NCBI GenBank assembly: GCA_030539275.1
Contig: JAUNSK010000023.1
Span: 1-62,325 of the forward strand
DNA from: Oscillospiraceae bacterium
GTDB lineage: Bacteria > Bacillota > Clostridia > Oscillospirales > Ruminococcaceae
Length of the DNA: 62,325 nt
Reading direction: 5' to 3'
Of this stretch, positions 1 through 62,325 are shown piece by piece. Under the pieces are notes generated by a model, which worked only from the letters and a program-made list of their open reading frames with translations, was not told the DNA's origin and ran no database searches. Every line of letters starts with the position of its first letter. Position 1 is the first letter of the stretch. Both the position numbers and the translations under genes were made by a program.

Positions 1-41
1 TGCCTGTCTTTCAAGTTGTTCTCTCGTCCGACAGCTTTATT

Positions 42-70
42 ATTCTATCACATAGTTCTTACAATGTCAA
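42..70 (-). promoter_or_regulatory. Strong outward-facing promoter (stable-RNA type)
   Basis: Read on the minus strand there is a perfect -35 TTGACA (65-70), a 17-nt spacer and -10 TAGAAT (42-47). Transcription would leave the window on the left, away from the alarmone synthetase gene. A consensus -35 and a leader of about 40 nt with no start codon before the window edge suit an rRNA or tRNA operon, but the transcribed gene lies outside the window, so that part is inference. Confidence 0.6.
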
Positions 71-112
71 CCCTTTTTCTTTATTTTTTTTATTTTTCTT
101 AGGTTCACATTC

Positions 113-140
113 TTTTAACACTTTTATTGTACAATATAAT
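113..140 (+). promoter_or_regulatory. Promoter of the alarmone synthetase gene, with palindrome
   Basis: A -10 TATAAT lies at 135-140, 27 nt before the start codon; the -35 (about 113-118) is poor. A perfect 12-bp palindrome TATTGTACAATA (125-136) overlaps the -10 and could be an operator. The ribosome binding site AAAGGAG is at 153-159. Confidence 0.45.
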
Positions 141-166
141 ATATGTAAAGCAAAAGGAGTGTTCAA

Positions 167-838
167 ATGGACTTTGATCTTTCTATTATTAACAGTCATA
201 ATCCGTACAATATTGACGTAGAAAAATTTATAGAGCAATTTTACGGATTCATTCAGCTTAATCACCTTTATGACTCGGCAATACGACAGGTTGAAACTAA
301 ACTTGAAATCATAGACAACGAATTTCAGTCAACATTTCAGAGAAACCCTATACATAACGTTCAGAGCCGTCTCAAATCCCCCCAGAGCATTGCACAGAAA
401 CTGCAGAACAAAGGAATTCCGATAACAGCAAATGCAATTATTGAGCATCTGCATGATATAGCAGGCGTCAGAGTCATATGTCATTATATCGACGATATTT
501 ATGCTGTTGCCCATTATCTTTCACTGCACGATGATATTACGCTTCTTAACCGAAAGGATTATATCAAGCATCCTAAGCCAAACGGATACAGAAGCCTGCA
601 TCTTATTATAACAGTTCCGGTTTACCTTTCTACAGGCAAAAAAATTGTACCTGTAGAAATACAGATACGTACGATAGCAATGGATTTCTGGGCCAGCCTT
701 GAACATCAGCTGCACTATAAAAGTGATAATGAAGTATCTGATGAACTCGCACAGCAGCTTAAGGTATGTGCAGAAACAATAAATGATACAGATCTGAAAA
801 TGCAGTCCATATATCACAGGCTAAATAAAATGGACTAA
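167..838 (+). CDS. Small alarmone synthetase (RelA/SpoT synthetase domain, YjbM/RelQ-like)
   Basis: Cytosolic enzyme expected to transfer pyrophosphate from ATP to GDP/GTP, giving (p)ppGpp. At 223 aa it contains only the RelA/SpoT synthetase fold: no N-terminal HD hydrolase and no C-terminal TGS/ACT regulatory region, the size of RelQ/YjbM-type SAS proteins. Family motifs seen are RLKSPQSIAQKL (about 68-79), DIAGVRVIC (about 97-105), the GTP-contact segment KPNGYRSLH, the acidic VEIQIRT, and DFWASLEH. The ATG at 167 has AAAGGAG 7 nt upstream. It is a single gene ending in its own terminator, divergent from the stable-RNA-type promoter at 42-70. Synthetase function is well supported; the choice of RelQ over RelP subtype is less sure. 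Confidence 0.9.
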   Translation: MDFDLSIINSHNPYNIDVEKFIEQFYGFIQLNHLYDSAIRQVETKLEIIDNEFQSTFQRNPIHNVQSRLKSPQSIAQKLQNKGIPITANAIIEHLHDIAGVRVICHYIDDIYAVAHYLSLHDDITLLNRKDYIKHPKPNGYRSLHLIITVPVYLSTGKKIVPVEIQIRTIAMDFWASLEHQLHYKSDNEVSDELAQQLKVCAETINDTDLKMQSIYHRLNKMD

Positions 839-896
839 ACATAAATTGTCATTTGTCCGGACGATCCGGAATCTCAACTTATATATGTTATCTCTG

Positions 897-932
897 GCAC
901 TTATGCACTATCATTATGCATAAGTGCTTTTT
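897..932 (+). terminator. Rho-independent terminator after the alarmone synthetase
   Basis: Perfect 11-bp inverted repeat (897-907 with 917-927), 9-nt loop, followed by TTTTT (928-932). Confidence 0.85.
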
Positions 933-982
933 ATATTTACTATATAAAACTATCAAAAATCGCATTATTTGATTGATAACAG

Positions 983-1011
983 TTGAAATTTAACTATTTT
1001 ACTGCTATAAT
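983..1011 (+). promoter_or_regulatory. Promoter of the GH9 gene
   Basis: TTGAAA (983-988), 17-nt spacer, TATAAT (1006-1011). The -35 covers the first possible start of the longest open frame (TTG at 983), which rules out that start and supports initiation at 1085. The GH5 cellulase promoter at 38182-38210 has the same TTGAAA-17-TATAAT form. Confidence 0.7.
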
Positions 1012-1084
1012 ATTATTAGATTATTATGTATTAAAATTCAGATTTAATGTTGGAAAGTTTGTTATTTTGAAAGGAGAAATTAAT

Positions 1085-3439
1085 TTGAAGCTTGTAACCA
1101 GACGTTTGTTATCAGCTGCAACTGCAGTGTGCGTTACCCTTTCATGTACCGCAGCAGGAGCTCTTGACAAATCAAAATCTATCACCGGCACCGATACTGT
1201 ATCGGCAGAGTCCACATACAATTACGGTGAAGCACTCCAGAAATCAATGTTTTTCTATCAGGTTCAGCAGTCAGGGCCTATCGCTGAATGGAATGAGGTA
1301 TCATGGCGTGCTGACTGTATGACAAATGATTATGTTCCCGGAGGCTGGTTTGATGCCGGTGACCATCTGAAGTTTGCTCTAACTAATGCATATTCCGCTT
1401 CTCTTCTCGGCTGGGGTCTTCTCGAATATGAGAAAGGCGTTAAAAGTGTAGATGAGATCGAGGAATACAAAAACAATCTCTCATGGGCACTTGATTATCT
1501 GGTAAACTGTGACCTTGGCGATGAGATTGTCTACATGATAGGTGAAGGAAGCTTTGACCACGTATGGTGGGGTTCATGTGAAGTATATATGGACAAATAT
1601 GAACTTATGACAGGAAATACCGAGCGTCCTTATTACACATGCAACGACAGCTGTATTGAAGGACAGATGGCTGCAGCTCTTGCAGTAGGCTATCTTTGCT
1701 TTAAAGACTCTGATCCTGCAAAAGCTGCCGAGTACTTAAAACATGCTGAAGCATGCTTTACCAGAGCAGACAAGAACCGCTCTATAGGCAATGATGATGC
1801 AGAACATGCTTATTACAAGCCGTCAAGTTTTTATGATGACCTCTTCTATGCTGCTAACTGGATGTACAGAGCAACAGGAGATCAGAAATATCTTGATCTT
1901 TGTAAAACAGATTACATACCTAACCTGGGTCTTGAAGAACAGTCAACAGAACTCAAGTATACATGGGGATGCTGCTGGGATGATATGCAGCAGCCTGGTA
2001 CTCTTCTTTATGCACTCAATACAGGCGACGACACATGGAAAGAACAGTTCAGAAAACATCTTGAATACTGGACAACCGGTTACGGTGGAAAACAGATCAA
2101 GCATACACCGGACGGTCTTGCATGGCTGTTCAACTGGGGTGCTCTCAGACATGCAACTGCTACTGCATTCTTAGCATATGTAGCTACAGATGAACTGTTT
2201 GCTGACGATGCAGATGCTGTGAAGAAATACACAGACTTTGCTGATTCAACAATGAACTACTGCTTTGGTGACAACGCTGATAACAGAAGCTATGTAATAG
2301 GTATGGGTGAAAATTATCCACAGGCATGGCATCACAGAACATCAAGCGGTGCATGGAATGACAAGTGGAGCAATATAGGTCAGACAACCGGTGAAGACGC
2401 AAAACCGCATGCACATACACTTTACGGTGCTCTTGTAGGCGGTCCTGATCTTGACGGCAAGTATGATGACCACACTGCTTCCTACCAGTACACAGAGGTT
2501 GCTATTGACTATAACGCAGGTTATACCGCAGCACTTTGTGCAATGATCGAAAAATACGGCGGAACTTCAGATCCTGCATTCCCTCCTGTTGAAAAGCCAA
2601 AGTGGGATGAATTCTATATGGAAGCCTGCATCAATCAGGCAAGCGGAAGTTATGCTGAACTTAAGGTCCTCGCTACAAACCATTCAGCTTGGCCGGCAAG
2701 AACTATCAAGGATCTCTCCTATAATTACTATATGGATTTCACAGAGCTTTTTGATGCAGGTCTTACAGTAGACGATGTAAGCGTCAGAATAGGATACGAT
2801 GAATGGCCTGGCAACTGCACGATTTCGAAGCCGATACAGTATTCAGGCAATATTTACTACGTAAAGATCTCTTATGTTGACGGTACAAAGATCATGCCTA
2901 CAGGTCAGTCTGAACACCAGGGAGAGATTCAGTTCAGAGTATCAGTACCAGACAACAATCCTGTTTGGGATTCAGAAAATGACTATTCATTTGCAGGTCT
3001 TGCAAAACAGGATCTTGCTATAACTGACAAGATCACAATGTATGACGGTGATACACTTATCTGGGGTACAGAACCGGACGGAAGCACTCCTTCAGTTACA
3101 ACAACAGCTGCAACAACTACAACTGCAACAACCACTACTTCAGCAACTACAACGACTGTTTCTACAACACCTGTTACCACAACTTCTGTAACACAGCCAA
3201 CAACAGTTACAACTGAAGTATATGATATAATGTATGGTGATCTCAACGGTGACAGAGTTGTCGAAATGACAGATCTTACAGCACTCAGTCTTCATCTCAT
3301 AGGTGATGTTAAACTTACAGGAAATAATCTCCTTGCAGCCGATGTAACATATGATACGCAGGTAAATCTGGCTGATCTTTCATTCCTTAAACAGTATATC
3401 CTCAAGGAAGCAGTAATTCTTGGCCCTCAGCCAAAGTAA
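1085..3439 (+). CDS. Cellulosomal endoglucanase: GH9 - CBM3c - dockerin
   Basis: Secreted beta-1,4-glucanase acting on cellulose. Start: TTG at 1085, 8 nt after AAGGAG (1071-1076), giving 784 aa beginning MKLVTRRLLSAATAVCVTL, a signal peptide. The GH9 catalytic module spans about residues 45-490: GGWFDAGDHLKF carries the catalytic Asp pair (D90, D93), HHRTSSGAW is the conserved His/Arg region, and YTEVAIDYNAGYTAAL carries the acid Glu (E471). A family 3c cellulose-binding module follows (about 505-660), the 'theme B' GH9-CBM3c order typical of processive endoglucanases. A Thr-rich linker (3098-3222) leads to a dockerin with two calcium loops (DLNGDRVVEMTD, DVTYDTQVNLAD), ending LGPQPK. It should be secreted and docked onto a scaffoldin cohesin; no scaffoldin is in the window. 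Confidence 0.93.
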   Translation: MKLVTRRLLSAATAVCVTLSCTAAGALDKSKSITGTDTVSAESTYNYGEALQKSMFFYQVQQSGPIAEWNEVSWRADCMTNDYVPGGWFDAGDHLKFALTNAYSASLLGWGLLEYEKGVKSVDEIEEYKNNLSWALDYLVNCDLGDEIVYMIGEGSFDHVWWGSCEVYMDKYELMTGNTERPYYTCNDSCIEGQMAAALAVGYLCFKDSDPAKAAEYLKHAEACFTRADKNRSIGNDDAEHAYYKPSSFYDDLFYAANWMYRATGDQKYLDLCKTDYIPNLGLEEQSTELKYTWGCCWDDMQQPGTLLYALNTGDDTWKEQFRKHLEYWTTGYGGKQIKHTPDGLAWLFNWGALRHATATAFLAYVATDELFADDADAVKKYTDFADSTMNYCFGDNADNRSYVIGMGENYPQAWHHRTSSGAWNDKWSNIGQTTGEDAKPHAHTLYGALVGGPDLDGKYDDHTASYQYTEVAIDYNAGYTAALCAMIEKYGGTSDPAFPPVEKPKWDEFYMEACINQASGSYAELKVLATNHSAWPARTIKDLSYNYYMDFTELFDAGLTVDDVSVRIGYDEWPGNCTISKPIQYSGNIYYVKISYVDGTKIMPTGQSEHQGEIQFRVSVPDNNPVWDSENDYSFAGLAKQDLAITDKITMYDGDTLIWGTEPDGSTPSVTTTAATTTTATTTTSATTTTVSTTPVTTTSVTQPTTVTTEVYDIMYGDLNGDRVVEMTDLTALSLHLIGDVKLTGNNLLAADVTYDTQVNLADLSFLKQYILKEAVILGPQPK

Positions 3440-3464
3440 CATATAACTTTAATACAATTAATAA

Positions 3465-3510
3465 AAACCGGCTTAAATCAGATCATAACTGATCTGATTT
3501 AAGCCGGTTT
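3465..3510. terminator. Bidirectional terminator between GH9 and cls
   Basis: Perfect 20-bp inverted repeat (3465-3484 with 3491-3510), 6-nt loop, A-tract on the left and T-rich tail on the right; it serves both convergent genes. Confidence 0.9.
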
Positions 3511-3515
3511 GTTAT

Positions 3516-5054
3516 TTACAGCAGAGGTCCGAGTGTCCTCAGAAAACCGTTTACTATCTTCTTTCCTGCTGATATTCTGCTTAAATACTCATCATCTATC
3601 ATAGTACATTTTGAAAGAGTGTCCATAAAATCATTTTTTATATCACTTATACATGAAGTGTTATACATATACGTTGCACATTCAAAATGGAGATACAAGC
3701 TTCTGTAATCCAGGTTTATTGTACCTACCACAGCGGTATTGTCGTCTGATACAAAACTCTTGGCATGAATAAATCCAGGTGTATATTCATATATTTTTAT
3801 TCCCAGATTTATAAGTTCCTTATAATATGACTGTGCTATACAGTGTACATACCATTTATCCGGTATTCCCGGAACTATTATTTTAATATCAACACCGCTC
3901 TTTGCCGCAAATCCCAGAGCGACCATCATCTCATTGTCGAGAATAAGATACGGAGTAGTTATGTATACATATTTTCTCGCTTTATTGATTATATCCATAT
4001 ATACGAGTTCACCGACATTTTCACCATCAACCGGTATATCTCCGTACGGCATTACATATCCGTCGCTTAAAAAATCACCCGGATGATTTTTATGAGGAGC
4101 AAAAACACTGTAATCCTCTTTTATCCTATACTCTGACAACCCCCACATCTGCAGGAACATTATTGTAAAACTCCAAACGGCCTCACCATGCAGCATTACA
4201 GCCGTATCCTTCCAGTAGCCAAAACGTTCTTTTATGTTGGCATACTCGTCACCGATATTAATTCCACCGTTAAATCCTGTATGTCCGTCAATGACCATGA
4301 TCTTTCTGTGGTCTCTGTTATTCTGGGTCGATGAAAGAAGCGGTTTGAAGGAATTGAAAACACGGCACTTGATGCCAAACCGTCTTAGTTTCTTGTCGTA
4401 ATCGTCCGGCATCAACATCTGAGTTCCCATACCGTCATACAGAACGCGGACATCGACACCTGCTTTTACTTTTTCCTTGAGTATCTCAAGTATTTCACTC
4501 CATATCTTACCGTCGTCTATTATAAAGTACTCCATGAAAATGAAATGCTTTGCCCGGCGCAGCTGTGCCTTGACCTGTTCAAACTTCTCTTCACCGCACC
4601 TGAAATATGTTACCGTGGTATTTCGGTATATAGGAAAACCGCCCTTATTGTTCATATATCCTGCCAGATTTCTTACATACACATTTTCTTTTTCAAGCTC
4701 ATCCGTTATTGAATAATTCTGTTTAAGATAGTCTCTTGTATCACTTACCCTTTTAAGAGTTGCAAGCTTGAATACCTTTGTGCTTGTCTGCATACTATAG
4801 ACAAGATATACTATACCTCCGAAAATCGGAAGAGTCAGCGTCGGAATTATCCAGGCTATCTTATATGCCGGATTTGTACTTTTATTAAGAATTACATATA
4901 CTACTATTATACTCAGCAAAGTAAAAAGTGCATATACCCAGGCAAAGTGCTCACTAAGTCTCAGTACCGCAGCTATTATTGTAAATACCTGAACAAGCAA
5001 AATCAGAATGATCAGCATTTTCCGGCTGAATACAAAACGAATAAACTTTCTCAT
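3516..5054 (-). CDS. cls: Cardiolipin synthase (phospholipase D superfamily)
   Basis: Membrane enzyme condensing two phosphatidylglycerols into cardiolipin plus glycerol. At 512 aa it has the usual length. Two hydrophobic segments at the N-terminus (about 10-65) anchor it, followed by the PLDc_N region and two HKD catalytic motifs: DHRKIMVIDGHTGFNGGINI and IHAKSFVSDDNTAVVGTINL. The ATG follows an AAGAGAGG Shine-Dalgarno. It is the last gene of a probable nfeD-SPFH-cls transcription unit; a 9-bp hairpin lies in the 74-nt gap upstream. Co-transcription with an SPFH membrane-scaffold protein would fit a role in membrane microdomains (inference). Confidence 0.93.
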   Translation of the reverse strand: MRKFIRFVFSRKMLIILILLVQVFTIIAAVLRLSEHFAWVYALFTLLSIIVVYVILNKSTNPAYKIAWIIPTLTLPIFGGIVYLVYSMQTSTKVFKLATLKRVSDTRDYLKQNYSITDELEKENVYVRNLAGYMNNKGGFPIYRNTTVTYFRCGEEKFEQVKAQLRRAKHFIFMEYFIIDDGKIWSEILEILKEKVKAGVDVRVLYDGMGTQMLMPDDYDKKLRRFGIKCRVFNSFKPLLSSTQNNRDHRKIMVIDGHTGFNGGINIGDEYANIKERFGYWKDTAVMLHGEAVWSFTIMFLQMWGLSEYRIKEDYSVFAPHKNHPGDFLSDGYVMPYGDIPVDGENVGELVYMDIINKARKYVYITTPYLILDNEMMVALGFAAKSGVDIKIIVPGIPDKWYVHCIAQSYYKELINLGIKIYEYTPGFIHAKSFVSDDNTAVVGTINLDYRSLYLHFECATYMYNTSCISDIKNDFMDTLSKCTMIDDEYLSRISAGKKIVNGFLRTLGPLL

Positions 5055-5082
5055 TTCTGCCTCTCTTTAACCATAACTAATA

Positions 5083-5116
5083 TGAGCTGTCATCACTTAA
5101 AGGTTCCGACAGCTCA
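5083..5116. other. Intergenic hairpin between SPFH gene and cls
   Basis: A 9-bp inverted repeat (5083-5091 with 5108-5116) with a 16-nt loop. There is no clear T-run on the minus side, so it is more likely a processing or partial-attenuation structure than a full terminator. Confidence 0.35.
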
Positions 5117-5128
5117 GTGTTAAATATG

Positions 5129-6097
5129 TTAATTATTTTTCTTGTCATCCACTATGATTTCCTTGATACTGGAGGCAAGACCTGCAATATTCTGTATCTG
5201 ACTAGGAATAATAATCTTGGTTGCTTTTCCGTCTGCCGCTTTTGCAAAAGCTTCAAGTGACTTAAGCGCTATAACATTCTGTGCCGGTGATGCTTCATTA
5301 AGCTTTACAATACTTTCAGCGTATGCCTGCTGAACCATCTCTATTGACTGTGCCTCACCTTCAGCCTCACGTATCTTCTGTTCCTTGACGGCCTCAGCTC
5401 TGAGTATCAGAGATTCTTTTTCAGCCTGTGCTCTCAGGATTGCTGACTCTTTTTCAGCTTCAGCTCTGAGAATTGCGGATTCTTTTTCACCTTCGGCAAC
5501 GAGAACCTGTGATTTCTTTTCACCTTCAGCCTGAAGGATCTTTTCACGTCTTTCACGCTCAGCCTTCATCTGTTTTTCCATTGCATCCTGGATCTCTCTG
5601 GGCGGAAGAATGTTTTTAAGCTCAACTCTGTTTACCTTTATACCCCATCGGTCTGTTGCCTGATCAAGTGTTGCCGTGATCTTTGTATTGATCACATCTC
5701 TTGAAGTAAGTGTTGCGTCAAGTTCCATATCACCGATTATGTTACGAAGTGTTGTAGCTGTAAGATTTTCTATAGCTGACATTGGTCTTTCAACACCATA
5801 TGTGTACTGTTTTGCATCCGTGATCTGAAAAAATACTACGGTATCTATCTGCATCGTTACATTATCCTTAGTGATAACTGCCTGAGGCTTGAAATCAACT
5901 ACCTGTTCTTTTACAGATACTTTCTTTGCTATTCTGTCAAGGAAAGGGATCAGCATATGCGGTCCTGTACTCCATGCAGAAAAAAACGCGCCAAGACGTT
6001 CCACAACATAAATCTGTGCCTGAGGTACAATATTAATATTTGAAACAACAACCAGCAAGATAAAAACAATCAGACCTAAAATCAAATACTTTCCCAT
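5129..6097 (-). CDS. SPFH/Band 7 membrane protein (stomatin/QmcA-like)
   Basis: Single N-terminal membrane segment (ILGLIVFILLVVVSNINIV) followed by a Band 7 domain (about 25-190; IVPQAQIYVVERLG is the typical entry) and a long heptad-like coiled coil rich in repeated A/E/K units (EKESAILRAEA, about 190-255). At 322 aa it matches QmcA/stomatin homologues, which form oligomeric cages in the membrane and modulate proteases. The start has AAGGAGG 5 nt upstream. The NfeD gene lies 10 nt upstream; stomatin-NfeD pairing is a widely conserved operon, and the partners are thought to act together in the envelope. No protease motif is present. Confidence 0.9.
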   Translation of the reverse strand: MGKYLILGLIVFILLVVVSNINIVPQAQIYVVERLGAFFSAWSTGPHMLIPFLDRIAKKVSVKEQVVDFKPQAVITKDNVTMQIDTVVFFQITDAKQYTYGVERPMSAIENLTATTLRNIIGDMELDATLTSRDVINTKITATLDQATDRWGIKVNRVELKNILPPREIQDAMEKQMKAERERREKILQAEGEKKSQVLVAEGEKESAILRAEAEKESAILRAQAEKESLILRAEAVKEQKIREAEGEAQSIEMVQQAYAESIVKLNEASPAQNVIALKSLEAFAKAADGKATKIIIPSQIQNIAGLASSIKEIIVDDKKNN

Positions 6098-6107
6098 AAT
6101 ATCCTCC

Positions 6108-6548
6108 TTAAGATTTCATTTCTTCTTTTACAACAGTAAGACATGTTCCGGATATAGACTTAATCTTAACTGTCTCACCGTCATTAATAACGCAGCTGTC
6201 AGCGGCAACAGCATTCCAGTCTACTCCGTTGAGCCTTACACGGCCCGTTTTGCGGACAGGATCAACTGTCTCGATAACAATTGCATCGCTGCCGATATCC
6301 AGTTCGGCGTTTGTCGGTACTGCCGGCCTCCTGAGCTTCAGAAAAACCGGTCTTGTGAATGCAAGCAGAACAGTTGATACAACAGCGAATATTGCAAACT
6401 GCCACCAGAACGAAAGAAAGAAAGCTGCAATAAATGCTGCCCATGCACCAACAGCAAACCATGCAGAAACAAACTGCTGTGTTGCAAGTTCTGCCACGAC
6501 CATAATTACGAACAATACTGCCCAGATAATTAACTCCATCGGCACCAT
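6108..6548 (-). CDS. NfeD-family membrane protein (partner of SPFH protein)
   Basis: Short NfeD type (NfeD1b): about four hydrophobic segments in the first 75 residues (MELIIWAVLFVIMVVAEL; FVSAWFAVGAWAAFIAAFF; WWQFAIFAVVSTVLLAF) followed by a C-terminal OB-fold region (VRKTGRVRLNGVDWNAVA ... VKIKSISGTCLTV). I place the start at ATG 6548 (146 aa) because GAGGGAGGGG lies just upstream; an upstream ATG at 6605 would add 19 residues but lacks a ribosome binding site. It lacks the ClpP-like serine protease domain of long NfeD proteins. It sits directly before the SPFH gene. Confidence 0.85.
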   Translation of the reverse strand: MVPMELIIWAVLFVIMVVAELATQQFVSAWFAVGAWAAFIAAFFLSFWWQFAIFAVVSTVLLAFTRPVFLKLRRPAVPTNAELDIGSDAIVIETVDPVRKTGRVRLNGVDWNAVAADSCVINDGETVKIKSISGTCLTVVKEEMKS

Positions 6549-6595
6549 AAAAACCCCTCCCTCTGTGAATATTCCTACCGATATCGCCTGTAGAT

Positions 6596-6624
6596 ATTTT
6601 AACATATTGACTGAAAAAATACAA
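6596..6624 (-). promoter_or_regulatory. Promoter of the nfeD-SPFH-(cls) unit
   Basis: On the minus strand: TTGTAT (6619-6624), 17-nt spacer, TAAAAT (6596-6601), about 40 nt before the predicted start codon. Confidence 0.5.
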
Positions 6625-6679
6625 GATTAAATGATGCCGATATGTGTTTTTTTTATAAAAAATTATATTATATATATTA

Positions 6680-6708
6680 TTGATTTTTTGCGGTAAATAT
6701 GATAGAAT
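6680..6708 (+). promoter_or_regulatory. Promoter of the polyamine operon
   Basis: TTGATT (6680-6685), 17-nt spacer, TAGAAT (6703-6708). It gives a leader of about 58 nt before the speD start at 6773; no riboswitch-like structure is apparent. Confidence 0.6.
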
Positions 6709-6772
6709 GAAGTGGATAAATTTTAATAGCCTGACTTACGTTTGATTATCTTTTATGAAAGGTCGTGGCAGC

Positions 6773-7567
6773 TTGGATAATAAAATTTCCTTGTATGGTT
6801 TCAATAACCTTACAAAAACCCTTAGTTTCAATATTTACGATGTCTGTTATGCAAAAACCGAACGTGAACAGACTGATTATATACGATATATCGATGAACA
6901 GTATAACTCAGAACGACTAACAAAGATCCTTTGCAATGTTACAGAAACTATAGGTGCTACAGTACTTAACATTTCCAAACAGGACTATGATCCTCAGGGT
7001 GCGTCAGTTAATGTGCTGATTTCAGAAGGACGTGTTCCCCCTGAACATATTGATCTGTCATGCAATCAGGGCAACATTCCCAGAGAAACTGTACATGCCC
7101 ATCTTGATAAAAGTCACCTTACAGTTCACACATTTCCGGAATCACATCCTGACAATGCCATCTCAACTTTCAGAGTTGACATTGATGTATCTACCTGCGG
7201 AGAAATTTCTCCGCTTAATGCACTGGATTACCTCATTGAAAGCTTTGATTCGGATATAATAATAATTGACTACCGTATACGAGGCTTTACAAGAGATGTA
7301 CACGGCAAAAAATATTTCATTGATCATGATATTAAGTCCATTCAGGATTATATTGATGAAAAAACCCTTCAGAAATACGATGCAATAGATGTAAATGTAT
7401 ATCAGTCAAATATTTTCCACACAAAAATGCTTATCAAAGAACTTCAGCTGCAGAATTATCTTTTCAATACTGATGTTTATGAACTTCCTCCGAAACAGAG
7501 GCTGGACATTTCAAATAAACTCAGACAGGAAATGATAGAGATATTCAGCGGCATAAATATTTACTGA
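6773..7567 (+). CDS. speD: S-adenosylmethionine decarboxylase proenzyme (E. coli SpeD type)
   Basis: Pyruvoyl-dependent decarboxylase producing decarboxylated SAM, the aminopropyl donor. The product (264 aa from the preferred start) matches the long E. coli-type family, with [19 protein letters not shown] at the N-terminus. Autocleavage should occur at the Lys-Ser pair in [13 protein letters not shown] (S114 becomes the pyruvoyl group); cf. K111/S112 in E. coli. Start choice: TTG 6773 follows AAAGG at 6758-6762 and makes the N-terminus align closely with the E. coli protein; an ATG at 6755 would add six residues (MKGRGS) and has no ribosome binding site. It is the first gene of a six-gene polyamine operon, 31 nt before the decarboxylase gene. 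Confidence 0.93.
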
Positions 7568-7598
7568 AAAATTCATAAAACAGGAGGCCATTTAAAAA

Positions 7599-9047
7599 AT
7601 GCCGCTTAACCAGAACTATGCTCCGCTTTATGAAGCAATGAGAAACTTCCGCATCAACAGAGTTGTCCCCTTTGACGTGCCAGGTCACAAAGGCGGAAGA
7701 GGAAATCAGGAACTTACTGATTTTCTTGGGATCAACTGTATGAAAGCTGACGTAAATTCTATGAAACCGCTTGACAACCTCTGTCACCCGGTTTCAGTTA
7801 TAAAAGAAGCACAGGCGCTTGCAGCCGAAGCATTCGGCGCAAAAAATTCCTTTTTTATTGTCAACGGCACTACCGGATCGGTTCAAGCAATGATAATGTC
7901 CGTATGCAAGGAAAACGATAAGCTTATCATGCCGAGAAATGTACACAGAAGTGCGATCAACGCACTGGTTGTAAACGGTGCAGTTCCTGTATATGTAAAT
8001 CCCGGTGTCAACAAAGAGCTTGGAATTCCTCTGGGAATGAGTGTAGCTGATGTTGAAAAAGCCATTAAGGAAAATCCTGATGCCAAAGCAGTTCTTATTA
8101 ATAATCCCACTTACTATGGTGTGTGCTCTGATCTGAAAGCAATCGTTGAACTTGCCCATAAACACAATATGATGGCACTTGTTGACGAAGCTCACGGGAC
8201 ACACTTTTATTTTGGAGAAAATATGCCGGCGAGCGCAATGAGTGTCGGCGCAGACATGGCTGCTGTAAGCATGCACAAATCAGGCGGATCCCTGACACAG
8301 AGTTCAATCCTCCTTCTCGGAGACTCTGTCAATGCAGACTATGTCCGTCAGGTTATCAATCTTACACAGACCACAAGCGGTTCATATCTGCTTATGTCAT
8401 CGCTTGATATTGCCCGTAAAAACCTTGCGATGAACGGCAGACAGATATTCAGCAAGGCAGTTGAGTATGCACAGTACGCAAGAAATGAGATCAATAAAAT
8501 AGGCGGCTATTATGCTTTCGGATCTGAACTTAAGGATAATGATGCATTTTTTGATTTTGATAAGACAAAATTATCAGTCAATACTATTAATATTGGTCTT
8601 GCCGGAATCGAAGTATATGACCTGCTGCGTGATGAATACAATATCCAGATCGAATTCGGTGATATCGGAAACATTCTTGCCTATATCTCAGCCGGTGACA
8701 GATCTCTTGAAATAGAGCGTCTTATCTCAGCTCTGAGCGAGATCAAACGCAGATATTCAAAAGACAGATCCGGAATGTTTGATCATGAATATATCAATCC
8801 GCAGGTTGTCCTTTCACCTAAGAAAGCATTCTTTTCTGACAAAACAACTACAGCACTTGATAAATGTTCAGATATGATATGCGGTGAATTTGTAATGTGT
8901 TATCCTCCGGGCATACCGATACTTGCACCAGGTGAGAGAATTACCAGGGAAATAATTGACTATATAAACTATGCTAAGGATAAAGGCTGTTTTCTGACCG
9001 GTACACAGGATATGTCTGTTACTTCACTTCAGACAGTAAATATATAA
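7599..9047 (+). CDS. speA: Biosynthetic arginine decarboxylase (PLP fold type I, B. subtilis SpeA-like)
   Basis: Orn/Lys/Arg decarboxylase of the short, aspartate-aminotransferase-fold type (482 aa). VPFDVPGHKGG at the N-terminus, VNGTTGSVQAMI (PLP phosphate region), DEAHGTHF and the PLP lysine in SMHKSGGSLTQ (K227) are visible. The family includes arginine, lysine and ornithine decarboxylases; arginine is preferred here because agmatinase is encoded two genes downstream, giving arginine to agmatine to putrescine. AGGAGG precedes the ATG. Substrate specificity cannot be read from sequence alone. Confidence 0.88.
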   Translation: MPLNQNYAPLYEAMRNFRINRVVPFDVPGHKGGRGNQELTDFLGINCMKADVNSMKPLDNLCHPVSVIKEAQALAAEAFGAKNSFFIVNGTTGSVQAMIMSVCKENDKLIMPRNVHRSAINALVVNGAVPVYVNPGVNKELGIPLGMSVADVEKAIKENPDAKAVLINNPTYYGVCSDLKAIVELAHKHNMMALVDEAHGTHFYFGENMPASAMSVGADMAAVSMHKSGGSLTQSSILLLGDSVNADYVRQVINLTQTTSGSYLLMSSLDIARKNLAMNGRQIFSKAVEYAQYARNEINKIGGYYAFGSELKDNDAFFDFDKTKLSVNTINIGLAGIEVYDLLRDEYNIQIEFGDIGNILAYISAGDRSLEIERLISALSEIKRRYSKDRSGMFDHEYINPQVVLSPKKAFFSDKTTTALDKCSDMICGEFVMCYPPGIPILAPGERITREIIDYINYAKDKGCFLTGTQDMSVTSLQTVNI

Positions 9048-9074
9048 AAAACATATTTGATAAGGAGCGGTAAA

Positions 9075-9929
9075 ATGGATCTTTGGTACACAGAACGTCA
9101 TACAGACGACGTTAAATTTTCCATACGGGTAGACAGGCAGCTTGCATCATATACCAGTGAATTTCAGAGAATAGATATTTTTGAATCTAAAGAATTCGGC
9201 AGAATACTGACGCTTGACGGTTATCTTATGGTAACGCAGAAGGATGAATATATCTACCATGAAATGATTACCCATGTACCTATGGCCACAAATCCGGACA
9301 TTAAAAATGTTCTTGTAGTCGGCGGCGGTGACGGCGGAACAGTCCGCGAACTATGCAGATATAAAAGCATAGAAAATATCGATATGGTTGAAATAGATGA
9401 AATGGTTGTGAAGCTCTGCAAAGAATACATTCCATCAATATCATGTGCCCTTGATGATGAACGGGTACACATCTATTATGAGGACGGCATGAGATTTGTA
9501 CGTACTACAGAGGATTCTAAATATGATCTGATAATAGTTGATTCCACTGATCCGTTCGGCGTGGGAGAAGGTCTGTTTACCAAAGAATTTTACGGCAACT
9601 GCTATCGTTCACTGAATGATAACGGAATACTTGTCAATCAGCACGAAAGCACATTCTATGATTCCTATGCAAACTCTATGAAGAGAGCACACAGCAGGAT
9701 AAAAGAATTTTTCTCTACAGCGCTTGTCTATCAGGCTCATATCCCGACATACCCTTCAGGACACTGGCTCTTCGGTTTTGCTTCAAAAAAATACGATCCT
9801 AGAACTGATCTGCACGCTGACTGGTGGAACAGTCTGGGACTTAAAACCAGATATTATAATACTGTACTCCATACCGGATGCTTTGCTATCCCTAACAATG
9901 TACGTGATGTATTGCGTGAAACAAAATAA
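9075..9929 (+). CDS. speE: Spermidine synthase (polyamine aminopropyltransferase)
   Basis: Transfers the aminopropyl group of decarboxylated SAM to putrescine, giving spermidine and methylthioadenosine. 284 aa, the usual length. It has the N-terminal beta domain (LWYTERHTDDVKFSIRV), the Rossmann core VLVVGGGDGGTVRELCRY, the acidic ribose-binding strand VEIDEMVV, and the catalytic region DLIIVDSTDPFGVGEGLFT. Start is ATG 9075 with AAGGAG at 9062-9067; a start at 9057 would lie before the Shine-Dalgarno. The by-product MTA is a substrate of the nucleosidase encoded at 45652-46329. The acceptor diamine could differ (see the dual-route finding). Confidence 0.92.
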   Translation: MDLWYTERHTDDVKFSIRVDRQLASYTSEFQRIDIFESKEFGRILTLDGYLMVTQKDEYIYHEMITHVPMATNPDIKNVLVVGGGDGGTVRELCRYKSIENIDMVEIDEMVVKLCKEYIPSISCALDDERVHIYYEDGMRFVRTTEDSKYDLIIVDSTDPFGVGEGLFTKEFYGNCYRSLNDNGILVNQHESTFYDSYANSMKRAHSRIKEFFSTALVYQAHIPTYPSGHWLFGFASKKYDPRTDLHADWWNSLGLKTRYYNTVLHTGCFAIPNNVRDVLRETK

Positions 9930-9949
9930 GAAAGGAAGTAGTACTTAGC

Positions 9950-10804
9950 TTGAACAAAAACATCCACACTTTTATCGCTTGTGACAGTGAATACTCTGAC
10001 AGTCAGATCGTTCTGTTCGGAGCACCGTTTGACAGCACAACCTCTTACCGGCCTGGTACACGATTCGGAAGTTCTGCAATAAGAAATGAAAGCTTCGGAA
10101 TAGAGACCTACAGTCCATACACAGATCTTGATCTTTCCGATACAAATATCTTTGATGCCGGCGACCTTGAACTATGTTTCGGAAGCAGCGAAAAAGCTCT
10201 TGCTGACATTGAAAAAACTGCAGATACGATTCTTAATGACGGCAAAATTCCGTTTATGATAGGCGGAGAACACCTTGTAACACTTGGTGCTGTAAGAGCA
10301 GCATTTAAAAAGTACCCGGACCTTCATATTATTCATTTTGATGCTCATGCAGACCTGAGAGAAGATTATCTTGGTGAACCTCTTTCACACGCAAGTGTCA
10401 TGAGAAGATGCTATGATATTCTGGGCGACAACAGGATTTTTCAGTTTGGCATACGCAGCGGTGACAGATCAGAATTTGTCTGGGGTAAAAATCACGTATT
10501 TACAAACAGATTTAACTTTGACAACCTCGAAAAGGTCATTTCAATGCTCAGGGACAAACCTGTTTACTTTACTCTTGACCTCGATGTCCTTGACCCGTCA
10601 GTTTTCTGCGGAACAGGTACACCTGAAGCAGACGGAGTATCCTTCAGAGAACTTCTTAATGCCATTACAAAGATTTCCAAGCTTGACATAGTAGCACTTG
10701 ACATGAATGAACTGTCTCCGGTATATGACCAGAGCGGCGCTTCTACAGCACTAGCCTGCAAACTGCTGAGAGAGATTCTTCTTCTCATCTATAAATTCAA
10801 CTAA
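9950..10804 (+). CDS. speB: Agmatinase (ureohydrolase)
   Basis: Binuclear manganese hydrolase converting agmatine to putrescine and urea. Metal-binding motifs of the ureohydrolase family are complete: GGEHLVTLG, HFDAHADLRE and FTLDLDVLDPSVFCGTGTPE. 284 aa is the normal length. The start is TTG 9950 with AAGGAAG 11 nt upstream; no ATG near it fits. It lies 20 nt after speE and 20 nt before the saccharopine dehydrogenase-like gene, consistent with co-transcription. Confidence 0.92.
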   Translation: MNKNIHTFIACDSEYSDSQIVLFGAPFDSTTSYRPGTRFGSSAIRNESFGIETYSPYTDLDLSDTNIFDAGDLELCFGSSEKALADIEKTADTILNDGKIPFMIGGEHLVTLGAVRAAFKKYPDLHIIHFDAHADLREDYLGEPLSHASVMRRCYDILGDNRIFQFGIRSGDRSEFVWGKNHVFTNRFNFDNLEKVISMLRDKPVYFTLDLDVLDPSVFCGTGTPEADGVSFRELLNAITKISKLDIVALDMNELSPVYDQSGASTALACKLLREILLLIYKFN

Positions 10805-10824
10805 TATTAGGAGGAACAAATAAA

Positions 10825-12024
10825 TTGGGTAAAGCTTTAATTATTGGTGCTGGCGGAGTTGCCAGTGTTGTTGTACACAAATGCTGTCAGAACAGCGAAG
10901 TTTTCACAGACATATGCATAGCCAGCAGAACAAAATCGAAATGTGATGCACTCAAAAACAAGCTTGACGGCGGCAAAACCAATATCACAACTGCTCAGGT
11001 CGACGCTGACAATGTCAGTGAACTTGTAGCTCTTATGAAAAACTATAAACCTGATATTGTTATCAATGTTGCACTTCCGTATCAGGATCTTACTATCATG
11101 GATGCATGTCTTGAATGCAGGGTTGACTACGTTGACACAGCAAATTATGAACCTCTCGATACTGCTAAGTTTGAATACAAGTGGCAGTGGGCATACAGAG
11201 AAAAGTTTAAACAGGCCGGCATTACAGCACTCCTCGGAAGCGGCTTTGATCCTGGCGTAACAGGAGTATTTTCTGCTTATGCGCTCAAACATTATTTTGA
11301 TGAGATCCATTATATAGATATTCTTGACTGCAACGGAGGAGATCACGGATATCCTTTTGCTACAAACTTTAACCCTGAAATAAACATTCGTGAAGTATCA
11401 GCTAACGGAAGCTATATTGAAAACGGTGAATGGATCGAAACAAAACCGATGGAGATCAAGCGTGAATATGATTTTGACGAAGTCGGAATGAAGGATATGT
11501 ATCTTCTCCACCATGAAGAACTGGAATCACTTGCACTCAACATTACAGGGATCAAGAGAATCAGATTTTTCATGACTTTCGGTCAGAGCTATCTTACACA
11601 TCTCAGGTGTCTTGAAAACGTAGGCATGACATCTATCGAACCTATTGATTTTGAAGGCAAAAAGATCGTACCTCTGCAGTTTCTGAAAGCTGTCCTTCCT
11701 GATCCTGCATCACTCGGTCCTAGAACAAAGGGAAAGACAAATATCGGCTGCATTTGCCAGGGTGTCAAGGACGGTAAACCGGTTAAATACTATGTATATA
11801 ACGTATGTGACCATGAAGCTTCTTACAAAGAAGTAGGATCACAGGCTATTTCATATACAACAGGCGTTCCTGCAATGATCGGCGCTATGATGGTCATGAC
11901 AGGAAAATGGAAAAAACCTGGTGTATTCAACATCGAGGAATTTGATCCGGATCCGTTTATGGATGCTCTCAACAAATGGGGCCTGCCATGGAAGGAAAAC
12001 TTTGATCCTGTACTCGTTGACTAA
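10825..12024 (+). CDS. Carboxy(nor)spermidine dehydrogenase (saccharopine dehydrogenase-like)
   Basis: NAD(P)-dependent enzyme expected to condense a diamine (putrescine or diaminopropane) with aspartate semialdehyde and reduce the imine to carboxyspermidine/carboxynorspermidine. The N-terminus KALIIGAGGVASVVVHKC is a Rossmann GxGGV loop, and the whole 399-aa protein reads as the LYS9/saccharopine dehydrogenase family, with the conserved GFDPGVTGVFSAYA segment. Start TTG 10825 with AGGAGG upstream. The decarboxylase that completes the route (nspC) follows 17 nt later, which is the main reason for this call over saccharopine or homospermidine metabolism. Confidence 0.88.
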   Translation: MGKALIIGAGGVASVVVHKCCQNSEVFTDICIASRTKSKCDALKNKLDGGKTNITTAQVDADNVSELVALMKNYKPDIVINVALPYQDLTIMDACLECRVDYVDTANYEPLDTAKFEYKWQWAYREKFKQAGITALLGSGFDPGVTGVFSAYALKHYFDEIHYIDILDCNGGDHGYPFATNFNPEINIREVSANGSYIENGEWIETKPMEIKREYDFDEVGMKDMYLLHHEELESLALNITGIKRIRFFMTFGQSYLTHLRCLENVGMTSIEPIDFEGKKIVPLQFLKAVLPDPASLGPRTKGKTNIGCICQGVKDGKPVKYYVYNVCDHEASYKEVGSQAISYTTGVPAMIGAMMVMTGKWKKPGVFNIEEFDPDPFMDALNKWGLPWKENFDPVLVD

Positions 12025-12041
12025 ACAGAAAGGGCTTTGGG

Positions 12042-13190
12042 ATGCTTAACTTTGATATTAACTCCATAAAAACTCCATGCTTCGTTGTTGACGAAAATCT
12101 TCTGAAAAAAAATCTTGAAGTTCTTAAGTCTGTCGAAGACAGAACCGGATGCAAAATACTTCTTGCACAAAAATCTTTTTCCATGTACTCGTTATATCCT
12201 ATGATCTCTGAGTATCTCTGCGGAACAACAGCAAGCGGGTTATACGAAGCCAGACTTGGATATGAAGAAATGGGAAGGCCTTTCTACAAGGAGACTCATA
12301 TCTTCTCCCCTGCTTATATTGAAGAAGATTTTGATGAGATATTAAAGTACTGCGATCATATAGTCTTTAACTCACTTCGTCAGTGGAATATGTTTAAGGA
12401 CAGAGTAAAAGACAGCGGTAAAAAAATCGAATGCGGAATCAGAATTAATCCTGAATACTCAGAGATTGAAACTGACATCTATAACCCATGCTTCACAGGT
12501 TCAAGGCTGGGAGCACTTGCACAGACTTTTGAAGGACAGTCTCTTGACGGTATATCCGGACTTCACTTTCATACCATGTGTGAACAGAATTCGGACACGC
12601 TTGAGAGAACAATAAAAGTTGTAGATGAAAAGTTCGGCAGATATCTTAAAAACATGAAGTGGATCAACTTCGGAGGCGGTCATCATATTACAAGGGATGA
12701 CTATGATATAGATACACTTTGCAGATGCATAATGCACTTTAAAGATAAATACGGTCTTCAGGTTTATCTTGAACCCGGTGAAGCTGTTGCACTTAACGCC
12801 GGATTTATGGTCACTACTGTACTTGATACACTTAAAAACGGCTGTGATATAGCCATAATAGATGCTTCGGCTGCATGCCATATGCCGGATGTAATTGAAA
12901 TGCCGTACAGACCCAACATAATAAACAGCGGTATGCCCGGTGAAAAAAGGATCACCTACAGACTCGGTGGAAATACATGTCTTGCTGGTGATATAGTCGG
13001 TGATTATTCATTTGACAAGGAACTTGACCCCGGAGATAAACTTGTACTATGTGATATGGCTATTTATTCAATGGTCAAAACAAACACATTTAACGGTATG
13101 AAGCTTCCGTCTATTGCAGTATGCCATAGTGACGGCACAGTAGAAACGGTAAGAACATTCGGTTACGGGGATTTTAAGTGCCGATTATAA
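12042..13190 (+). CDS. nspC: Carboxynorspermidine/carboxyspermidine decarboxylase
   Basis: PLP enzyme of the alanine-racemase-fold (group IV) decarboxylases; removes the carboxyl group of carboxyspermidine to give spermidine. 382 aa, normal for NspC. Recognisable parts are TPCFVVDENLLKKNL, the PLP lysine segment KILLAQKSFSMYS, GLHFHTMCEQ, the glycine loop INFGGGHHI and EPGEAVALNAGF. It has AAAGGG before the ATG. It is the last gene of the operon, closed by a strong hairpin at 13194-13231. Confidence 0.92.
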   Translation: MLNFDINSIKTPCFVVDENLLKKNLEVLKSVEDRTGCKILLAQKSFSMYSLYPMISEYLCGTTASGLYEARLGYEEMGRPFYKETHIFSPAYIEEDFDEILKYCDHIVFNSLRQWNMFKDRVKDSGKKIECGIRINPEYSEIETDIYNPCFTGSRLGALAQTFEGQSLDGISGLHFHTMCEQNSDTLERTIKVVDEKFGRYLKNMKWINFGGGHHITRDDYDIDTLCRCIMHFKDKYGLQVYLEPGEAVALNAGFMVTTVLDTLKNGCDIAIIDASAACHMPDVIEMPYRPNIINSGMPGEKRITYRLGGNTCLAGDIVGDYSFDKELDPGDKLVLCDMAIYSMVKTNTFNGMKLPSIAVCHSDGTVETVRTFGYGDFKCRL

Positions 13191-13193
13191 ACT

Positions 13194-13231
13194 AAAAACA
13201 CCTGCACACATTTCATTGTGCAGGTGTTTTT
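13194..13231. terminator. Bidirectional terminator between nspC and the nucleotidyltransferase gene
   Basis: Perfect 15-bp stem (13194-13208 with 13217-13231), 8-nt loop, T-run on the plus side and A-tract on the other side. It overlaps the 3' end of the minus-strand gene ending at 13213. Confidence 0.9.
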
Positions 13232-14346
13232 GTTTTTTCCGGACTATCTGAGGATTTAGTCAATAATTTAATAACAAGTGATACATTCCTGTGATAAATG
13301 ATAACCATCTTCACCAGCCTGAGGATGAAACATAACCCAACAAGAAACGGAAGCTTATCAAGAACAGGATAATATCCTCTCATCTCAGCCATACCCGGAC
13401 ATAACTTTTTTAAGATAAACTTTACTTTTCCCATAGCCCTGATCTGAGATTCATAATAATTAGTATAGTTTCCATATGTACCGGAATATATTATATATTC
13501 TCCGGCTTCATTGATTTCAACACTGTTTTCAGTATCTGAAAACCAGGTCTCAGCAGTTGAGATCATTTGCAAATAAAAACTGAATACTCCCAGTTGTTTA
13601 AGTTTATTTACTATATATTCCTGGTTAATATGATCACATAATGAATTAAACATCAGATACAGGTCCATAACAGAACGTATTCCGCTTCCGCACGCATTAA
13701 AATGTTTATAAAAATGCATTACATAATAAATAAAGAAATCCTCGTTGCTCATTGAGTGAACATACTTATAGTTATCTGCAGTGCTGAATTGTTCAAATGT
13801 ATTTGTATCATACCCGTGCTTTGCGATCATCTGTTGTGAAAAAAGACTGCGATGAAGTTCAACATTCATAACTGGCGGTTTCTGATAGACATCATGAACA
13901 CCTTTGCCATAGTTTTTGCATGTATACTTAAGACTTTTCAGAACAGACAATGACTTCTCACCACATTCAGGGTCTATCAGATAATCAAGATCCGACATTA
14001 CACGCATATATGACTTAGGATAGTACTTCTTGATGAGAAATCCTTTAAGAGGCATAATTCGTATGTGATTCTCCTCAAATGCATTCATAATCTTTGTGTT
14101 TTCTTCACGCTGTATAATATCCTTCACTATTGCCTTATGCTTTATCTCCAGAAACTGATTCATGATATCATCAGGAGGTTTTATATCAAGTTTTTCTACA
14201 GCGCAGCAGACTGTACATGCTACACTGTTGTGATGTGCAAGCGAGAGAACATCTTCCCAGCAGACATCATCCGGTTTGCATGATGGCTTCTTATCATTAA
14301 CTGCACACCGCAAAAGATATATCAGATATTTACTATTTTCATTCAC
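13213..14346 (-). CDS. Uncharacterised nucleotidyltransferase-family protein (NTP_transf_5 type)
   Basis: 377-aa cytosolic protein with the signature of the uncharacterised nucleotidyltransferase family: MPLKGFLIKKYYP (about 96-108) followed by SYMRVMSDLDYLID, whose D-x-D pair would bind metal. A hydrophobic stretch near the C-terminus (LPFLVGLCFILRLVKMVII) may touch the membrane. Family members recur in RiPP gene clusters, including lasso peptide clusters with HprK-like kinases. Here it is the last gene of the DIITTSG module, 150 nt after the peptidase gene, which suggests modification of the peptides (inference). The start has only a weak Shine-Dalgarno (AAGTGA). Confidence 0.75.
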   Translation of the reverse strand: MNENSKYLIYLLRCAVNDKKPSCKPDDVCWEDVLSLAHHNSVACTVCCAVEKLDIKPPDDIMNQFLEIKHKAIVKDIIQREENTKIMNAFEENHIRIMPLKGFLIKKYYPKSYMRVMSDLDYLIDPECGEKSLSVLKSLKYTCKNYGKGVHDVYQKPPVMNVELHRSLFSQQMIAKHGYDTNTFEQFSTADNYKYVHSMSNEDFFIYYVMHFYKHFNACGSGIRSVMDLYLMFNSLCDHINQEYIVNKLKQLGVFSFYLQMISTAETWFSDTENSVEINEAGEYIIYSGTYGNYTNYYESQIRAMGKVKFILKKLCPGMAEMRGYYPVLDKLPFLVGLCFILRLVKMVIIYHRNVSLVIKLLTKSSDSPEKTKTPAQ

Positions 14347-14454
14347 TTATATAAACCTACATTCTTATCATATATTTTCAGTTTTCGACAAATCTCAGAG
14401 AATTAAACAACACCAGAATACAGATACCTGTTTTTCATGTACCGAAATATCAAT

Positions 14455-14481
14455 GATCCGGTGAAGAGCTGATCTTCCGGA
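14455..14481. other. Hairpin in the 150-nt gap between peptidase and nucleotidyltransferase genes
   Basis: Outer 6-bp stem (14455-14460 with 14476-14481) continued after a 2-nt bulge by an inner 4-bp stem. No T-run follows on the minus strand. The rest of the gap holds no ORF or clear promoter. Confidence 0.3.
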
Positions 14482-14496
14482 TAACTTATTATTTTC

Positions 14497-14934
14497 CTAA
14501 CGTCTTAAGCACTTGTTCCATACACGACGGCAGCTATTTATGAACCACAGCACAAATGCCCTCACCGGAAAAAAAGTACACCATAAAATAACATATGCAC
14601 GATACCGTAAATCATTAACAGTTATAAAACGTCCTTTTGAGTAAAAGCCCGTTGTTACTCCAATGATCCAGCTGTGCGGTACTCTTTCTTTTGTCCATCT
14701 GTTATCACCGCAGGTTATATATTCATTTTTACAAACTTTTATAATACGATGCAGAACATACTTTCCGTCAGGACGTCTGTACAGCGCAATATCATATTTT
14801 TTAAGACATCTGTCCGGTTTTTCAATAACAACCGCATTCTTACGATTTTTAAGCATAGGCTGCATGCTGTCTCCGACAGTAGTCTGAATTATCCTGCCAA
14901 ACCTATCAAGAGTCTCTTCTATGGTACTATTCAT
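14497..14934 (-). CDS. S26B/SipW-type signal peptidase-like protein (S24/S26 family)
   Basis: 145-aa serine peptidase candidate. The box with the nucleophile is VGDSMQPML (S near residue 21); the second catalytic box is YVLHRI, where His replaces the Lys of bacterial LepB, the pattern of S26B (SipW/Sec11) enzymes; CGDNR is the third conserved box. The hydrophobic segment is at the C-terminus (YVILWCTFFPVRAFVLWFI), not the N-terminus, so topology differs from LepB. Start ATG 14934; the preceding codon is TTG (14937). It overlaps the PqqD-like gene, so the two are translationally coupled. Cleavage of the DIITTSG peptides is a reasonable but unproven role. Confidence 0.75.
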   Translation of the reverse strand: MNSTIEETLDRFGRIIQTTVGDSMQPMLKNRKNAVVIEKPDRCLKKYDIALYRRPDGKYVLHRIIKVCKNEYITCGDNRWTKERVPHSWIIGVTTGFYSKGRFITVNDLRYRAYVILWCTFFPVRAFVLWFINSCRRVWNKCLRR

Positions 14935-15193
14935 CAAGAAGATGCAGCTCCCTCAGCTGCATAAGTATTTTATCTATGTCCCCCGAAGCAGTGTCATCAT
15001 CAACATCATATTTGTCAAGCACAGACTCAAGCAATTCTTCTTTGGTCGTTTCAGTCATCAGTTTTCTGAGAATATAATCTGCAGTAGAATTGCTGCGAAT
15101 AAGTCCGTTAAAATATCTGCTGGCTTCACCCGTAGCTACTGCAATAAATTCACCGTTTGAATCATCAGTGATCATTCCGTTTTTAAGTTTCAT
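14927..15193 (-). CDS. PqqD-like peptide-binding protein (RiPP recognition element)
   Basis: 88-aa protein resembling PqqD: N-terminal beta segment (LKNGMITDDSNGEFIAVATG), FNGLIRSNSTADYILRKL and a C-terminal helix ending in LMQLRELHLLD, the normal length of stand-alone PqqD. In known systems PqqD domains bind the leader of a ribosomal peptide and present it to the modifying enzyme. It overlaps the kinase-like gene upstream by 11 nt and the peptidase gene downstream, so all three form one translational unit. AAAGG precedes the ATG. Confidence 0.75.
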   Translation of the reverse strand: MKLKNGMITDDSNGEFIAVATGEASRYFNGLIRSNSTADYILRKLMTETTKEELLESVLDKYDVDDDTASGDIDKILMQLRELHLLDE

Positions 15194-15893
15194 ATTTTTT
15201 ACCTTTCCATGTACTATAAGCTACATCTGCCGCCTCTGCAGACATATTGCATCTGAGTCTGAATAACGCTGCATTATGAGAAAATCTTTTTGTCATACTC
15301 AGAACTCTTTTTACACTATCTGCGCTGTCGGGTCTGAAAGTCTGATTAAGTATAACAGGATATGCATCCTGAGGAGATATCCGTATGCACGAATTATCCT
15401 TAGCCTGCTCAAGGAAAAATACTGCACTGACCGGTGCACTTTCATTATTATCGAGACCATGCTTGCCGCTCCACGGTGTTCCGTATACCAGAGCCTTATC
15501 ATTGTCAAGCATTATGAGTGGCTTATCATCATTAATTATTCTGACACGATCACCGAAACACTGTCTCCACAGTGCTGCATGTGTAGATTTTCCTGTACCG
15601 CTTGGTGCTGTAAACAGGACTGCTTCACCATCTATCTTCAGTGCACTGCAATGAAACAGGATTATATTATCACTTATAAGTCTGGTGCATATTTTCCGGT
15701 AAACTGCCAGGCTCTCAAGATAGCCTGGGTGATATTTTTTTTTGTCCCTGTTTTCATACTCTATTTCCTGAGAAGATACACGGACCGGTGGTATGTCAAT
15801 ATCCCCGGTAATATAATTATGACAAAGTTTTTGTATGTACTGATACCTATTGTCTATGCAGAAATAATGCTGCGCTAATTGTATTGTAAACAT
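15183..15893 (-). CDS. HprK-like P-loop kinase of RiPP-cluster type
   Basis: 236-aa protein with HPr-kinase C-terminal-like P-loop region: FTAPSGTGKSTHAALW (Walker A Lys about K102), RIINDDKPLIM (Walker B-like) and GTPWSGKHG. It lacks the N-terminal domain of true HprK and is unlikely to act on HPr. Related proteins occur with PqqD and nucleotidyltransferases in peptide clusters; one such kinase phosphorylates a lasso peptide (paeninodin). The start lies 4 nt after the stop of the 36-codon peptide gene with no Shine-Dalgarno of its own, so translation is probably coupled to the peptide. Substrate here is inferred from position. Confidence 0.75.
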   Translation of the reverse strand: MFTIQLAQHYFCIDNRYQYIQKLCHNYITGDIDIPPVRVSSQEIEYENRDKKKYHPGYLESLAVYRKICTRLISDNIILFHCSALKIDGEAVLFTAPSGTGKSTHAALWRQCFGDRVRIINDDKPLIMLDNDKALVYGTPWSGKHGLDNNESAPVSAVFFLEQAKDNSCIRISPQDAYPVILNQTFRPDSADSVKRVLSMTKRFSHNAALFRLRCNMSAEAADVAYSTWKGKKYET

Positions 15894-15897
15894 AGGC

Positions 15898-16008
15898 TTA
15901 GTCTATCGGAATAACCGGCAATTCAATAGGATCGCCGCTCGTAGTAATGATATCCTGAGTCTTAAAGATAATACACTCGATCTCAGGGGTCTGATACTGC
16001 TCTTTCAT
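15898..16008 (-). CDS. Short peptide 1 of the DIITTSG family (candidate RiPP precursor, 36 aa)
   Basis: Unannotated-size gene found by reading the gap. ATG at 16008 with AGAGGAT upstream; stop at 15898-15900. The peptide starts MKEQYQTPEIECIIFKTQ, continues DIITTSG and ends DPIELPVIPID. The first 25 residues are strongly similar to peptide 2 (18514-18630): MKE-Y-PE-E-I-FKT-DIITTSG is common, like a leader, while the tails diverge apart from ELP. There is no signal peptide. The next gene, 4 nt on, is the HprK-like kinase, then PqqD-like and peptidase genes. The last nine residues nearly repeat the C-terminus of the lipoprotein encoded just upstream. Confidence 0.75.
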   Translation of the reverse strand: MKEQYQTPEIECIIFKTQDIITTSGDPIELPVIPID

Positions 16009-16027
16009 TTTATATCCTCTCTGACAG

Positions 16028-16474
16028 TTATCCTATCGGGATGACCGGCAATTCAATGGAATTTTTACTATCATTATCATTTAATTTTTCCTGATCTGTA
16101 TTAACATCAGCTGCTGATGTATTATCTTTGTCAGGCTCTGAAGTGTCTTTTTCAGTATCTTTTTCATGTGCAGTTATAATTACATCATCGTAATCGCCGG
16201 AAGTGTTATGTGTTTTATCAGACTCTGCATTATTTTTTTTATCCGGCAATGAATCTTTATTCTCAGATCTGTTATTATCATTGCCGGCATAAGTTTCTGC
16301 CGCATGACCGGATGCCTGAGTTACTGCGCTGTCAGATGATATATATGTCTCAGTTTCAGATGAACTTGTCTGATCTGTTGAATTTCTCAGATTTTTTTTC
16401 TCATTCATGCAGCCGCAAAACGCTGTGAACATCATGACTGTCATTAAAACAGGTATTGTATTTTTATATTTCAT
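16028..16474 (-). CDS. Lipoprotein-like secreted protein with peptide-1-like C-terminus
   Basis: 148 aa. The N-terminus MKYKNTIPVLMTVMMFTAF is a signal peptide followed by CGCMNEKK, a plausible but not perfect lipobox (FCGC). The rest is low-complexity, rich in Ser, Thr, Asp, Glu, Asn and Lys, and likely disordered; no known domain. The final residues SIELPVIPIG match the end of peptide 1 (PIELPVIPID), and 22 of the last 27 coding bases agree, pointing to a shared origin. It lies between the large secreted protein and peptide 1 in the same orientation. AAAGGA is 13 nt before the ATG. Function unknown. Confidence 0.65.
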   Translation of the reverse strand: MKYKNTIPVLMTVMMFTAFCGCMNEKKNLRNSTDQTSSSETETYISSDSAVTQASGHAAETYAGNDNNRSENKDSLPDKKNNAESDKTHNTSGDYDDVIITAHEKDTEKDTSEPDKDNTSAADVNTDQEKLNDNDSKNSIELPVIPIG

Positions 16475-16564
16475 CGTATTAATTTATTCCTTTTAATAAA
16501 TCAGGTATATTGACTTATATGTTATGATGATTACTGCAATTATTGCAATGACGTGGTCCTTCAC

Positions 16565-18334
16565 TTACGTTAAAGAATCTGCATACAGTTGTGACTGTTT
16601 CCCGTAATCGTAAAGTGCACATACAAGATTTCTGTATTCCTGATCGACTGTATCAGAGTTAATGACAGATTTTATATATGCATTTACATTGTAGTTTCCA
16701 TAGACTGTGCTGTCGAAAATAAAACTCTTCAATGCTCCGAAGTCTGCAGGTGATATTTTTGTGTCAAAATAATAATTTTCTTCGCCGTCTATTGTTTTCG
16801 TCCCTGTATATCCGATCGGTGTATATCCGGTAGGTGCATTGTCTGATACAGTAAAATAATGACGTATGATCACCTGTGATTTTAACAGAAGACTTGTACC
16901 GTTATATTTAAGACATTCTGAACCGTGCATTGTATTTGGTGCATCCTGGACCCCCTGATTAACAGTATCTTCATCTGAAATGTTCTTTTGTACACCTTCA
17001 TTTGCCGGATTCTCAGTATTGTGTTTAAAGTATTTCTGTGAAGCTGCTCCATAGTTGAGTATTGCACTGACAAGGTCATGCTGCGCTGAATAATCCTCTT
17101 TTTTAAGGATATTACTGCAGTATTCTTTTACTGAATATTCTGTTTTCTTTGTGAGCAGAGTATCATCATCTCTGCCTTCCTTTCCTGACGGACTAAAGAA
17201 CTGAACAGATATCTTATCAGACATATTTTTAGCAGGAACTGAATATGGTACTTTGTATCTGCCATCCGGTAATTTTGTCATATCACTTACATCCAGATAC
17301 TCAACGTCTGAAGTCGTTTCATCAGTAAGTTTTGCATATGCTCCGGGTATTGTTTTCAGCAGAGTCATATAAAAATTAAGATCAATATTATTATCTGACA
17401 ACGTCAGACTTGCTGACATGTCACCCACGTACTCAGGAACTATTTTTATGCAGTGAATAAGTGAACCATCCTGTACTGACCTATATTCATCGTGATTATA
17501 ATAGAATTCACAGGGTTGGGGATCATCATGATGTTTATATGCAAATACAGTGCCGTTTATCTCTGCCTCAGGGGATGACGAAATTGCACTGACTGTACTG
17601 TAACAAGATAATGAACCGCCTTGAACATTTATCACAGGATTCTCTACCTTATCTGAAGTAAACATAGTCAGACCTACACCATTCCAGAATTCTCCCAAGA
17701 CAAGATTTCCTCTTAATAAGTTCAGACTGTCAGTACAATAAACTGTTTTCATGATAAGTGATGAATCATCTGTTGATCCTTTGAAAGTCGCATTAGAAAC
17801 TTTCATTGCATCTGTTAAACTTATTGAGCAATTACCATCAAACTCGATTGTCACATTTTCAGGGAACCTCATATATTCAATATATGTAATATTACAGTTA
17901 TCTAAAGTAAGTGTATTTGATACACTGTCATAAGTCCAGTCGTGCAGAACTTCATCTCCCCTGCTGTTGCCATTTCCATAGTATACGCCCTGGTACTGAG
18001 AAAAATCGCAGCGTGCAGCACAACCTTCCAGATATACAATGTTATTTTCAATTTTTTCAACTGTGCATTGTTGTTTTATAACGGCTGTGCCATCTGAAAA
18101 AGTCATCAGGTCAAAATCAACAAATATTGTAATGCCGCCGCCTTCCACTACAACATCATCTGCTTCAAGGATCATGCCTACACTCAGAGCATCGGCTGAT
18201 TCAGGATCACATGAATACTCCTGTGCATAAATTTTTGTATCTGACAGATGTAATACTGTAGTATTTACAGTAAGCAAACATGATACTGTCAGTAAGGATA
18301 TAAGTATGTTTCTTACTCTTTTAGTTTTTTTCAT
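16565..18334 (-). CDS. Large secreted protein of unknown function within the peptide module
   Basis: 589 aa with a signal peptide (NILISLLTVSCLLTVNTTV). About residues 60-270 look beta-rich and repetitive (NTLTLDNCNITYIEYM, VTIEFDGNCSISLTD), like the carbohydrate-binding/polymer-like domains of clostridial surface proteins. The C-terminal half (about 305-589) has two copies of an L-V-x-A-L-x-x-YG-x-x-SQ motif (LVSAILNYGAASQKYF and LVCALYDYGKQSQLYA), so it contains a duplication or a bipartite domain. There is no LPXTG, dockerin or transmembrane anchor. TAAGGAGTG precedes the ATG. It is downstream of peptide 2 across a terminator-like hairpin; whether it is part of the module or merely embedded is open. 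Confidence 0.7.
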   Translation of the reverse strand: MKKTKRVRNILISLLTVSCLLTVNTTVLHLSDTKIYAQEYSCDPESADALSVGMILEADDVVVEGGGITIFVDFDLMTFSDGTAVIKQQCTVEKIENNIVYLEGCAARCDFSQYQGVYYGNGNSRGDEVLHDWTYDSVSNTLTLDNCNITYIEYMRFPENVTIEFDGNCSISLTDAMKVSNATFKGSTDDSSLIMKTVYCTDSLNLLRGNLVLGEFWNGVGLTMFTSDKVENPVINVQGGSLSCYSTVSAISSSPEAEINGTVFAYKHHDDPQPCEFYYNHDEYRSVQDGSLIHCIKIVPEYVGDMSASLTLSDNNIDLNFYMTLLKTIPGAYAKLTDETTSDVEYLDVSDMTKLPDGRYKVPYSVPAKNMSDKISVQFFSPSGKEGRDDDTLLTKKTEYSVKEYCSNILKKEDYSAQHDLVSAILNYGAASQKYFKHNTENPANEGVQKNISDEDTVNQGVQDAPNTMHGSECLKYNGTSLLLKSQVIIRHYFTVSDNAPTGYTPIGYTGTKTIDGEENYYFDTKISPADFGALKSFIFDSTVYGNYNVNAYIKSVINSDTVDQEYRNLVCALYDYGKQSQLYADSLT

Positions 18335-18417
18335 ATCTTCACACTCCTTAATATCATAAAAGAACCGTCCCAGTTTTTGTTAGGTTTACTATTAACCGCA
18401 ACACCCCACCTGCTGAC

Positions 18418-18450
18418 AAAAAAGCCCCGACCGACTTGAAATTGAGGCTT
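18418..18450 (-). terminator. Attenuator/terminator between peptide 2 and the rest of the module
   Basis: Minus strand: 7-bp stem with one G-T pair (18444-18450 with 18422-18428), 15-nt loop, then six T (18418-18423). It would let peptide 2 be made in excess of the downstream genes, a usual arrangement for peptide precursors. Confidence 0.55.
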
Positions 18451-18513
18451 TATATTGTGATTAATTATAATTTACAAATCAGAAAAATGTGAGTTTTCTG
18501 ACAGTGGTAAGTA

Positions 18514-18630
18514 TTAAATTTCCGGATCGACCTTAGGAAGTTCATCATCGTCCAAACCGCTTGTTGTAATAATGTCTGCTGTTTTGAATTTAATTACTTC
18601 CATCTCAGGATTGATGTATTTTTCTTTCAT
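18514..18630 (-). CDS. Short peptide 2 of the DIITTSG family (candidate RiPP precursor, 38 aa)
   Basis: ATG at 18630 with AAAGGAG 9 nt upstream, the best ribosome binding site in the module; stop at 18514-18516. The peptide begins MKEKYINPEMEVIKFKTA, continues DIITTSG and ends with the acidic tail LDDDELPKVDPEI. Residues 1-25 align with peptide 1 without gaps, sharing MKE, Y5, P8, E9, E11, I13, F15-T17 and D19-G25. No signal peptide, no Cys in the tail, and no Lys/Arg cleavage pair. It is the first gene of the minus-strand unit and has its own promoter and terminator-like hairpin, as expected for an abundant precursor. Confidence 0.75.
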   Translation of the reverse strand: MKEKYINPEMEVIKFKTADIITTSGLDDDELPKVDPEI

Positions 18631-18691
18631 AATTGATTTCTCCTTTATAATTATAAGTATTAATTATAGCTGTTATTATACTATATCTTAT

Positions 18692-18720
18692 ATAATACCT
18701 TAAATTTCGTCTATATTCAA
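18692..18720 (-). promoter_or_regulatory. Promoter of peptide 2 and the module; 379-nt intergenic region
   Basis: Minus strand: TTGAAT (18715-18720), 17-nt spacer, TATTAT (18692-18697). A second possible -10 TATAAT is at 18675-18680. A short inverted repeat AAGCT-N4-AGCTT (18719-18732) abuts the -35. The remainder of 18631-19009 is AT-rich; apart from the hairpin at 18901-18938 I see no gene in it. Confidence 0.55.
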
Positions 18721-18900
18721 GCTTATTAGCTTAAATTTAGTCAGAATAATGAACGTTTTTTAGTATTTTGATGTTTTTGTAACATATGTTCTCATTATAA
18801 CTAATTAATAATATTTTCTGTTATTTTATGTTATCAAGCTGAATTTTGAATCTCAGAATACCATACTTTTAATAAATACTGTAATTCTTCATATAAAATT

Positions 18901-18938
18901 ATAAAGGCACACCAGCTCTTAAGCAGGTGTGCCTTTAT
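18901..18938 (-). terminator. Terminator after the HD-GYP gene
   Basis: 13-bp perfect stem (18901-18913 with 18926-18938), extended inside by 3 bp after one mismatch. The minus-strand tail is T-rich. It lies about 70 nt beyond the stop at 19010. Confidence 0.75.
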
Positions 18939-19009
18939 ATCTCAATAATTTAGTTCTTTATTCTATATATTTTCGTACAAAATAATTCATTGTCCATTAT
19001 GTCAGTTTT

Positions 19010-20704
19010 CTATTTTTCATTTTTAAGTTCAATTACTTTCTTTTCTATCTGAGGACGAATCTTAAGAAAACAGTCAACAAGAACCGGATCAAACTGCTTT
19101 CCTCTTTCATTTTCAATTATCTTGAACACTGTCTGAACCGGGAACGAAGGCTTATACGGACGTGCTGAAACAAGAGCATCAAACACATCAACTACTGCCA
19201 TAATACGTGCACAAAGCGGGATCTCCTCGCCCGCAAGGCCTTCCGGATATCCTGTACCATTCCATTTCTCATGATGATAAAGTGCAAGCTCCCTGGCCAG
19301 ATGATAATACTCAAGATCCTCAAGACCCGACAGACTTTCATCAATTATCTGTGCACCCATTGTTGTGTGTTTTTTCATTATTTCAAATTCTTCAAGTGTA
19401 AACTTTCCGTTTTTGTTAAGTATACTGTCCGGTACAGACATCTTTCCGATATCATGAAGAGGAGCAGCAAGTCTTATATGGGAGATGTAAGAAGGCGTAA
19501 GCATATTTGTGTATATTCCGTCTTTGATGAGACCATCAATAAGAATATTTACATATGTACTGGTACGCTTGATATGACCGCCTGTAACAATATCACGGCT
19601 TTCAATAACGTTTGCAAAGCCAATGATGACTTTTTCCTGGACTTCCTGAAGCTTAGCCGTTTTTATGCTGACTTCATGTTCAAGGTCTTTCTGATAGTTA
19701 TGAAGGATCTTGGTTCTGTCACGTTCCGCCGTAACATCATAAAACCAGATAACGTATCCCTTAAGCTTGCCCTTATATTCAATTTTCTTAACTTCAGGCT
19801 GATAGACTCTTTTGCCGACTGGAATATCCATGATCGTATGGTTGACTATAACATCAAAGAGTGTGTCGTCTACTGATCCTATACTGTCATCAAGTACAAC
19901 TGTTGAAAGGCACGGAAACAGTTCTCTCGCCTTGTTGTTGCATCCCTTGAATCTGTACATATCATCTATAGTCAGAACACCGTCATCAAGCGTATCGTAA
20001 GCGAATTCTCTTGCTGTATCATTAAAATCGTAAATTCCTATTTCGTAGACGAGATAAAGGATAGTTATTTCAGCTATAAATATTCCATACGGCACAAGAT
20101 AAAAACTGTAATTCTGAACTTTTTCCATAATATATGTTACAGTAGGAAGTGAGATCGCTGCAAAGAGCATTAAAGTATCCTTATGCCCTTTTCGGGTTTT
20201 CTTTTTTCCCATAAGCATAATCGTGATCACAAACATCCATACTACATAAAATATCATTGTGATGAGGTAAAGTGAGTGCCCTATTCCATATACTTTTGCG
20301 ATACTTGTTATTCCATTATGTGTTTCAAAGCTTACATCCTTATAAAATAATTTGTGTTTGTCACATGTTAATGCTAACCCCATAATTGCTGTATTAATTA
20401 TTGAAAATGTATACTGCGCCCATTTCTTCATTCTTAGATGGCAATAATTCATATAGAATTTGAGCATAAGAAAATACGACTGGGTTGCCCCTATATATAT
20501 AACTTTCTGAGACATGACTGCTGTCTGTAGATTATCAGCCTGAACCAAAAACCAGTATCCAAGTACAGAAATGCTGATGAATATCGTAGCACAAAATGCT
20601 GTCTGCTGCGGTTCACTTGGCTTTTGCCGCGCCATGAGCATTATACATACTATAGATACTATGAGGCATGCAGAATATGAATAAATGACAAATTGATACA
20701 ACAT
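19010..20704 (-). CDS. 7TM sensor protein with HD-GYP domain (predicted cyclic-di-GMP phosphodiesterase)
   Basis: Integral membrane signalling protein, 564 aa from ATG 20704, which has GGGGGTGATA directly upstream (a start at 20731 lacks one). The first 220 residues hold about seven membrane helices, resembling the N-terminal 7TM region of histidine kinases. A PAS-like segment follows (DGVLTIDDMYRFKGCNNKARELF ... YVIWFYDVTAERD; read in two parts), then a short coiled coil, then an HD-GYP domain with HDIGK, HHEKW and NGTGYPEGL (about 375-550). HD-GYP proteins hydrolyse c-di-GMP; metal ligands appear intact. No GGDEF or EAL domain is present and there is no cognate receptor nearby. Confidence 0.87.
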   Translation of the reverse strand: MLYQFVIYSYSACLIVSIVCIMLMARQKPSEPQQTAFCATIFISISVLGYWFLVQADNLQTAVMSQKVIYIGATQSYFLMLKFYMNYCHLRMKKWAQYTFSIINTAIMGLALTCDKHKLFYKDVSFETHNGITSIAKVYGIGHSLYLITMIFYVVWMFVITIMLMGKKKTRKGHKDTLMLFAAISLPTVTYIMEKVQNYSFYLVPYGIFIAEITILYLVYEIGIYDFNDTAREFAYDTLDDGVLTIDDMYRFKGCNNKARELFPCLSTVVLDDSIGSVDDTLFDVIVNHTIMDIPVGKRVYQPEVKKIEYKGKLKGYVIWFYDVTAERDRTKILHNYQKDLEHEVSIKTAKLQEVQEKVIIGFANVIESRDIVTGGHIKRTSTYVNILIDGLIKDGIYTNMLTPSYISHIRLAAPLHDIGKMSVPDSILNKNGKFTLEEFEIMKKHTTMGAQIIDESLSGLEDLEYYHLARELALYHHEKWNGTGYPEGLAGEEIPLCARIMAVVDVFDALVSARPYKPSFPVQTVFKIIENERGKQFDPVLVDCFLKIRPQIEKKVIELKNEK

Positions 20705-20897
20705 TATCACCCCCGCCAATCTACTGTACACAGTATATATATTACTATATGCTAATGTGAATAATGCAGATTTAATATTTGCCTGTAAACTTTATTATAT
20801 TTTTTTATTTATTTTTCTGTTATTACCATTATATCATAATTGAATGATTAAAGCAATAAATATATTTTTTTTTGTTGTTTTAGCATAAAACAGACTA

Positions 20898-20947
20898 AAA
20901 AAATACATTCAGCAAACTTGGATAAAATCAAAGCTGCTGAATGTATT
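20898..20947 (-). terminator. Terminator of the glycogen operon
   Basis: 13-bp stem (20902-20914 with 20935-20947); on the minus strand it is followed by a run of T (complement of the A-tract at 20898-20903). Confidence 0.75.
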
Positions 20948-20957
20948 GAATAGTATT

Positions 20958-22379
20958 CTATTTCTGATCAGATAACTCTTTATACAATGAAACATATTTT
21001 TTACTTGATGTGTCCCAGCTGAAATCACACTTCATGGCATTCCTGACAAGCTTCTGCCAGTTCTTATTATCACTGTACAGTTTCTTGGCTCTCATGCATG
21101 CATCCATCATGTCATGAGCATTGAATGTTTTAAATGTAAATCCGTTGCCGTTTTCTCCTCCGCAGTCAGTAACAGAATCCCTGAGTCCTCCGGTTTCCCT
21201 TACTATAGGAATAGTACCGTATCTCATTGAGATCATCTGCGCCAGACCGCATGGTTCATTTTGCGACGGCATCAGGAACATATCAGCACCTGCATATATC
21301 TTTCGTGCCAGTTCCGGAACAAATCCCAGTGTAACACTGACTCTGTCCGGATATCTGTAAGCCATTTCATTAAAGAAATCTTCATATACTTTTTCGCCGC
21401 TTCCAATAACAGCAAACATAAATCCCTTATCTACAAGTTCTTCAAGAATATATTTTACAAGATCAAGACCCTTATGAGCAACAAATCTTGTAACTATTCC
21501 TATAAGAGGACTGCCACTTTCCTGAAGTCCCAGTTCTGCAAGCAGCTTATCCTTACAGGTTTTCTTTCCTGTCAGACTCTTTGTTGTGAAGTTTGCAGGT
21601 ATCAGCGGATCTGTCTCAGGATCATAAACCTGAGTATCTATTCCGTTAAGAATACCACTGAGTTTGTACTGTTTATTGATAAGGATCCTGTCGAGTCCGT
21701 AAGCATACCATGGATCAAGTATCTCCCATGCATATGTCGGGCTTACTGTAGTTATCTTATCTGCTGTTTCAAATGCGCTCTTCATCATATTTACACAGTC
21801 ATCATACATAAGAAGATCAGTATGATACATCGGGATACCCATTATTTCATTTATAACTTCAACACCGTATTTACCCTGATACTGAATATTATGAATAGTG
21901 AATACTGTCCGTATATTCTCAAATCCCTGCTGATACTTGTATAAAACCTGATAATAAACCGGTATAAGTGCTGTCTGCCAGTCATTTGCATGGATAATAT
22001 CCGGTTTGAAATCTATACATCTCATCATTTCCAGAACTGATCTTGAGAAGAAAGTAAAACGCTCACAATCATCATAAAATCCGTACATGCCATCACGGCC
22101 AAAATAATATTCGTTGTCAATAAAATAATATGTTACACCATTATATATAGCAGTAAATACTCCGCAGTACTGTTTTCTCCATGCTACATCAACTGTTATA
22201 TTAGTTAAATATGTCAGCCCTGCACGCAGCTCAGGTTTCATTCCTTTATAAAGCGGAATTACTACTCTGCAGTCATGCCCTTTTTTGTTTATAGCTGCCG
22301 GAAGTGATCCGGCTACATCTGCAAGACCGCCTGATGCAGCGAAAGGCAGTGCTTCACTTGCCGCATATAAAATATTCAT
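20958..22379 (-). CDS. glgA: Glycogen synthase (GT5, ADP-glucose)
   Basis: Extends alpha-1,4-glucan from ADP-glucose. 473 aa, normal length. N-terminal ADP-glucose binding motif in its atypical form SGGLADVAGSLP (K-x-G-G-L replaced by A-S-G-G-L), VIHANDWQTALIP, the C-terminal Rossmann domain with SPLIGIVTRFVAHKGLDL, and the EPCGLAQMISMRYGTIPIVRETGGL active-site region (shown in part: EPCGLAQM). Last gene of the glgB-C-D-A operon, 38 nt after glgD. The ATG is preceded by GAGGTGTGAG. Confidence 0.93.
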   Translation of the reverse strand: MNILYAASEALPFAASGGLADVAGSLPAAINKKGHDCRVVIPLYKGMKPELRAGLTYLTNITVDVAWRKQYCGVFTAIYNGVTYYFIDNEYYFGRDGMYGFYDDCERFTFFSRSVLEMMRCIDFKPDIIHANDWQTALIPVYYQVLYKYQQGFENIRTVFTIHNIQYQGKYGVEVINEIMGIPMYHTDLLMYDDCVNMMKSAFETADKITTVSPTYAWEILDPWYAYGLDRILINKQYKLSGILNGIDTQVYDPETDPLIPANFTTKSLTGKKTCKDKLLAELGLQESGSPLIGIVTRFVAHKGLDLVKYILEELVDKGFMFAVIGSGEKVYEDFFNEMAYRYPDRVSVTLGFVPELARKIYAGADMFLMPSQNEPCGLAQMISMRYGTIPIVRETGGLRDSVTDCGGENGNGFTFKTFNAHDMMDACMRAKKLYSDNKNWQKLVRNAMKCDFSWDTSSKKYVSLYKELSDQK

Positions 22380-22417
22380 GCTCTCACACCTCGGTTTACC
22401 CTTTGAAAAACTATAGC

Positions 22418-23554
22418 TTAATCATTTTCAAGTTGTTGATTTTTCTTAATAAATAGAGTATTTTTCTTTGATGCAGTAAGAAGCTTATCCTTACCTACTG
22501 TTACCCTCTTATCTGTTATAACAGCATAGAGTTCTGCTCCTTCGTCAATAACAGTATTCTGCATCAGAATACAATTTCTTACTACAGCGTTCTTTGCTAC
22601 ATGAACACCTCTGAACAGAACTGAATTTTCAACAGTTCCCTCAATTACACATCCGTCTGCTACTAATGAGTTTTTAACAGATGAGCCTGATTTATACATA
22701 GCAGGACCTGAGTCCTTAACCTTTGTATAGATAGGTGATGTATTTTTGAACAAACGTCTCTTGTTTTCAATATCAAGAAGATCCATATTAGCGTTATAAT
22801 AAGACATCATATCTTCTATCTTTACATAGTATCCTTTGTGCTCATATCCGTAAATCTTGTAATTAGCCTTGTTCTGCTGAAGTACCTGCTTATCAAAGCT
22901 TGCATAGCCCTCTGCAGAGAATCTGTTTACGATCTTTTCAAGTCTCTTTCTGTCAATTACAAACATGTTAAGTGATCTGTTGGCCTCACCTAAAATATCA
23001 GGCTTAACCATAACACTTGTAACTCTCTTGCTGTCGTTTACTTCAAGAATCGTTGAAGCGCGTGAACCAATGCCTTCTCCTGTAAAATTATGCTTTGCAT
23101 AAACAACAGTAATATCCGCATTATTTTTAACATGTTCGCTGATAACAGACTTGAAATCTATAGTTGTAGCAACATCGCAATCTGCCATAACAACATATTC
23201 TGCGTCTGAATTCTGTACAAATGGAAGCACACCTTCAAGTGCTTCTATTCTTCCTCTGTAAAGACCGCTGTTGTTGTGACTGAACGGCGGGAGAAGATGA
23301 AGTCCTCCGTTCTTTGTTGACAGATCCCATTCTCTTCCGGATCCTATATGATCAAGCAGAGACTGGTAATTAGACTTTGTTATTACCCCAACCTCAGGTA
23401 TTCCTGAATTAGCCATATTGGACAGTGGAAAATCGATCAGTCTGTATCTTCCTCCGAAAAGAATAGATCCCATTGTCCTTACTTTAGTCAGCTCAGAAAC
23501 TGACTCATCATGCATATTAGCAAATATTATACCCAAAACATTATTACAAATCAC
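22418..23554 (-). CDS. glgD: Glucose-1-phosphate adenylyltransferase subunit GlgD
   Basis: Regulatory partner of GlgC in Firmicutes. 378 aa: an N-terminal nucleotidyltransferase fold (GSILFGGRYRLIDFPLSNM; SGREWDL; DIVVMADCD-like VVMADCDVA) and a C-terminal left-handed beta helix (KNSLVADGCVIEGTVENSVL). The GGxGxRL nucleotide loop found in GlgC is missing at the N-terminus, as usual for GlgD, so the subunit is thought to be catalytically weak or inactive. Start is GTG 23554, preceded by AAAGGGATGG. Only 19 nt separate it from glgC. Confidence 0.92.
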   Translation of the reverse strand: MICNNVLGIIFANMHDESVSELTKVRTMGSILFGGRYRLIDFPLSNMANSGIPEVGVITKSNYQSLLDHIGSGREWDLSTKNGGLHLLPPFSHNNSGLYRGRIEALEGVLPFVQNSDAEYVVMADCDVATTIDFKSVISEHVKNNADITVVYAKHNFTGEGIGSRASTILEVNDSKRVTSVMVKPDILGEANRSLNMFVIDRKRLEKIVNRFSAEGYASFDKQVLQQNKANYKIYGYEHKGYYVKIEDMMSYYNANMDLLDIENKRRLFKNTSPIYTKVKDSGPAMYKSGSSVKNSLVADGCVIEGTVENSVLFRGVHVAKNAVVRNCILMQNTVIDEGAELYAVITDKRVTVGKDKLLTASKKNTLFIKKNQQLEND

Positions 23555-23573
23555 TTAAGCCATCCCTTTCTAA

Positions 23574-24764
23574 TCATATTGTTGGAATCATCTGACCGGG
23601 AGCTACAGTGATACCAGATGGAATAGTCTGACCATGACCTATAACTGCAATATCCCACTTCTGACCGTTTGAAACCTCATCCTTTGCTGCGCCTATTACG
23701 GTGTCATTTTCAATTATGCTTTCTTCACCGATGATAGAATATCTTACAATTGAGCCTGACTTTACAACAGTTCCTGGCATTATTACGCTGTGATCAATTA
23801 TAACATTTTCTTCAATGGTTACACCGGAATATACAACAGAGGAATTAACACTTCCGTTTACGTTACATCCGTCACAAATCAGTGAATCCTCGATTTGAGC
23901 ATCCTGACCTATATACTGAGGAGGAAGGCTCATATTTCTTGAATAGATCTTCCAGTCAGCATCATAAAGATTAAGAACATCGTCTGGCTTAAGTATATCC
24001 ATATTTGCTTCCCAAAGGCTTGCAAGTGTACCTACATCCTTCCAGTAGCCATTAAATGAATACGCAAAAAGCTTCTCATTATTGTCTATCATTGCAGGAA
24101 TAATGTCTTTGCCGAAATCCTTTGAACCACCCTGCTGTTCATTTTCAATAAGATATTTCTCAAGCTTCTTCCATGTAAACACATATATGCCCATAGAAGC
24201 AAGTGTTGATTTTGGTTCTTTTGGTTTCTCAGTAAAGTCTACTACCTGACTATTGTCATCACATGTCATTATACCAAAGCGTGATGCTTCCTGAAGCGAT
24301 ACCTGCAGAACTGCTATTGTCGCATCCGCACCCTTTGCTTTATGAAATTTTATCATTTCAGAATAATCCATTTTATAGATATGATCACCGCCCAGTACGA
24401 TTATATATTCAGGATCATATCTTTCAATAAATCTTATATTCTGATATATTGCATTAGCAGTACCTTCATACCATGAACTTCCTGAGGCAGTCTGATAAGG
24501 CGGAAGTATGTGTACGCCTCCGCGCAGCCTGTCTAAATCCCACGGCTGACCATTTCCGATATAGTCATTAAGTTCCAGCGGCTGATACTGTGTCAGCACA
24601 CCTACTGTATCTATACCTGAGTTGGTACAGTTTGATAACGGAAAATCAATTATTCTGTATTTTCCGCCAAACGGAACAGCAGGCTTAGCCATCTTTTGTG
24701 TCAACGCATATAATCTGCTTCCCTGTCCACCGGCAAGCAGCATAGCAATACATTCTTTTTTCAT
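23574..24764 (-). CDS. glgC: Glucose-1-phosphate adenylyltransferase (ADP-glucose pyrophosphorylase)
   Basis: Makes ADP-glucose from ATP and glucose-1-phosphate, the committed step of glycogen synthesis. 396 aa. Catalytic loop [31 protein letters not shown], the substrate-binding [10 protein letters not shown] and FTEKP, and a C-terminal beta helix ([20 protein letters not shown]). GGGAGG is before the ATG. It pairs with GlgD as in B. subtilis; 139 nt separate it from glgB. Confidence 0.95.
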
Positions 24765-24850
24765 AAAACAGTTTCCTCCCCTATCTCACCAGATAAAACC
24801 GCTTAAACGGTCAAAATAAAGTCATAAAAAAACTGACAGACAAAACAATA

Positions 24851-24888
24851 ATGACAATATATCAGTACATCAGAATTTATATTGTCAT
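24851..24888. other. Inverted repeat between glgB and glgC
   Basis: Perfect 11-bp inverted repeat (24851-24861 with 24878-24888), 16-nt loop, AT-rich, no terminator tail. It may be an mRNA-processing or stability element setting glgB versus glgC output. Confidence 0.35.
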
Positions 24889-24903
24889 ATTACTTTTTTG
24901 TTC

Positions 24904-26856
24904 TTACTGATCAACAGATTTATCAGAAATCTTTGATTGCTTGATAATTTTTTTCTTTTTCGCAGATTTTGTCACTGAATATTTTAAATACAAAACAGAT
25001 AAGGGTGGCAAAGTAAGTGAAATGCTTTGGTCATATCCATGCATCTGAATATTCGTACTTCTGTATTCCTTAAGCGCTGTTCCGCTGCCTCCGAATTTTT
25101 CAGCATCGGAATCAAAAACAAGCTTGTACTTACCGGCTTTAGGAACGCCTATTAGATATTCATCCCTCTGCACAGGTACAAAATTACATACAATTAGTAT
25201 CTCACTGTCTGAATCATCAATTCGTCTGAATGAGATAACACTCTGTTTATAGTCATCATTTGATATCCACTTAAATCCGTTCCATGAATTGTCATTTTCC
25301 CACATAGGAGTATTTTCAACATAGAATCTGTTAAGCTCACGCGTGAAATCCTGAAGCTGCCTGTGATTGTCATAATCAAGGAGGTTCCAGTCAAGGCCCG
25401 TCTTATAATCCCATTCCTTACGCTGTCCGAATTCCTGCCCCATAAAAAGCAGTTTTTTTCCGGGATGAGCCATCATATAACATAAGAAAGCCCTGTACGA
25501 ACTGAATTTCTGCTGTTCATTTCCGCTCATCTTTTCAAACATTGAACACTTTCCGTGAACAACCTCATCATGGGATATAGGCAGTACATAGTTTTCTGAA
25601 AAGCAATAGAAGAAAGAAAACGTGATCTTGTCATGATTAAATGACCTGTATATAGCATCAAGTGACATATACAGAAGCATGTCATTCATCCATCCCATGT
25701 TCCACTTATAATTAAAACCAAGACCACCTACATCAGTAGGCTTTGTAACACTTGGCCATGCAGTTGATTCCTCAGCAATCATAAGTGTGTTGGGATTATC
25801 TTTAAAAACGGCTTCATTCAGCAGCTTGAAGAATTCTACAGCCTCAAGGTTTTCCTTGCCGCCGTAAATATTCGGTGTCCACTCGCCTTCACGTCTGTCG
25901 TAGTCAAGATACAGCATTGAAGCAACAGCATCAACCCTGAGACCGTCGAGATGAAACTCCTTTATCCAATAACATGCATTTGATATCAAAAACGACCGTA
26001 CAGGTCCTTTGCCGTAATCAAAAACATGAGTTCCCCAGGATTTGTGCTCACGTTTATGAATATCCTCATACTCATAGCAGCAGGTGCCGTCAAACATATA
26101 CAGCCCGCTTGCGTCCTTAGGAAAGTGTGCAGGTACCCAGTCAAGTATTACACCTATAGAGTTTTCATGAAAAAGATCAATCATTTTTCTGAAGTCATCA
26201 GGTGTACCGTACCTTGATGTAGGTGCATAGTATCCGGTTACCTGATATCCCCATGATCCGTCAAACGGATGCTCCGTCAGAGGCATAAATTCTATATGAG
26301 TATATGACATATCCTTAAGATATGGTATGATGTCTTCAGCAAAACGGACATAATTGAAAAATGTTCCGTCAGAGTTCTGTCTCCATGAGCCCAGGTGAAC
26401 CTCATAAATGTTGGTAGGTCCTCCATAGAGCATTTTGCTGTTTTTCTTCTTCTGCCAAAGTTTATCTTTCCAGACATAATCTGAATCAAATATCTTAGAA
26501 GCAGTTGCAGGTCTTGTTTCAAAATGAACGGCATATGGGTCAGATTTAAGGATTATATTTCCTTTATATGTTTCTATACTGTATTTATAATTGTCATACT
26601 GATGAAGCCCATCAATATATACTTCCCATATTTCGTCTGAAATCTTGTACATACGGTTTGCTTCATGTTTCCAGTCGTTGAAAGAACCGACAACAGACAC
26701 TGAAACAGCGTTAGGTGCCCACACTCTGAAACAATGAGTGTAACCGTCATCATTTTGTATTTTATGTACCCCAAGCATTTTATAGGTTTCATAATTTTTC
26801 CCACGATGGAAAAAATATACAGGAACATTATCATTGTACTGCGTACTGCTTTTCAT
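24904..26856 (-). CDS. glgB: 1,4-alpha-glucan branching enzyme (GH13)
   Basis: Introduces alpha-1,6 branches into glycogen. 650 aa: an N-terminal CBM48-type domain (FRVWAPNAVSVSVVGSFNDW) followed by a GH13 barrel with the family regions DWVPAHFPKD, GLRVDAVASMLYLDY (nucleophile Asp), MIAEESTAWP (acid Glu) and LPISHDEVVHGK, then an all-beta C-domain. Start taken as ATG 26856, 7 nt after GGAGGG; a TTG at 26859 is in frame one codon earlier. First gene of the glycogen operon. Confidence 0.94.
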   Translation of the reverse strand: MKSSTQYNDNVPVYFFHRGKNYETYKMLGVHKIQNDDGYTHCFRVWAPNAVSVSVVGSFNDWKHEANRMYKISDEIWEVYIDGLHQYDNYKYSIETYKGNIILKSDPYAVHFETRPATASKIFDSDYVWKDKLWQKKKNSKMLYGGPTNIYEVHLGSWRQNSDGTFFNYVRFAEDIIPYLKDMSYTHIEFMPLTEHPFDGSWGYQVTGYYAPTSRYGTPDDFRKMIDLFHENSIGVILDWVPAHFPKDASGLYMFDGTCCYEYEDIHKREHKSWGTHVFDYGKGPVRSFLISNACYWIKEFHLDGLRVDAVASMLYLDYDRREGEWTPNIYGGKENLEAVEFFKLLNEAVFKDNPNTLMIAEESTAWPSVTKPTDVGGLGFNYKWNMGWMNDMLLYMSLDAIYRSFNHDKITFSFFYCFSENYVLPISHDEVVHGKCSMFEKMSGNEQQKFSSYRAFLCYMMAHPGKKLLFMGQEFGQRKEWDYKTGLDWNLLDYDNHRQLQDFTRELNRFYVENTPMWENDNSWNGFKWISNDDYKQSVISFRRIDDSDSEILIVCNFVPVQRDEYLIGVPKAGKYKLVFDSDAEKFGGSGTALKEYRSTNIQMHGYDQSISLTLPPLSVLYLKYSVTKSAKKKKIIKQSKISDKSVDQ

Positions 26857-26883
26857 CAAACTACCCTCCTATAACTATATTAT

Positions 26884-26912
26884 ATTTTATCAGAGTAATG
26901 AAAATTAATCAA
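26884..26912 (-). promoter_or_regulatory. Promoter of the glycogen operon
   Basis: Minus strand: TTGATT (26907-26912), 17-nt spacer, TAAAAT (26884-26889), 28 nt before the glgB start. Another TATAAT lies farther upstream (about 26960) but with a poor -35. Confidence 0.55.
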
Positions 26913-27049
26913 GTCTTTTGACTCATATTTTATGATTTTGTACAAATATTATAGCAGTAAACCTATTAATAGTGCACTTTGTCGTATTAAATTTAGAATA
27001 TATTGTTGAATCACACAGTTTTTTTTCATTTTATTTGAGATTTTGATGG

Positions 27050-29326
27050 TTATTGTTTTATTATTTTTGCTACTATAACGCTGATGTCATCATGGCCTTC
27101 AATTTTCTGCGAATTTTTGCATATCCTGTTGGATGTTTCACTCACGTCAACATAATCAAGAGTTATTTCATTTCTTATATATTCCATATTTTCTTCTGTA
27201 ACTCCGTCTGAAAACATGGCTACAACATCGTCTGTCATAAGAGGAAAGCATTTGGAATACGGCTGTGAGCTTCCCATTATTCCTACCGGATATGTAGTTG
27301 CATTTATCTTGAAAACAGAATTGTTATGTCTGAGAAGTGACGGACCGGCACCTGACTTGTACATTGTCATCCGCCCGGTATCAAGATCAAATTTTGCAGC
27401 ATCTATAGTTGCAAATGTTTCGTCCTTGCTTTTTGACAGCATTACTGAGTTAATTATGTTTACAGCCTGTGCAACATCAACCCCGCCGCATACCAGATTT
27501 TTAAAAAGTGTTACGGTTACTCTTGAATCGATCTCTGCATTTTTGCCTGTACCCATACCATCAGATATTACAGCATATACATTCCCGTAATCATCCCTGA
27601 AGCAGTCACATGTGTCTCCGTTCGGTTCACCCTCTGCAGCACTGCATTGTGAAATATAACATTCTATATTATACTGGGGTCTCTCCCTGACAAGGAATCT
27701 TACGTCTGTATCGTTGTAATACTTTGTGCATTCAAACACTCTTGAAAGTTCATCAGAAAGTGCCTTGTATATCTGATATCCGCTTATCTTCGTATCCTTC
27801 TGACAGAATATTTCCGCAAACAGTCTCCTTGACTGATTATAGTAGGCAACGCATGCTGTGAATTGTATATCATTCTTTCTGAGACACTGTTCGATCTTTG
27901 CAGTTACTCCATTGTCAAATTCAATTTTTTTTGATGTTTTTGCTGTTACGGAATTAATTATATCCGATGAGACCCTGAGCTGATTTTCCAGCACTTCCTG
28001 GATCCTCTTTACATATTCGTAGACAGTCAGATTTATCATACGCTTGTATATATTGTTTTTAAACTCAAACGCTATGTCGCTTCTTCTGAAACAGTAATTA
28101 AACTCTTCAGGCAGATTTGATACAGATATATTCTCCATCCTGCTTGCCTTCACAAATGCCTTCTGGGTTATATCATGTCTGCTGCTCCAGCAATATCCTT
28201 TATTTGAACATCTGCTGCATACTGTATCATGAACTGCACGTACAGGCTCCATCGTGTCTGGTTTTGATTCAAGTATCCTGCTTACCTGGCATGATGTTTT
28301 TCTGGCTTCATCTATTGATGCGGATAATATCTTCATCCTGAACTGTGCAAACTTTACAACGCCCTCAGTAACGCATGGTGTTTCCATTACCCTGTACACA
28401 TATTCTGTCTTTGCTTTTGCTGACACAGGCTCCGGCACAACAGCCTCAGTCACAGCTCTTTCACACGGGATAAGAGAAAAAATTATTGAACCGAAAGCAG
28501 TATCTATGAACATTCGGATAGTCTGCGCACTGATCCCCAGCAAAAAACCGCTGCATATGACCATCAGCAGAAAAGCCAGGGCTGATGCCGTTTTTTTTGC
28601 AAACGAAACATATCCTGCAATAAAAGCACATATCCCGAAAAATATCATATCTGCACCGAGTGAAAATGACCCGACAGCAGCTGCAAATGTCATGCACACT
28701 GCAGTTTCTGCACCGACACGGCTTCCATATTTTCTTACAGCATATAGTATTACAACAACAGCAGCTATGCGTCCCGGATTAATAATAAACAACGTAACAG
28801 ATGAAAGGACTGCTGCAGCAGTCATACATATAAACAGCGCATACATCCGTTCTTCCCTTAAAAGAGCTGCAATACTTTTCTCACCCGACAGCATTTTAGA
28901 CAGTACAAAGGCCGCACCGCTGAGGATGACAGAATTAAATATACAGATAAAAATTGCTGTAAGGCTGCTTTTGTAAAGAAAAATTTCTATGATCCCTGCT
29001 GCCATATAACTGAGTCCAGCAATAACAGCATTCTGTGACGGAGTCATTCTGTAGCAGAACCATTTGAAGATGACGACTGCAAGAAGTGCTGACAACACAC
29101 CAAGGGTTTTATAGAAACTGTTTGTTGCTGCATATGAAATTAAGCTTCCGAAAAGGACAGCCGTGGCTGTTACAGGATTTCCTGATACGGCAAACGCAAT
29201 ATTGAGAGGTGACTTTACTGTACCCATCATTGTACCTGCTGTGACAAATGCAATTACTGCACTTATTGCCGTCTGTGACACAACAGATGATTTTTTGTCC
29301 TTTTGAGCAGCAAATTCAGTTATCAT
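27050..29326 (-). CDS. spoIIE: SpoIIE-like membrane protein phosphatase (PP2C family)
   Basis: 758 aa with the three-part SpoIIE layout: about ten hydrophobic segments in residues 20-300, a central regulatory region with a cysteine cluster (CSRCSNKGYCW), and a C-terminal PPM/PP2C phosphatase domain (about 550-758) with YAVISDGMGTGKNAEIDS, FATIDAAKFDLDTGRM and MFSDGVTEEN metal/active-site motifs. In spore formers SpoIIE dephosphorylates SpoIIAA to activate sigma F in the forespore. The length and architecture fit the true orthologue rather than a generic RsbU. No other sporulation gene is in the window. AAAGGACG precedes the ATG. The 5' region has no consensus promoter. Confidence 0.88.
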   Translation of the reverse strand: MITEFAAQKDKKSSVVSQTAISAVIAFVTAGTMMGTVKSPLNIAFAVSGNPVTATAVLFGSLISYAATNSFYKTLGVLSALLAVVIFKWFCYRMTPSQNAVIAGLSYMAAGIIEIFLYKSSLTAIFICIFNSVILSGAAFVLSKMLSGEKSIAALLREERMYALFICMTAAAVLSSVTLFIINPGRIAAVVVILYAVRKYGSRVGAETAVCMTFAAAVGSFSLGADMIFFGICAFIAGYVSFAKKTASALAFLLMVICSGFLLGISAQTIRMFIDTAFGSIIFSLIPCERAVTEAVVPEPVSAKAKTEYVYRVMETPCVTEGVVKFAQFRMKILSASIDEARKTSCQVSRILESKPDTMEPVRAVHDTVCSRCSNKGYCWSSRHDITQKAFVKASRMENISVSNLPEEFNYCFRRSDIAFEFKNNIYKRMINLTVYEYVKRIQEVLENQLRVSSDIINSVTAKTSKKIEFDNGVTAKIEQCLRKNDIQFTACVAYYNQSRRLFAEIFCQKDTKISGYQIYKALSDELSRVFECTKYYNDTDVRFLVRERPQYNIECYISQCSAAEGEPNGDTCDCFRDDYGNVYAVISDGMGTGKNAEIDSRVTVTLFKNLVCGGVDVAQAVNIINSVMLSKSKDETFATIDAAKFDLDTGRMTMYKSGAGPSLLRHNNSVFKINATTYPVGIMGSSQPYSKCFPLMTDDVVAMFSDGVTEENMEYIRNEITLDYVDVSETSNRICKNSQKIEGHDDISVIVAKIIKQ

Positions 29327-29474
29327 TTTTTTACGTCCTTTCCGGTACTAATACATTTTGTATTGAACCTTGCACCTTTTTATGGAATATTTTAACATAA
29401 AAATATTCTAGCACAATATAACGTAAAAAAATGTCAATTATATATACTTGGATGTAATAATTTTGTAATTATTA

Positions 29475-30338
29475 TTACAAATATTTTATCAGTTCTCCTG
29501 CCAGATTGATCAGATTGTCCATATCGAGTTCTTCAACCCTTGTAGTCGGTTTATGTCCGCAGTGTTCTAAAGCTTCATAAATGTTGTCTTTTGTCAGACC
29601 AAGGGAGGATGAAAGAGAATTTGCAAGTGTTTTTCTTCTCTGCGAAAAAGCACCCTTTACCATTGCAAAGAAAAACTTTTCGTCTTTTTCACTCAGGCTG
29701 TATTTTTTGTTGTCTATATCGATCTTTATAACCGCTGAATCAACGTTAGGAGATGGTACAAAACTTCCCCTTGATACATTAAAAAGCTTTGCAGCACTGC
29801 CGAAATAATTGACCCCTACAGTAATAGCTCCGGATTCACGGGTTCCTACCTTGGCGCACAGTCTGTCGGCGGCCTCCTTCTGGACCATAACAGTAACGGA
29901 TCTTATCGGTGCCCTGCTTTCAAGAAGCATCATAATAATCGGAGAAGTAAGGTAATAAGGAAGGTTTGCACATACAGCCACTTCAAGCCCGCTGAACTCC
30001 TCCTCTATCAGAGCCCTGATATCCGTATTCATTATATCCTGATTTATTACCTTGATATTTTTAAAATCCTTCAGTGTAACCTCGAGAATAGGAAGAAGTC
30101 TTGTATCTATTTCAACAGCAACTACCTTATCCGCTCTGGATGCAAGCTCTGCTGTAAGTGTACCTATACCTGTTCCTATTTCAATAATGCCTGTGCCTGG
30201 TGCTGCATTTCCCATCTCTGCTATTTTCGGACAAACTGCAGGATTTACAAGAAAGTTCTGACCAAGCCCCTTTGAGAAACTGAAGTTGTGTTCTTCGAGG
30301 AGTTTTCTGACATAGCTCAGATTTGTTAAGTTATCCAT
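29475..30338 (-). CDS. rsmA: 16S rRNA (adenine1518-N6/adenine1519-N6)-dimethyltransferase
   Basis: KsgA/RsmA: dimethylates two adenosines in the 3' hairpin of 16S rRNA during 30S assembly. 287 aa. GLGQNFLVNPAVC at the N-terminus, SAM motif IIEIGTGIGTLTAELA, VEIDTRLLPIL, VCANLPYYLTSPIIMMLL (NLPY catalytic motif) and the C-terminal helical domain with GAFSQRRKTLANSL. AAAGGG precedes the ATG. It is divergent from the dCMP deaminase gene, 118 nt apart. Confidence 0.95.
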   Translation of the reverse strand: MDNLTNLSYVRKLLEEHNFSFSKGLGQNFLVNPAVCPKIAEMGNAAPGTGIIEIGTGIGTLTAELASRADKVVAVEIDTRLLPILEVTLKDFKNIKVINQDIMNTDIRALIEEEFSGLEVAVCANLPYYLTSPIIMMLLESRAPIRSVTVMVQKEAADRLCAKVGTRESGAITVGVNYFGSAAKLFNVSRGSFVPSPNVDSAVIKIDIDNKKYSLSEKDEKFFFAMVKGAFSQRRKTLANSLSSSLGLTKDNIYEALEHCGHKPTTRVEELDMDNLINLAGELIKYL

Positions 30339-30389
30339 TTAAATATCCCTTTCATTTTTAAGTGGTATCAGATTACAATAATTTTAAAG

Positions 30390-30418
30390 TTGCAATAATA
30401 TCAAACATACTTTATAAT
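30390..30418 (+). promoter_or_regulatory. Promoter of the dCMP deaminase gene
   Basis: TTGCAA (30390-30395), 17-nt spacer, TATAAT (30413-30418). Confidence 0.55.
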
Positions 30419-30456
30419 AGTATTATACTATTCAATACATATAAGGAGTTTTTATC

Positions 30457-30945
30457 ATGAACAGACGTGACAAAAATAATTATTATCTTGATATTGCCGA
30501 AACTGTCCTGAAAAGAGGAACCTGTATCAGACGGAAGTTCGGAGCCATAATAGTAAATAACGACGAGATCATATCAACAGGTTATGTCGGTGCACCGAGA
30601 GGACGCCAGAACTGCTCAGACCTTGGATACTGTACACGCGAAAAACTTGGCATCCCGAAGGGCGAGCGCTATGAGCTGTGCCGCAGCGTACATGCAGAGG
30701 CAAATGCTATAATCAGTGCACCGCGTACTGAAATGATTGGCGCTACTCTGTATCTTGCGTGTCATGATGCCAAGACAGACGAACTGTACGGTGACGTTGA
30801 ACCATGTTCAATGTGCAAGCGTCTTATTATCAACTCAGGTATAAAAACAGTAGTAGTAAGAAAAACTGATACTGACTTTGTTATTTATGAGGTCACAACA
30901 TGGATAGACAACGATGATTCGCTTACATTGAAACACGGTTACTAG
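30457..30945 (+). CDS. Deoxycytidylate (dCMP) deaminase, ComEB-like
   Basis: Zinc enzyme deaminating dCMP to dUMP for dTTP synthesis. 162 aa. The zinc/proton-transfer motifs are HAEANAI and PCSMCKRLI; the region CSDLGYCTREKLGIPKGERY with two extra cysteines is typical of the dCMP deaminase/ComEB group, which separates it from tRNA adenosine and cytidine deaminases. AAGGAG lies before the ATG. Single gene; the 257-nt region after it carries the pfl promoters. Confidence 0.9.
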   Translation: MNRRDKNNYYLDIAETVLKRGTCIRRKFGAIIVNNDEIISTGYVGAPRGRQNCSDLGYCTREKLGIPKGERYELCRSVHAEANAIISAPRTEMIGATLYLACHDAKTDELYGDVEPCSMCKRLIINSGIKTVVVRKTDTDFVIYEVTTWIDNDDSLTLKHGY

Positions 30946-31019
30946 AAACATGTTACATTATAACATGCACATATTATATAATCAAATGATTTGTCGGGCG
31001 GTGAATAATTATACCTCTA

Positions 31020-31048
31020 TTGACTTTGACGATTAAATGTGATATATT
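31020..31048 (+). promoter_or_regulatory. pflB upstream promoter (P1)
   Basis: TTGACT (31020-31025), 17-nt spacer, TATATT (31043-31048). Confidence 0.6.
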
Positions 31049-31064
31049 TAAATACGCAACATAA

Positions 31065-31104
31065 ATCTTGTGGTTTTGACATAAACCGATACACAAGATA
31101 TAGT
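31065..31104 (+). promoter_or_regulatory. pflB downstream promoter (P2) inside an inverted repeat
   Basis: TTGACA (31076-31081), 17-nt spacer, TATAGT (31099-31104), about 100 nt before pflB. A perfect 8-bp inverted repeat ATCTTGTG (31065-31072) / CACAAGAT (31092-31099) with a 19-nt spacer brackets the -35 and touches the -10; it also sits just downstream of the P1 start. This is the geometry of an operator. It does not match the Rex or FNR consensus. Confidence 0.6.
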
Positions 31105-31202
31105 CTTACGTGCATTAAATCGTAATTTGTTTGTATATTCTGCTGAATAAAAAACAGGTATTTTTAAGTTTTTTATTCAAGCAGTATTAGGAGGATTTTT
31201 AA

Positions 31203-33416
31203 ATGAATTTTAAAAACGGTGAATGGAATGAATCGATAAATCTTCGTGATTTTATTATCAGAAATTACACACCTTATGATGGTACCAGTGATTTTCTTGC
31301 CGGCCCGACTGAGAAAACAAAAAAGCTCTCTGAAAAAATGAATGAGCTTCTGACGGCTGAAAGAGAAAACGGCGGTGTCCTCGATATTGATGAACACACA
31401 ATCTCAACAATTACATCCCATAAACCAGGATATATCGATAAAGAACTTGAAGAAATTGTAGGCGTACAGACTGATGCCCCTCTCAAGCGTGCCATTATGC
31501 CGTTCGGTGGAATAAGAATGGTCAGAACTTCACTTGAAACACACGGGAAAAAGCTTCCTGAAGATATAGAAACAATTTTTAAATACAGAAAGACTCATAA
31601 TGACGGTGTATTTGATGTATACACCGATGACATGAAAAAAGCACGTCATGCCGGTATTATTACAGGACTTCCTGATGCCTACGGACGCGGACGTATAATC
31701 GGCGATTACCGCAGAATAGCTCTTTACGGCGTAGACAAGCTTATAGAAGAAAAAATCAGAGCAAAAAAATCCAGAGATGCTGAACCTATGTATGGTGATA
31801 CAGTAAGAGACCTTGAAGAAATAGCTGAACAGATAAAGGCACTGAGGGAACTCAAGGCAATGGCTGAGTCCTACGGATATGATATTTCCGGACCTGCTAA
31901 AAATACAAAAGAAGCAATACAGTGGCTCTACTTCGGATATCTCGCAGCTGTAAAGGAACAGAACGGTGCTGCAATGTCTCTCGGACGTGTATCTACATTT
32001 CTTGATATATATGCAGAAAATGACCTTAAGGAAGGCACTTTCACGGAAGAACAGATACAGGAGCTCGTAGATCACTTTATCATGAAGCTTCGTCTCGTCA
32101 GATTCCTGCGTACACCTGAGTACGATGAACTCTTCTCCGGTGACCCCACATGGGTAACAGAGTCAATAGGCGGTATGTGCAAAGACGGCCGTCATATGGT
32201 AACAAAGATGAGCTACAGATTTCTTCATACACTTAAAAACCTCGGTCCTGCACCTGAACCGAACCTTACTGTTCTCTGGAGCGAGAATCTTCCTGAAAAC
32301 TTCAAGCATTTCTGTGTTCAGACATCTATCGATACATCTGCAATACAATATGAAAATGATGAACTCATGCGTGCTAAGTTCGGTGATGACTACGGAATCG
32401 CATGCTGCGTATCAGCTATGGAGATCGGTAAACAGATGCAGTTCTTCGGAGCAAGAGCAAATCTTGCAAAGGCACTGCTTTATTCTATAAATGACGGATG
32501 CGACGAAAAGTCCGGCATAAAGCTGTGTGAAGGAGTAGGCAAACTCCCTGACGGTCCTCTTAATTTTGATGAGGTTCTCGAGAAATTTGATTATGTTTCA
32601 GAATGGCTTACAAAGCTGTATATCAACACACTTAACATTATTCACTTCATGCACGACAAGTACTGCTATGAGCGTATCCAGATGGCACTTCATGATGAAA
32701 ATATCAGAAGAACATCTGCATGCGGACTTTCCGGATTATCAGTAGTAATCGACAGTCTGTCTGCTATCAAGTACGCAAAGGTAACTCCTGTTAAAAATGA
32801 AGACGGACTCTGTGTTGATTTCAATATTGAAGGAGACTATCCTAAGTACGGAAATAACGACCCTCGTGCCGACGAGATAGGAACAATGATCGTTAAGAGA
32901 TTTATGAAGCGTCTTGCAAGAAGAAGAACATACAGAAATTCAATTCCTACTATGTCAATCCTCACCATCACATCCAATGTCGTATATGGCAAAAAGACAG
33001 GCAATACACCTGACGGAAGAAAAGCGGGCGTTCCGTTTGCTCCTGGTGCAAATCCTATGCACGGAAGAGACACTAACGGATGTGTAGCATCAATGCTCAG
33101 CGTATCCAAAATCCCATACGAATATGCTGAAGACGGAATTTCTTATACATTCTCTATTGTACCGGCTGCCCTCGGCAAGGAAAATACTGAAAAAGTCAGC
33201 AATCTCTCTACCCTCATAGACGGTTATATGAAGGAACACGGACATCACATCAACGTAAATGTCCTCAACAAGGAAACACTTGTTGATGCTATGGACCATC
33301 CTGAGAAATATCCACAGCTTACAATACGAGTAAGCGGATACGCAGTAAACTTTACACGACTGACAAGAGAACAGCAGCTTGATGTTATAAGCAGAACTTT
33401 CCACACATTTATGTAA
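31203..33416 (+). CDS. pflB: Formate C-acetyltransferase (pyruvate formate-lyase)
   Basis: Glycyl-radical enzyme converting pyruvate and CoA to acetyl-CoA and formate in anaerobic fermentation. 737 aa. The catalytic cysteine pair is in IACCVSAM (C401-C402) and the radical glycine in [12 protein letters not shown] (G712), both intact, with the true PFL Cys-Cys that distinguishes it from diol dehydratase-type relatives. AGGAGG precedes the ATG. Its activase gene follows 23 nt downstream. Tandem promoters with an inverted repeat suggest tight control. Confidence 0.96.
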
Positions 33417-33439
33417 TAAATCTGACTGGAGAATATGGT

Positions 33440-34150
33440 ATGCAAACGGGACTGATACATTCATTTGAAAGCTTCGGAGCTGTTGACGGACCTGGTGTAA
33501 GATTTATAGTCTTTATGTCAGGCTGTCCGCTCAGATGCCTGTACTGTCATAACCCTGATACCTGGCAGCAGGACAATGCCGCACAATACACTACTGATGA
33601 GGTCATGACAAAAATTCTGTCATATAAGAACTTCATTCAAAACGGCGGAGTCACGATATCAGGCGGTGAACCGCTCATGCAGAGTGCTTTCTGCGAAGAA
33701 CTGCTGAGCAAATGCTGTGAGAATAATCTTCATACAGCCATCGATACATCCGGATGCATACCGCTGTCCGTCTCAGAAAATGCAATAAGAAAAGCCGGCA
33801 TGCTTCTGCTCGATATAAAAGATATCGACCCGGATGACTGTGAGAAGCTAACCGGCAAATCAAATAAAAATGCAATTGCGACACTTGATTTATGTGAATC
33901 ATTGAATAAGCCTGTCTGGATCCGTCATGTTCTGGTGCCGGGCTATACAATGAAAGATTCTAAACTCATAAAACTCAGGGAACTGATAAAAAATTATACA
34001 TGTATACAGAAGACCGAAGTTCTTCCCTATCATACACTCGGACGCTACAAATGGGATTCACTCGGACTGGAATACAAGCTTGAGAATATCAGCCCTCCTG
34101 ACAAGGAACAGATAGCACATGCAAACAGACTGCTAGGTATAACAAAATAA
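33440..34150 (+). CDS. pflA: Pyruvate formate-lyase activating enzyme (radical SAM)
   Basis: Installs the glycyl radical in PFL using SAM and a 4Fe-4S cluster. 236 aa. Cluster motif CPLRCLYCHNPDTW (C-x3-C-x2-C), GGVTISGGEPLMQ and DTSGC are characteristic; there is no extra ferredoxin insert, so it is the PFL type, not a diol dehydratase or benzylsuccinate activase. The ATG follows GGAG. The next genes (FliM-like, FliY-like) follow at 11 nt and 10 nt, so they are probably transcribed from the pfl promoters. Confidence 0.95.
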   Translation: MQTGLIHSFESFGAVDGPGVRFIVFMSGCPLRCLYCHNPDTWQQDNAAQYTTDEVMTKILSYKNFIQNGGVTISGGEPLMQSAFCEELLSKCCENNLHTAIDTSGCIPLSVSENAIRKAGMLLLDIKDIDPDDCEKLTGKSNKNAIATLDLCESLNKPVWIRHVLVPGYTMKDSKLIKLRELIKNYTCIQKTEVLPYHTLGRYKWDSLGLEYKLENISPPDKEQIAHANRLLGITK

Positions 34151-34161
34151 GAGGTGATTAC

Positions 34162-35073
34162 ATGATGACAGGATCTGAAGAATCAGAACACATAGTAAAG
34201 TATGATCTGAATTCTCCTTTTACCCTATCCCCCGCTGTCATAATGCAGATAAAAAACATGAGTAACAAAAATGCGGCAGCTCTTTCTTCATTTCTGTCAT
34301 CTGCTGCTCATACACCGTTTGAAGTTTTTTTATGCAGGTGTTCAGAACTTACTTTTTCTGACTACCAGAATATATATCACGACGGCACAAGCATAGTATC
34401 GGTCATTACATCAGAATTTTCAAAGAGCAGACTTGTAATTTCTGCAGACTGTAATATGACATCAATAATTCTCGACTGCGTCCTCGGCAACCACACTCCA
34501 GGTCCTTATTCCATCGAAAGGGTTTCTGACCTTGAACGGCTGCTTTGTGAAAAATTTTTATCATCACTTTTAAAATATGCTGATAATTTGTTTTCGGGGT
34601 ATGACATTTCACTGTCTGAAGCAGTTCATGAAAGGAATTACAGCAGAGATAATTCAAAACAGACATGGGCTGTCTGCAGCTACAGAGTTTGTACAGGCAG
34701 TGTTTCCGGTGTTCTGTCATTTTGCATTCCGTCAGTATTTATCAATAAAATGATAAAAAATGATGCTTTACCTGATATGCCTGATACGAAAATCACCGGC
34801 AGCTTAAAAGAAAATGCAAAAAGCAGCCCTGACAGTTCTATTGCTGAGGCAGTCAGGAACTCTGCTGTTACTGTAAAAGGTGTGATCACAGGCACTGAAG
34901 TTACACTTCGTGATATACTTTCACTGCACAGCGGTGATATTATTACACTGGATGCACCTGTAAACCGCAATGCTGAAGTACTCGTAGACGGAGTTCATGT
35001 TTTTGATGCTCAGCCCGGGATGAAGAGCAAAAACAAAGCTTTAAAAATAACAAAAGTATATGATAATCAATGA
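34162..35073 (+). CDS. FliM-like flagellar switch homologue (orphan)
   Basis: 303 aa. Residues 13-200 follow the FliM pattern: YDLNSPFTLSPAVIMQI, FLSSAAHTPFEVFLCRCSEL and LTFSDYQNI correspond to the FliM segment before and in the middle domain, and the C-terminus (about 230-300) is a SpoA/FliN-type domain (EVTLRDILSLHSGDIITLD, EVLVDGVHVFDAQPGM). The N-terminal EIDxLL peptide by which FliM binds phospho-CheY is absent. GAGGTGATTAC precedes the ATG. It lies directly after pflA and before the FliY-like gene; no other flagellar gene is adjacent. Role could be a flagellar switch encoded away from the main cluster or a repurposed ring. Confidence 0.75.
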   Translation: MMTGSEESEHIVKYDLNSPFTLSPAVIMQIKNMSNKNAAALSSFLSSAAHTPFEVFLCRCSELTFSDYQNIYHDGTSIVSVITSEFSKSRLVISADCNMTSIILDCVLGNHTPGPYSIERVSDLERLLCEKFLSSLLKYADNLFSGYDISLSEAVHERNYSRDNSKQTWAVCSYRVCTGSVSGVLSFCIPSVFINKMIKNDALPDMPDTKITGSLKENAKSSPDSSIAEAVRNSAVTVKGVITGTEVTLRDILSLHSGDIITLDAPVNRNAEVLVDGVHVFDAQPGMKSKNKALKITKVYDNQ

Positions 35074-35083
35074 GGGGGACAAT

Positions 35084-36016
35084 ATGACTGTCAAAGCTAA
35101 TTACGATCTTTCCGCAATTCATAAAATCTGCAACTACGCAGCGCTTGAAGGCTCAGATATTATCAGTGTTCTGAACTCAAAACCTGTAAACATTATGTTC
35201 ACCGGAATAACAGATACTTTAGCAGGAAATTCAGCTTCATATTTATCAGATAACAATATACTTCTGAAAATCAGATTCAGCAAACAGCCTGACGCTTCTC
35301 TCGCTGCCTGTCTTAACAAGAAAACAATGAACAGCATTATGAGTCTGCTTATTGAGGACTTTTCAATAGATGATGAAACAGACGAAATGTTTGAAGTCGG
35401 CATATCCGCTTTAAAACAGATCTTAAATAAGATATGCAGCAGGACATACTCAAAGCTTTATACTGATCCATCAGCTGATGAATCAGATATTAATGAAATT
35501 ACAGATATCAGGATCATCAAAGATATACAGTCAGATTGTCCGGATTTTACAGTCACGTACTCATATATGGCGTCCTTCATTATCAACAGTGATACTCCTT
35601 TCGGATCTGTAAGCATTTTTATTCCCTCTGGTTTTGCTGATTCCTCACGGTCATTTAATGAAACAAAGGCATTTATTTCTGACAATATAAATAACATCCC
35701 AACTGTCAGAAAAGAACACACCAGAACTGGTTGCGACAGCTGTCTGTCAGATACACAGTTTAACAATCTCAACCTTCTTCTCGATGTTCCTCTTGAGCTT
35801 TCAGTTGAAATCGGCAGCGCCAGATACCGAATTGAGGATATTCTGTCCTTTACGAACGGCAGCATAGTAGATCTTGACTGCACAGCAGACACACCTGTAG
35901 ATGTTATGGTAAACGGTCATCTTATTGCAAAAGGTGAAATTGTTGTTGTAGATTCAAGCTTTGGAGTCAGAGTAACAGAGATCATACAGTCAGGAGTAAC
36001 TGACATATTCAGATAA
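35084..36016 (+). CDS. FliY/FliN-like flagellar switch homologue (orphan)
   Basis: 310 aa from ATG 35084, which follows GAGGGGG (a start at 35060 would lie inside the previous gene). The C-terminus is a clear FliN domain: NLLLDVPLELSVEIG, IEDILSFTNGSIVDLD and VDVMVNGHLIAKGEIVVVD. The N-terminal 230 residues are only loosely like FliM/CheC-type domains, with EMFEVGISALKQILNKI resembling the CheC-like helix of FliY, but the CheC phosphatase D/S/E-x3-N residues are not convincing. It ends the unit that starts at pflB; a bidirectional terminator is at 36123-36165. Confidence 0.75.
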   Translation: MTVKANYDLSAIHKICNYAALEGSDIISVLNSKPVNIMFTGITDTLAGNSASYLSDNNILLKIRFSKQPDASLAACLNKKTMNSIMSLLIEDFSIDDETDEMFEVGISALKQILNKICSRTYSKLYTDPSADESDINEITDIRIIKDIQSDCPDFTVTYSYMASFIINSDTPFGSVSIFIPSGFADSSRSFNETKAFISDNINNIPTVRKEHTRTGCDSCLSDTQFNNLNLLLDVPLELSVEIGSARYRIEDILSFTNGSIVDLDCTADTPVDVMVNGHLIAKGEIVVVDSSFGVRVTEIIQSGVTDIFR

Positions 36017-36122
36017 GCCTGTACATATCCCAGGCGTCTTACTATACGTAATATTGATTTTTTAATCTTACACAGTGAATACAATGTCAGATCAAATAAG
36101 CATAAGGCTTTATATTAAGTAA

Positions 36123-36165
36123 AACAGAAAACCAGACTCATTCAATTCGGGTCTGGTTTTCTGTT
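36123..36165. terminator. Bidirectional terminator between the switch genes and GH5
   Basis: Perfect 15-bp stem (36123-36137 with 36151-36165), 13-nt loop, A-tract and T-rich flanks; shared by two convergent units. Confidence 0.88.
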
Positions 36166-36189
36166 ATTTATTTTATTAGTTTATTAAAG

Positions 36190-38115
36190 CTATTTCTGAG
36201 GTCCGAGAGTTACTGGTTCCTTTAATAAGTACTGCTTGAAATGTGACATATCTGAAAGATTAACTTTAGAATCACCAGTTACATCAGCAGCCTTCATCTG
36301 TATTTCATCCAATTCTATATCACCAAGAAGATACAGCGAAAGTGTTGTAAGATCGGTCATATCAACAACACCATCCTGTGTTACATCACCATATAAGAAA
36401 GGATTCAGAGTTGTCGTTGTTGTCGGCTGGGTTGTTGTAGCAGTTGTTGTCGTCGTCGGCTGGGTTGTAGTAGTAGTTGTTGTTGTCGTCGGCTGAGTTG
36501 TCGTAGTTGTTGTTGTCGTCACGACAGGCTGTTTTGTTTCAAACAGAAGTGTTACCTTGCCGTCCTTGAATGAAAGTTCATTCTGGTGACCTGAATTATC
36601 ATTATTCGGATCATCAAGAATTGTCCACCAGAACCATATGCCGATCTTGTTTTTCATTCTGGCAATATCATCTTCCTTGAACAAATATTCTACTGTATCA
36701 TATACACTGTTGAAACCAAACTGCTCACAGTCGTTCCAGTCATCAAGATTATTTATTCCGCCGCCGCCCTGGCCGTCCCAGTCTGTAGAACAGCTGATCT
36801 TGAACCTCACACCAAGGAGTTTTTTGCCTGAGTAAGGACTGATATCGATCCATCCGTCTGCCGGAACATTAACTGAATGTTCTTCATATACAGTTGAAAC
36901 AACATCCTTGTATACTATCTCACCATTCTGAATTTTTTTGCTCAGGCTTGTATATACATCTTCAATACCCTGATCATAGAAATCATTTGACAGTCTGTCA
37001 AAGAACTTCATATCACCGGAATTTCCACTGTCCCAGAGAACAGGACACATTCCGTATGACAGTGATGTCTCTGATACTGCACTGAGATATTTTCTGATGC
37101 TTTGCTTATCCTTCTGATTCATATCCTCTGTCAGAACACCGTATTCACCAATAATTATCGGAACTCCGTTCTTTACAAATCTTGTATACAGCTTCTGCAT
37201 GTTATTCTCAAGTTCTGCATAGTCGTCATTGCTTCCCCATACTGTCTGAGGTGTACACCATGAACAGTCTGATTCTGCAACGCAGAACTGTGACGGTGTA
37301 TAATAATGTATTGACAGAATAAGTCTGTTTGCTGGATCTGAAGGCATTGCAAATCTTGAATCACATGTCTGTGCAATGTCAGTGTTATAACCTGAGATCA
37401 GCAGATGTCTTTTTGCATTGTTTGAGCCTGTTGAACGTACAGTATCTACAAATTTCTGATTAAGGCTGTTGAGCAGCTCATATGCCTTTGTCTTTGTAAC
37501 ACCTGAAAATTCTACTTCATTCATAGATTCAAAAATCAGCTTATCTGAATAATCTCTGAACTCATTGCTTATCTGCGTCCAGACGTCAGAATATTTTTTC
37601 TCAGTTGATGCATAGTCATTCTGTGCATTTCTTATCCAGGATGTATCATCAGCGCCGCCGTCATGGTGGAGGTTGATTATTACATAGAGATCTTCATCCA
37701 TGCACCAGTCAACTACTTCTTTAATTCTAGCCATCCATGCAGAATTTATCTGATTACTGCTGTTAAGATTTGTCGTCCATGTAGTAGGAATACGAACAGT
37801 TTTAAAGCCTTCAGCCTTTATCTGCTGAATAACTGATTTTGTTAGTACAGGATTTCCCCATGCAGTTTCGTAGTTTGACGGAGGGCCCTGCTGGATCCAT
37901 GAACCGATACAGTCAAAAGTATTGCCGAGATTCCATCCAAGTCCCATATCCTTTACAATTTCAGCTGATGAGATGTCTCTCATGTCCGTCTGTGCAGCAT
38001 AAACAATAGTCGTATCCGAACTGAGATTGTTTGAGATCATATTCAGAGAAAGACCTGATACCCCTACGAACATTGCAGTAATTCCTGCGAGAACTGAAAT
38101 ATATTTTTTTGTCAT
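36190..38115 (-). CDS. Cellulosomal GH5 endoglucanase - binding module - dockerin
   Basis: Secreted 641-aa glucanase. Signal peptide at 1-41 (VLAGITAMFVGVSGLSLNM). GH5 barrel (about 50-395): GWNLGNTFDC, VRIPTTW, YVIINLHHDG, acid/base Glu in ESMNEVEF (E200), nucleophile in IIGEYGV (E324). This pattern resembles subfamily GH5_4 (endoglucanase/xyloglucanase). A beta-rich module follows (about 405-530; GWIDISPYSGKKLLGVRF), perhaps a CBM of the kind found in Ruminococcus GH5 enzymes. A poly-Thr linker with three QP breaks precedes a dockerin (DVTQDGVVDMTD, DVTGDSKVNLSD) ending LGPQK. GGAGG precedes the ATG. The dockerin predicts assembly on a scaffoldin encoded elsewhere. Confidence 0.93.
   Translation of the reverse strand: MTKKYISVLAGITAMFVGVSGLSLNMISNNLSSDTTIVYAAQTDMRDISSAEIVKDMGLGWNLGNTFDCIGSWIQQGPPSNYETAWGNPVLTKSVIQQIKAEGFKTVRIPTTWTTNLNSSNQINSAWMARIKEVVDWCMDEDLYVIINLHHDGGADDTSWIRNAQNDYASTEKKYSDVWTQISNEFRDYSDKLIFESMNEVEFSGVTKTKAYELLNSLNQKFVDTVRSTGSNNAKRHLLISGYNTDIAQTCDSRFAMPSDPANRLILSIHYYTPSQFCVAESDCSWCTPQTVWGSNDDYAELENNMQKLYTRFVKNGVPIIIGEYGVLTEDMNQKDKQSIRKYLSAVSETSLSYGMCPVLWDSGNSGDMKFFDRLSNDFYDQGIEDVYTSLSKKIQNGEIVYKDVVSTVYEEHSVNVPADGWIDISPYSGKKLLGVRFKISCSTDWDGQGGGGINNLDDWNDCEQFGFNSVYDTVEYLFKEDDIARMKNKIGIWFWWTILDDPNNDNSGHQNELSFKDGKVTLLFETKQPVVTTTTTTTTQPTTTTTTTTTQPTTTTTATTTQPTTTTTLNPFLYGDVTQDGVVDMTDLTTLSLYLLGDIELDEIQMKAADVTGDSKVNLSDMSHFKQYLLKEPVTLGPQK
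36407..36527. repeat. Thr-codon repeat encoding the GH5 linker
   Basis: Imperfect tandem repeats of ACA/ACG/ACT Thr codons interrupted by Gln-Pro three times; on the plus strand it reads as GTTGTTGTCGTCGGCTGGGT-like units. A coding microrepeat, prone to length change. Confidence 0.8.
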
Positions 38116-38181
38116 GTTTTACCTCCGGAGTTTATTTTTTAACTTTTTTTAGTTTAATATTATTAAATGATTGCTTATATA

Positions 38182-38210
38182 ATTATACTACTTAAGTAAA
38201 ACGTTTTCAA
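38182..38210 (-). promoter_or_regulatory. GH5 promoter with LacI-type operator-like palindrome
   Basis: Minus strand: TTGAAA (38205-38210), 17-nt spacer, TATAAT (38182-38187). The palindrome AAAACGTTTT (38198-38207) overlaps the -35; its CG-centred form is that of LacI/GalR-family operators (cre-like except at the right end). The leader is about 60 nt. Confidence 0.6.
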
Positions 38211-38286
38211 TATTCTTTTTTACCAAAAAAAATATCCAAACTTGTACTTTTCACAAAATACAGCAGGATATTTTAATAATAGTATA

Positions 38287-39216
38287 TTATATATAAATTA
38301 TATCTGTTACTCCAAGCGTTACGTTTTCTTTCATTAAATACTGTTTCAGGTGTGCAAGATCAGCAATATCAGGTGTAATATTCGCCGACGGTATAACGTC
38401 CGCTGCAAATCTTGAAGCAGGATTGAGCTCTTTTATATCACCAATAAGATACATAGACAACACTGTGAGATCTTTCATATCTACTGTACCATCGAGATCT
38501 ACATCTCCGAATCTGGTAAACAGATATGCGCTTGAATCATAAAATGTGTAACCGATCGACGAAGTTTCAGTAGCAGCATCATCCGGATCGGTTGATGCTT
38601 TTGTTGCACTGGTACTTGTTTCTACAGATACACCCGGTCCTTCTGCACTTGTAGTTGTAGCATCATTTGCACGGGTGGAAGATGTAGTTGACATATCACC
38701 GCTCGTAGCAGCAGGCACAGATGAGCATGCACTGGACGTAGTAGCTTCAGGCGTTATTGTAGTACACGGACAGGTCGAAGATGTAGTTGTTGATGTATCA
38801 TATACAGGTGCAGCAGTTGTTGTTGTCACCTTAGGTACAGAAGTAGTTGCCTGCGGCAGACCTTTTATCATTATATATATTGATTTATACTCTGTTGCAC
38901 TGAAATAGGCACGTATCTCAGCCAACCTGTCGTACTGTGTATACGAAGTCTGTATCTGAGTATAGTAAGTATTTTCGCTTCCCAGTACATTTACAATACT
39001 TAATAAATCGTTGTCATCTGTAGTAATATTGACCAGACGACGGCTTGTATGAAATTGTACGGTCTTACAAGAACCGGATTGTATTTCAATTACTTCACCT
39101 GCACTGTAACTTATACTGTAAACTTTATATGTATCTGCAGTATTGTAATTATATACTGCAAAAGCTGACAGTCCTACAACGCCAGCTGATATGAAGGATA
39201 AAACAGACTTTTTCAT
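38287..39216 (-). CDS. Secreted dockerin protein with small unknown N-terminal module
   Basis: 309 aa. Signal peptide (SVLSFISAGVVGLSAFAVY), then a module of only about 90 residues (YKVYSISYSAGEVIEIQSG ... RAYFSATEYKSIYIMIKGL) which looks beta-rich and matches no family I know, a long Ser/Thr/Ala/Pro linker (about 125-228), and a dockerin with DVDLDGTVDMKD and a less regular second loop (DVIPSANITPDIAD). The C-terminus is VTLGVTDIIYI in place of LGPQ. No catalytic motif is visible; it may be a binding or structural cellulosome component. GAGGT lies before the ATG. Confidence 0.8.
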   Translation of the reverse strand: MKKSVLSFISAGVVGLSAFAVYNYNTADTYKVYSISYSAGEVIEIQSGSCKTVQFHTSRRLVNITTDDNDLLSIVNVLGSENTYYTQIQTSYTQYDRLAEIRAYFSATEYKSIYIMIKGLPQATTSVPKVTTTTAAPVYDTSTTTSSTCPCTTITPEATTSSACSSVPAATSGDMSTTSSTRANDATTTSAEGPGVSVETSTSATKASTDPDDAATETSSIGYTFYDSSAYLFTRFGDVDLDGTVDMKDLTVLSMYLIGDIKELNPASRFAADVIPSANITPDIADLAHLKQYLMKENVTLGVTDIIYI

Positions 39217-39256
39217 TTATACATACCTCACTTATTTATAAGATATATCCATGATT

Positions 39257-39285
39257 ATTGTACCATTTCCACTAATAAAAGTCAA
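39257..39285 (-). promoter_or_regulatory. Promoter of the small dockerin protein
   Basis: Minus strand: TTGACT (39280-39285), 17-nt spacer, TACAAT (39257-39262). Confidence 0.6.
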
Positions 39286-39437
39286 CAAAAGTATTGTAAA
39301 AATACTTATCGATGATTAATCGCAGCTGCAGCTGACAAAGATGTTAAGAAATAAAATAATTTCATTTATGTATTCCATTTAGACAGATTATATTGTATAA
39401 TTAGCTTGTATGCACATAAAGCAAAGGAGAAATTTAA

Positions 39438-40688
39438 ATGAAAATAAAGCCAAATACCAAGTACAATACTATTGCTTATTATGTAGTTATTGTATTTGCT
39501 ATATGCATTTTACTGGTGCTTCTGTCCTTCAGGATAGAACTTTTTACCAGCGCAGCGCGTAAGATTCTCAAAGCCATTTCACCTGTTATCTGGGGATGTG
39601 TTATTGCGTATCTTTTATCGCCTATTGTCAAAAAAATAGAGAGCATTTTTTCAAAAAGGACAAATCTAAAAAAGAAGCATGCAAATCTGGTCAGAGGTCT
39701 CAGCATACTTATAGCGTCTATAATTACATTATCAGCCATTATTGCCCTCTTTGCAATGGCTATACCTGAGATAACCGACAGCTTATCTTCTCTTTTTAAC
39801 AATATGCCGGAATATCTTAATAAAACATATGATTCGATTTCTGACTTTTTCAGCAGGCAGCCTGAGATCAATCCTTCTATTACAGACTGGTTTGAAGATC
39901 AGTTCGCAAACATACAAAAGACCATACTGGATTGGGTAACAAATCTGAAGCCAACAGTTGATATTTATCTTATCAAACTCAAAGACGGAATTCTGTCATT
40001 TCTGATAGGGGTCAAGGACTTTGTTCTTGGATTTATAGTATCAATATATCTGCTTTTCAGCAAAGAACATTTCTTTGTACAGTTCAAAAAGACTATGTAT
40101 GCAATACTACCTAAAAAAACATATGATCTGTTCATGGTTAAAGGCACTCATGCAAATAAAATATTCAGTGACTTTATGGTTGGTAAGGCTATTGATTCTT
40201 TAATAATAGGCATGCTGTGTTTTGTAGTTCTGATAATTTTCGGGATTCCTAATGCAATGCTCATAAGTTTCATAGTGGGCATAACAAATATGATCCCGTT
40301 TTTCGGTCCATTTATCGGAGCGATCCCGAGTGCCGTTCTTGTACTTCTGACAGCTCCTAAAAAGACTATTTTATTTGTTATCATTATTCTTATTCTACAG
40401 CAGTTTGACGGTAATATTCTCGGACCGAAGATACTCGGAAACAAGCTTAATCTTCCTACTTTCTGGATACTGTTTTCGATCTTTTTCTTTGGCAATCTTT
40501 TTGGTTTTGCAGGCATGCTTCTCGGTGTTCCGATATTCGCAGTTATCTACACTCTCATCAAGGAATTTATCGAGGACAGAATAAGGATCAAGAATATCGC
40601 TTCGTTGTCAAAAAACAATGACGGAGAACAGGATAATGAAGATGATGACGTTCCTGATGACATATTTACAGAGGATGATAAAAATTAA
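39438..40688 (+). CDS. AI-2E family transporter-like membrane protein (PerM/YtvI type)
   Basis: 416 aa, about eight membrane helices in the AI-2E/PerM layout: two N-terminal helices, a polar region (about 110-185), then helices with FLIGVKDFVLGFIVSIYLLF and the family signature GITNMIPFFGPFIGAIPSA and LQQFDGNILGPKILG. It ends in an acidic tail (NNDGEQDNEDDDVPDD). Members are variously reported as autoinducer-2 exporters or Na+/H+ antiporters; the substrate cannot be told here. AAAGGAG precedes the ATG. Its stop overlaps the start of the AEC gene (TAATG). Confidence 0.9.
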   Translation: MKIKPNTKYNTIAYYVVIVFAICILLVLLSFRIELFTSAARKILKAISPVIWGCVIAYLLSPIVKKIESIFSKRTNLKKKHANLVRGLSILIASIITLSAIIALFAMAIPEITDSLSSLFNNMPEYLNKTYDSISDFFSRQPEINPSITDWFEDQFANIQKTILDWVTNLKPTVDIYLIKLKDGILSFLIGVKDFVLGFIVSIYLLFSKEHFFVQFKKTMYAILPKKTYDLFMVKGTHANKIFSDFMVGKAIDSLIIGMLCFVVLIIFGIPNAMLISFIVGITNMIPFFGPFIGAIPSAVLVLLTAPKKTILFVIIILILQQFDGNILGPKILGNKLNLPTFWILFSIFFFGNLFGFAGMLLGVPIFAVIYTLIKEFIEDRIRIKNIASLSKNNDGEQDNEDDDVPDDIFTEDDKN

Positions 40689-41635
40689 TGAGTAATCTGA
40701 TTTTCAGTCTTAATGCCACAATTCCGATTTTTACAATCATACTATTAGGATGGTTTCTGAAAAAGATAAAAGTAATAAATGATACATTTGTATCATCAAA
40801 TAACTTTCTTACCTTCAATATTCTTTTTCCTGTACTTCTCTTTCGTGATATATCTAAGATGGATATACGGGCACAGTTTGATATTTCTTTTCTGCTTACA
40901 TGTTTTCTGCTTACGATTGCTGCAATACTTATTATTACAGCTGTGGCTCTTATTTTTATTAAGGACAGAAGTATGGTCGGGAGCTTTATTCAGGGATCGT
41001 TCAGAGGAAGTGCTGCTATACTTGGAATACCGATAGCTGAAAATCTCTATGGCAATTCAGGCATGGTACCTATGATGATCATTGCTGCGGTGCCAGTGTA
41101 CAATATTTCGTCTGTTATAATTCTTACCGTTTTTTCAGAAGACAGAGTCAATAAAAAGATCAACTTCAGACAGCTGCTGCTGGACATAGTAAAAAATCCT
41201 ATGATAATAGGCATTACTGCTGGACTTCCCTTTGCACTGGCAGGAATAACGCTGCCGCAGATACTTACTAAAAGTATTAACAGCCTTTCTTCCATTGTTA
41301 CACCTCTTGCACTTCTTATGGTAGGTGCAGGATTTGATGCTGGTGTTTCGCTTAAACAAAAACTCAGGCCAAGCCTTGCTGCTTCTCTTATCAAGCTTGT
41401 TATACAGCCGGCACTGCTTTTGCCTATACCTATAATGATGGGATTCAGAAATCAGGAACTTATCGCTATCTTTATCATGCTTGCATCGCCTGCAACTGTA
41501 AGCGGTTACATAATGGCAAGGAGCATGAAGAATGATGCACAGCTCGCCTCAGGAATAGTAGTTATAACTACAATATTCGCTGCAGTTACAGTTACAGCGT
41601 TTATTTACATATTCAAGTTGTTTGCATGGATATAG
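40688..41635 (+). CDS. AEC family permease (auxin efflux carrier-like)
   Basis: 315 aa with about ten hydrophobic helices. N-terminal NATIPIFTIILLGWFLKKIK, FRGSAAILGIPIAENLYG (the conserved N-x-G/P-containing crossover), and the repeat in the second half (LPFALAGITLPQIL; LASPATVSGYIMARSM) are typical of the AEC/MdcF family, which in bacteria transports carboxylates such as malate or malonate. Start and upstream stop overlap by one base. The substrate is unknown. Confidence 0.88.
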   Translation: MSNLIFSLNATIPIFTIILLGWFLKKIKVINDTFVSSNNFLTFNILFPVLLFRDISKMDIRAQFDISFLLTCFLLTIAAILIITAVALIFIKDRSMVGSFIQGSFRGSAAILGIPIAENLYGNSGMVPMMIIAAVPVYNISSVIILTVFSEDRVNKKINFRQLLLDIVKNPMIIGITAGLPFALAGITLPQILTKSINSLSSIVTPLALLMVGAGFDAGVSLKQKLRPSLAASLIKLVIQPALLLPIPIMMGFRNQELIAIFIMLASPATVSGYIMARSMKNDAQLASGIVVITTIFAAVTVTAFIYIFKLFAWI

Positions 41636-41656
41636 GTAAAGGAGAATAATATAAAA

Positions 41657-42403
41657 ATGGAAGAAACCCAGAAAGCCGGATCATTTTTGCCTGATAAGGC
41701 AAAAATATTAAGCGGAAGCTGTCTGAAAGTTATTGCAGTTGTTACTATGTTTATTGATCATATTGCTTTTGTTTTTCTGCTTTGCTACCCTCCTGCAATA
41801 AAACAGGATATAAATATATTTGGCAGTGACCACTCTGTATATGAACTTCTTAGAGACGTAGGACGCATTGCATTTCCTATCTTCTGTTTTCTGCTGATAG
41901 AAGGCTTTGAACATACGCATGACAGAAAAAAATATGGAGTTAATCTGTTTGTTTTTGCTCTTATATCTGAGCTTCCATGGAATCTTGTTCATACCGGAAC
42001 TATCTTCTGTGGTACTCAGAATGTTTTTTTCACCTTGTTTTTAGGCTATATAGGAATGTGTATAATTGAAAAATATAAAAATGAACAGGCATACCTTGCT
42101 GTATATCTGATAACCATGCTTGTGATCTCAATAATATTTCAGGCAGACTATGGTGCATCGGGATTTGGTTTTATTATCATGATGTACGTTACAAGAAAAA
42201 AACCGGTTATCCAGGCTATCACAGGAAGCTGTTTCTTATCGAGCACGTGGATCGCAGGACTTGCTTTTATACCTATCAATCTATACAACGGCAAGCGAGG
42301 CTTTATAAAATCCAAAGCTGCAAAATATATATTCTATGCAGTCTATCCTGTACACATGCTCATATTATTTCTGATAAAATATATTTCAAACGGCTATTCC
42401 TGA
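41657..42403 (+). CDS. TraX family membrane protein (acyltransferase-like)
   Basis: 248 aa, about eight membrane helices. LKVIAVVTMFIDHIAFVF, RDVGRIAFPIFCFLLIEGF, LFVFALISELPWNLV and a C-terminal YPVHMLIL are the conserved TraX signatures. In F plasmids TraX acetylates pilin; chromosomal copies in Firmicutes have unknown substrates and are not evidence of a conjugative element here, where no other tra gene exists. AAAGGAG precedes the ATG, 21 nt after the AEC gene. Confidence 0.87.
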   Translation: MEETQKAGSFLPDKAKILSGSCLKVIAVVTMFIDHIAFVFLLCYPPAIKQDINIFGSDHSVYELLRDVGRIAFPIFCFLLIEGFEHTHDRKKYGVNLFVFALISELPWNLVHTGTIFCGTQNVFFTLFLGYIGMCIIEKYKNEQAYLAVYLITMLVISIIFQADYGASGFGFIIMMYVTRKKPVIQAITGSCFLSSTWIAGLAFIPINLYNGKRGFIKSKAAKYIFYAVYPVHMLILFLIKYISNGYS

Positions 42404-42458
42404 TCCTTAATGGCACTAAGAATTCTGAAAATTTCTACATACTTAAATCACTATAAAA

Positions 42459-42497
42459 AACAAGCAGTGAGTCTCTTTATTAGACTCACTGCTTGTT
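42459..42497. terminator. Bidirectional terminator between TraX-like and FliG-like genes
   Basis: Perfect 16-bp stem (42459-42474 with 42482-42497), 7-nt loop; A-tract on the left, GTTTT on the right. Confidence 0.88.
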
Positions 42498-42514
42498 AGT
42501 GTTTTAAGCCTGTT

Positions 42515-43036
42515 TTATAAGGCAATTCTGGCTTTAAAATATTTGTATATTATCTGTTTATCATCACGTGATACATCATCCATATTTTCGATTCTTTTCA
42601 GTATGTCCTTCTGGACATCCTTATTGAACTTAAGCATAATATCTGCAGCTTTAGACTCAGATATGGCAGACAGAATCAATGCTTTTATCTGTGGATGTTC
42701 ATTTCTGATAAACCTGAAAAGCTGTTCATTATTAACCTTTTCCAGAAACTCACAGTATTGTTTCTCATCGCTGCCTGCATCTGTATCTATGCTGTTTTCT
42801 GAAGATCTGTTGTTTTTCTCAGCGGCAATTTTACTATAAAAATCATTCGCTTCTTTATCTGAAATACCTTTCCCGGATCCGGAGTCATCTGCATAAGCAG
42901 TAAGTAGTCTGCGTTCTTCATCACTCAGATAACTGAGTACTTCTTCTTTCAGCTGCGGTGAAAGTGATCTTATAACATCTGCTGCCAGCTGTTTATTGCT
43001 TGTTTCTCTTGATTTCTGTTTATGTTTGAATTTCAA
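42515..43036 (-). CDS. Short FliG-like protein (middle domain, no torque domain)
   Basis: 173 aa from TTG 43036 with GGAGGA upstream. Residues about 100-160 read as the FliG middle domain: FIRNEHPQIKALILSAISES, AADIMLKFNKDVQKDILKRI and MDDVSRDD match the FliG pattern N-EHPQ-I-A-IL ... KAA-IL ... MD. The N-terminal part (VIRSLSPQLKEEVLSYLSDE) has FliG-N-like helices separated by a Ser/Asp/Asn-rich linker. The protein stops where the C-terminal charged torque-generating domain of FliG (about 335 aa) would begin, so it cannot replace FliG in a motor. A single-gene unit. Confidence 0.65.
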   Translation of the reverse strand: MKFKHKQKSRETSNKQLAADVIRSLSPQLKEEVLSYLSDEERRLLTAYADDSGSGKGISDKEANDFYSKIAAEKNNRSSENSIDTDAGSDEKQYCEFLEKVNNEQLFRFIRNEHPQIKALILSAISESKAADIMLKFNKDVQKDILKRIENMDDVSRDDKQIIYKYFKARIAL

Positions 43037-43132
43037 AGAGTATTTCCTCCAGTATTTTCAGAGATTATAAAAGATTGTCTGATATAATATATTGTACCAC
43101 CAAAACTTTATTTTTTCAATAACTATTGTCAA

Positions 43133-44167
43133 CTACTTAGCAGCCAGAGCTGACCAGTCAAATTTTTCATCAGCGGCATATGATGCATCGGCGATATCAT
43201 ATGGTATATCCAGATCATCCGGAATTACCCCGGGATATGCCCCGCTCCTTGAAGTACCTACTGTACAGCACACTGCTCCCTCAACAGTATTTTTATTAAT
43301 TGATACAACCCAATGCTGATCAGGATAGTATGGGATCATTTTTGAAATTGCTTTTTCAAACTTTGAATCTCCGTCAGATGTGAATATACCTGTTAATTCT
43401 TTACCCTGTGCTTCATAATTCGTAGCGCCTGTCTGTGCACAAGTAAATATTTTCTTTGCTCTGGCGTTCAGTTCACTTACACTCTCAAGAGGATAATCAT
43501 CCAGCCCGGCCTGCAAAGGATCCTTTGATATGTATTCCTCAAAATTTTCTTTCCAGCTGAAACCTGGGTCTGCTGCATATTGTACATACTCTGTTTTATA
43601 GGGGATATTCATTTTTTGTGATATTATATTTGGATATGCTCCGCTGCGGGTATCATCTCCTACACAGCAGATGACACCAAGAACATTGTTCTCGTCGGTA
43701 ATTATACGGAACTTGGTACCTTTTTTGATTTCCAGATTTCCTTTTATAAGCATCAAGAACTCCGAATTATCATCCAGATCATATTCACCTGTCAGAGTCT
43801 TCCCCTTTATTTCAAGCGTATTTGCAGCATATTGTGCTTCATTGTATATCTGCTGTGCATAATTATTTAACTGAGAAACCGTAAGTTCCGCTCCTGATAA
43901 TTTTATATCACCAAGAAGAACAGCCTTAAGAATTACCACATCTGCTATATTGATTCTTGCATCCCGATTCATATCAAGCCTGCTTGTCTCTTCATCACTG
44001 AGCTCGCCGCCTCTTGTCAGAAAAGATATAAGCGATACCAGTTCTGATACCTTGTATGTGTATTCTTCAGCCTCTATACGGTTATTATTTTGCAGCGGAT
44101 CATAAGCTGCGAACATGCAGGCACCTGCGATAGAAAATGACATTATTGCTGAAATTATTTTTTTCAT
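43133..44167 (-). CDS. Secreted protein with dockerin-like N-terminus and two repeated domains
   Basis: 344 aa. Signal peptide MKKIISAIMSFSIAGACMF. Residues about 38-92 look like a dockerin placed at the N-terminus: a calcium-less first half (VSELVSLISFLTRGGELSDE) and a good second loop (DMNRDARINIADVVILKAVL). Two homologous domains follow (about 98-205 and 230-340), each with A-x-Y/T-A-x-x-I/E-x-GK-LTG, then GVICCVGDDTRSGAYP or GAVCCTVGTSRSGAYP, then an I-PY segment and YAADPGFSW or YAADEKFDW. I do not recognise the domain. AAAGGAG precedes the ATG. It may be a cell-surface or cellulosome-associated binding protein. Confidence 0.75.
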   Translation of the reverse strand: MKKIISAIMSFSIAGACMFAAYDPLQNNNRIEAEEYTYKVSELVSLISFLTRGGELSDEETSRLDMNRDARINIADVVILKAVLLGDIKLSGAELTVSQLNNYAQQIYNEAQYAANTLEIKGKTLTGEYDLDDNSEFLMLIKGNLEIKKGTKFRIITDENNVLGVICCVGDDTRSGAYPNIISQKMNIPYKTEYVQYAADPGFSWKENFEEYISKDPLQAGLDDYPLESVSELNARAKKIFTCAQTGATNYEAQGKELTGIFTSDGDSKFEKAISKMIPYYPDQHWVVSINKNTVEGAVCCTVGTSRSGAYPGVIPDDLDIPYDIADASYAADEKFDWSALAAK

Positions 44168-44383
44168 TATAAGAACTCCTTTCTGATTTTCTCATATTAT
44201 ACCACAAAATGAAAATATTATCAATACCGTATATAAACATGTTTTTCTATCAAATATGTAAAAATTTAATAGATAAATTAATTTTTTGTTTATTTTTTAA
44301 AATAAAATATATAAAAAAGTAGAAAAATATTTTTTTATGTGGTATAATAATAATATCTTTAAATAACATACCGGAGGTATCTG

Positions 44384-45607
44384 ATGAAAAGCGGAATAGT
44401 AAGAAAAACAACATCATATATAATGGCCGTTCCTATGAATGATCTGGATGTTGATTCTCCTGAACTTGTTTACGACAGGATCAAAGCAAATGAAGAATTC
44501 GATTTAAAGGAAATATCATTTGATGACAAAAATCAATGTCCGATGCTTACGATAACGTATGAAAATACTGACTATGTTGTTGATGTAAATATTGAACCTT
44601 TAAATATCAGACCTGATTTTATTCTGTGCTATCCTCTGAGTGAAGAATCAGTAAAAAGATTAAAACAGGCTAAACTGGCTATAACCACTTCTGTAACATT
44701 TGATGATCCAGTTAAATCATATCATTTTCAGATCAAGCTTATCCACTGCATTCTTCCTGACAAGGCAGCGGTTATTGACCTGAATACAGAACGAATCTTC
44801 TCCCCTGAATGGATTTCATTTGCGGCAAATCTGCCTGTATCGCCCGGTCCTGCTTATCTTTTCAGTGTTAATGTAGTACCGCAGCAAAACAGTGTATGGA
44901 TACATACCCACGGTCTGAACAGATGTGGTTTTGTTGAACTCGAAATACTAGATGTGCCTCTCAGCAAGGTTAATCTGTGTGCATCTGTACTCAGCATCAT
45001 TGCTTCAAAGGCTATATCTGAAAACAATCTTTCAAATGAAGAAGAACCGTTTGAAATTGCAAAGATACATGATGGACAGCCATTCCAGATTGCCTGGAAG
45101 CCTTATAAAAAAGCTCTTGAGGACTATACTTCTGATATACCGGGTGCAGATGCAACGAGGACACCTGAGCACAATTATATGAATGCAGCTGTTTACTACT
45201 ATAACAATGATACTTCATCACTCGTTAAAATTACGCAAGTCGAAGATATTGATCTCGATAAGGCATTTATCAAAATAACAGATGATGAGACAAACAGAAT
45301 GTGCACTCTTGCACAGGGAACAATACCGTCACTCAAAAAAGCCTGTGCACTTGAAAACGCGAGTGCTCTTGTCAAGATCAAGCTGGAAACTGCAGAGGAT
45401 GCAGCAGTAAATAATGAACATATATGGGCAGATGTCGATAAGATCACTGATGACAGCGTATACTGCAGCCTTATCCAGAACTCACTTTATGCTCAGGATA
45501 TTTCAGAAAATGACAAGATAAAAACGGATCTGAGAAATATTACAGACTGGGTTGTAAAAATAAATGACAACCGGGTAACACCTGACAGTGCTTTTCTGAT
45601 TCAATAA
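44384..45607 (+). CDS. DUF4026/DUF2314-type cytosolic protein of unknown function
   Basis: 407 aa with no signal peptide or membrane helix. The N-terminal region (YIMAVPMNDLDVDSPELVYDRI is only the first stretch; MTIT- and VDVN-type strands follow) resembles DUF4026, and the C-terminus (about 345-400; HIWADVDKITDDSVYCSLI, GDKIKTDL-like NDKIKTDLRNITDWVV) resembles DUF2314. Such proteins are common in gut Clostridia and have no assigned function. GGAGG precedes the ATG. Single gene with a terminator at 45616-45653. Confidence 0.75.
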   Translation: MKSGIVRKTTSYIMAVPMNDLDVDSPELVYDRIKANEEFDLKEISFDDKNQCPMLTITYENTDYVVDVNIEPLNIRPDFILCYPLSEESVKRLKQAKLAITTSVTFDDPVKSYHFQIKLIHCILPDKAAVIDLNTERIFSPEWISFAANLPVSPGPAYLFSVNVVPQQNSVWIHTHGLNRCGFVELEILDVPLSKVNLCASVLSIIASKAISENNLSNEEEPFEIAKIHDGQPFQIAWKPYKKALEDYTSDIPGADATRTPEHNYMNAAVYYYNNDTSSLVKITQVEDIDLDKAFIKITDDETNRMCTLAQGTIPSLKKACALENASALVKIKLETAEDAAVNNEHIWADVDKITDDSVYCSLIQNSLYAQDISENDKIKTDLRNITDWVVKINDNRVTPDSAFLIQ

Positions 45608-45615
45608 TAAAATAA

Positions 45616-45653
45616 ACGGCTTTCAGTCACCTAACTGAAAGCCGTATTTTTTT
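45616..45653. terminator. Bidirectional terminator between the DUF4026 gene and mtnN
   Basis: Perfect 12-bp stem (45616-45627 with 45634-45645), 6-nt loop, then a run of T on the plus side reaching the mtnN stop codon. Confidence 0.88.
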
Positions 45654-46329
45654 ATAGTTCATGAACAAGCTTTAACACAACATCTGCAACGATTTTTGCC
45701 GCTATTTTTTCAAATTTATCAAACGACATTGCACCCTCATTATCTGCGTTATCAGATATGCATCTTATACTCACAAATGGTGTTTCATTTCTGTATGCAC
45801 ACTGACCTATGGCGGCACTCTCCATATCTACAGCCATTGGTGTGAGACGACCTTTTATCTCATTTCTGACCTCATTGCTTGAGATAAAAGCTTCACCGGA
45901 TACTATTCTGCCGATATGTGTTTTTATGCCCATTTCTGAGCATATTTCCTGAGCCTTGCCTATCAGTGATGAGTCTGCTTTATATATTCCGCAGTAAGGC
46001 GGATAATCATTCAGAAAATGAAGGTCAAGGTCATGAGATATTACTTCATTTGAAATTACAATATCACATACCTTTATATCATCATCAAGTCCGCCTGCAA
46101 TACCAGTATTTATAATTGCATCAACATGAAAGATATCAATAAGTACCTGTGCACATACAGCTGCATTTACTTTTGCTATACCGCAGCAGACATTTATAAG
46201 AGTTTTTCCTTCACGTTCATTTATATAAAAATCATAACCTGCTTTTTTTTCAACTCTGGCATCAACAAGAATGCCTCGTATATCTGCGAGTTCTGACGGC
46301 ATTGCTCCGATTATTCCTATTACGTTCAT
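45652..46329 (-). CDS. mtnN: 5'-methylthioadenosine/S-adenosylhomocysteine nucleosidase
   Basis: Hydrolyses MTA and SAH to adenine and methylthioribose or S-ribosylhomocysteine. 225 aa. IGAMPSELADI at the N-terminus, NTGIAGGLDD (phosphorylase fold glycine loop), SGEAFIS, AVDMESAAIGQCAY (substrate Glu) and RCISDNAD (catalytic Asp) are the MTA/SAH nucleosidase set. It lies 18 nt after the nicotinate phosphoribosyltransferase gene with AAGGAG before its ATG. It would recycle the MTA produced by SpeE. Confidence 0.94.
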   Translation of the reverse strand: MNVIGIIGAMPSELADIRGILVDARVEKKAGYDFYINEREGKTLINVCCGIAKVNAAVCAQVLIDIFHVDAIINTGIAGGLDDDIKVCDIVISNEVISHDLDLHFLNDYPPYCGIYKADSSLIGKAQEICSEMGIKTHIGRIVSGEAFISSNEVRNEIKGRLTPMAVDMESAAIGQCAYRNETPFVSIRCISDNADNEGAMSFDKFEKIAAKIVADVVLKLVHEL

Positions 46330-46347
46330 TTAATACTCCTTGTTATA

Positions 46348-47787
46348 TCATTTTGAAAAATGCTCATTAAGCAAATCATTTTTAATATTCCACAGTTTTT
46401 TGGATAGATCAACATAGTATTCCTGAGGATTTTCAAAACGCTTGACCTCATCCCACAGTGAATTGATCTCATTAAGGCAATAGCTTCGTATCTCCCCGAT
46501 AGATGGAGAGGTATATACACATTCACCACGCAAAAATACAGGAACCTGCAGTTTTACTGCTCTGAAATTTGTCAGTGTCTTGCGTTTATATGTGTTCTCA
46601 GGATGAAATATTGTATACGGCTGTGTCTCATCAATAACTTCTCCCGCTACTGTTATAACATCTGCAAGCACTCTTCCGGAATCAGCACAGTATAATCTCC
46701 ATAATTCCTTATAGGCAGGATTTGTGATCTTTGCAGCATTTTCTGAAATTTTGATCTTCGGGATTATCTCCCCGTTCTTCTCAATTGCTGAAAGCTTATA
46801 TACGCCTCCGAAAACAGGTTCGGATTTTGAAGTTACAAGTCTTTCACCTACTCCGAAGCTGTCGATTTTTGCACCCTGATTGAGAAGATCAGTTATGATA
46901 TACTCATCAAGTGAATTTGAAGCAGTTATTGTACAATAATTCAGACCTGCCTGATCAAGCATTTTTCTTGCAGCCTTGCTGAGGTAGGCAATATCTCCGC
47001 TGTCTATTCGTATTCCTATTGGTTTGTGTCCGGATTGTTCAAGTTCTTTGAACACAGTAATTGCATTTTTTACACCCGACTTAAGGACATTATAGGTATC
47101 TACAAGCAAAACACAGCTGTCAGGATATACCCTGGCATATGCTCTGAATGAATCAAGCTCAGTATCAAAAGACTGAACCCAGCTGTGGGCCATAGTTCCG
47201 AGTGCCGGTACACCGAACATCCTGTCAGAAATAGTACATGCTGTTCCTGAGCAGCCTCCTATATATGCAGCCCTCGCACCGTAAACCGCACCGTCATATC
47301 CCTGGGCACGTCTTGAACCGAACTCCATAACACTTCTGCCCTGTGCAGCCCTGACGATCCTGTTTGCTTTTGTTGCAATAAGACTCTGATGGTTTACTGT
47401 AAGAAGGATCATTGTCTCAATAAACTGTGCCTGAATAATCGGACCTCTTACAGTAATAATAGGTTCATGAGGAAAAATAGGTGTTCCCTCAGGAACTGAA
47501 AATATGTCGCATGAAAACCGGAAATTTTTCAGATATTCTATGAACTCTTCACAGAACATATTTTTGTTTCTGAGATATTCAAGATCATCCTCGTCAAATT
47601 TCAGATTTTTCAGATACTCGATTACCTGCTCAAGCCCTGCCATGATAGCATATCCGCCGTCATCAGGTATTTTTCTGAAAAACATATCAAAGTATCCTAC
47701 AGTATCACCACATCCTGACTGAAGATATCCATTTGCCATTGTCAGTTCATAAAAATCAGTCAGCATTGTTAAATTTCTACTATTCAT
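46348..47787 (-). CDS. pncB: Nicotinate phosphoribosyltransferase
   Basis: Forms nicotinate mononucleotide from nicotinate and PRPP (Preiss-Handler NAD salvage). 479 aa. LTDFYELTMANGYLQSG at the N-terminus, FEFGSRRAQGYDGA-like EFGSRRAQGYDGAVYGARAA, GTMAHSWVQSF and GIRIDSGDIAYLSK (phosphate/PRPP sites) are diagnostic. Only one base separates it from the isochorismatase-like gene, so the two are coupled. AAAGGAAAT lies before the ATG. Confidence 0.94.
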   Translation of the reverse strand: MNSRNLTMLTDFYELTMANGYLQSGCGDTVGYFDMFFRKIPDDGGYAIMAGLEQVIEYLKNLKFDEDDLEYLRNKNMFCEEFIEYLKNFRFSCDIFSVPEGTPIFPHEPIITVRGPIIQAQFIETMILLTVNHQSLIATKANRIVRAAQGRSVMEFGSRRAQGYDGAVYGARAAYIGGCSGTACTISDRMFGVPALGTMAHSWVQSFDTELDSFRAYARVYPDSCVLLVDTYNVLKSGVKNAITVFKELEQSGHKPIGIRIDSGDIAYLSKAARKMLDQAGLNYCTITASNSLDEYIITDLLNQGAKIDSFGVGERLVTSKSEPVFGGVYKLSAIEKNGEIIPKIKISENAAKITNPAYKELWRLYCADSGRVLADVITVAGEVIDETQPYTIFHPENTYKRKTLTNFRAVKLQVPVFLRGECVYTSPSIGEIRSYCLNEINSLWDEVKRFENPQEYYVDLSKKLWNIKNDLLNEHFSK

Positions 47788-47788
47788 A

Positions 47789-48448
47789 TTACACTATTTC
47801 CTTTACAATTTCTATACCCTGGCTTGCCATATGCACAATAGCTAAAACATTACTAATATCATTATTATGTGCACCATAATCAAAAGTTTCTATAGCAGTA
47901 TATGGAACAATAATATTTACATCAGTATTGCACTCATCATAATAAGATTTAAGTGTAAGACAGAAGTTCATGACGGATATATCAGTTTCTGTTCCGCATA
48001 CGATATAGTTTTTAATATTTTTGTTCTCTGCTAAGAAATTTTTAAATCCGGGCGCATGAAAGGCGTTTATAGAGTTTTTATCTATTACTGTATATCCTCC
48101 TGTATCAGACAGTTCTTTCATTACATTTGATTCATCGCTTGAAATCAAAGAATGCTTTGGCAAATAACTGAACTCTGTTGAGTTTTCATCATGAGCATCC
48201 CTGAATACAATACTTTTAATATTACGGCTGCTGCATAACTCAAGAATATTCTTTACAGGTTCAACAATACCTATAATGTCATGATAAGCATCAGATGAAT
48301 TCTTCAGGTACTGATTTGTCATATTCATTATAACAAGCACAGTCTCTGATGACTCCAGCATCGTAATATCAAGGTCAGGAAGTGCTGCTATTTTGTCAGC
48401 ATTATCATATAGGTCTTTTTCAAACTTTTCCAACAGATTGCCATACAT
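47789..48448 (-). CDS. Isochorismatase-fold protein with altered catalytic triad (nicotinamidase-like)
   Basis: 219 aa, with a non-standard N-terminal 30 residues before the fold begins. Its place directly before pncB, as PncA often is, suggests a nicotinamidase. However, the triad Asp-Lys-Cys reads Asn-Lys-Ser: LVIMNMTNQY stands where families have VDMQNDF, the Lys is kept (DKNSINAF), and CGTETDISVMNFC has Ser where the nucleophile Cys belongs (codon TCC). Metal ligands DAHDENSTEF and PKHSL look retained. So it is probably not a standard nicotinamidase: a pseudoenzyme, a regulator, or an enzyme with changed chemistry. It starts after GGTGGGTGA. Confidence 0.8.
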   Translation of the reverse strand: MYGNLLEKFEKDLYDNADKIAALPDLDITMLESSETVLVIMNMTNQYLKNSSDAYHDIIGIVEPVKNILELCSSRNIKSIVFRDAHDENSTEFSYLPKHSLISSDESNVMKELSDTGGYTVIDKNSINAFHAPGFKNFLAENKNIKNYIVCGTETDISVMNFCLTLKSYYDECNTDVNIIVPYTAIETFDYGAHNNDISNVLAIVHMASQGIEIVKEIV

Positions 48449-48491
48449 ATCACGTCACCCACCTATTTTGTATTGTACAGTTTATAAATAA

Positions 48492-48523
48492 AGGCAGGAA
48501 ACCACACGAGTAATCTCCTGCCT
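48492..48523 (-). terminator. Terminator after the PduL gene
   Basis: 8-bp stem (48492-48499 with 48516-48523), 16-nt loop, T-rich tail on the minus strand. Confidence 0.65.
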
Positions 48524-48543
48524 ATATAAGTATACTATGTCAA

Positions 48544-49122
48544 TCAGATATTTACTATTTCTCCTCTGAGCTTGCCGTTTGAGGAAACTGCATTAGCCTC
48601 ATCAGTATCAATATGCATTGCACGTGCAAAATTTTCTGATACTCTTACGACAACATCACCGAGGATCGCTTTTCTTCCGTCTGTATCAAGCTTTACCCAG
48701 ACGATATCCTTGTCATTTACGCCAAGTTCCTGAGCATCAGCGGGTGTAAGGTGAATATGACGTTTAGCAACGATAACACCTTCACTGATCTCGATCTCAC
48801 CGCATGGTCCTACAACCTTGCATGCTCCTGATCCTGCAACATCACCTGATTCTCTTACAGGTGCTGCCACACCGATAGAACGTGCATCAGTAGCAGAAAG
48901 TTCAACCTGTGTTGCTTTGCGGACAGGTCCTAAAATTGATACACCTGCCAGTTCCTTTTTAGGTCCGACAATTGTTACTCTTTCTTCACATGCAAACTGA
49001 CCCGGCTGTGAAAGGTCCTTTTTATGTGTAAGCTTAGCATCTTTACCAAATAAAATTTCAAGATGCTCCTGAGTAACGTGAATGTGTCTTGCAGATGTTT
49101 CAACTATAAAATCTTTTGACAT
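48544..49122 (-). CDS. pduL: PduL-type phosphate acyltransferase (phosphotransacetylase)
   Basis: Zinc enzyme interconverting acetyl-CoA (or propionyl-CoA) and the acyl phosphate. 192 aa, made of two similar halves: ETSARHIHVTQEHLEILFG and VIVAKRHIHLTPADAQELG, each with the metal-binding H-x-H, plus GPVRKATQVELSATDARSIG. There is no N-terminal encapsulation peptide and no microcompartment gene nearby, so it probably acts in the cytosol in place of Pta for acetate production. AAGGAG precedes the ATG. Confidence 0.92.
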   Translation of the reverse strand: MSKDFIVETSARHIHVTQEHLEILFGKDAKLTHKKDLSQPGQFACEERVTIVGPKKELAGVSILGPVRKATQVELSATDARSIGVAAPVRESGDVAGSGACKVVGPCGEIEISEGVIVAKRHIHLTPADAQELGVNDKDIVWVKLDTDGRKAILGDVVVRVSENFARAMHIDTDEANAVSSNGKLRGEIVNI

Positions 49123-49163
49123 TTCTAAGACTCCTTATATTTAATTATATTAGTTTCTTTATA

Positions 49164-49192
49164 ATTGTACTACTTTTTGCCCGAAACGTCAA
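49164..49192 (-). promoter_or_regulatory. Promoter of pduL; 342-nt divergent intergenic region
   Basis: Minus strand: TTGACG (49187-49192), 17-nt spacer, TACAAT (49164-49169). The region 49123-49464 between pduL and the GH127 gene otherwise holds AT-rich sequence and the GH127 promoter; I see no further gene. Confidence 0.65.
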
Positions 49193-49376
49193 GATTATTA
49201 TTAATATGCTCTTATTTTTATTTGCTTTTAACAGTAACCATGTATATAAATTATGTATTCATAATATTTATCCGTCTGAAACAATAATAAATAAGAAATA
49301 TTTTACTTATAATAATAATTTCTTTTTCTAAATTGCATAATTATGTGCTCTTATTATCCTGTAGTGCTTTAAATTA

Positions 49377-49405
49377 TTGACCATGACACAAGAATGTGAT
49401 AATAT
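49377..49405 (+). promoter_or_regulatory. Promoter of the GH127 gene
   Basis: TTGACC (49377-49382), 17-nt spacer, TAATAT (49400-49405), about 60 nt before the start codon. Confidence 0.6.
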
Positions 49406-49464
49406 AAATATATGGTAATTATTATTTATTGTTATTCATACTCATCATTACAAGGAGGTACTTT

Positions 49465-52400
49465 ATGAGAAAAATGATCATTTCAAGACTGCTTTCAGGT
49501 GTCATTTGTTCAGCGATGCTATTATCTTCTGCTTGTGTAAACGATTACTCAAACATCTCAATATTATCTGCCCAGACAGCAGCAGATAAAATTCAGCCAT
49601 TTTCTTTAGGCGATGTTACAATGCTTGACCCCTACTGTACAAATGCATTTTCGCTTGAGCTTTCATATCTTCTGAAATTTGACACAAACAAGCTGCTCGC
49701 AGGATTCAGAGACAATGCAGGTCTTAACACTTACGGTGCAACCAGATATGATGGCTGGGAAAATTCCCTCATAGGAGGACACTGCGTCGGACATTACCTG
49801 TCTGCACTGGCTCAGGCATACTGCAATCCGTCTCTGACTGATTCGCAGCGTAAAGAAGTTCTCTCAAAGATAAGCACACTTGTTGACAATATGAAAATAT
49901 GTCAGCAGAATTCAAAAGGAAAACCGGGATTTTTATGGGCAGCAAAAAAAGCTGACGCATCAAATGTCGAAGCTGAATTCGACAACATCGAAAACGGCAA
50001 AACGAATATCATTACTGAGGCATGGGTTCCGTGGTATACAATGCATAAACTGATTGCAGGCCTGAATGACGTATATGATCTGACCGGTTACTCTCCTGCA
50101 AAAGATGTTGCATCTTCTCTTGGCGACTGGGTATATAACAGATGCAGCCGCTGGAGCAGCAGTACTCATTCCAGGGTTCTGGGTGTAGAATACGGTGGAA
50201 TGAATGACTGTTTATATGAACTATATAACATTACTTCCAAAGAGACACATGCAGTCGCTGCACATTATTTTGATGAGACCGCTCTTCATGAAAGAGTACT
50301 TGCAGGCGGCAGCAACGTTCTGAATAATCAGCATGCAAATACAACAATTCCGAAGTTTCTGGGTGCACTCAAACGTTATACCATACTTGACGGCAAAACT
50401 ATTGAAGGTCAGAAGGTAGATGCCTCAAGGTATCTTCAGTATGCAGAGGCTTTCTGGGATATGGTAACAACTCATCATACATATATTACAGGCGGAAACA
50501 GTGAATGGGAGCATTTCGGACTGGACGATGTACTTGACAAAGAAAGAACCAACTGCAACTGTGAAACCTGCAACTCATATAATATGCTCAAACTCAGCAG
50601 AGAGCTGTTTGAAATTACAGGCGACAGCAAGTATATGGACTATTATGAGACGACCTATTATAACTCGATTCTGTCCTCACAAAATCCGCAGACAGGCATG
50701 ACAACATATTTTCAGCCTATGGCGACCGGTTATTTCAAAGTATACAGCTCCCCTTTCAATAACTTCTGGTGCTGTACAGGCAGCGGAATGGAGAACTTTA
50801 CAAAGCTCGGCGATACGATATATATGAAAAAGGACAATACTCTCTATGTAAATCTTTATCAGAGTTCAGTTCTTGACTGGCAGGAGCAGAATGTTAAAAT
50901 AAAACAGGACAGCAGTATACCGGACGGCGACACATCATCCTTCACTGTAGAGGGAGATGCACAGCTTGATCTTCGCTTCCGCATTCCTTCATGGATCGCC
51001 GGAAATATGATAATCACACTCAACGGTCAGAGATATTCATATAAGACAGTAAACGGATATGCACAGGTACAGGAGAGTTTTAAAAACGGTGATGTTATCA
51101 GGCTTACGATTCCTGAAGAGGTGCAGGCTTGCTCACTTCCTGATTCTCAGGATGTATACGGCTTCAGGTACGGTCCTGTAGTTCTGAGTGCACAGCTCGG
51201 CAGTGAAAATATGAAGCAGGGCACTACCGGTATGAACGTATCGATACCGGCAGATCAGATAGTATCAACACAAAAGATAAATATTAAAGATCAGAAAACT
51301 TCAGTCTCCTCGTTTATGAGTAATATAAATGACTATCTGGTCAGGGATACGGACAAACTTCAGTTTAGTCTGACCGGTACTGATGTTCCCCTTACCTTTA
51401 CTCCGCATTACAGACAATATGAGCAGCGATATGGTATATACTGGTATTTCTATAGTCAGGGTGCTGCAAATGAGGAAGCGCCCAGAGCTAAGACAACCGT
51501 AACTGATACAGTTCAGCCAGGTTATGGTCAGTATGAAAATGATGATCTTCATGCTATGGATGAAACAGGTTCTGTAAGTGTAACATCAGACAGCACATAC
51601 AGATATGCCACAGGCGGAGGATACTTCAGCTACCGTATGGCAGTTGATGAAACAGCGCCTCTGACTATCCTGCAAATGACACTGAGAAAGTCGGATAACG
51701 GCAAAACCATCAGAATATGCATAGGTGACACGATCTTATACAGAAAAACTCTTGACTATTCGGGAAATGACGATACATACAGCGTAAAGATAATTATCCC
51801 GTCAGATATTATCTCAGAATATATAAAAACTGTTGAGGCTAACTCTCAGACATATGATGTTGTCGATGTAAGATTCTCCTCTGACAACTCCGATGAGTCC
51901 GCTAAAATATGTGACTTTATTTACATGACTGCCGTAAAACCGGTTTATTCTTACGACGCTCAGACAGCATATTTTGTAGACTGCGGTGATCATAATACAA
52001 CTACTGCAACAGGCAGTGACAAATTCGGATTCTATAACAGTCATACCGAGCAGTTATACGGTGAGGACCCTGTAACAGGAGCATACTGGGGTCTTATCGA
52101 CAGTTCTGAGGATCAGTACGGCGGTTCATCAAAGAGCAAAGCACTGTATACAGCAAATACATGGCCTGATGAATACAACACTGCTGACGGTCAGGATAAA
52201 AGCAAAAGCTTCCGCTATACTAAAAATCAATATGAGAATGATATTAGCCGTCATATTGATTATGGATTTACTTTACCAAACGGAACTTACAGTGTTGAAA
52301 TAGGCTTCTGTGATCCATGGAGCTGCAGCGGCAGTCCAAGTGTGTATGCAGACTATGATACTGCAAATCAGCAGCTGATCGCAGACAAATATGATGCAGC

Positions 52401-52722
52401 AGGGAAAACTCCACTCAAAGGCAATGTTAATGTCTCTGACGGATATATGACACTGAATTTCAGATCTGATTCAAAAGCCATTAATGTAAGCTATATTATA
52501 ATCCGAGTTTTACAGACTGATCCTTATGAGCTTACTGAGATCAGAGGTGACGTAAATCTTGATCATACCGTCAGCGTTTCTGACGCTGCAATGCTCCAGA
52601 GATATCTTCTTGGCAAAACAGACCTGACACAGGAGCAGATACAGACAGCAGATATGAACTATGACAATAAAATAAATATTATTGATTTTATTCTGCTTAA
52701 GAAAACTCTTCTGGCAGTATAG
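49465..52722 (+). CDS. Cellulosomal GH127-type beta-L-arabinofuranosidase with dockerin
   Basis: 1085 aa from ATG 49465 (AAGGAGG just upstream; an ORF extension to 49429 precedes that site). Signal sequence with LLSSAC, a weak lipobox. The GH127 (DUF1680) domain covers about 45-650: WENSLIGGHCVGHYLSALA, HKLIAGLNDVYDLTG, ITGGNSEWEHFG, then the zinc-cysteine site: E367-T-C369 in NCNCETCNSYNM and C436-C437 in FWCCTGSGMENF, as in HypBA1. Two beta-rich domains follow (about 690-830, DUF6805-like; about 835-1005, a malectin/CBM-like fold). The dockerin (DVNLDHTVSVSD, DMNYDNKINIID) lacks the LGP tail of the other three. Removes terminal arabinofuranose from plant polymers or glycoproteins. Confidence 0.9.
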   Translation: MRKMIISRLLSGVICSAMLLSSACVNDYSNISILSAQTAADKIQPFSLGDVTMLDPYCTNAFSLELSYLLKFDTNKLLAGFRDNAGLNTYGATRYDGWENSLIGGHCVGHYLSALAQAYCNPSLTDSQRKEVLSKISTLVDNMKICQQNSKGKPGFLWAAKKADASNVEAEFDNIENGKTNIITEAWVPWYTMHKLIAGLNDVYDLTGYSPAKDVASSLGDWVYNRCSRWSSSTHSRVLGVEYGGMNDCLYELYNITSKETHAVAAHYFDETALHERVLAGGSNVLNNQHANTTIPKFLGALKRYTILDGKTIEGQKVDASRYLQYAEAFWDMVTTHHTYITGGNSEWEHFGLDDVLDKERTNCNCETCNSYNMLKLSRELFEITGDSKYMDYYETTYYNSILSSQNPQTGMTTYFQPMATGYFKVYSSPFNNFWCCTGSGMENFTKLGDTIYMKKDNTLYVNLYQSSVLDWQEQNVKIKQDSSIPDGDTSSFTVEGDAQLDLRFRIPSWIAGNMIITLNGQRYSYKTVNGYAQVQESFKNGDVIRLTIPEEVQACSLPDSQDVYGFRYGPVVLSAQLGSENMKQGTTGMNVSIPADQIVSTQKINIKDQKTSVSSFMSNINDYLVRDTDKLQFSLTGTDVPLTFTPHYRQYEQRYGIYWYFYSQGAANEEAPRAKTTVTDTVQPGYGQYENDDLHAMDETGSVSVTSDSTYRYATGGGYFSYRMAVDETAPLTILQMTLRKSDNGKTIRICIGDTILYRKTLDYSGNDDTYSVKIIIPSDIISEYIKTVEANSQTYDVVDVRFSSDNSDESAKICDFIYMTAVKPVYSYDAQTAYFVDCGDHNTTTATGSDKFGFYNSHTEQLYGEDPVTGAYWGLIDSSEDQYGGSSKSKALYTANTWPDEYNTADGQDKSKSFRYTKNQYENDISRHIDYGFTLPNGTYSVEIGFCDPWSCSGSPSVYADYDTANQQLIADKYDAAGKTPLKGNVNVSDGYMTLNFRSDSKAINVSYIIIRVLQTDPYELTEIRGDVNLDHTVSVSDAAMLQRYLLGKTDLTQEQIQTADMNYDNKINIIDFILLKKTLLAV

Positions 52723-52745
52723 CCTTCATTAAAGATAACTAATAC

Positions 52746-52782
52746 ACAAAAAGCACTTCGTTTTTTACGGAGTGCTTTTTGT
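52746..52782 (+). terminator. Terminator after the GH127 gene
   Basis: 15-bp stem with one G-T pair (52746-52760 with 52768-52782), 7-nt loop, T-run at 52776-52780. Confidence 0.82.
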
Positions 52783-52838
52783 ATCTGTACAGATATTCTT
52801 CTTGTCCGGGACTGCAAAAGGTTACAATAAATTATTTT

Positions 52839-53513
52839 TTATGTTTCATCTGTTATCTTTTCAGATAATATAAAATGATTTTTATCAACACTCAGATAAC
52901 CGTCTGAATGCATTTTTGACAGTTCCTTAGACAATGCACTGCGGTCAACATTCAGATAGTCTGCCAGCTGCTGTCGGTTGAAAGGAATATACAGATCATA
53001 TTTTCCCTGAAGCTTGACCTGATATGACAGATAAGAAAGCAGTCTTGCCCTTATAGACTTAGGAGCAGTATGAAAACTGTGACGTGCCAGGTTAAGATTT
53101 TTCTGAGACGATATAGTTAAAAGATTGCTGATAAGCTTATTGTGATGTTCACATGCATTTGAACATATGTGAAGAATTTTACCGATATCAAGCATAAGAA
53201 TAACTGAATCCTCAGAGGCTGTTACATTTACAAGCATTGGTTCACAAGGGACGCACGCATAGCTTTCTGCAAAGATCTGACCGGGTCCTATATGATCAAG
53301 TATTGTTTTGTTGCCCCATAGATCATCGTTTTCTATTGATACTGCACCTGACATGACCAGCCCGAATTCATGTACGATATCTCCGGCGCGAAATATCATA
53401 CTCCCTTTAGGGTATTTACTGCACTTTGCATTAAGACATTTTAGTACTGACTCTATTTCGTCATGATCTGTTCCACGAAACAGCGAAGTTCCTGCTAAAA
53501 AATTATAGTCCAT
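52839..53513 (-). CDS. Crp/Fnr family transcriptional regulator (HcpR-like candidate)
   Basis: 224 aa: cyclic-nucleotide-binding-type beta roll (about 10-130; GSMIFRAGDIVHEFGLVMSG) and a C-terminal winged helix (about 150-220) with recognition helix RQQLADYLNVDRSALSKELS. The Arg/Ser phosphate-binding cassette of cAMP-Crp is absent, and the cysteines do not form the FNR N-terminal cluster, so the effector may be NO, haem or redox (inference). It is divergent from hcp with 104 nt between start codons, and an inverted repeat lies between them; Crp/Fnr proteins next to hcp usually regulate it. AAGGAGG precedes the ATG. Confidence 0.85.
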   Translation of the reverse strand: MDYNFLAGTSLFRGTDHDEIESVLKCLNAKCSKYPKGSMIFRAGDIVHEFGLVMSGAVSIENDDLWGNKTILDHIGPGQIFAESYACVPCEPMLVNVTASEDSVILMLDIGKILHICSNACEHHNKLISNLLTISSQKNLNLARHSFHTAPKSIRARLLSYLSYQVKLQGKYDLYIPFNRQQLADYLNVDRSALSKELSKMHSDGYLSVDKNHFILSEKITDET

Positions 53514-53535
53514 AAAACGACCTCCTTGTGGTTAT

Positions 53536-53553
53536 AACAACATACTTGTTGTT
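53536..53553. promoter_or_regulatory. Operator-like palindrome between crp/fnr-type gene and hcp
   Basis: AACAAC-N6-GTTGTT, perfect 6-bp arms, total 18 bp; the N6 spacing fits Crp/Fnr dimers. An hcp -10 TATAAT lies at 53564-53569 without a good -35, which suits activation from this site. Confidence 0.55.
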
Positions 53554-53617
53554 TTAATTTTATTATAATAAGAACACAAAGTCAACAAGCTAATAATTTT
53601 TTTTGGAGGAATTATTT

Positions 53618-55255
53618 ATGGATAATAAAATGTTCTGTTATCAGTGTCAGGAAACTGCAGGATGCAAAGGCTGCACACAGGCAGGTGTATGCGGAAAATC
53701 ACCAGAAGTTGCAGGGATGCAGGATCTGCTTGTATATATTACAAAAGGCATCTGCGCGGTTACCACAAAACTTCGCGAACAAGGAAGAGAGATTTCAGCT
53801 AAGATAAATCATCTTATAACTCTCAATCTATTCTCAACTATAACAAATGCAAACTTTGACAAAGCGGTTTTTGTTGATCGTATAAAAGAAACACTTATAA
53901 GAAAACAGGAACTTCTGAGTGAGTTACAGGATAAAGAAAATCTTCCGGAGGCAGCATTATGGAATGACAGTGAAAATATGTTTGCACAAAAAGCTTTATC
54001 TGTCGGTGTCCTTTCAACAGAAAATGAAGATATCAGAAGTCTGCGTGAACTTATAACATATGGTCTCAAGGGACTTTCAGCTTACAGCAAGCATGCGAAT
54101 GTCCTGCTTGCCGATGACGATGAAACAGATGCATTTTTACAGCGTGCACTGGCAGCTACTCTTGATGATACCCTTACAGCAAATGAACTGACAGCTCTTG
54201 TGCTTGAAACAGGAAAATACGGTGTCAACGGCATGGCACTGCTTGATAAGGCTAACACTCAGGCATATGGCAATCCTGAGATCACAAGTGTAAACATCGG
54301 AGCCGGAAGCCGCCCAGGTATACTTGTATCCGGCCACGATCTGCGTGATCTGGAAATGCTCCTTAAACAAACTGAAGGATCTGGTGTAGATGTCTATACA
54401 CATTCTGAAATGCTTCCTGCACACTACTATCCTGCATTTAAAAAATATACACACTTCTATGGAAACTACGGAAACGCATGGTGGAAACAGAAAGAAGAAT
54501 TTGAATCATTCGGCGGACCTGTTCTTATGACAACAAACTGTATTGTCCCTCCTAAGGACAGCTATAAAGACCGTTTGTATACTACCGGTGCTGCAGGATA
54601 TCCGGGATGTAAACATATTCCGGGTGAGATCGGTGAGGAGAAAGATTTTTCCGTAATAATCGAACATGCTAAAAAATGTGCACCTCCTGCCCAGATAGAG
54701 ACAGGCGAAATAATCGGTGGATTTGCACATAACCAGGTGCTTGCACTTGCAGATAAGATCGTTGATGCTGTTAAAACAGGAGCCATAAAGAAATTTGTAG
54801 TAATGGCTGGCTGTGACGGCAGAGCAAAGAGCAGAAACTATTATACTGATTTTGCAAAGGCACTCCCACAGGATACAGTTATTTTAACCGCAGGATGTGC
54901 CAAATATAAGTATAATAAGCTCGCACTCGGTGATATCGGAGGGATACCGCGTGTCCTTGATGCCGGTCAGTGCAATGATTCATATTCCCTGGCTGTAATA
55001 GCAATGAAGCTGCAGGAGGTATTCGGTTTTGAGGATATCAATGAACTTCCTATCATCTACAATATAGCCTGGTATGAACAGAAGGCTGTTATAGTTCTGC
55101 TCGCCCTGCTTTATCTCGGTGTTAAGAATATTCATCTCGGTCCTACTCTCCCGGCATTTTTAAGTCCGAATGTTGCAAAGGTGCTCATCGATAACTTCGG
55201 TATTGCAGGTATCGGTACTGTTGAGGATGATATGAAGATATTCTTCTCAGAGTAA
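53618..55255 (+). CDS. hcp: Hydroxylamine reductase / hybrid cluster protein
   Basis: Fe-S enzyme of nitrosative and oxidative stress defence (hydroxylamine or NO reduction). 545 aa from ATG 53618 (GGAGGA at 53605-53610; an in-frame TTG at 53603 overlaps that site). N-terminal cysteines [15 protein letters not shown] bind the 4Fe-4S cluster; hybrid-cluster ligands lie in [27 protein letters not shown] and [11 protein letters not shown], and EQKAV near the end. All ligands appear intact. It is controlled, by position, by the divergent Crp/Fnr gene. A bidirectional terminator follows. Confidence 0.95.
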
Positions 55256-55284
55256 TAAATATCCGAATATTTAAGGATAAGCAT

Positions 55285-55323
55285 AAACAGCGTCTGTTAC
55301 TTTTTATTTAACAGACGCTGTTT
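55285..55323. terminator. Bidirectional terminator between hcp and the first adenylation-carrier-reductase gene
   Basis: Perfect 15-bp stem (55285-55299 with 55309-55323), 9-nt loop; an outer ATAAG/CTTAT pairing extends it after a bulge. Confidence 0.88.
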
Positions 55324-55383
55324 CTTATTCTTGACGATTAACATTGATGAACTATAGTTATGTTTTCAATAATTAAATCAGAA

Positions 55384-58302
55384 TTATGACAAAGGAAGCA
55401 GTGAAAGATATTTTGGTGAAATATCTGACCATCTGAACTTCATTTTGCTGAGCTGATTTATTGTAAAATCATTTTTTAATACTATAGGATCAGATTTTTC
55501 TGCTATTTTTATATAGAAAGCAAGTACACGAATATCCTTGTCAGCCAGCGAATTTTCCAGTTTCTTTTTCCAGGCAGTAAGCGATATTATTTTAAGCTTC
55601 TTTCCATACATATCGACCAGCTTTTGTGTTGTAACTGTATTCGGGTTATATAGATGATATATCGCATTTATCTTATCCTTTAACGCAAGCAGGGTAAATG
55701 CTTTTGCACACTCATCTACAGGTGTAAGTTCAATCGGATATGTATCTACCGCATCATTGAAACAACCCATTTTCATGATAGCGCATATTCTTCTTACAAA
55801 ACCATTATCCGCTGCATTTTTCTGAAAACGACCATCTGATCTTCGCCATGTCAGGTTTCCTATCCTGTATATATTAGCCTTGAGTCCGTTTTTACGCGCT
55901 AAGAGAACAGCTTCCTCTGCATGATACTTGCTGTGAATATAAACATTATCATAAAAATGCTGTCCGATATTCAGAACATTTTCATCAAACACACAGTCGT
56001 GATTGCTTTGGGCAACGGTGGCCATTCCACTTACATAAGCAGTAGATGCATAGTGAAGAACAGCATCTGACTTCATACAAAGCTCAATAATATTCTTTGT
56101 ACCGGTTACATTTGTAAGCTTGATATTTTCATAATTTCCTACATGCTGGACATTAGCTGCAATGTGAAACACTGTGTCAACATGTCTTGTCAGATGTGCG
56201 TACTCTTCTTCTGTCAATCCCAGAAGAGGTTTTTCAATATTTCCGATTATCAGCTTTACATTTGAAAGATCAATAGAATCTCCGAAATAATATCTCTGTA
56301 TCTCCTCAAACTTTTGCCGGCTGCGTACAAGACATGCAATTCGCTTACCTGTAACAGTCAGTTCTTTAAGAATATGTGCCCCGAGAAATCCGGTTGATCC
56401 GGTAAGGAGAATATAATTTGTTTCAAGATCATTATCTTCAATAATACTTGATGCTATTATTGAATTTACATCCGGTCTTACAGTATCTGATGCAGATGCT
56501 GCTTGTATTTTGCGTGCCAGATCACAAATTACAGGATTTTCGTAAATAGTCTGAGGCTGAATTTCCAGTGCAGATGCAACAGTAACTGCACTGAGGCTGT
56601 CGCCTCCAAGTGCAAAGAAATTATCCGTTACACTTACTTGTGAAATGTCCATGATCTGAGAAATAACTTTACAGATCCTCTTTTCCGTTTCGGTGGAAGG
56701 TTCTGCAAAAACCTTGTCTGATGTCAGATCACACAGGTTATGACGAATAATTTTTCCAGCTGCTGTCTTTTTAAATTCCTGAGTTCTGAAAATAATATCT
56801 GTTACCTGCATGTACGGCGGTATTTTGGCATTATATGAGTTTATCGCATCAGTTATCGACTTGATATTACTTTCATTATGTGTATACGGACAAACTACTG
56901 CTGTGATCTGATTGTTATGTTCGATGACCACAACTTCCTTTACACCCTCTATCTGACTGAACCTGCTTTCATATTCCTCAGGATAGATGTTCTTTCCATT
57001 CGGCAGTATTATTATATTTTTGTTCCTTCCGTTCAAAAATATATTACCATCTTTTAATTCCCCTATATCTCCTGTTTTAAGCCAGCCATCACAGTCGAAT
57101 GCTTCTCTTGTAGCGTCCGGATTATGGTAATAACCAAGCATTACATTAGGACCTTTGACCATGATTTCTCCTGCCTGTGAGATTTTTACCTGTACATTTT
57201 GCAAAGGAATTCCGCAGCCGGGCTGATTTCCATTTACAAAAGTCTGCGTGGATATAGTCCCGGCTGTTTCTGTCATTCCATAACCCTCCCACAATGTAAT
57301 TCCAAGAAGATTAAAAAGACGTTTATACTTTAAAGATACAGTCGCTCCCCCGATAATTACAAAACTGAATTCAGATCCCAGACTGTTTCGTATAGAGCAG
57401 ATCAACTGATTGTCTTTAACCTGTTCATAAGTAAGATCGCTGGCCAGCAGAGAATCCAGCTGTCCGGTCATTCCGGCCTGACTGATATTATATCTGATTG
57501 TTTTATATAATGCCTCTGCAATTGCCGGTACAGCGCACATGCCATCAATATTATATTTTTTTAGTTGGGTTACAAAGTTTTTCATATCACTGTTTATATA
57601 GATTGTCATATTCATCATCAGATAAATTGTAATATAGGTGAATTCAAGAACATGATGATATGGAAGAACACTCAATGCACTACCCAGATCAAATTTCTCC
57701 TTCATGTTATGTTTACGTTGCATATATGCATTAATACCGGAAATAAAATTTGTCTGAGAAAGCATTATCCCTTTACTCATTCCTGTAGTTCCTGAGGTAT
57801 AAATAATTGTATTAAGATCATCAGGATTAACCTTTACCTGGTTTATTGTGCTACAGCTGTATTTATCTGAGAAATCGTTTTCAATTATAAAAATCTCTTT
57901 TACTTTTTTACAATTTTCTTTAATTGTCCGGGAAATTTCCCGCATTGAACCGGCTAAAAACAGTATTGTTGAATCACTCATATTGAGTATATCACATATA
58001 CCTTCTGCCGGAAGTTTTCTGTCGATCGGAACGATCACATTGTCAGAACATGATACTCCGAAGTATGTAACGAGCCATTCATAACTGTTAGGTGATACAA
58101 GGGCTATATGCTTTCTTCTATATCCCCGGCCTGAACACCATGAAGAAAATTTCTCGACGCTGTCACAGAATTCCTTATAGCTTATACAAACTTCTCTGCC
58201 GTCTCTGTTAAAACAAAATGCATTTTTCTCATTTTTTCTTTTGCGTATTACAGAAAACATCTGTTGAAAAGATTCGATCGTGTCATTTACTAAGTTGTCC
58301 AT
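55384..58302 (-). CDS. Adenylation - carrier - thioester reductase protein, copy 1 (carboxylic acid reductase-like)
   Basis: 972 aa. Domain 1 (about 15-525): ANL adenylation of the fatty-acyl ligase type, with YTSGTTGMSKG (T169), GYGMTETAG, WLKTGDIGELKDG, LPNGKNIYPEEYE and the catalytic Lys in KTAAGKII. Domain 2 (about 530-605): phosphopantetheine carrier with DNFFALGGDSLSAV (S569). Domain 3 (about 628-960): NAD(P)H thioester reductase with LTGSTGFLGAHIL and Y-x3-K in YIHSKYHAEE. It would activate a carboxylic acid, hold it as thioester and release aldehyde or alcohol. There is no condensation domain, so a dipeptide aldehyde is unlikely without partners. The substrate and phosphopantetheinyl transferase are not evident. 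AAGGAG precedes the ATG. Confidence 0.88.
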   Translation of the reverse strand: MDNLVNDTIESFQQMFSVIRKRKNEKNAFCFNRDGREVCISYKEFCDSVEKFSSWCSGRGYRRKHIALVSPNSYEWLVTYFGVSCSDNVIVPIDRKLPAEGICDILNMSDSTILFLAGSMREISRTIKENCKKVKEIFIIENDFSDKYSCSTINQVKVNPDDLNTIIYTSGTTGMSKGIMLSQTNFISGINAYMQRKHNMKEKFDLGSALSVLPYHHVLEFTYITIYLMMNMTIYINSDMKNFVTQLKKYNIDGMCAVPAIAEALYKTIRYNISQAGMTGQLDSLLASDLTYEQVKDNQLICSIRNSLGSEFSFVIIGGATVSLKYKRLFNLLGITLWEGYGMTETAGTISTQTFVNGNQPGCGIPLQNVQVKISQAGEIMVKGPNVMLGYYHNPDATREAFDCDGWLKTGDIGELKDGNIFLNGRNKNIIILPNGKNIYPEEYESRFSQIEGVKEVVVIEHNNQITAVVCPYTHNESNIKSITDAINSYNAKIPPYMQVTDIIFRTQEFKKTAAGKIIRHNLCDLTSDKVFAEPSTETEKRICKVISQIMDISQVSVTDNFFALGGDSLSAVTVASALEIQPQTIYENPVICDLARKIQAASASDTVRPDVNSIIASSIIEDNDLETNYILLTGSTGFLGAHILKELTVTGKRIACLVRSRQKFEEIQRYYFGDSIDLSNVKLIIGNIEKPLLGLTEEEYAHLTRHVDTVFHIAANVQHVGNYENIKLTNVTGTKNIIELCMKSDAVLHYASTAYVSGMATVAQSNHDCVFDENVLNIGQHFYDNVYIHSKYHAEEAVLLARKNGLKANIYRIGNLTWRRSDGRFQKNAADNGFVRRICAIMKMGCFNDAVDTYPIELTPVDECAKAFTLLALKDKINAIYHLYNPNTVTTQKLVDMYGKKLKIISLTAWKKKLENSLADKDIRVLAFYIKIAEKSDPIVLKNDFTINQLSKMKFRWSDISPKYLSLLPLS
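55912..56418. repeat. 507-bp block identical to 59199-59705 (copy 1)
   Basis: By direct comparison I find no difference between this block and 59199-59705 (offset 3287). It encodes residues 629-797, the N-terminal half of the reductase domain. The flanks diverge at once on both sides, so the tract looks like gene conversion rather than a fresh duplication. Confidence 0.9.
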
Positions 58303-58437
58303 AAGTTTGCTCCTTATCTTCTTTTTTATTTATATTACTAAAACAAGATATCTTTATAAAGCTCAAAGGTACGTAATAAAAAGCACTTTGACTTACATAT
58401 ACAGATATTTATCATGTTTTAGAATATCTATGTTTAT

Positions 58438-58466
58438 ATTTTAACACACAAAAAATTATTGGTCAA
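58438..58466 (-). promoter_or_regulatory. Promoter of copy 1; 362-nt intergenic region
   Basis: Minus strand: TTGACC (58461-58466), 17-nt spacer, TAAAAT (58438-58443). The upstream stretch ATTGGTCAAGAAAAA is shared with the promoter of copy 2, at the same distance from the start codon. The region 58303-58664 holds this promoter and the terminator of copy 2; I see no small gene in it. Confidence 0.65.
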
Positions 58467-58617
58467 GAAAAAATGTATAATAAATCAGCATGCAGGGGGG
58501 TAATAAAAAGTTATCTGATGCAATTAAATTACATTATCTGGTTTATTGTTCATATGAGCACTGTGCTGTTTATTATTTTAAGAAATGTATATCCGGGTCT
58601 TAAATTTGTATAACTTT

Positions 58618-58659
58618 AAAAATAAAGCAGCCTGTATAATACACAGACTGCTTTATTTT
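58618..58659 (-). terminator. Terminator after copy 2
   Basis: 11-12-bp outer stem (58619-58630 with 58648-58659), 4-bp inner stem after one mismatch; T-rich minus-strand tail. It separates the two copies into independent units. Confidence 0.75.
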
Positions 58660-58664
58660 ATTAA

Positions 58665-61589
58665 CTAAGAATTAGATAACTTAAGAAAAGAAAGATATTT
58701 CGGCGAAATATCAGACCATCTGAACTTCATTTTACTTAACTGCTTTACAGTATAATCACTTTTTGTCACGATAGGATCAGATTTTTCTGCCATTTTCATA
58801 TAGAAAGCCAGAACACGGATATCCTTGTCAGCCAGCGAATTTTCCAGTTTCTTTTTCCACTGTATCAGCGGTATTTTCCGGAGTTTCTTTCCATACAGAT
58901 CAACAAGCTTTTCTGTTGTAACTGTATTCGGGTTATATAAATGATATATTGCATTGATCTTGTCATTCAGAGCCAGCAGTGTAAATGCTTTTGCACACTC
59001 GTCAACAGGTGTAAGGTCAACCGGATATGTATTGAGTTCATCATTGATACAACCCATTTTCATAACTGCAGATATTCTTCTTACAAAACCATTATCCCCG
59101 GCATTTTTCTGAAAACGACCGTCAGATTTTCGCCAGGTCAGGTTTCCGATTCTGTAAATATTCGCCTTGAGTCCGTCTTTACGTGCTATAAGAACGGTTT
59201 CCTCTGCATGATACTTGCTGTGAATATAAACATTATCATAAAAATGCTGTCCGATATTCAGAACATTTTCATCAAACACACAGTCGTGATTGCTTTGGGC
59301 AACGGTGGCCATTCCACTTACATAAGCAGTAGATGCATAGTGAAGAACAGCATCTGACTTCATACAAAGCTCAATAATATTCTTTGTACCGGTTACATTT
59401 GTAAGCTTGATATTTTCATAATTTCCTACATGCTGGACATTAGCTGCAATGTGAAACACTGTGTCAACATGTCTTGTCAGATGTGCGTACTCTTCTTCTG
59501 TCAATCCCAGAAGAGGTTTTTCAATATTTCCGATTATCAGCTTTACATTTGAAAGATCAATAGAATCTCCGAAATAATATCTCTGTATCTCCTCAAACTT
59601 TTGCCGGCTGCGTACAAGACATGCAATTCGCTTACCTGTAACAGTCAGTTCTTTAAGAATATGTGCCCCGAGAAATCCGGTTGATCCGGTAAGGAGAATA
59701 TAATTCGTTTCCAGATCGTTTTCTTCAATATTGCTTGACGCAATCATCGAATTTACATCAGGTCTTACAATGTTTTCGACTCTCGCTGATTGTATTTCCA
59801 GTGCCAGATCACGAATAACCGGATTTTCGTAGATAGTCTGAGGCTGTATCCCCAGGCTTGATGCAACTATAACTGCACTAAGACTGTCGCCTCCGAGTGC
59901 AAAGAAATTATCCGTTACACTTACTTTTGAAATCTCCATAACATCTGAAATTACCTTACAGATTTTCTCTTCAGTATCATTAGAAGGTTCGACAAAAACA
60001 GATTCTGCTGCCAGATCAGAAAGATCACGGCGAATTATTTTCCCAGCTGTTGTTTTCTTAAATTCCTCTGTTCTGAATATAATATCCGTTACCCGCATGT
60101 ATGGAGGTATTTTAGCATTATAGGCATTTATTGAATCAGTGATCGTCTTAATAGTTTTATCATTATGTGTATACGGAAGAACAACTGCTGTTATCTGATT
60201 GTTGTGCTCTATAACCACAACATCTTTTACTCCTTCTATCTGACTGAAACGGGCTTCATATTCCTCCGGATAAATATTCTTTCCGTTTGGCAGAATAATC
60301 AGATTTTTGCTTCTTCCGTGCAAAAAGATATTACCGTCTTTTATTTCACCTAAATCACCGGTTTTCAGCCAGCCGTCTGCATCAAATGTGTCTTTTGTAG
60401 CAGCTGGATTTCGGTAATAACCAAGCATTACATTCGGACCTTTTACAAGGATCTCTCCGTCAGGTGAGGTTCTGACCTGTACATTTTTTAACGGGATACC
60501 ACAGCCGGGCTGATTTCCGTTTACAAAAGTCTGGGTAGATATTGTAGGAGCACATTCAGTCATACCATAGCCTTCCCAAAAGATGATCCCGAGTAGATTA
60601 AACAGACGTTTATACTTCGCTGATACTTTAGCACCACCGATAATAACGAAACGGAAGTCAGTTCCCAGACTGTCCCGTACTGAACATATCAGCGGATTAT
60701 CTTTAATCTGTTCATAGGTAAGATCACTGTTGAGAAGTGAATCAAGCTGCTGTGTCATTCCGGCCTGACTTATTTTATACCGGATTGTCTTATACATCGC
60801 CTCTACAAGTGCAGGAACAGAACACATTCCATTTATATTATATTTCTTTAATTCTGCAACAAAGTTTTTCATATCACTGTTTATGTAAATTGTCATGCCC
60901 AGCATCAGATAAATTGTTATAACGCTGAACTCAAGAACATGGTGATATGGCAAAATACTTAATACACTGTTAAGTTCAATATTCTCCTTCATATTTCTTT
61001 TACGTTCAATATGTGCATTAATACCTGATATAAAGTTAGTCTGAGAAAGCATTACCCCTTTACTCATTCCTGTAGTTCCTGATGTATATATAATTGTATT
61101 AACATTGTCAGGATCAATCTTTACATGTTTAATTGTCTCACACCTGAACTTATCCAGAAAATCGTTTTCAATAATATAGATCTCTTTGACTTTCTTACAC
61201 TTATCCTTAACTACATCAGAAATTTCCCGCATTGAATCAGCTAAAAACAGTATTGTTGAATCACTCATATTAAGAATATCACATATACCTTCTGTCGGTA
61301 GTTTACGGTCAATAGGAACGATCACATTATCAGAACATGACACTCCGAAGTATGTTACAAGCCATTCATAGCTGTTTGGTGATACAAGGGCTATATGCTC
61401 CCTTGCGTATCCCTGAGAAATGCACCATGATGAAAAAAACTCGACGCTGCTGCAGAATTCCTTATAGTTTACAGACACATCTCTGTTATCTCTTTGAAAA
61501 CAGAATGCGTTTTTCTCACTCCCTCTTTTTTTTATTTCTTCAAACATCTGAGGGAAAGAGCTTATTGTGTTAATTACCAGGCTGTCCAT
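58665..61589 (-). CDS. Adenylation - carrier - thioester reductase protein, copy 2 (carboxylic acid reductase-like)
   Basis: 974 aa, colinear with copy 1 without gaps (start codons and promoters are both exactly 3287 nt apart), plus two extra C-terminal residues. Same motifs: YTSGTTGMSKG (T169), GYGMTECAPTIST, WLKTGDLGEIKDG, KTTAGKII, carrier DNFFALGGDSLSAV (S569), reductase LTGSTGFLGAHIL. Substitutions are scattered over the adenylation and carrier domains: for example MTETAG versus MTECAP near the acyl-binding pocket. Thus the two may activate different acids. AAAGGAG precedes the ATG. It is transcribed from its own promoter towards copy 1. Confidence 0.88.
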   Translation of the reverse strand: MDSLVINTISSFPQMFEEIKKRGSEKNAFCFQRDNRDVSVNYKEFCSSVEFFSSWCISQGYAREHIALVSPNSYEWLVTYFGVSCSDNVIVPIDRKLPTEGICDILNMSDSTILFLADSMREISDVVKDKCKKVKEIYIIENDFLDKFRCETIKHVKIDPDNVNTIIYTSGTTGMSKGVMLSQTNFISGINAHIERKRNMKENIELNSVLSILPYHHVLEFSVITIYLMLGMTIYINSDMKNFVAELKKYNINGMCSVPALVEAMYKTIRYKISQAGMTQQLDSLLNSDLTYEQIKDNPLICSVRDSLGTDFRFVIIGGAKVSAKYKRLFNLLGIIFWEGYGMTECAPTISTQTFVNGNQPGCGIPLKNVQVRTSPDGEILVKGPNVMLGYYRNPAATKDTFDADGWLKTGDLGEIKDGNIFLHGRSKNLIILPNGKNIYPEEYEARFSQIEGVKDVVVIEHNNQITAVVLPYTHNDKTIKTITDSINAYNAKIPPYMRVTDIIFRTEEFKKTTAGKIIRRDLSDLAAESVFVEPSNDTEEKICKVISDVMEISKVSVTDNFFALGGDSLSAVIVASSLGIQPQTIYENPVIRDLALEIQSARVENIVRPDVNSMIASSNIEENDLETNYILLTGSTGFLGAHILKELTVTGKRIACLVRSRQKFEEIQRYYFGDSIDLSNVKLIIGNIEKPLLGLTEEEYAHLTRHVDTVFHIAANVQHVGNYENIKLTNVTGTKNIIELCMKSDAVLHYASTAYVSGMATVAQSNHDCVFDENVLNIGQHFYDNVYIHSKYHAEETVLIARKDGLKANIYRIGNLTWRKSDGRFQKNAGDNGFVRRISAVMKMGCINDELNTYPVDLTPVDECAKAFTLLALNDKINAIYHLYNPNTVTTEKLVDLYGKKLRKIPLIQWKKKLENSLADKDIRVLAFYMKMAEKSDPIVTKSDYTVKQLSKMKFRWSDISPKYLSFLKLSNS
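59199..59705. repeat. 507-bp block identical to 55912-56418 (copy 2)
   Basis: Partner of the block at 55912-56418; encodes residues 629-797 of the second reductase protein. Confidence 0.9.
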
Positions 61590-61724
61590 TTTTATCTCCT
61601 TTATATTTTCTTTGTTTTATATTATATAACTAAGTAATTATTTTCGTATAATATCTGTTTTACGCCTCTTTATGCCCATAAAAAAGAATATTATTTTTAC
61701 TTATTATATATAATACATATGCAT

Positions 61725-61753
61725 ATTTTATCATAATAGCAATCATTGGTCAA
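61725..61753 (-). promoter_or_regulatory. Promoter of copy 2
   Basis: Minus strand: TTGACC (61748-61753), 17-nt spacer, TAAAAT (61725-61730); gives a leader of about 130 nt, equal to that of copy 1. Leader sequences themselves are not similar. Confidence 0.65.
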
Positions 61754-61765
61754 GAAAAATAAAAA

Positions 61766-61807
61766 AATAATCCGAACACTATCTTTATAGATAATGTTCG
61801 GATTATT
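61766..61807 (-). terminator. Terminator of the 5S/tRNA array
   Basis: 13-bp outer stem (61766-61778 with 61795-61807) with 5 more bp after one mismatch and a 4-nt loop; a T-rich tail follows on the minus strand. Confidence 0.85.
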
Positions 61808-61813
61808 ACTGTC

Positions 61814-61897
61814 TGGTGCGAGTGACGGGACTTGAACCCGTACGCCAAAGACACACGCCCCTCAAACGTGCCTGTCTGCCAGTTCCAGCACACTCGC
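61814..61897 (-). tRNA. tRNA-Leu (anticodon GAG), copy 1
   Basis: Acceptor stem GCGAGTG/CACTCGC, discriminator A and genome-encoded CCA (61814-61816). Anticodon stem CACGT/GCGTG with loop TTGAGGG gives anticodon GAG (Leu CUC/CUU). A long variable arm and the GGGTTCAAGTCCC T-loop are typical of class II tRNA. Confidence 0.93.
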
Positions 61898-61918
61898 ATA
61901 AATTATTTAGATATAAAG

Positions 61919-61991
61919 TGCACCATCGGGGACTCGAACCCAGGACCCACTGATTAAGAGTCAGTTGCTCTACCAACTGAGCTAATGGTGC
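61919..61991 (-). tRNA. tRNA-Lys (anticodon CTT)
   Basis: Acceptor stem GCACCAT/ATGGTGC, D-loop AGCTCAGTTGGTAGAGC, anticodon arm ACTGA-CTCTTAA-TCAGT (anticodon CTT) and T-loop GGTTCGAGTCC. CCA is not encoded. Confidence 0.93.
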
Positions 61992-61998
61992 ATATTGT

Positions 61999-62114
<116 letters not shown>

Positions 62115-62184
62115 TATGATTAAATTTTGTATCCTATGTATTAATTAATAATACTTAAAAAACTGAAGCAAATTCAGCTTTTAG

Positions 62185-62264
62185 TGCGAGTGACGGGACT
62201 TGAACCCGTACGCCTAAACACACGCCCCTCAAACGTGCCTGTCTGCCAATTCCAGCACACTCGC
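62185..62264 (-). tRNA. tRNA-Leu (anticodon GAG), copy 2
   Basis: Same acceptor, anticodon and T arms as copy 1, but the variable arm is one base shorter and differs in sequence; CCA is not encoded. Two Leu(GAG) genes therefore flank the 5S and tRNA-Lys genes. Confidence 0.93.
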
Positions 62265-62271
62265 ATTAAAT

Positions 62272-62325
62272 GCCGGCATTTATCTATTTTCCCGGGTCGT
62301 CACCAACCGAGTATCTTCGACGTAA
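62272..62325 (-). rRNA. rrf: 5S ribosomal RNA, copy 2 (3' part; cut by window end)
   Basis: The 3' 54 nt of a second 5S gene, with the same terminal TGCCGGC and the CGAAGATACTCGGTTGGTGA segment where copy 1 has CGAAAATACTTGGTTGGTGA. The 5' part, and possibly 23S and 16S genes, lie beyond the right edge. Confidence 0.88.

Follow-up and report, generated by a model that had tools for sequence, protein, structure and literature searches.

The window analysed here, a stretch of 62,325 nucleotides from an Oscillospiraceae bacterium, contains a compact group of genes that, taken as a whole, is probably a RiPP module of LPP-like type, in which short precursor peptides would be bound by a PqqD-like RRE, phosphorylated on Ser24, cleaved by an S26-type peptidase and further modified by an NTP_transf_5 protein. 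The LPPs, or linear polyphosphorylated peptides (lppAKBSDN of Paenibacillus alginolyticus), were published in May 2026 (PMC13381572). The present module is a Clostridia variant resembling them rather than a strict member, since its leader motif differs and a search of the genome turned up no ortholog of the MsbA-like exporter.

Organisation of the locus

All of the module genes lie on the minus strand in the ORF listing of the window, and the features are given here in descending order of position.

18514..18630, minus strand: precursor peptide 2, 38 aa (ORF; leader profile 4.7e-15 in own genome; ribosome binding site AAGGAG by eye)
18421..18451, minus strand: likely terminator 3' of peptide 2, an 8-bp stem with one G-T followed by a T run (by eye; absent from the computed hairpin scan, whose limit its loop exceeds)
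16565..18334, minus strand: secreted protein, 589 aa, signal sequence by eye, no Pfam match
16577..17422, minus strand: C-terminal domain (~281 aa) of the 589-aa protein (profile match 1e-71, residues 305-586)
16028..16474, minus strand: lipoprotein, 148 aa, rich in S/T/D/E/N, lipobox FCGC, end NSIELPVIPIG
16031..16063, minus strand: lipoprotein tail NSIELPVIPIG, a near-repeat of the peptide 1 tail (29/36 aligned bases identical, including the stop codon)
15898..16008, minus strand: precursor peptide 1, 36 aa, predicted leader MKEQYQTPEIECIIFKT, then QDIITTSGDPIELPVIPID
15937..15939, minus strand: Ser24 codon of peptide 1, predicted phosphosite (Ser in 62/64 peptides; analogy to LPP Ser3)
15183..15893, minus strand: HprK-like kinase, 236 aa, with H81, K102, D122, D123 (conservation; HKDD motif of lasso kinases)
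14927..15193, minus strand: PqqD-like RRE, 88 aa, with N35, Y62, D72 (PF05402, 8.4e-12; profile alignment to LppB, 9x8z)
14497..14937, minus strand: S26-type signal-peptidase-like leader peptidase with S24, H63, D78 (conservation; sub-cutoff NCBIfam matches)
13213..14346, minus strand: NTP_transf_5 nucleotidyltransferase-like protein, 377 aa (PF14907, 1.9e-45; D119, D121)
13193..13232, both strands: bidirectional terminator-like hairpin closing the module (computed hairpin scan)

The first-pass annotation had described two short ORFs with a common N-terminus and good ribosome binding sites, the first of them followed by these four enzyme and binding-protein genes, and in this it was right: the peptides are identical at 18 of 25 ungapped positions (72%), the binding sites are purine-rich (AGAGAGG in the case of peptide 1, again by eye), and peptide 1 is followed by the genes for the kinase, the PqqD-like RRE, the S26-type peptidase and the NTP_transf_5 protein. 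The overlaps claimed for these genes are only partly borne out, as the kinase and PqqD genes, and the PqqD and S26 genes (counted from the TTG start of S26), overlap by 11 bp each, but the kinase starts 4 bp after the end of peptide 1 and the NTP_transf_5 gene overlaps nothing, being preceded by a 150-bp gap. Two further genes in the interval, for the 148-aa lipoprotein and the 589-aa secreted protein, went unmentioned there.

Conserved residues in the enzymes

In the Pfam search, the NTP_transf_5 and PqqD proteins gave the clear matches listed above, the S26 protein gave none, and the kinase gave only a sub-cutoff P-loop match. NCBIfam yielded sub-cutoff matches only, to signal peptidase (2.4e-7) and also weakly to SipW for the S26 protein, and to ScmC (1.6e-11) and HprK_rel_A (6e-4) for the kinase. 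These place the kinase in the same superfamily as SynChlorMet ScmC (TIGR04249) and HprK-related kinase A (TIGR04352), but its scores of 44.1 and 19 bits fall far short of the respective cutoffs of 125 and 200.

The residues to be expected in active proteins of these kinds are well conserved. Kinase residues H81, K102, D122 and D123, which correspond to the HKDD motif reported for lasso kinases, are kept in 29, 29, 27 and 29 of 29 sequences respectively; D119 and D121 of the NTP_transf_5 protein are kept in 17/17, and peptidase residues S24, H63 and D78 in 29/29. The catalytic residues of LppS are S29, H68 and D93 (PMC13381572), and the spacing from Ser to His is 39 in both peptidases; however, that from His to Asp is 15 here as against 25 in LppS, so that D78 can only be assumed to be the counterpart of D93. 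In the RRE, N35 (26/26), Y62 (21/26) and D72 (23/26) align, when the family profile is compared with LppB (9x8z), with N33, Y60 and D70, which hold the leader Tyr and Pro. The same profile matches lasso RREs better than it does LppB (1.8e-7 for TbiB1 against 3.1e-4), and in phmmer searches of the PDB with single sequences neither PqqD nor kinase found a match, only the PqqD alignment reaching LppB. Another PqqD gene, an orphan some 18 kb away from a PF13471 match on contig C9, was set aside on inspection by eye.

The leader and the predicted phosphosite

A profile search found the leader in 28/297 family genomes, and because the same leader recurs in this way the pair of peptides in the window is not a chance occurrence. 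Its consensus here is YxxPExE...F[E/D][T/S]xDVITTS, the counts over 64 peptides being 60 for Y5, 51 for P8, 60 for F15, 43 for E/D16, 37 for T/S17 and 62 for Ser24. The 64 exclude profile domain matches whose E exceeds 0.05, among them five weaker ones in kinase loci (L044 twice, L049, L053 and L057); the DVITTS block is missing from those of L049 and L057 at least. Part of the conservation must be due to selection, given that loci were included for having a kinase or leader match and that it was the leader profile that identified the 64 peptides.

The first-pass annotation had proposed modification either of the TTS residues or of the acidic tail. Of the TTS residues, the Ser finds support: Ser24 is the predicted phosphosite, on the strength of its near-invariance and by analogy with LPP, where the kinase is reported to accept Ser and not Thr or Tyr (PMC13381572). 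The acidic tail is an unlikely place for the phosphate, because neither window peptide has any S, T or Y past Ser24, a property found in 13/64 peptides in all.

Conservation falls sharply after position 24, which is followed by G or N in 37/64 peptides, and this raises the question of whether cleavage might occur just there (ITTS/G). Signal peptidases favour small residues at -1 and -3, and such residues often occupy those positions relative to this site. Ser24 would then belong to the leader, with the kinase marking the precursor transiently or acting elsewhere. Such an arrangement is rather unlikely, as the LPP peptidase cuts after F-E-T and the phosphorylated Ser lies downstream (PMC13381572), while in the 13 peptides just mentioned the mature product could then carry no phosphate.

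In the preferred scheme, where binding, phosphorylation and cleavage are proposed by homology, the PqqD-like RRE would bind each short peptide by its YxxP leader and present it, and the HprK-like kinase would phosphorylate, probably polyphosphorylate, the invariant Ser24. Cleavage after F-x-T (position 17) would fall to the S26/SipW-like peptidase, which is probably anchored in the membrane by a hydrophobic segment at its C-terminal end, and would leave a linear acidic phosphopeptide, for peptide 1 QDIITT-pSer-GDPIELPVIPID. The NTP_transf_5 protein may attach a sugar or a nucleotide to the phosphate group. For the corresponding protein LppN no activity was visible in the LPP study (PMC13381572).

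Comparison with LPP and lasso peptide systems

Several features are common to LPP (PMC13381572) and the present module: a kinase, a discrete RRE, a SipW-like SpI leader peptidase and an NTP transferase, forming a core set without a cyclase; precursors (35-200 aa in LPP, 36 and 38 aa here) in which the N terminus is conserved and the C terminus varies; and a leader with YxxP, an FET-like motif and a downstream Ser. However, the LPP consensus is YxxPxVLxHQxIxFETxxS, from which the leader here differs in the VLxHQ part, HQ being lacking, and its spacings from Y to F and from F to S are 10 and 9 rather than 13 and 5 (PMC13381572). On both counts the predicted cleavage site is uncertain. The cores here are also shorter than that of LppA (45 aa; PMC13381572). 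The description of the peptides as a distinct class needs qualification: a RiPP-like module, with phosphorylation as the likely modification, stands, but it is not wholly distinct, the same enzyme set having been published as LPP.

The phosphorylated lasso peptides paeninodin and pseudomycoidin likewise involve an HprK-like kinase, a PqqD protein (B1), a [YW]xxP leader and, in pseudomycoidin, a nucleotidyltransferase (PMC9266682), but the present module has neither cyclase nor B2, the predicted Ser is internal rather than C-terminal, and the leader peptidase is of S26 type. The presence of HprK, PqqD and nucleotidyltransferase genes in known lasso clusters might suggest an ordinary lasso cluster with its cyclase elsewhere in the genome. 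The sole PF13471 match in the genome adjoins reverse-transcriptase-like and transposase-like ORFs, and inspection by eye of the 7.5 kb around it revealed no cyclase. The module has none either. Lasso ring formation requires a D/E acceptor at core positions 7-9, and counting from G25 neither core has one. With no cyclase in the module and no ring acceptors in the cores, the lasso reading was rejected as extremely improbable.

Co-occurrence with the kinase

Leader peptides found widely without the kinase, the pattern that the earlier reading regarded as speaking against it, are not what was seen within the family: 26 of the 28 leader-bearing genomes among the 297 have the kinase (about 4 by chance), and two have no kinase match. 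In several loci a peptide directly adjoins the kinase, and leader genes, of which there are up to eight per genome in the family set, often lie away from the enzymes. A leader search over a class-wide set of 391 genomes gave 29 loci (L195-L223), which were inspected over up to 1.5 kb on each side; a kinase is visible in 4/29 of these stretches.

The question of export

That the module contains no lasso cyclase and no transporter was confirmed at the locus, where no exporter was found. In its genome, a search with a single query (L070) gave no ortholog of the LppD-type (MsbA-like) exporter at 1e-50, the top match having 25% identity; this is a further difference from LPP (PMC13381572). As two genus mates have an LppD ortholog (49% identity), the module in this genome might be non-functional or decaying, its exporter lost and its precursors undelivered. 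This is a little less likely even than cleavage after Ser24, since both peptides and the remaining enzymes are intact and retain their conserved residues, and an exporter match at 1e-50 is likewise lacking in four further genomes that carry leaders and enzymes (G114, G126, G201 and G205), one of them a single contig. ABC ORFs of at least 500 aa occur in 16/52 kinase loci.

Association with surface proteins and the ELPxxP tail

The start of the leader gene lies within 100 bp of an ORF of at least 300 aa in 43/64 cases, as against 55/1500 for random short ORFs, and the adjoining ORF is often a secreted protein with the 281-aa C-terminal domain (upstream of peptide 2, by contrast, the same strand is free of genes for 400 bp). 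There are 64 copies of this domain in 26/297 family genomes. When all 64 places of the domain are set against all 69 of the leader, 31/64 copies have a leader gene downstream in the same orientation at a distance of at most 1 kb, and 33/64 have no leader within 1 kb. The 33-ORF set from the domain profile search includes an 87-aa ORF (L126) that is probably spurious. Against the PDB the domain gave nothing useful (best E 0.77), and against Pfam three families with one weak match each among 24 members; it is undescribed.

This arrangement could be taken to mean that the short ORFs encode small accessory subunits of surface proteins, unprocessed, with the enzymes serving some other substrate, and the distance of many leaders from the enzymes and the two leader genomes with no kinase match would fit. 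It is very unlikely, however, in view of the co-occurrence in 26/28 genomes and of the loci where peptide and kinase adjoin, and because YxxP and F-x-T suit the needs of the RRE and the peptidase.

Lipoproteins adjoining the system mostly end ELP[FV][VI]Px, and peptide 1 ends ELPVIPID. [ED]LP occurs in 13/64 cores (shuffle mean 1.8, reached in 0/2000 shuffles), and LPx[h][PD] ends 15/2225 ORFs of 80-260 aa, 12 of the 15 being low-complexity lipoprotein-like genes of the system. The likeness between the tails of peptide 1 and the lipoprotein could be a functionless local duplication of DNA, which would be compatible with the LPP-like explanation; the 29/36 identical bases and a peptide fused in frame to a lipoprotein in L065 are in keeping with this, but it is unlikely on balance, the tail motif recurring on low-complexity lipoproteins of other genomes and on peptides.

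Precursors scattered behind surface-protein genes, with lipoproteins of matching tail, set this system apart from LPP, for which the available portions of PMC13381572 mention no such link, and searches of one open-access library found neither the leader motif nor the surface-protein link in print. Gene order suggests that the peptide product may serve the surface protein of the adjoining gene, and that the ELPxxP tail of peptides and lipoproteins may be a common binding or recognition element. A broader and tentative picture, possible but with the chances rather against it, is of a Clostridia-wide surface assembly in which one trans-acting phosphopeptide machine would serve many scattered precursors, each encoded directly after an adhesin-like secreted protein of its own. 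Once mature, the phosphopeptide would be that protein's dedicated partner, whether as tether, as ligand or as maturation factor, and the ELPxxP lipoproteins would act as membrane-side anchor or receptor for the C-terminal domain.

Implications

The roles of LPPs and paeninodins are stated to be unknown, with co-localisation with capsule loci and speculation on biofilms being mentioned (PMC13381572). The Clostridia branch gives a sharper and testable hint at the role of LPPs, its precursor genes being found repeatedly just behind genes for large secreted proteins, in part adhesin-like, and next to lipoproteins with the same tail. It suggests that LPP-like production within one genome may be a matter of one machine with many substrates, and it makes the undescribed C-terminal domain a candidate partner of the peptides.

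Gene organisation

The module (13213–18630) is real and looks intact, and we think it probable that it is a variant of a kind of peptide published in 2026. The two short ORFs and four downstream genes around which the first-pass annotation had proposed a compact RiPP-like module are all present where it had placed them, on the minus strand, and in an ungapped alignment the peptides share 18 of the 25 residues of their N-terminal leader. Two further genes within this interval, the lipoprotein and secreted protein genes below, had gone unmentioned.

15898–16008, minus: peptide 1 (36 aa)
16028–16474, minus: lipoprotein
16565–18334, minus: 589-aa secreted protein
18514–18630, minus: peptide 2 (38 aa)

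The kinase/PqqD and PqqD/S26 junctions each overlap by 11 bp, and the NTP_transf_5 gene starts 150 bp beyond the gene preceding it. Peptide 2 lies isolated ahead of the other module genes, in a unit closed by what, judged by eye, is likely a terminator, and a terminator-like hairpin, detected on both strands, stands at the module end. Pfam assigns NTP_transf_5 and PqqD, while for the kinase and the S26 protein NCBIfam yields weak, sub-cutoff matches only. Convergent with the module is an apparent polyamine block (7599–13190), whose genes were named by eye as decarboxylase, spermidine synthase, agmatinase and carboxynorspermidine-type enzymes.

Comparison with linear polyphosphorylated peptides

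Linear polyphosphorylated peptides (LPP), as described in 2026 (PMC13381572), are defined by a kinase, a discrete RRE, a SipW-like peptidase, an NTP transferase and an MsbA-like exporter; there the kinase places phosphates on core Ser3 but not on Thr or Tyr at that place, and the peptidase cuts, assisted by the RRE, after F-E-T. The leader of the window family differs in having no HQ block and in its spacings, and no exporter was detected in the window genome. The exporter search of this genome returned 12 ABC matches, the best at 25% identity and none at 1e-50; exporter orthologs of relatives are 45–61% identical to the query, and genus mates G003 and G004 possess one. Because four further genomes with leader and enzymes (G114, G126, G201 and G205), one of them a single contig, also have no exporter at 1e-50, the exporter-less form seems to recur among genomes and not to reflect incomplete assembly, provided that no diverged exporter escaped the search. 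We call the module LPP-like, not LPP proper.

Distribution

Among 297 same-family genomes, 46 have the kinase at E up to 1e-5 and 28 have the leader at E up to 1e-3; the two occur together in 26, against about 4 expected (hypergeometric 1e-22, treating genomes as independent despite kinship). In G186 and G289, the two leader genomes with no kinase match, the leader itself matches weakly, at best with 2.5e-5 and 2.3e-4 respectively. Across the class, leader matches occur in 37 of 391 genomes, our own counted, with a maximum of 16 per genome. A set of 52 loci with the kinase was made up of L006, L007 and 50 regions in genomes of the family, with L008 and the window excluded. In it we counted PqqD in 36, S26 in 35, NTP_transf_5 in 16, leader in 15 and an ABC ORF of at least 500 aa in 16; because searches used single queries and contigs end, these may be minimum figures. 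The kinase copy of genus mate G004 that adjoins a leader peptide (L062:6704–7171) is broken by a stop; another copy, at L078, has none.

Predicted phosphosite and cleavage

The enzymes of the window family keep the kinase His, Lys, Asp and Asp in 29, 29, 27 and 29 of 29, and the peptidase Ser, His and Asp in 29 of 29; at the positions of N33, Y60 and D70 of LppB, the LPP RRE, Asn is found in 26, Tyr in 21 and Asp in 23 of 26. Among 64 leader peptides gathered with the leader profile (five weaker, more divergent kinase-locus peptides being excluded), Tyr5 is conserved in 60, Phe15 in 60, Asp19 in 62 and Ser24 in 62, with Thr22 (44) and Thr23 (46) more variable than Ser24. Given the LPP precedent and these conserved enzyme and leader residues, we predict with moderate confidence that Ser24 is phosphorylated and that the peptide is cut at F-x-T, after residue 17; the main rival to cleavage at residue 17 is a cut after Ser24 itself.

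Kinases of the same family also stand beside radical SAM-like ORFs (assigned by clustering, with Pfam on L044 and L053 only) at L044, L048, L053, L063, L064, L066, L068 and L087. Near L044, L048, L053 and L087 are precursors whose leader is similar but whose cores contain Cys, possibly a hybrid RiPP type. Contig C9 of the window genome carries an orphan PqqD-like gene (L228:4978–5238, 86 aa), around which no kinase or peptidase was recognised by eye among listed ORFs of at least 85 aa, and a transglutaminase-like (PF13471) gene (L225:4926–6692), behind a reverse-transcriptase-like ORF and close to a transposase-like one, a possible retron or defence element as judged by eye.

The ELP tail

The window lipoprotein ends in NSIELPVIPIG and peptide 1 in DPIELPVIPID, with 29 of 36 bases identical. 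An LPx[h][PD] C-terminus occurs in 15 of 2225 ORFs of 80–260 aa in the fetched loci: 12 are S/T/D/E/N/Q-rich (50–71%) proteins beside this peptide system (a lipobox is matched in 10), and the other three are one leader peptide and two spurious-looking ORFs. Of the 64 cores, 13 contain [ED]LP, where shuffling gives 1.8 on average, and at L065:6960–7502 a lipoprotein ORF runs in frame into a second leader (DVITTS) and an ELPIIPIR tail. The simplest reading is that the tail is a candidate common binding element of peptides and lipoproteins. A further ELP core is seen in a class relative (L223:779–1231), where both members of a tandem leader peptide pair carry a C-terminal GGIELPPDWV.

Gene-order link to surface proteins

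A 281-aa C-terminal domain with no known counterpart in Pfam or PDB is common to the window's secreted protein and, in the fetched loci, 32 further ORFs, of which one is probably spurious. The domain occurs in 6 of 29 class-level stretches and, in 64 copies, in 26 of the 297 family genomes; the leader is present as well in 21 of these 26. A same-strand leader gene lies within 1 kb downstream of 31 copies (within 71 bp for 24), and the other 33 have none in that range. Of the 64 leader genes, 43 start no more than 100 bp from an ORF of at least 300 aa; for short ORFs drawn at random from these loci the figure is 55 of 1500. For the 55 leaders with an ORF of at least 120 aa just upstream (up to 400 bp), the upstream ORF has the domain in 31 and, by a crude ad hoc score, a signal-like hydrophobic stretch in 37.

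Thirty domain-bearing proteins include BspA-type leucine-rich repeats (8), papain-type peptidase (2), transglutaminase (2) and single matches to adhesin-type domains, none of which was matched by the window's own 589-aa protein; five of ten upstream proteins that do not have the C-terminal domain have InlB-type repeats or LRR above curated cutoff. A surface function of the peptides, as read from gene order, is a tentative suggestion that we hold to be rather unlikely as yet; what deserves pursuit in the module is its link, by gene order, to surface proteins.
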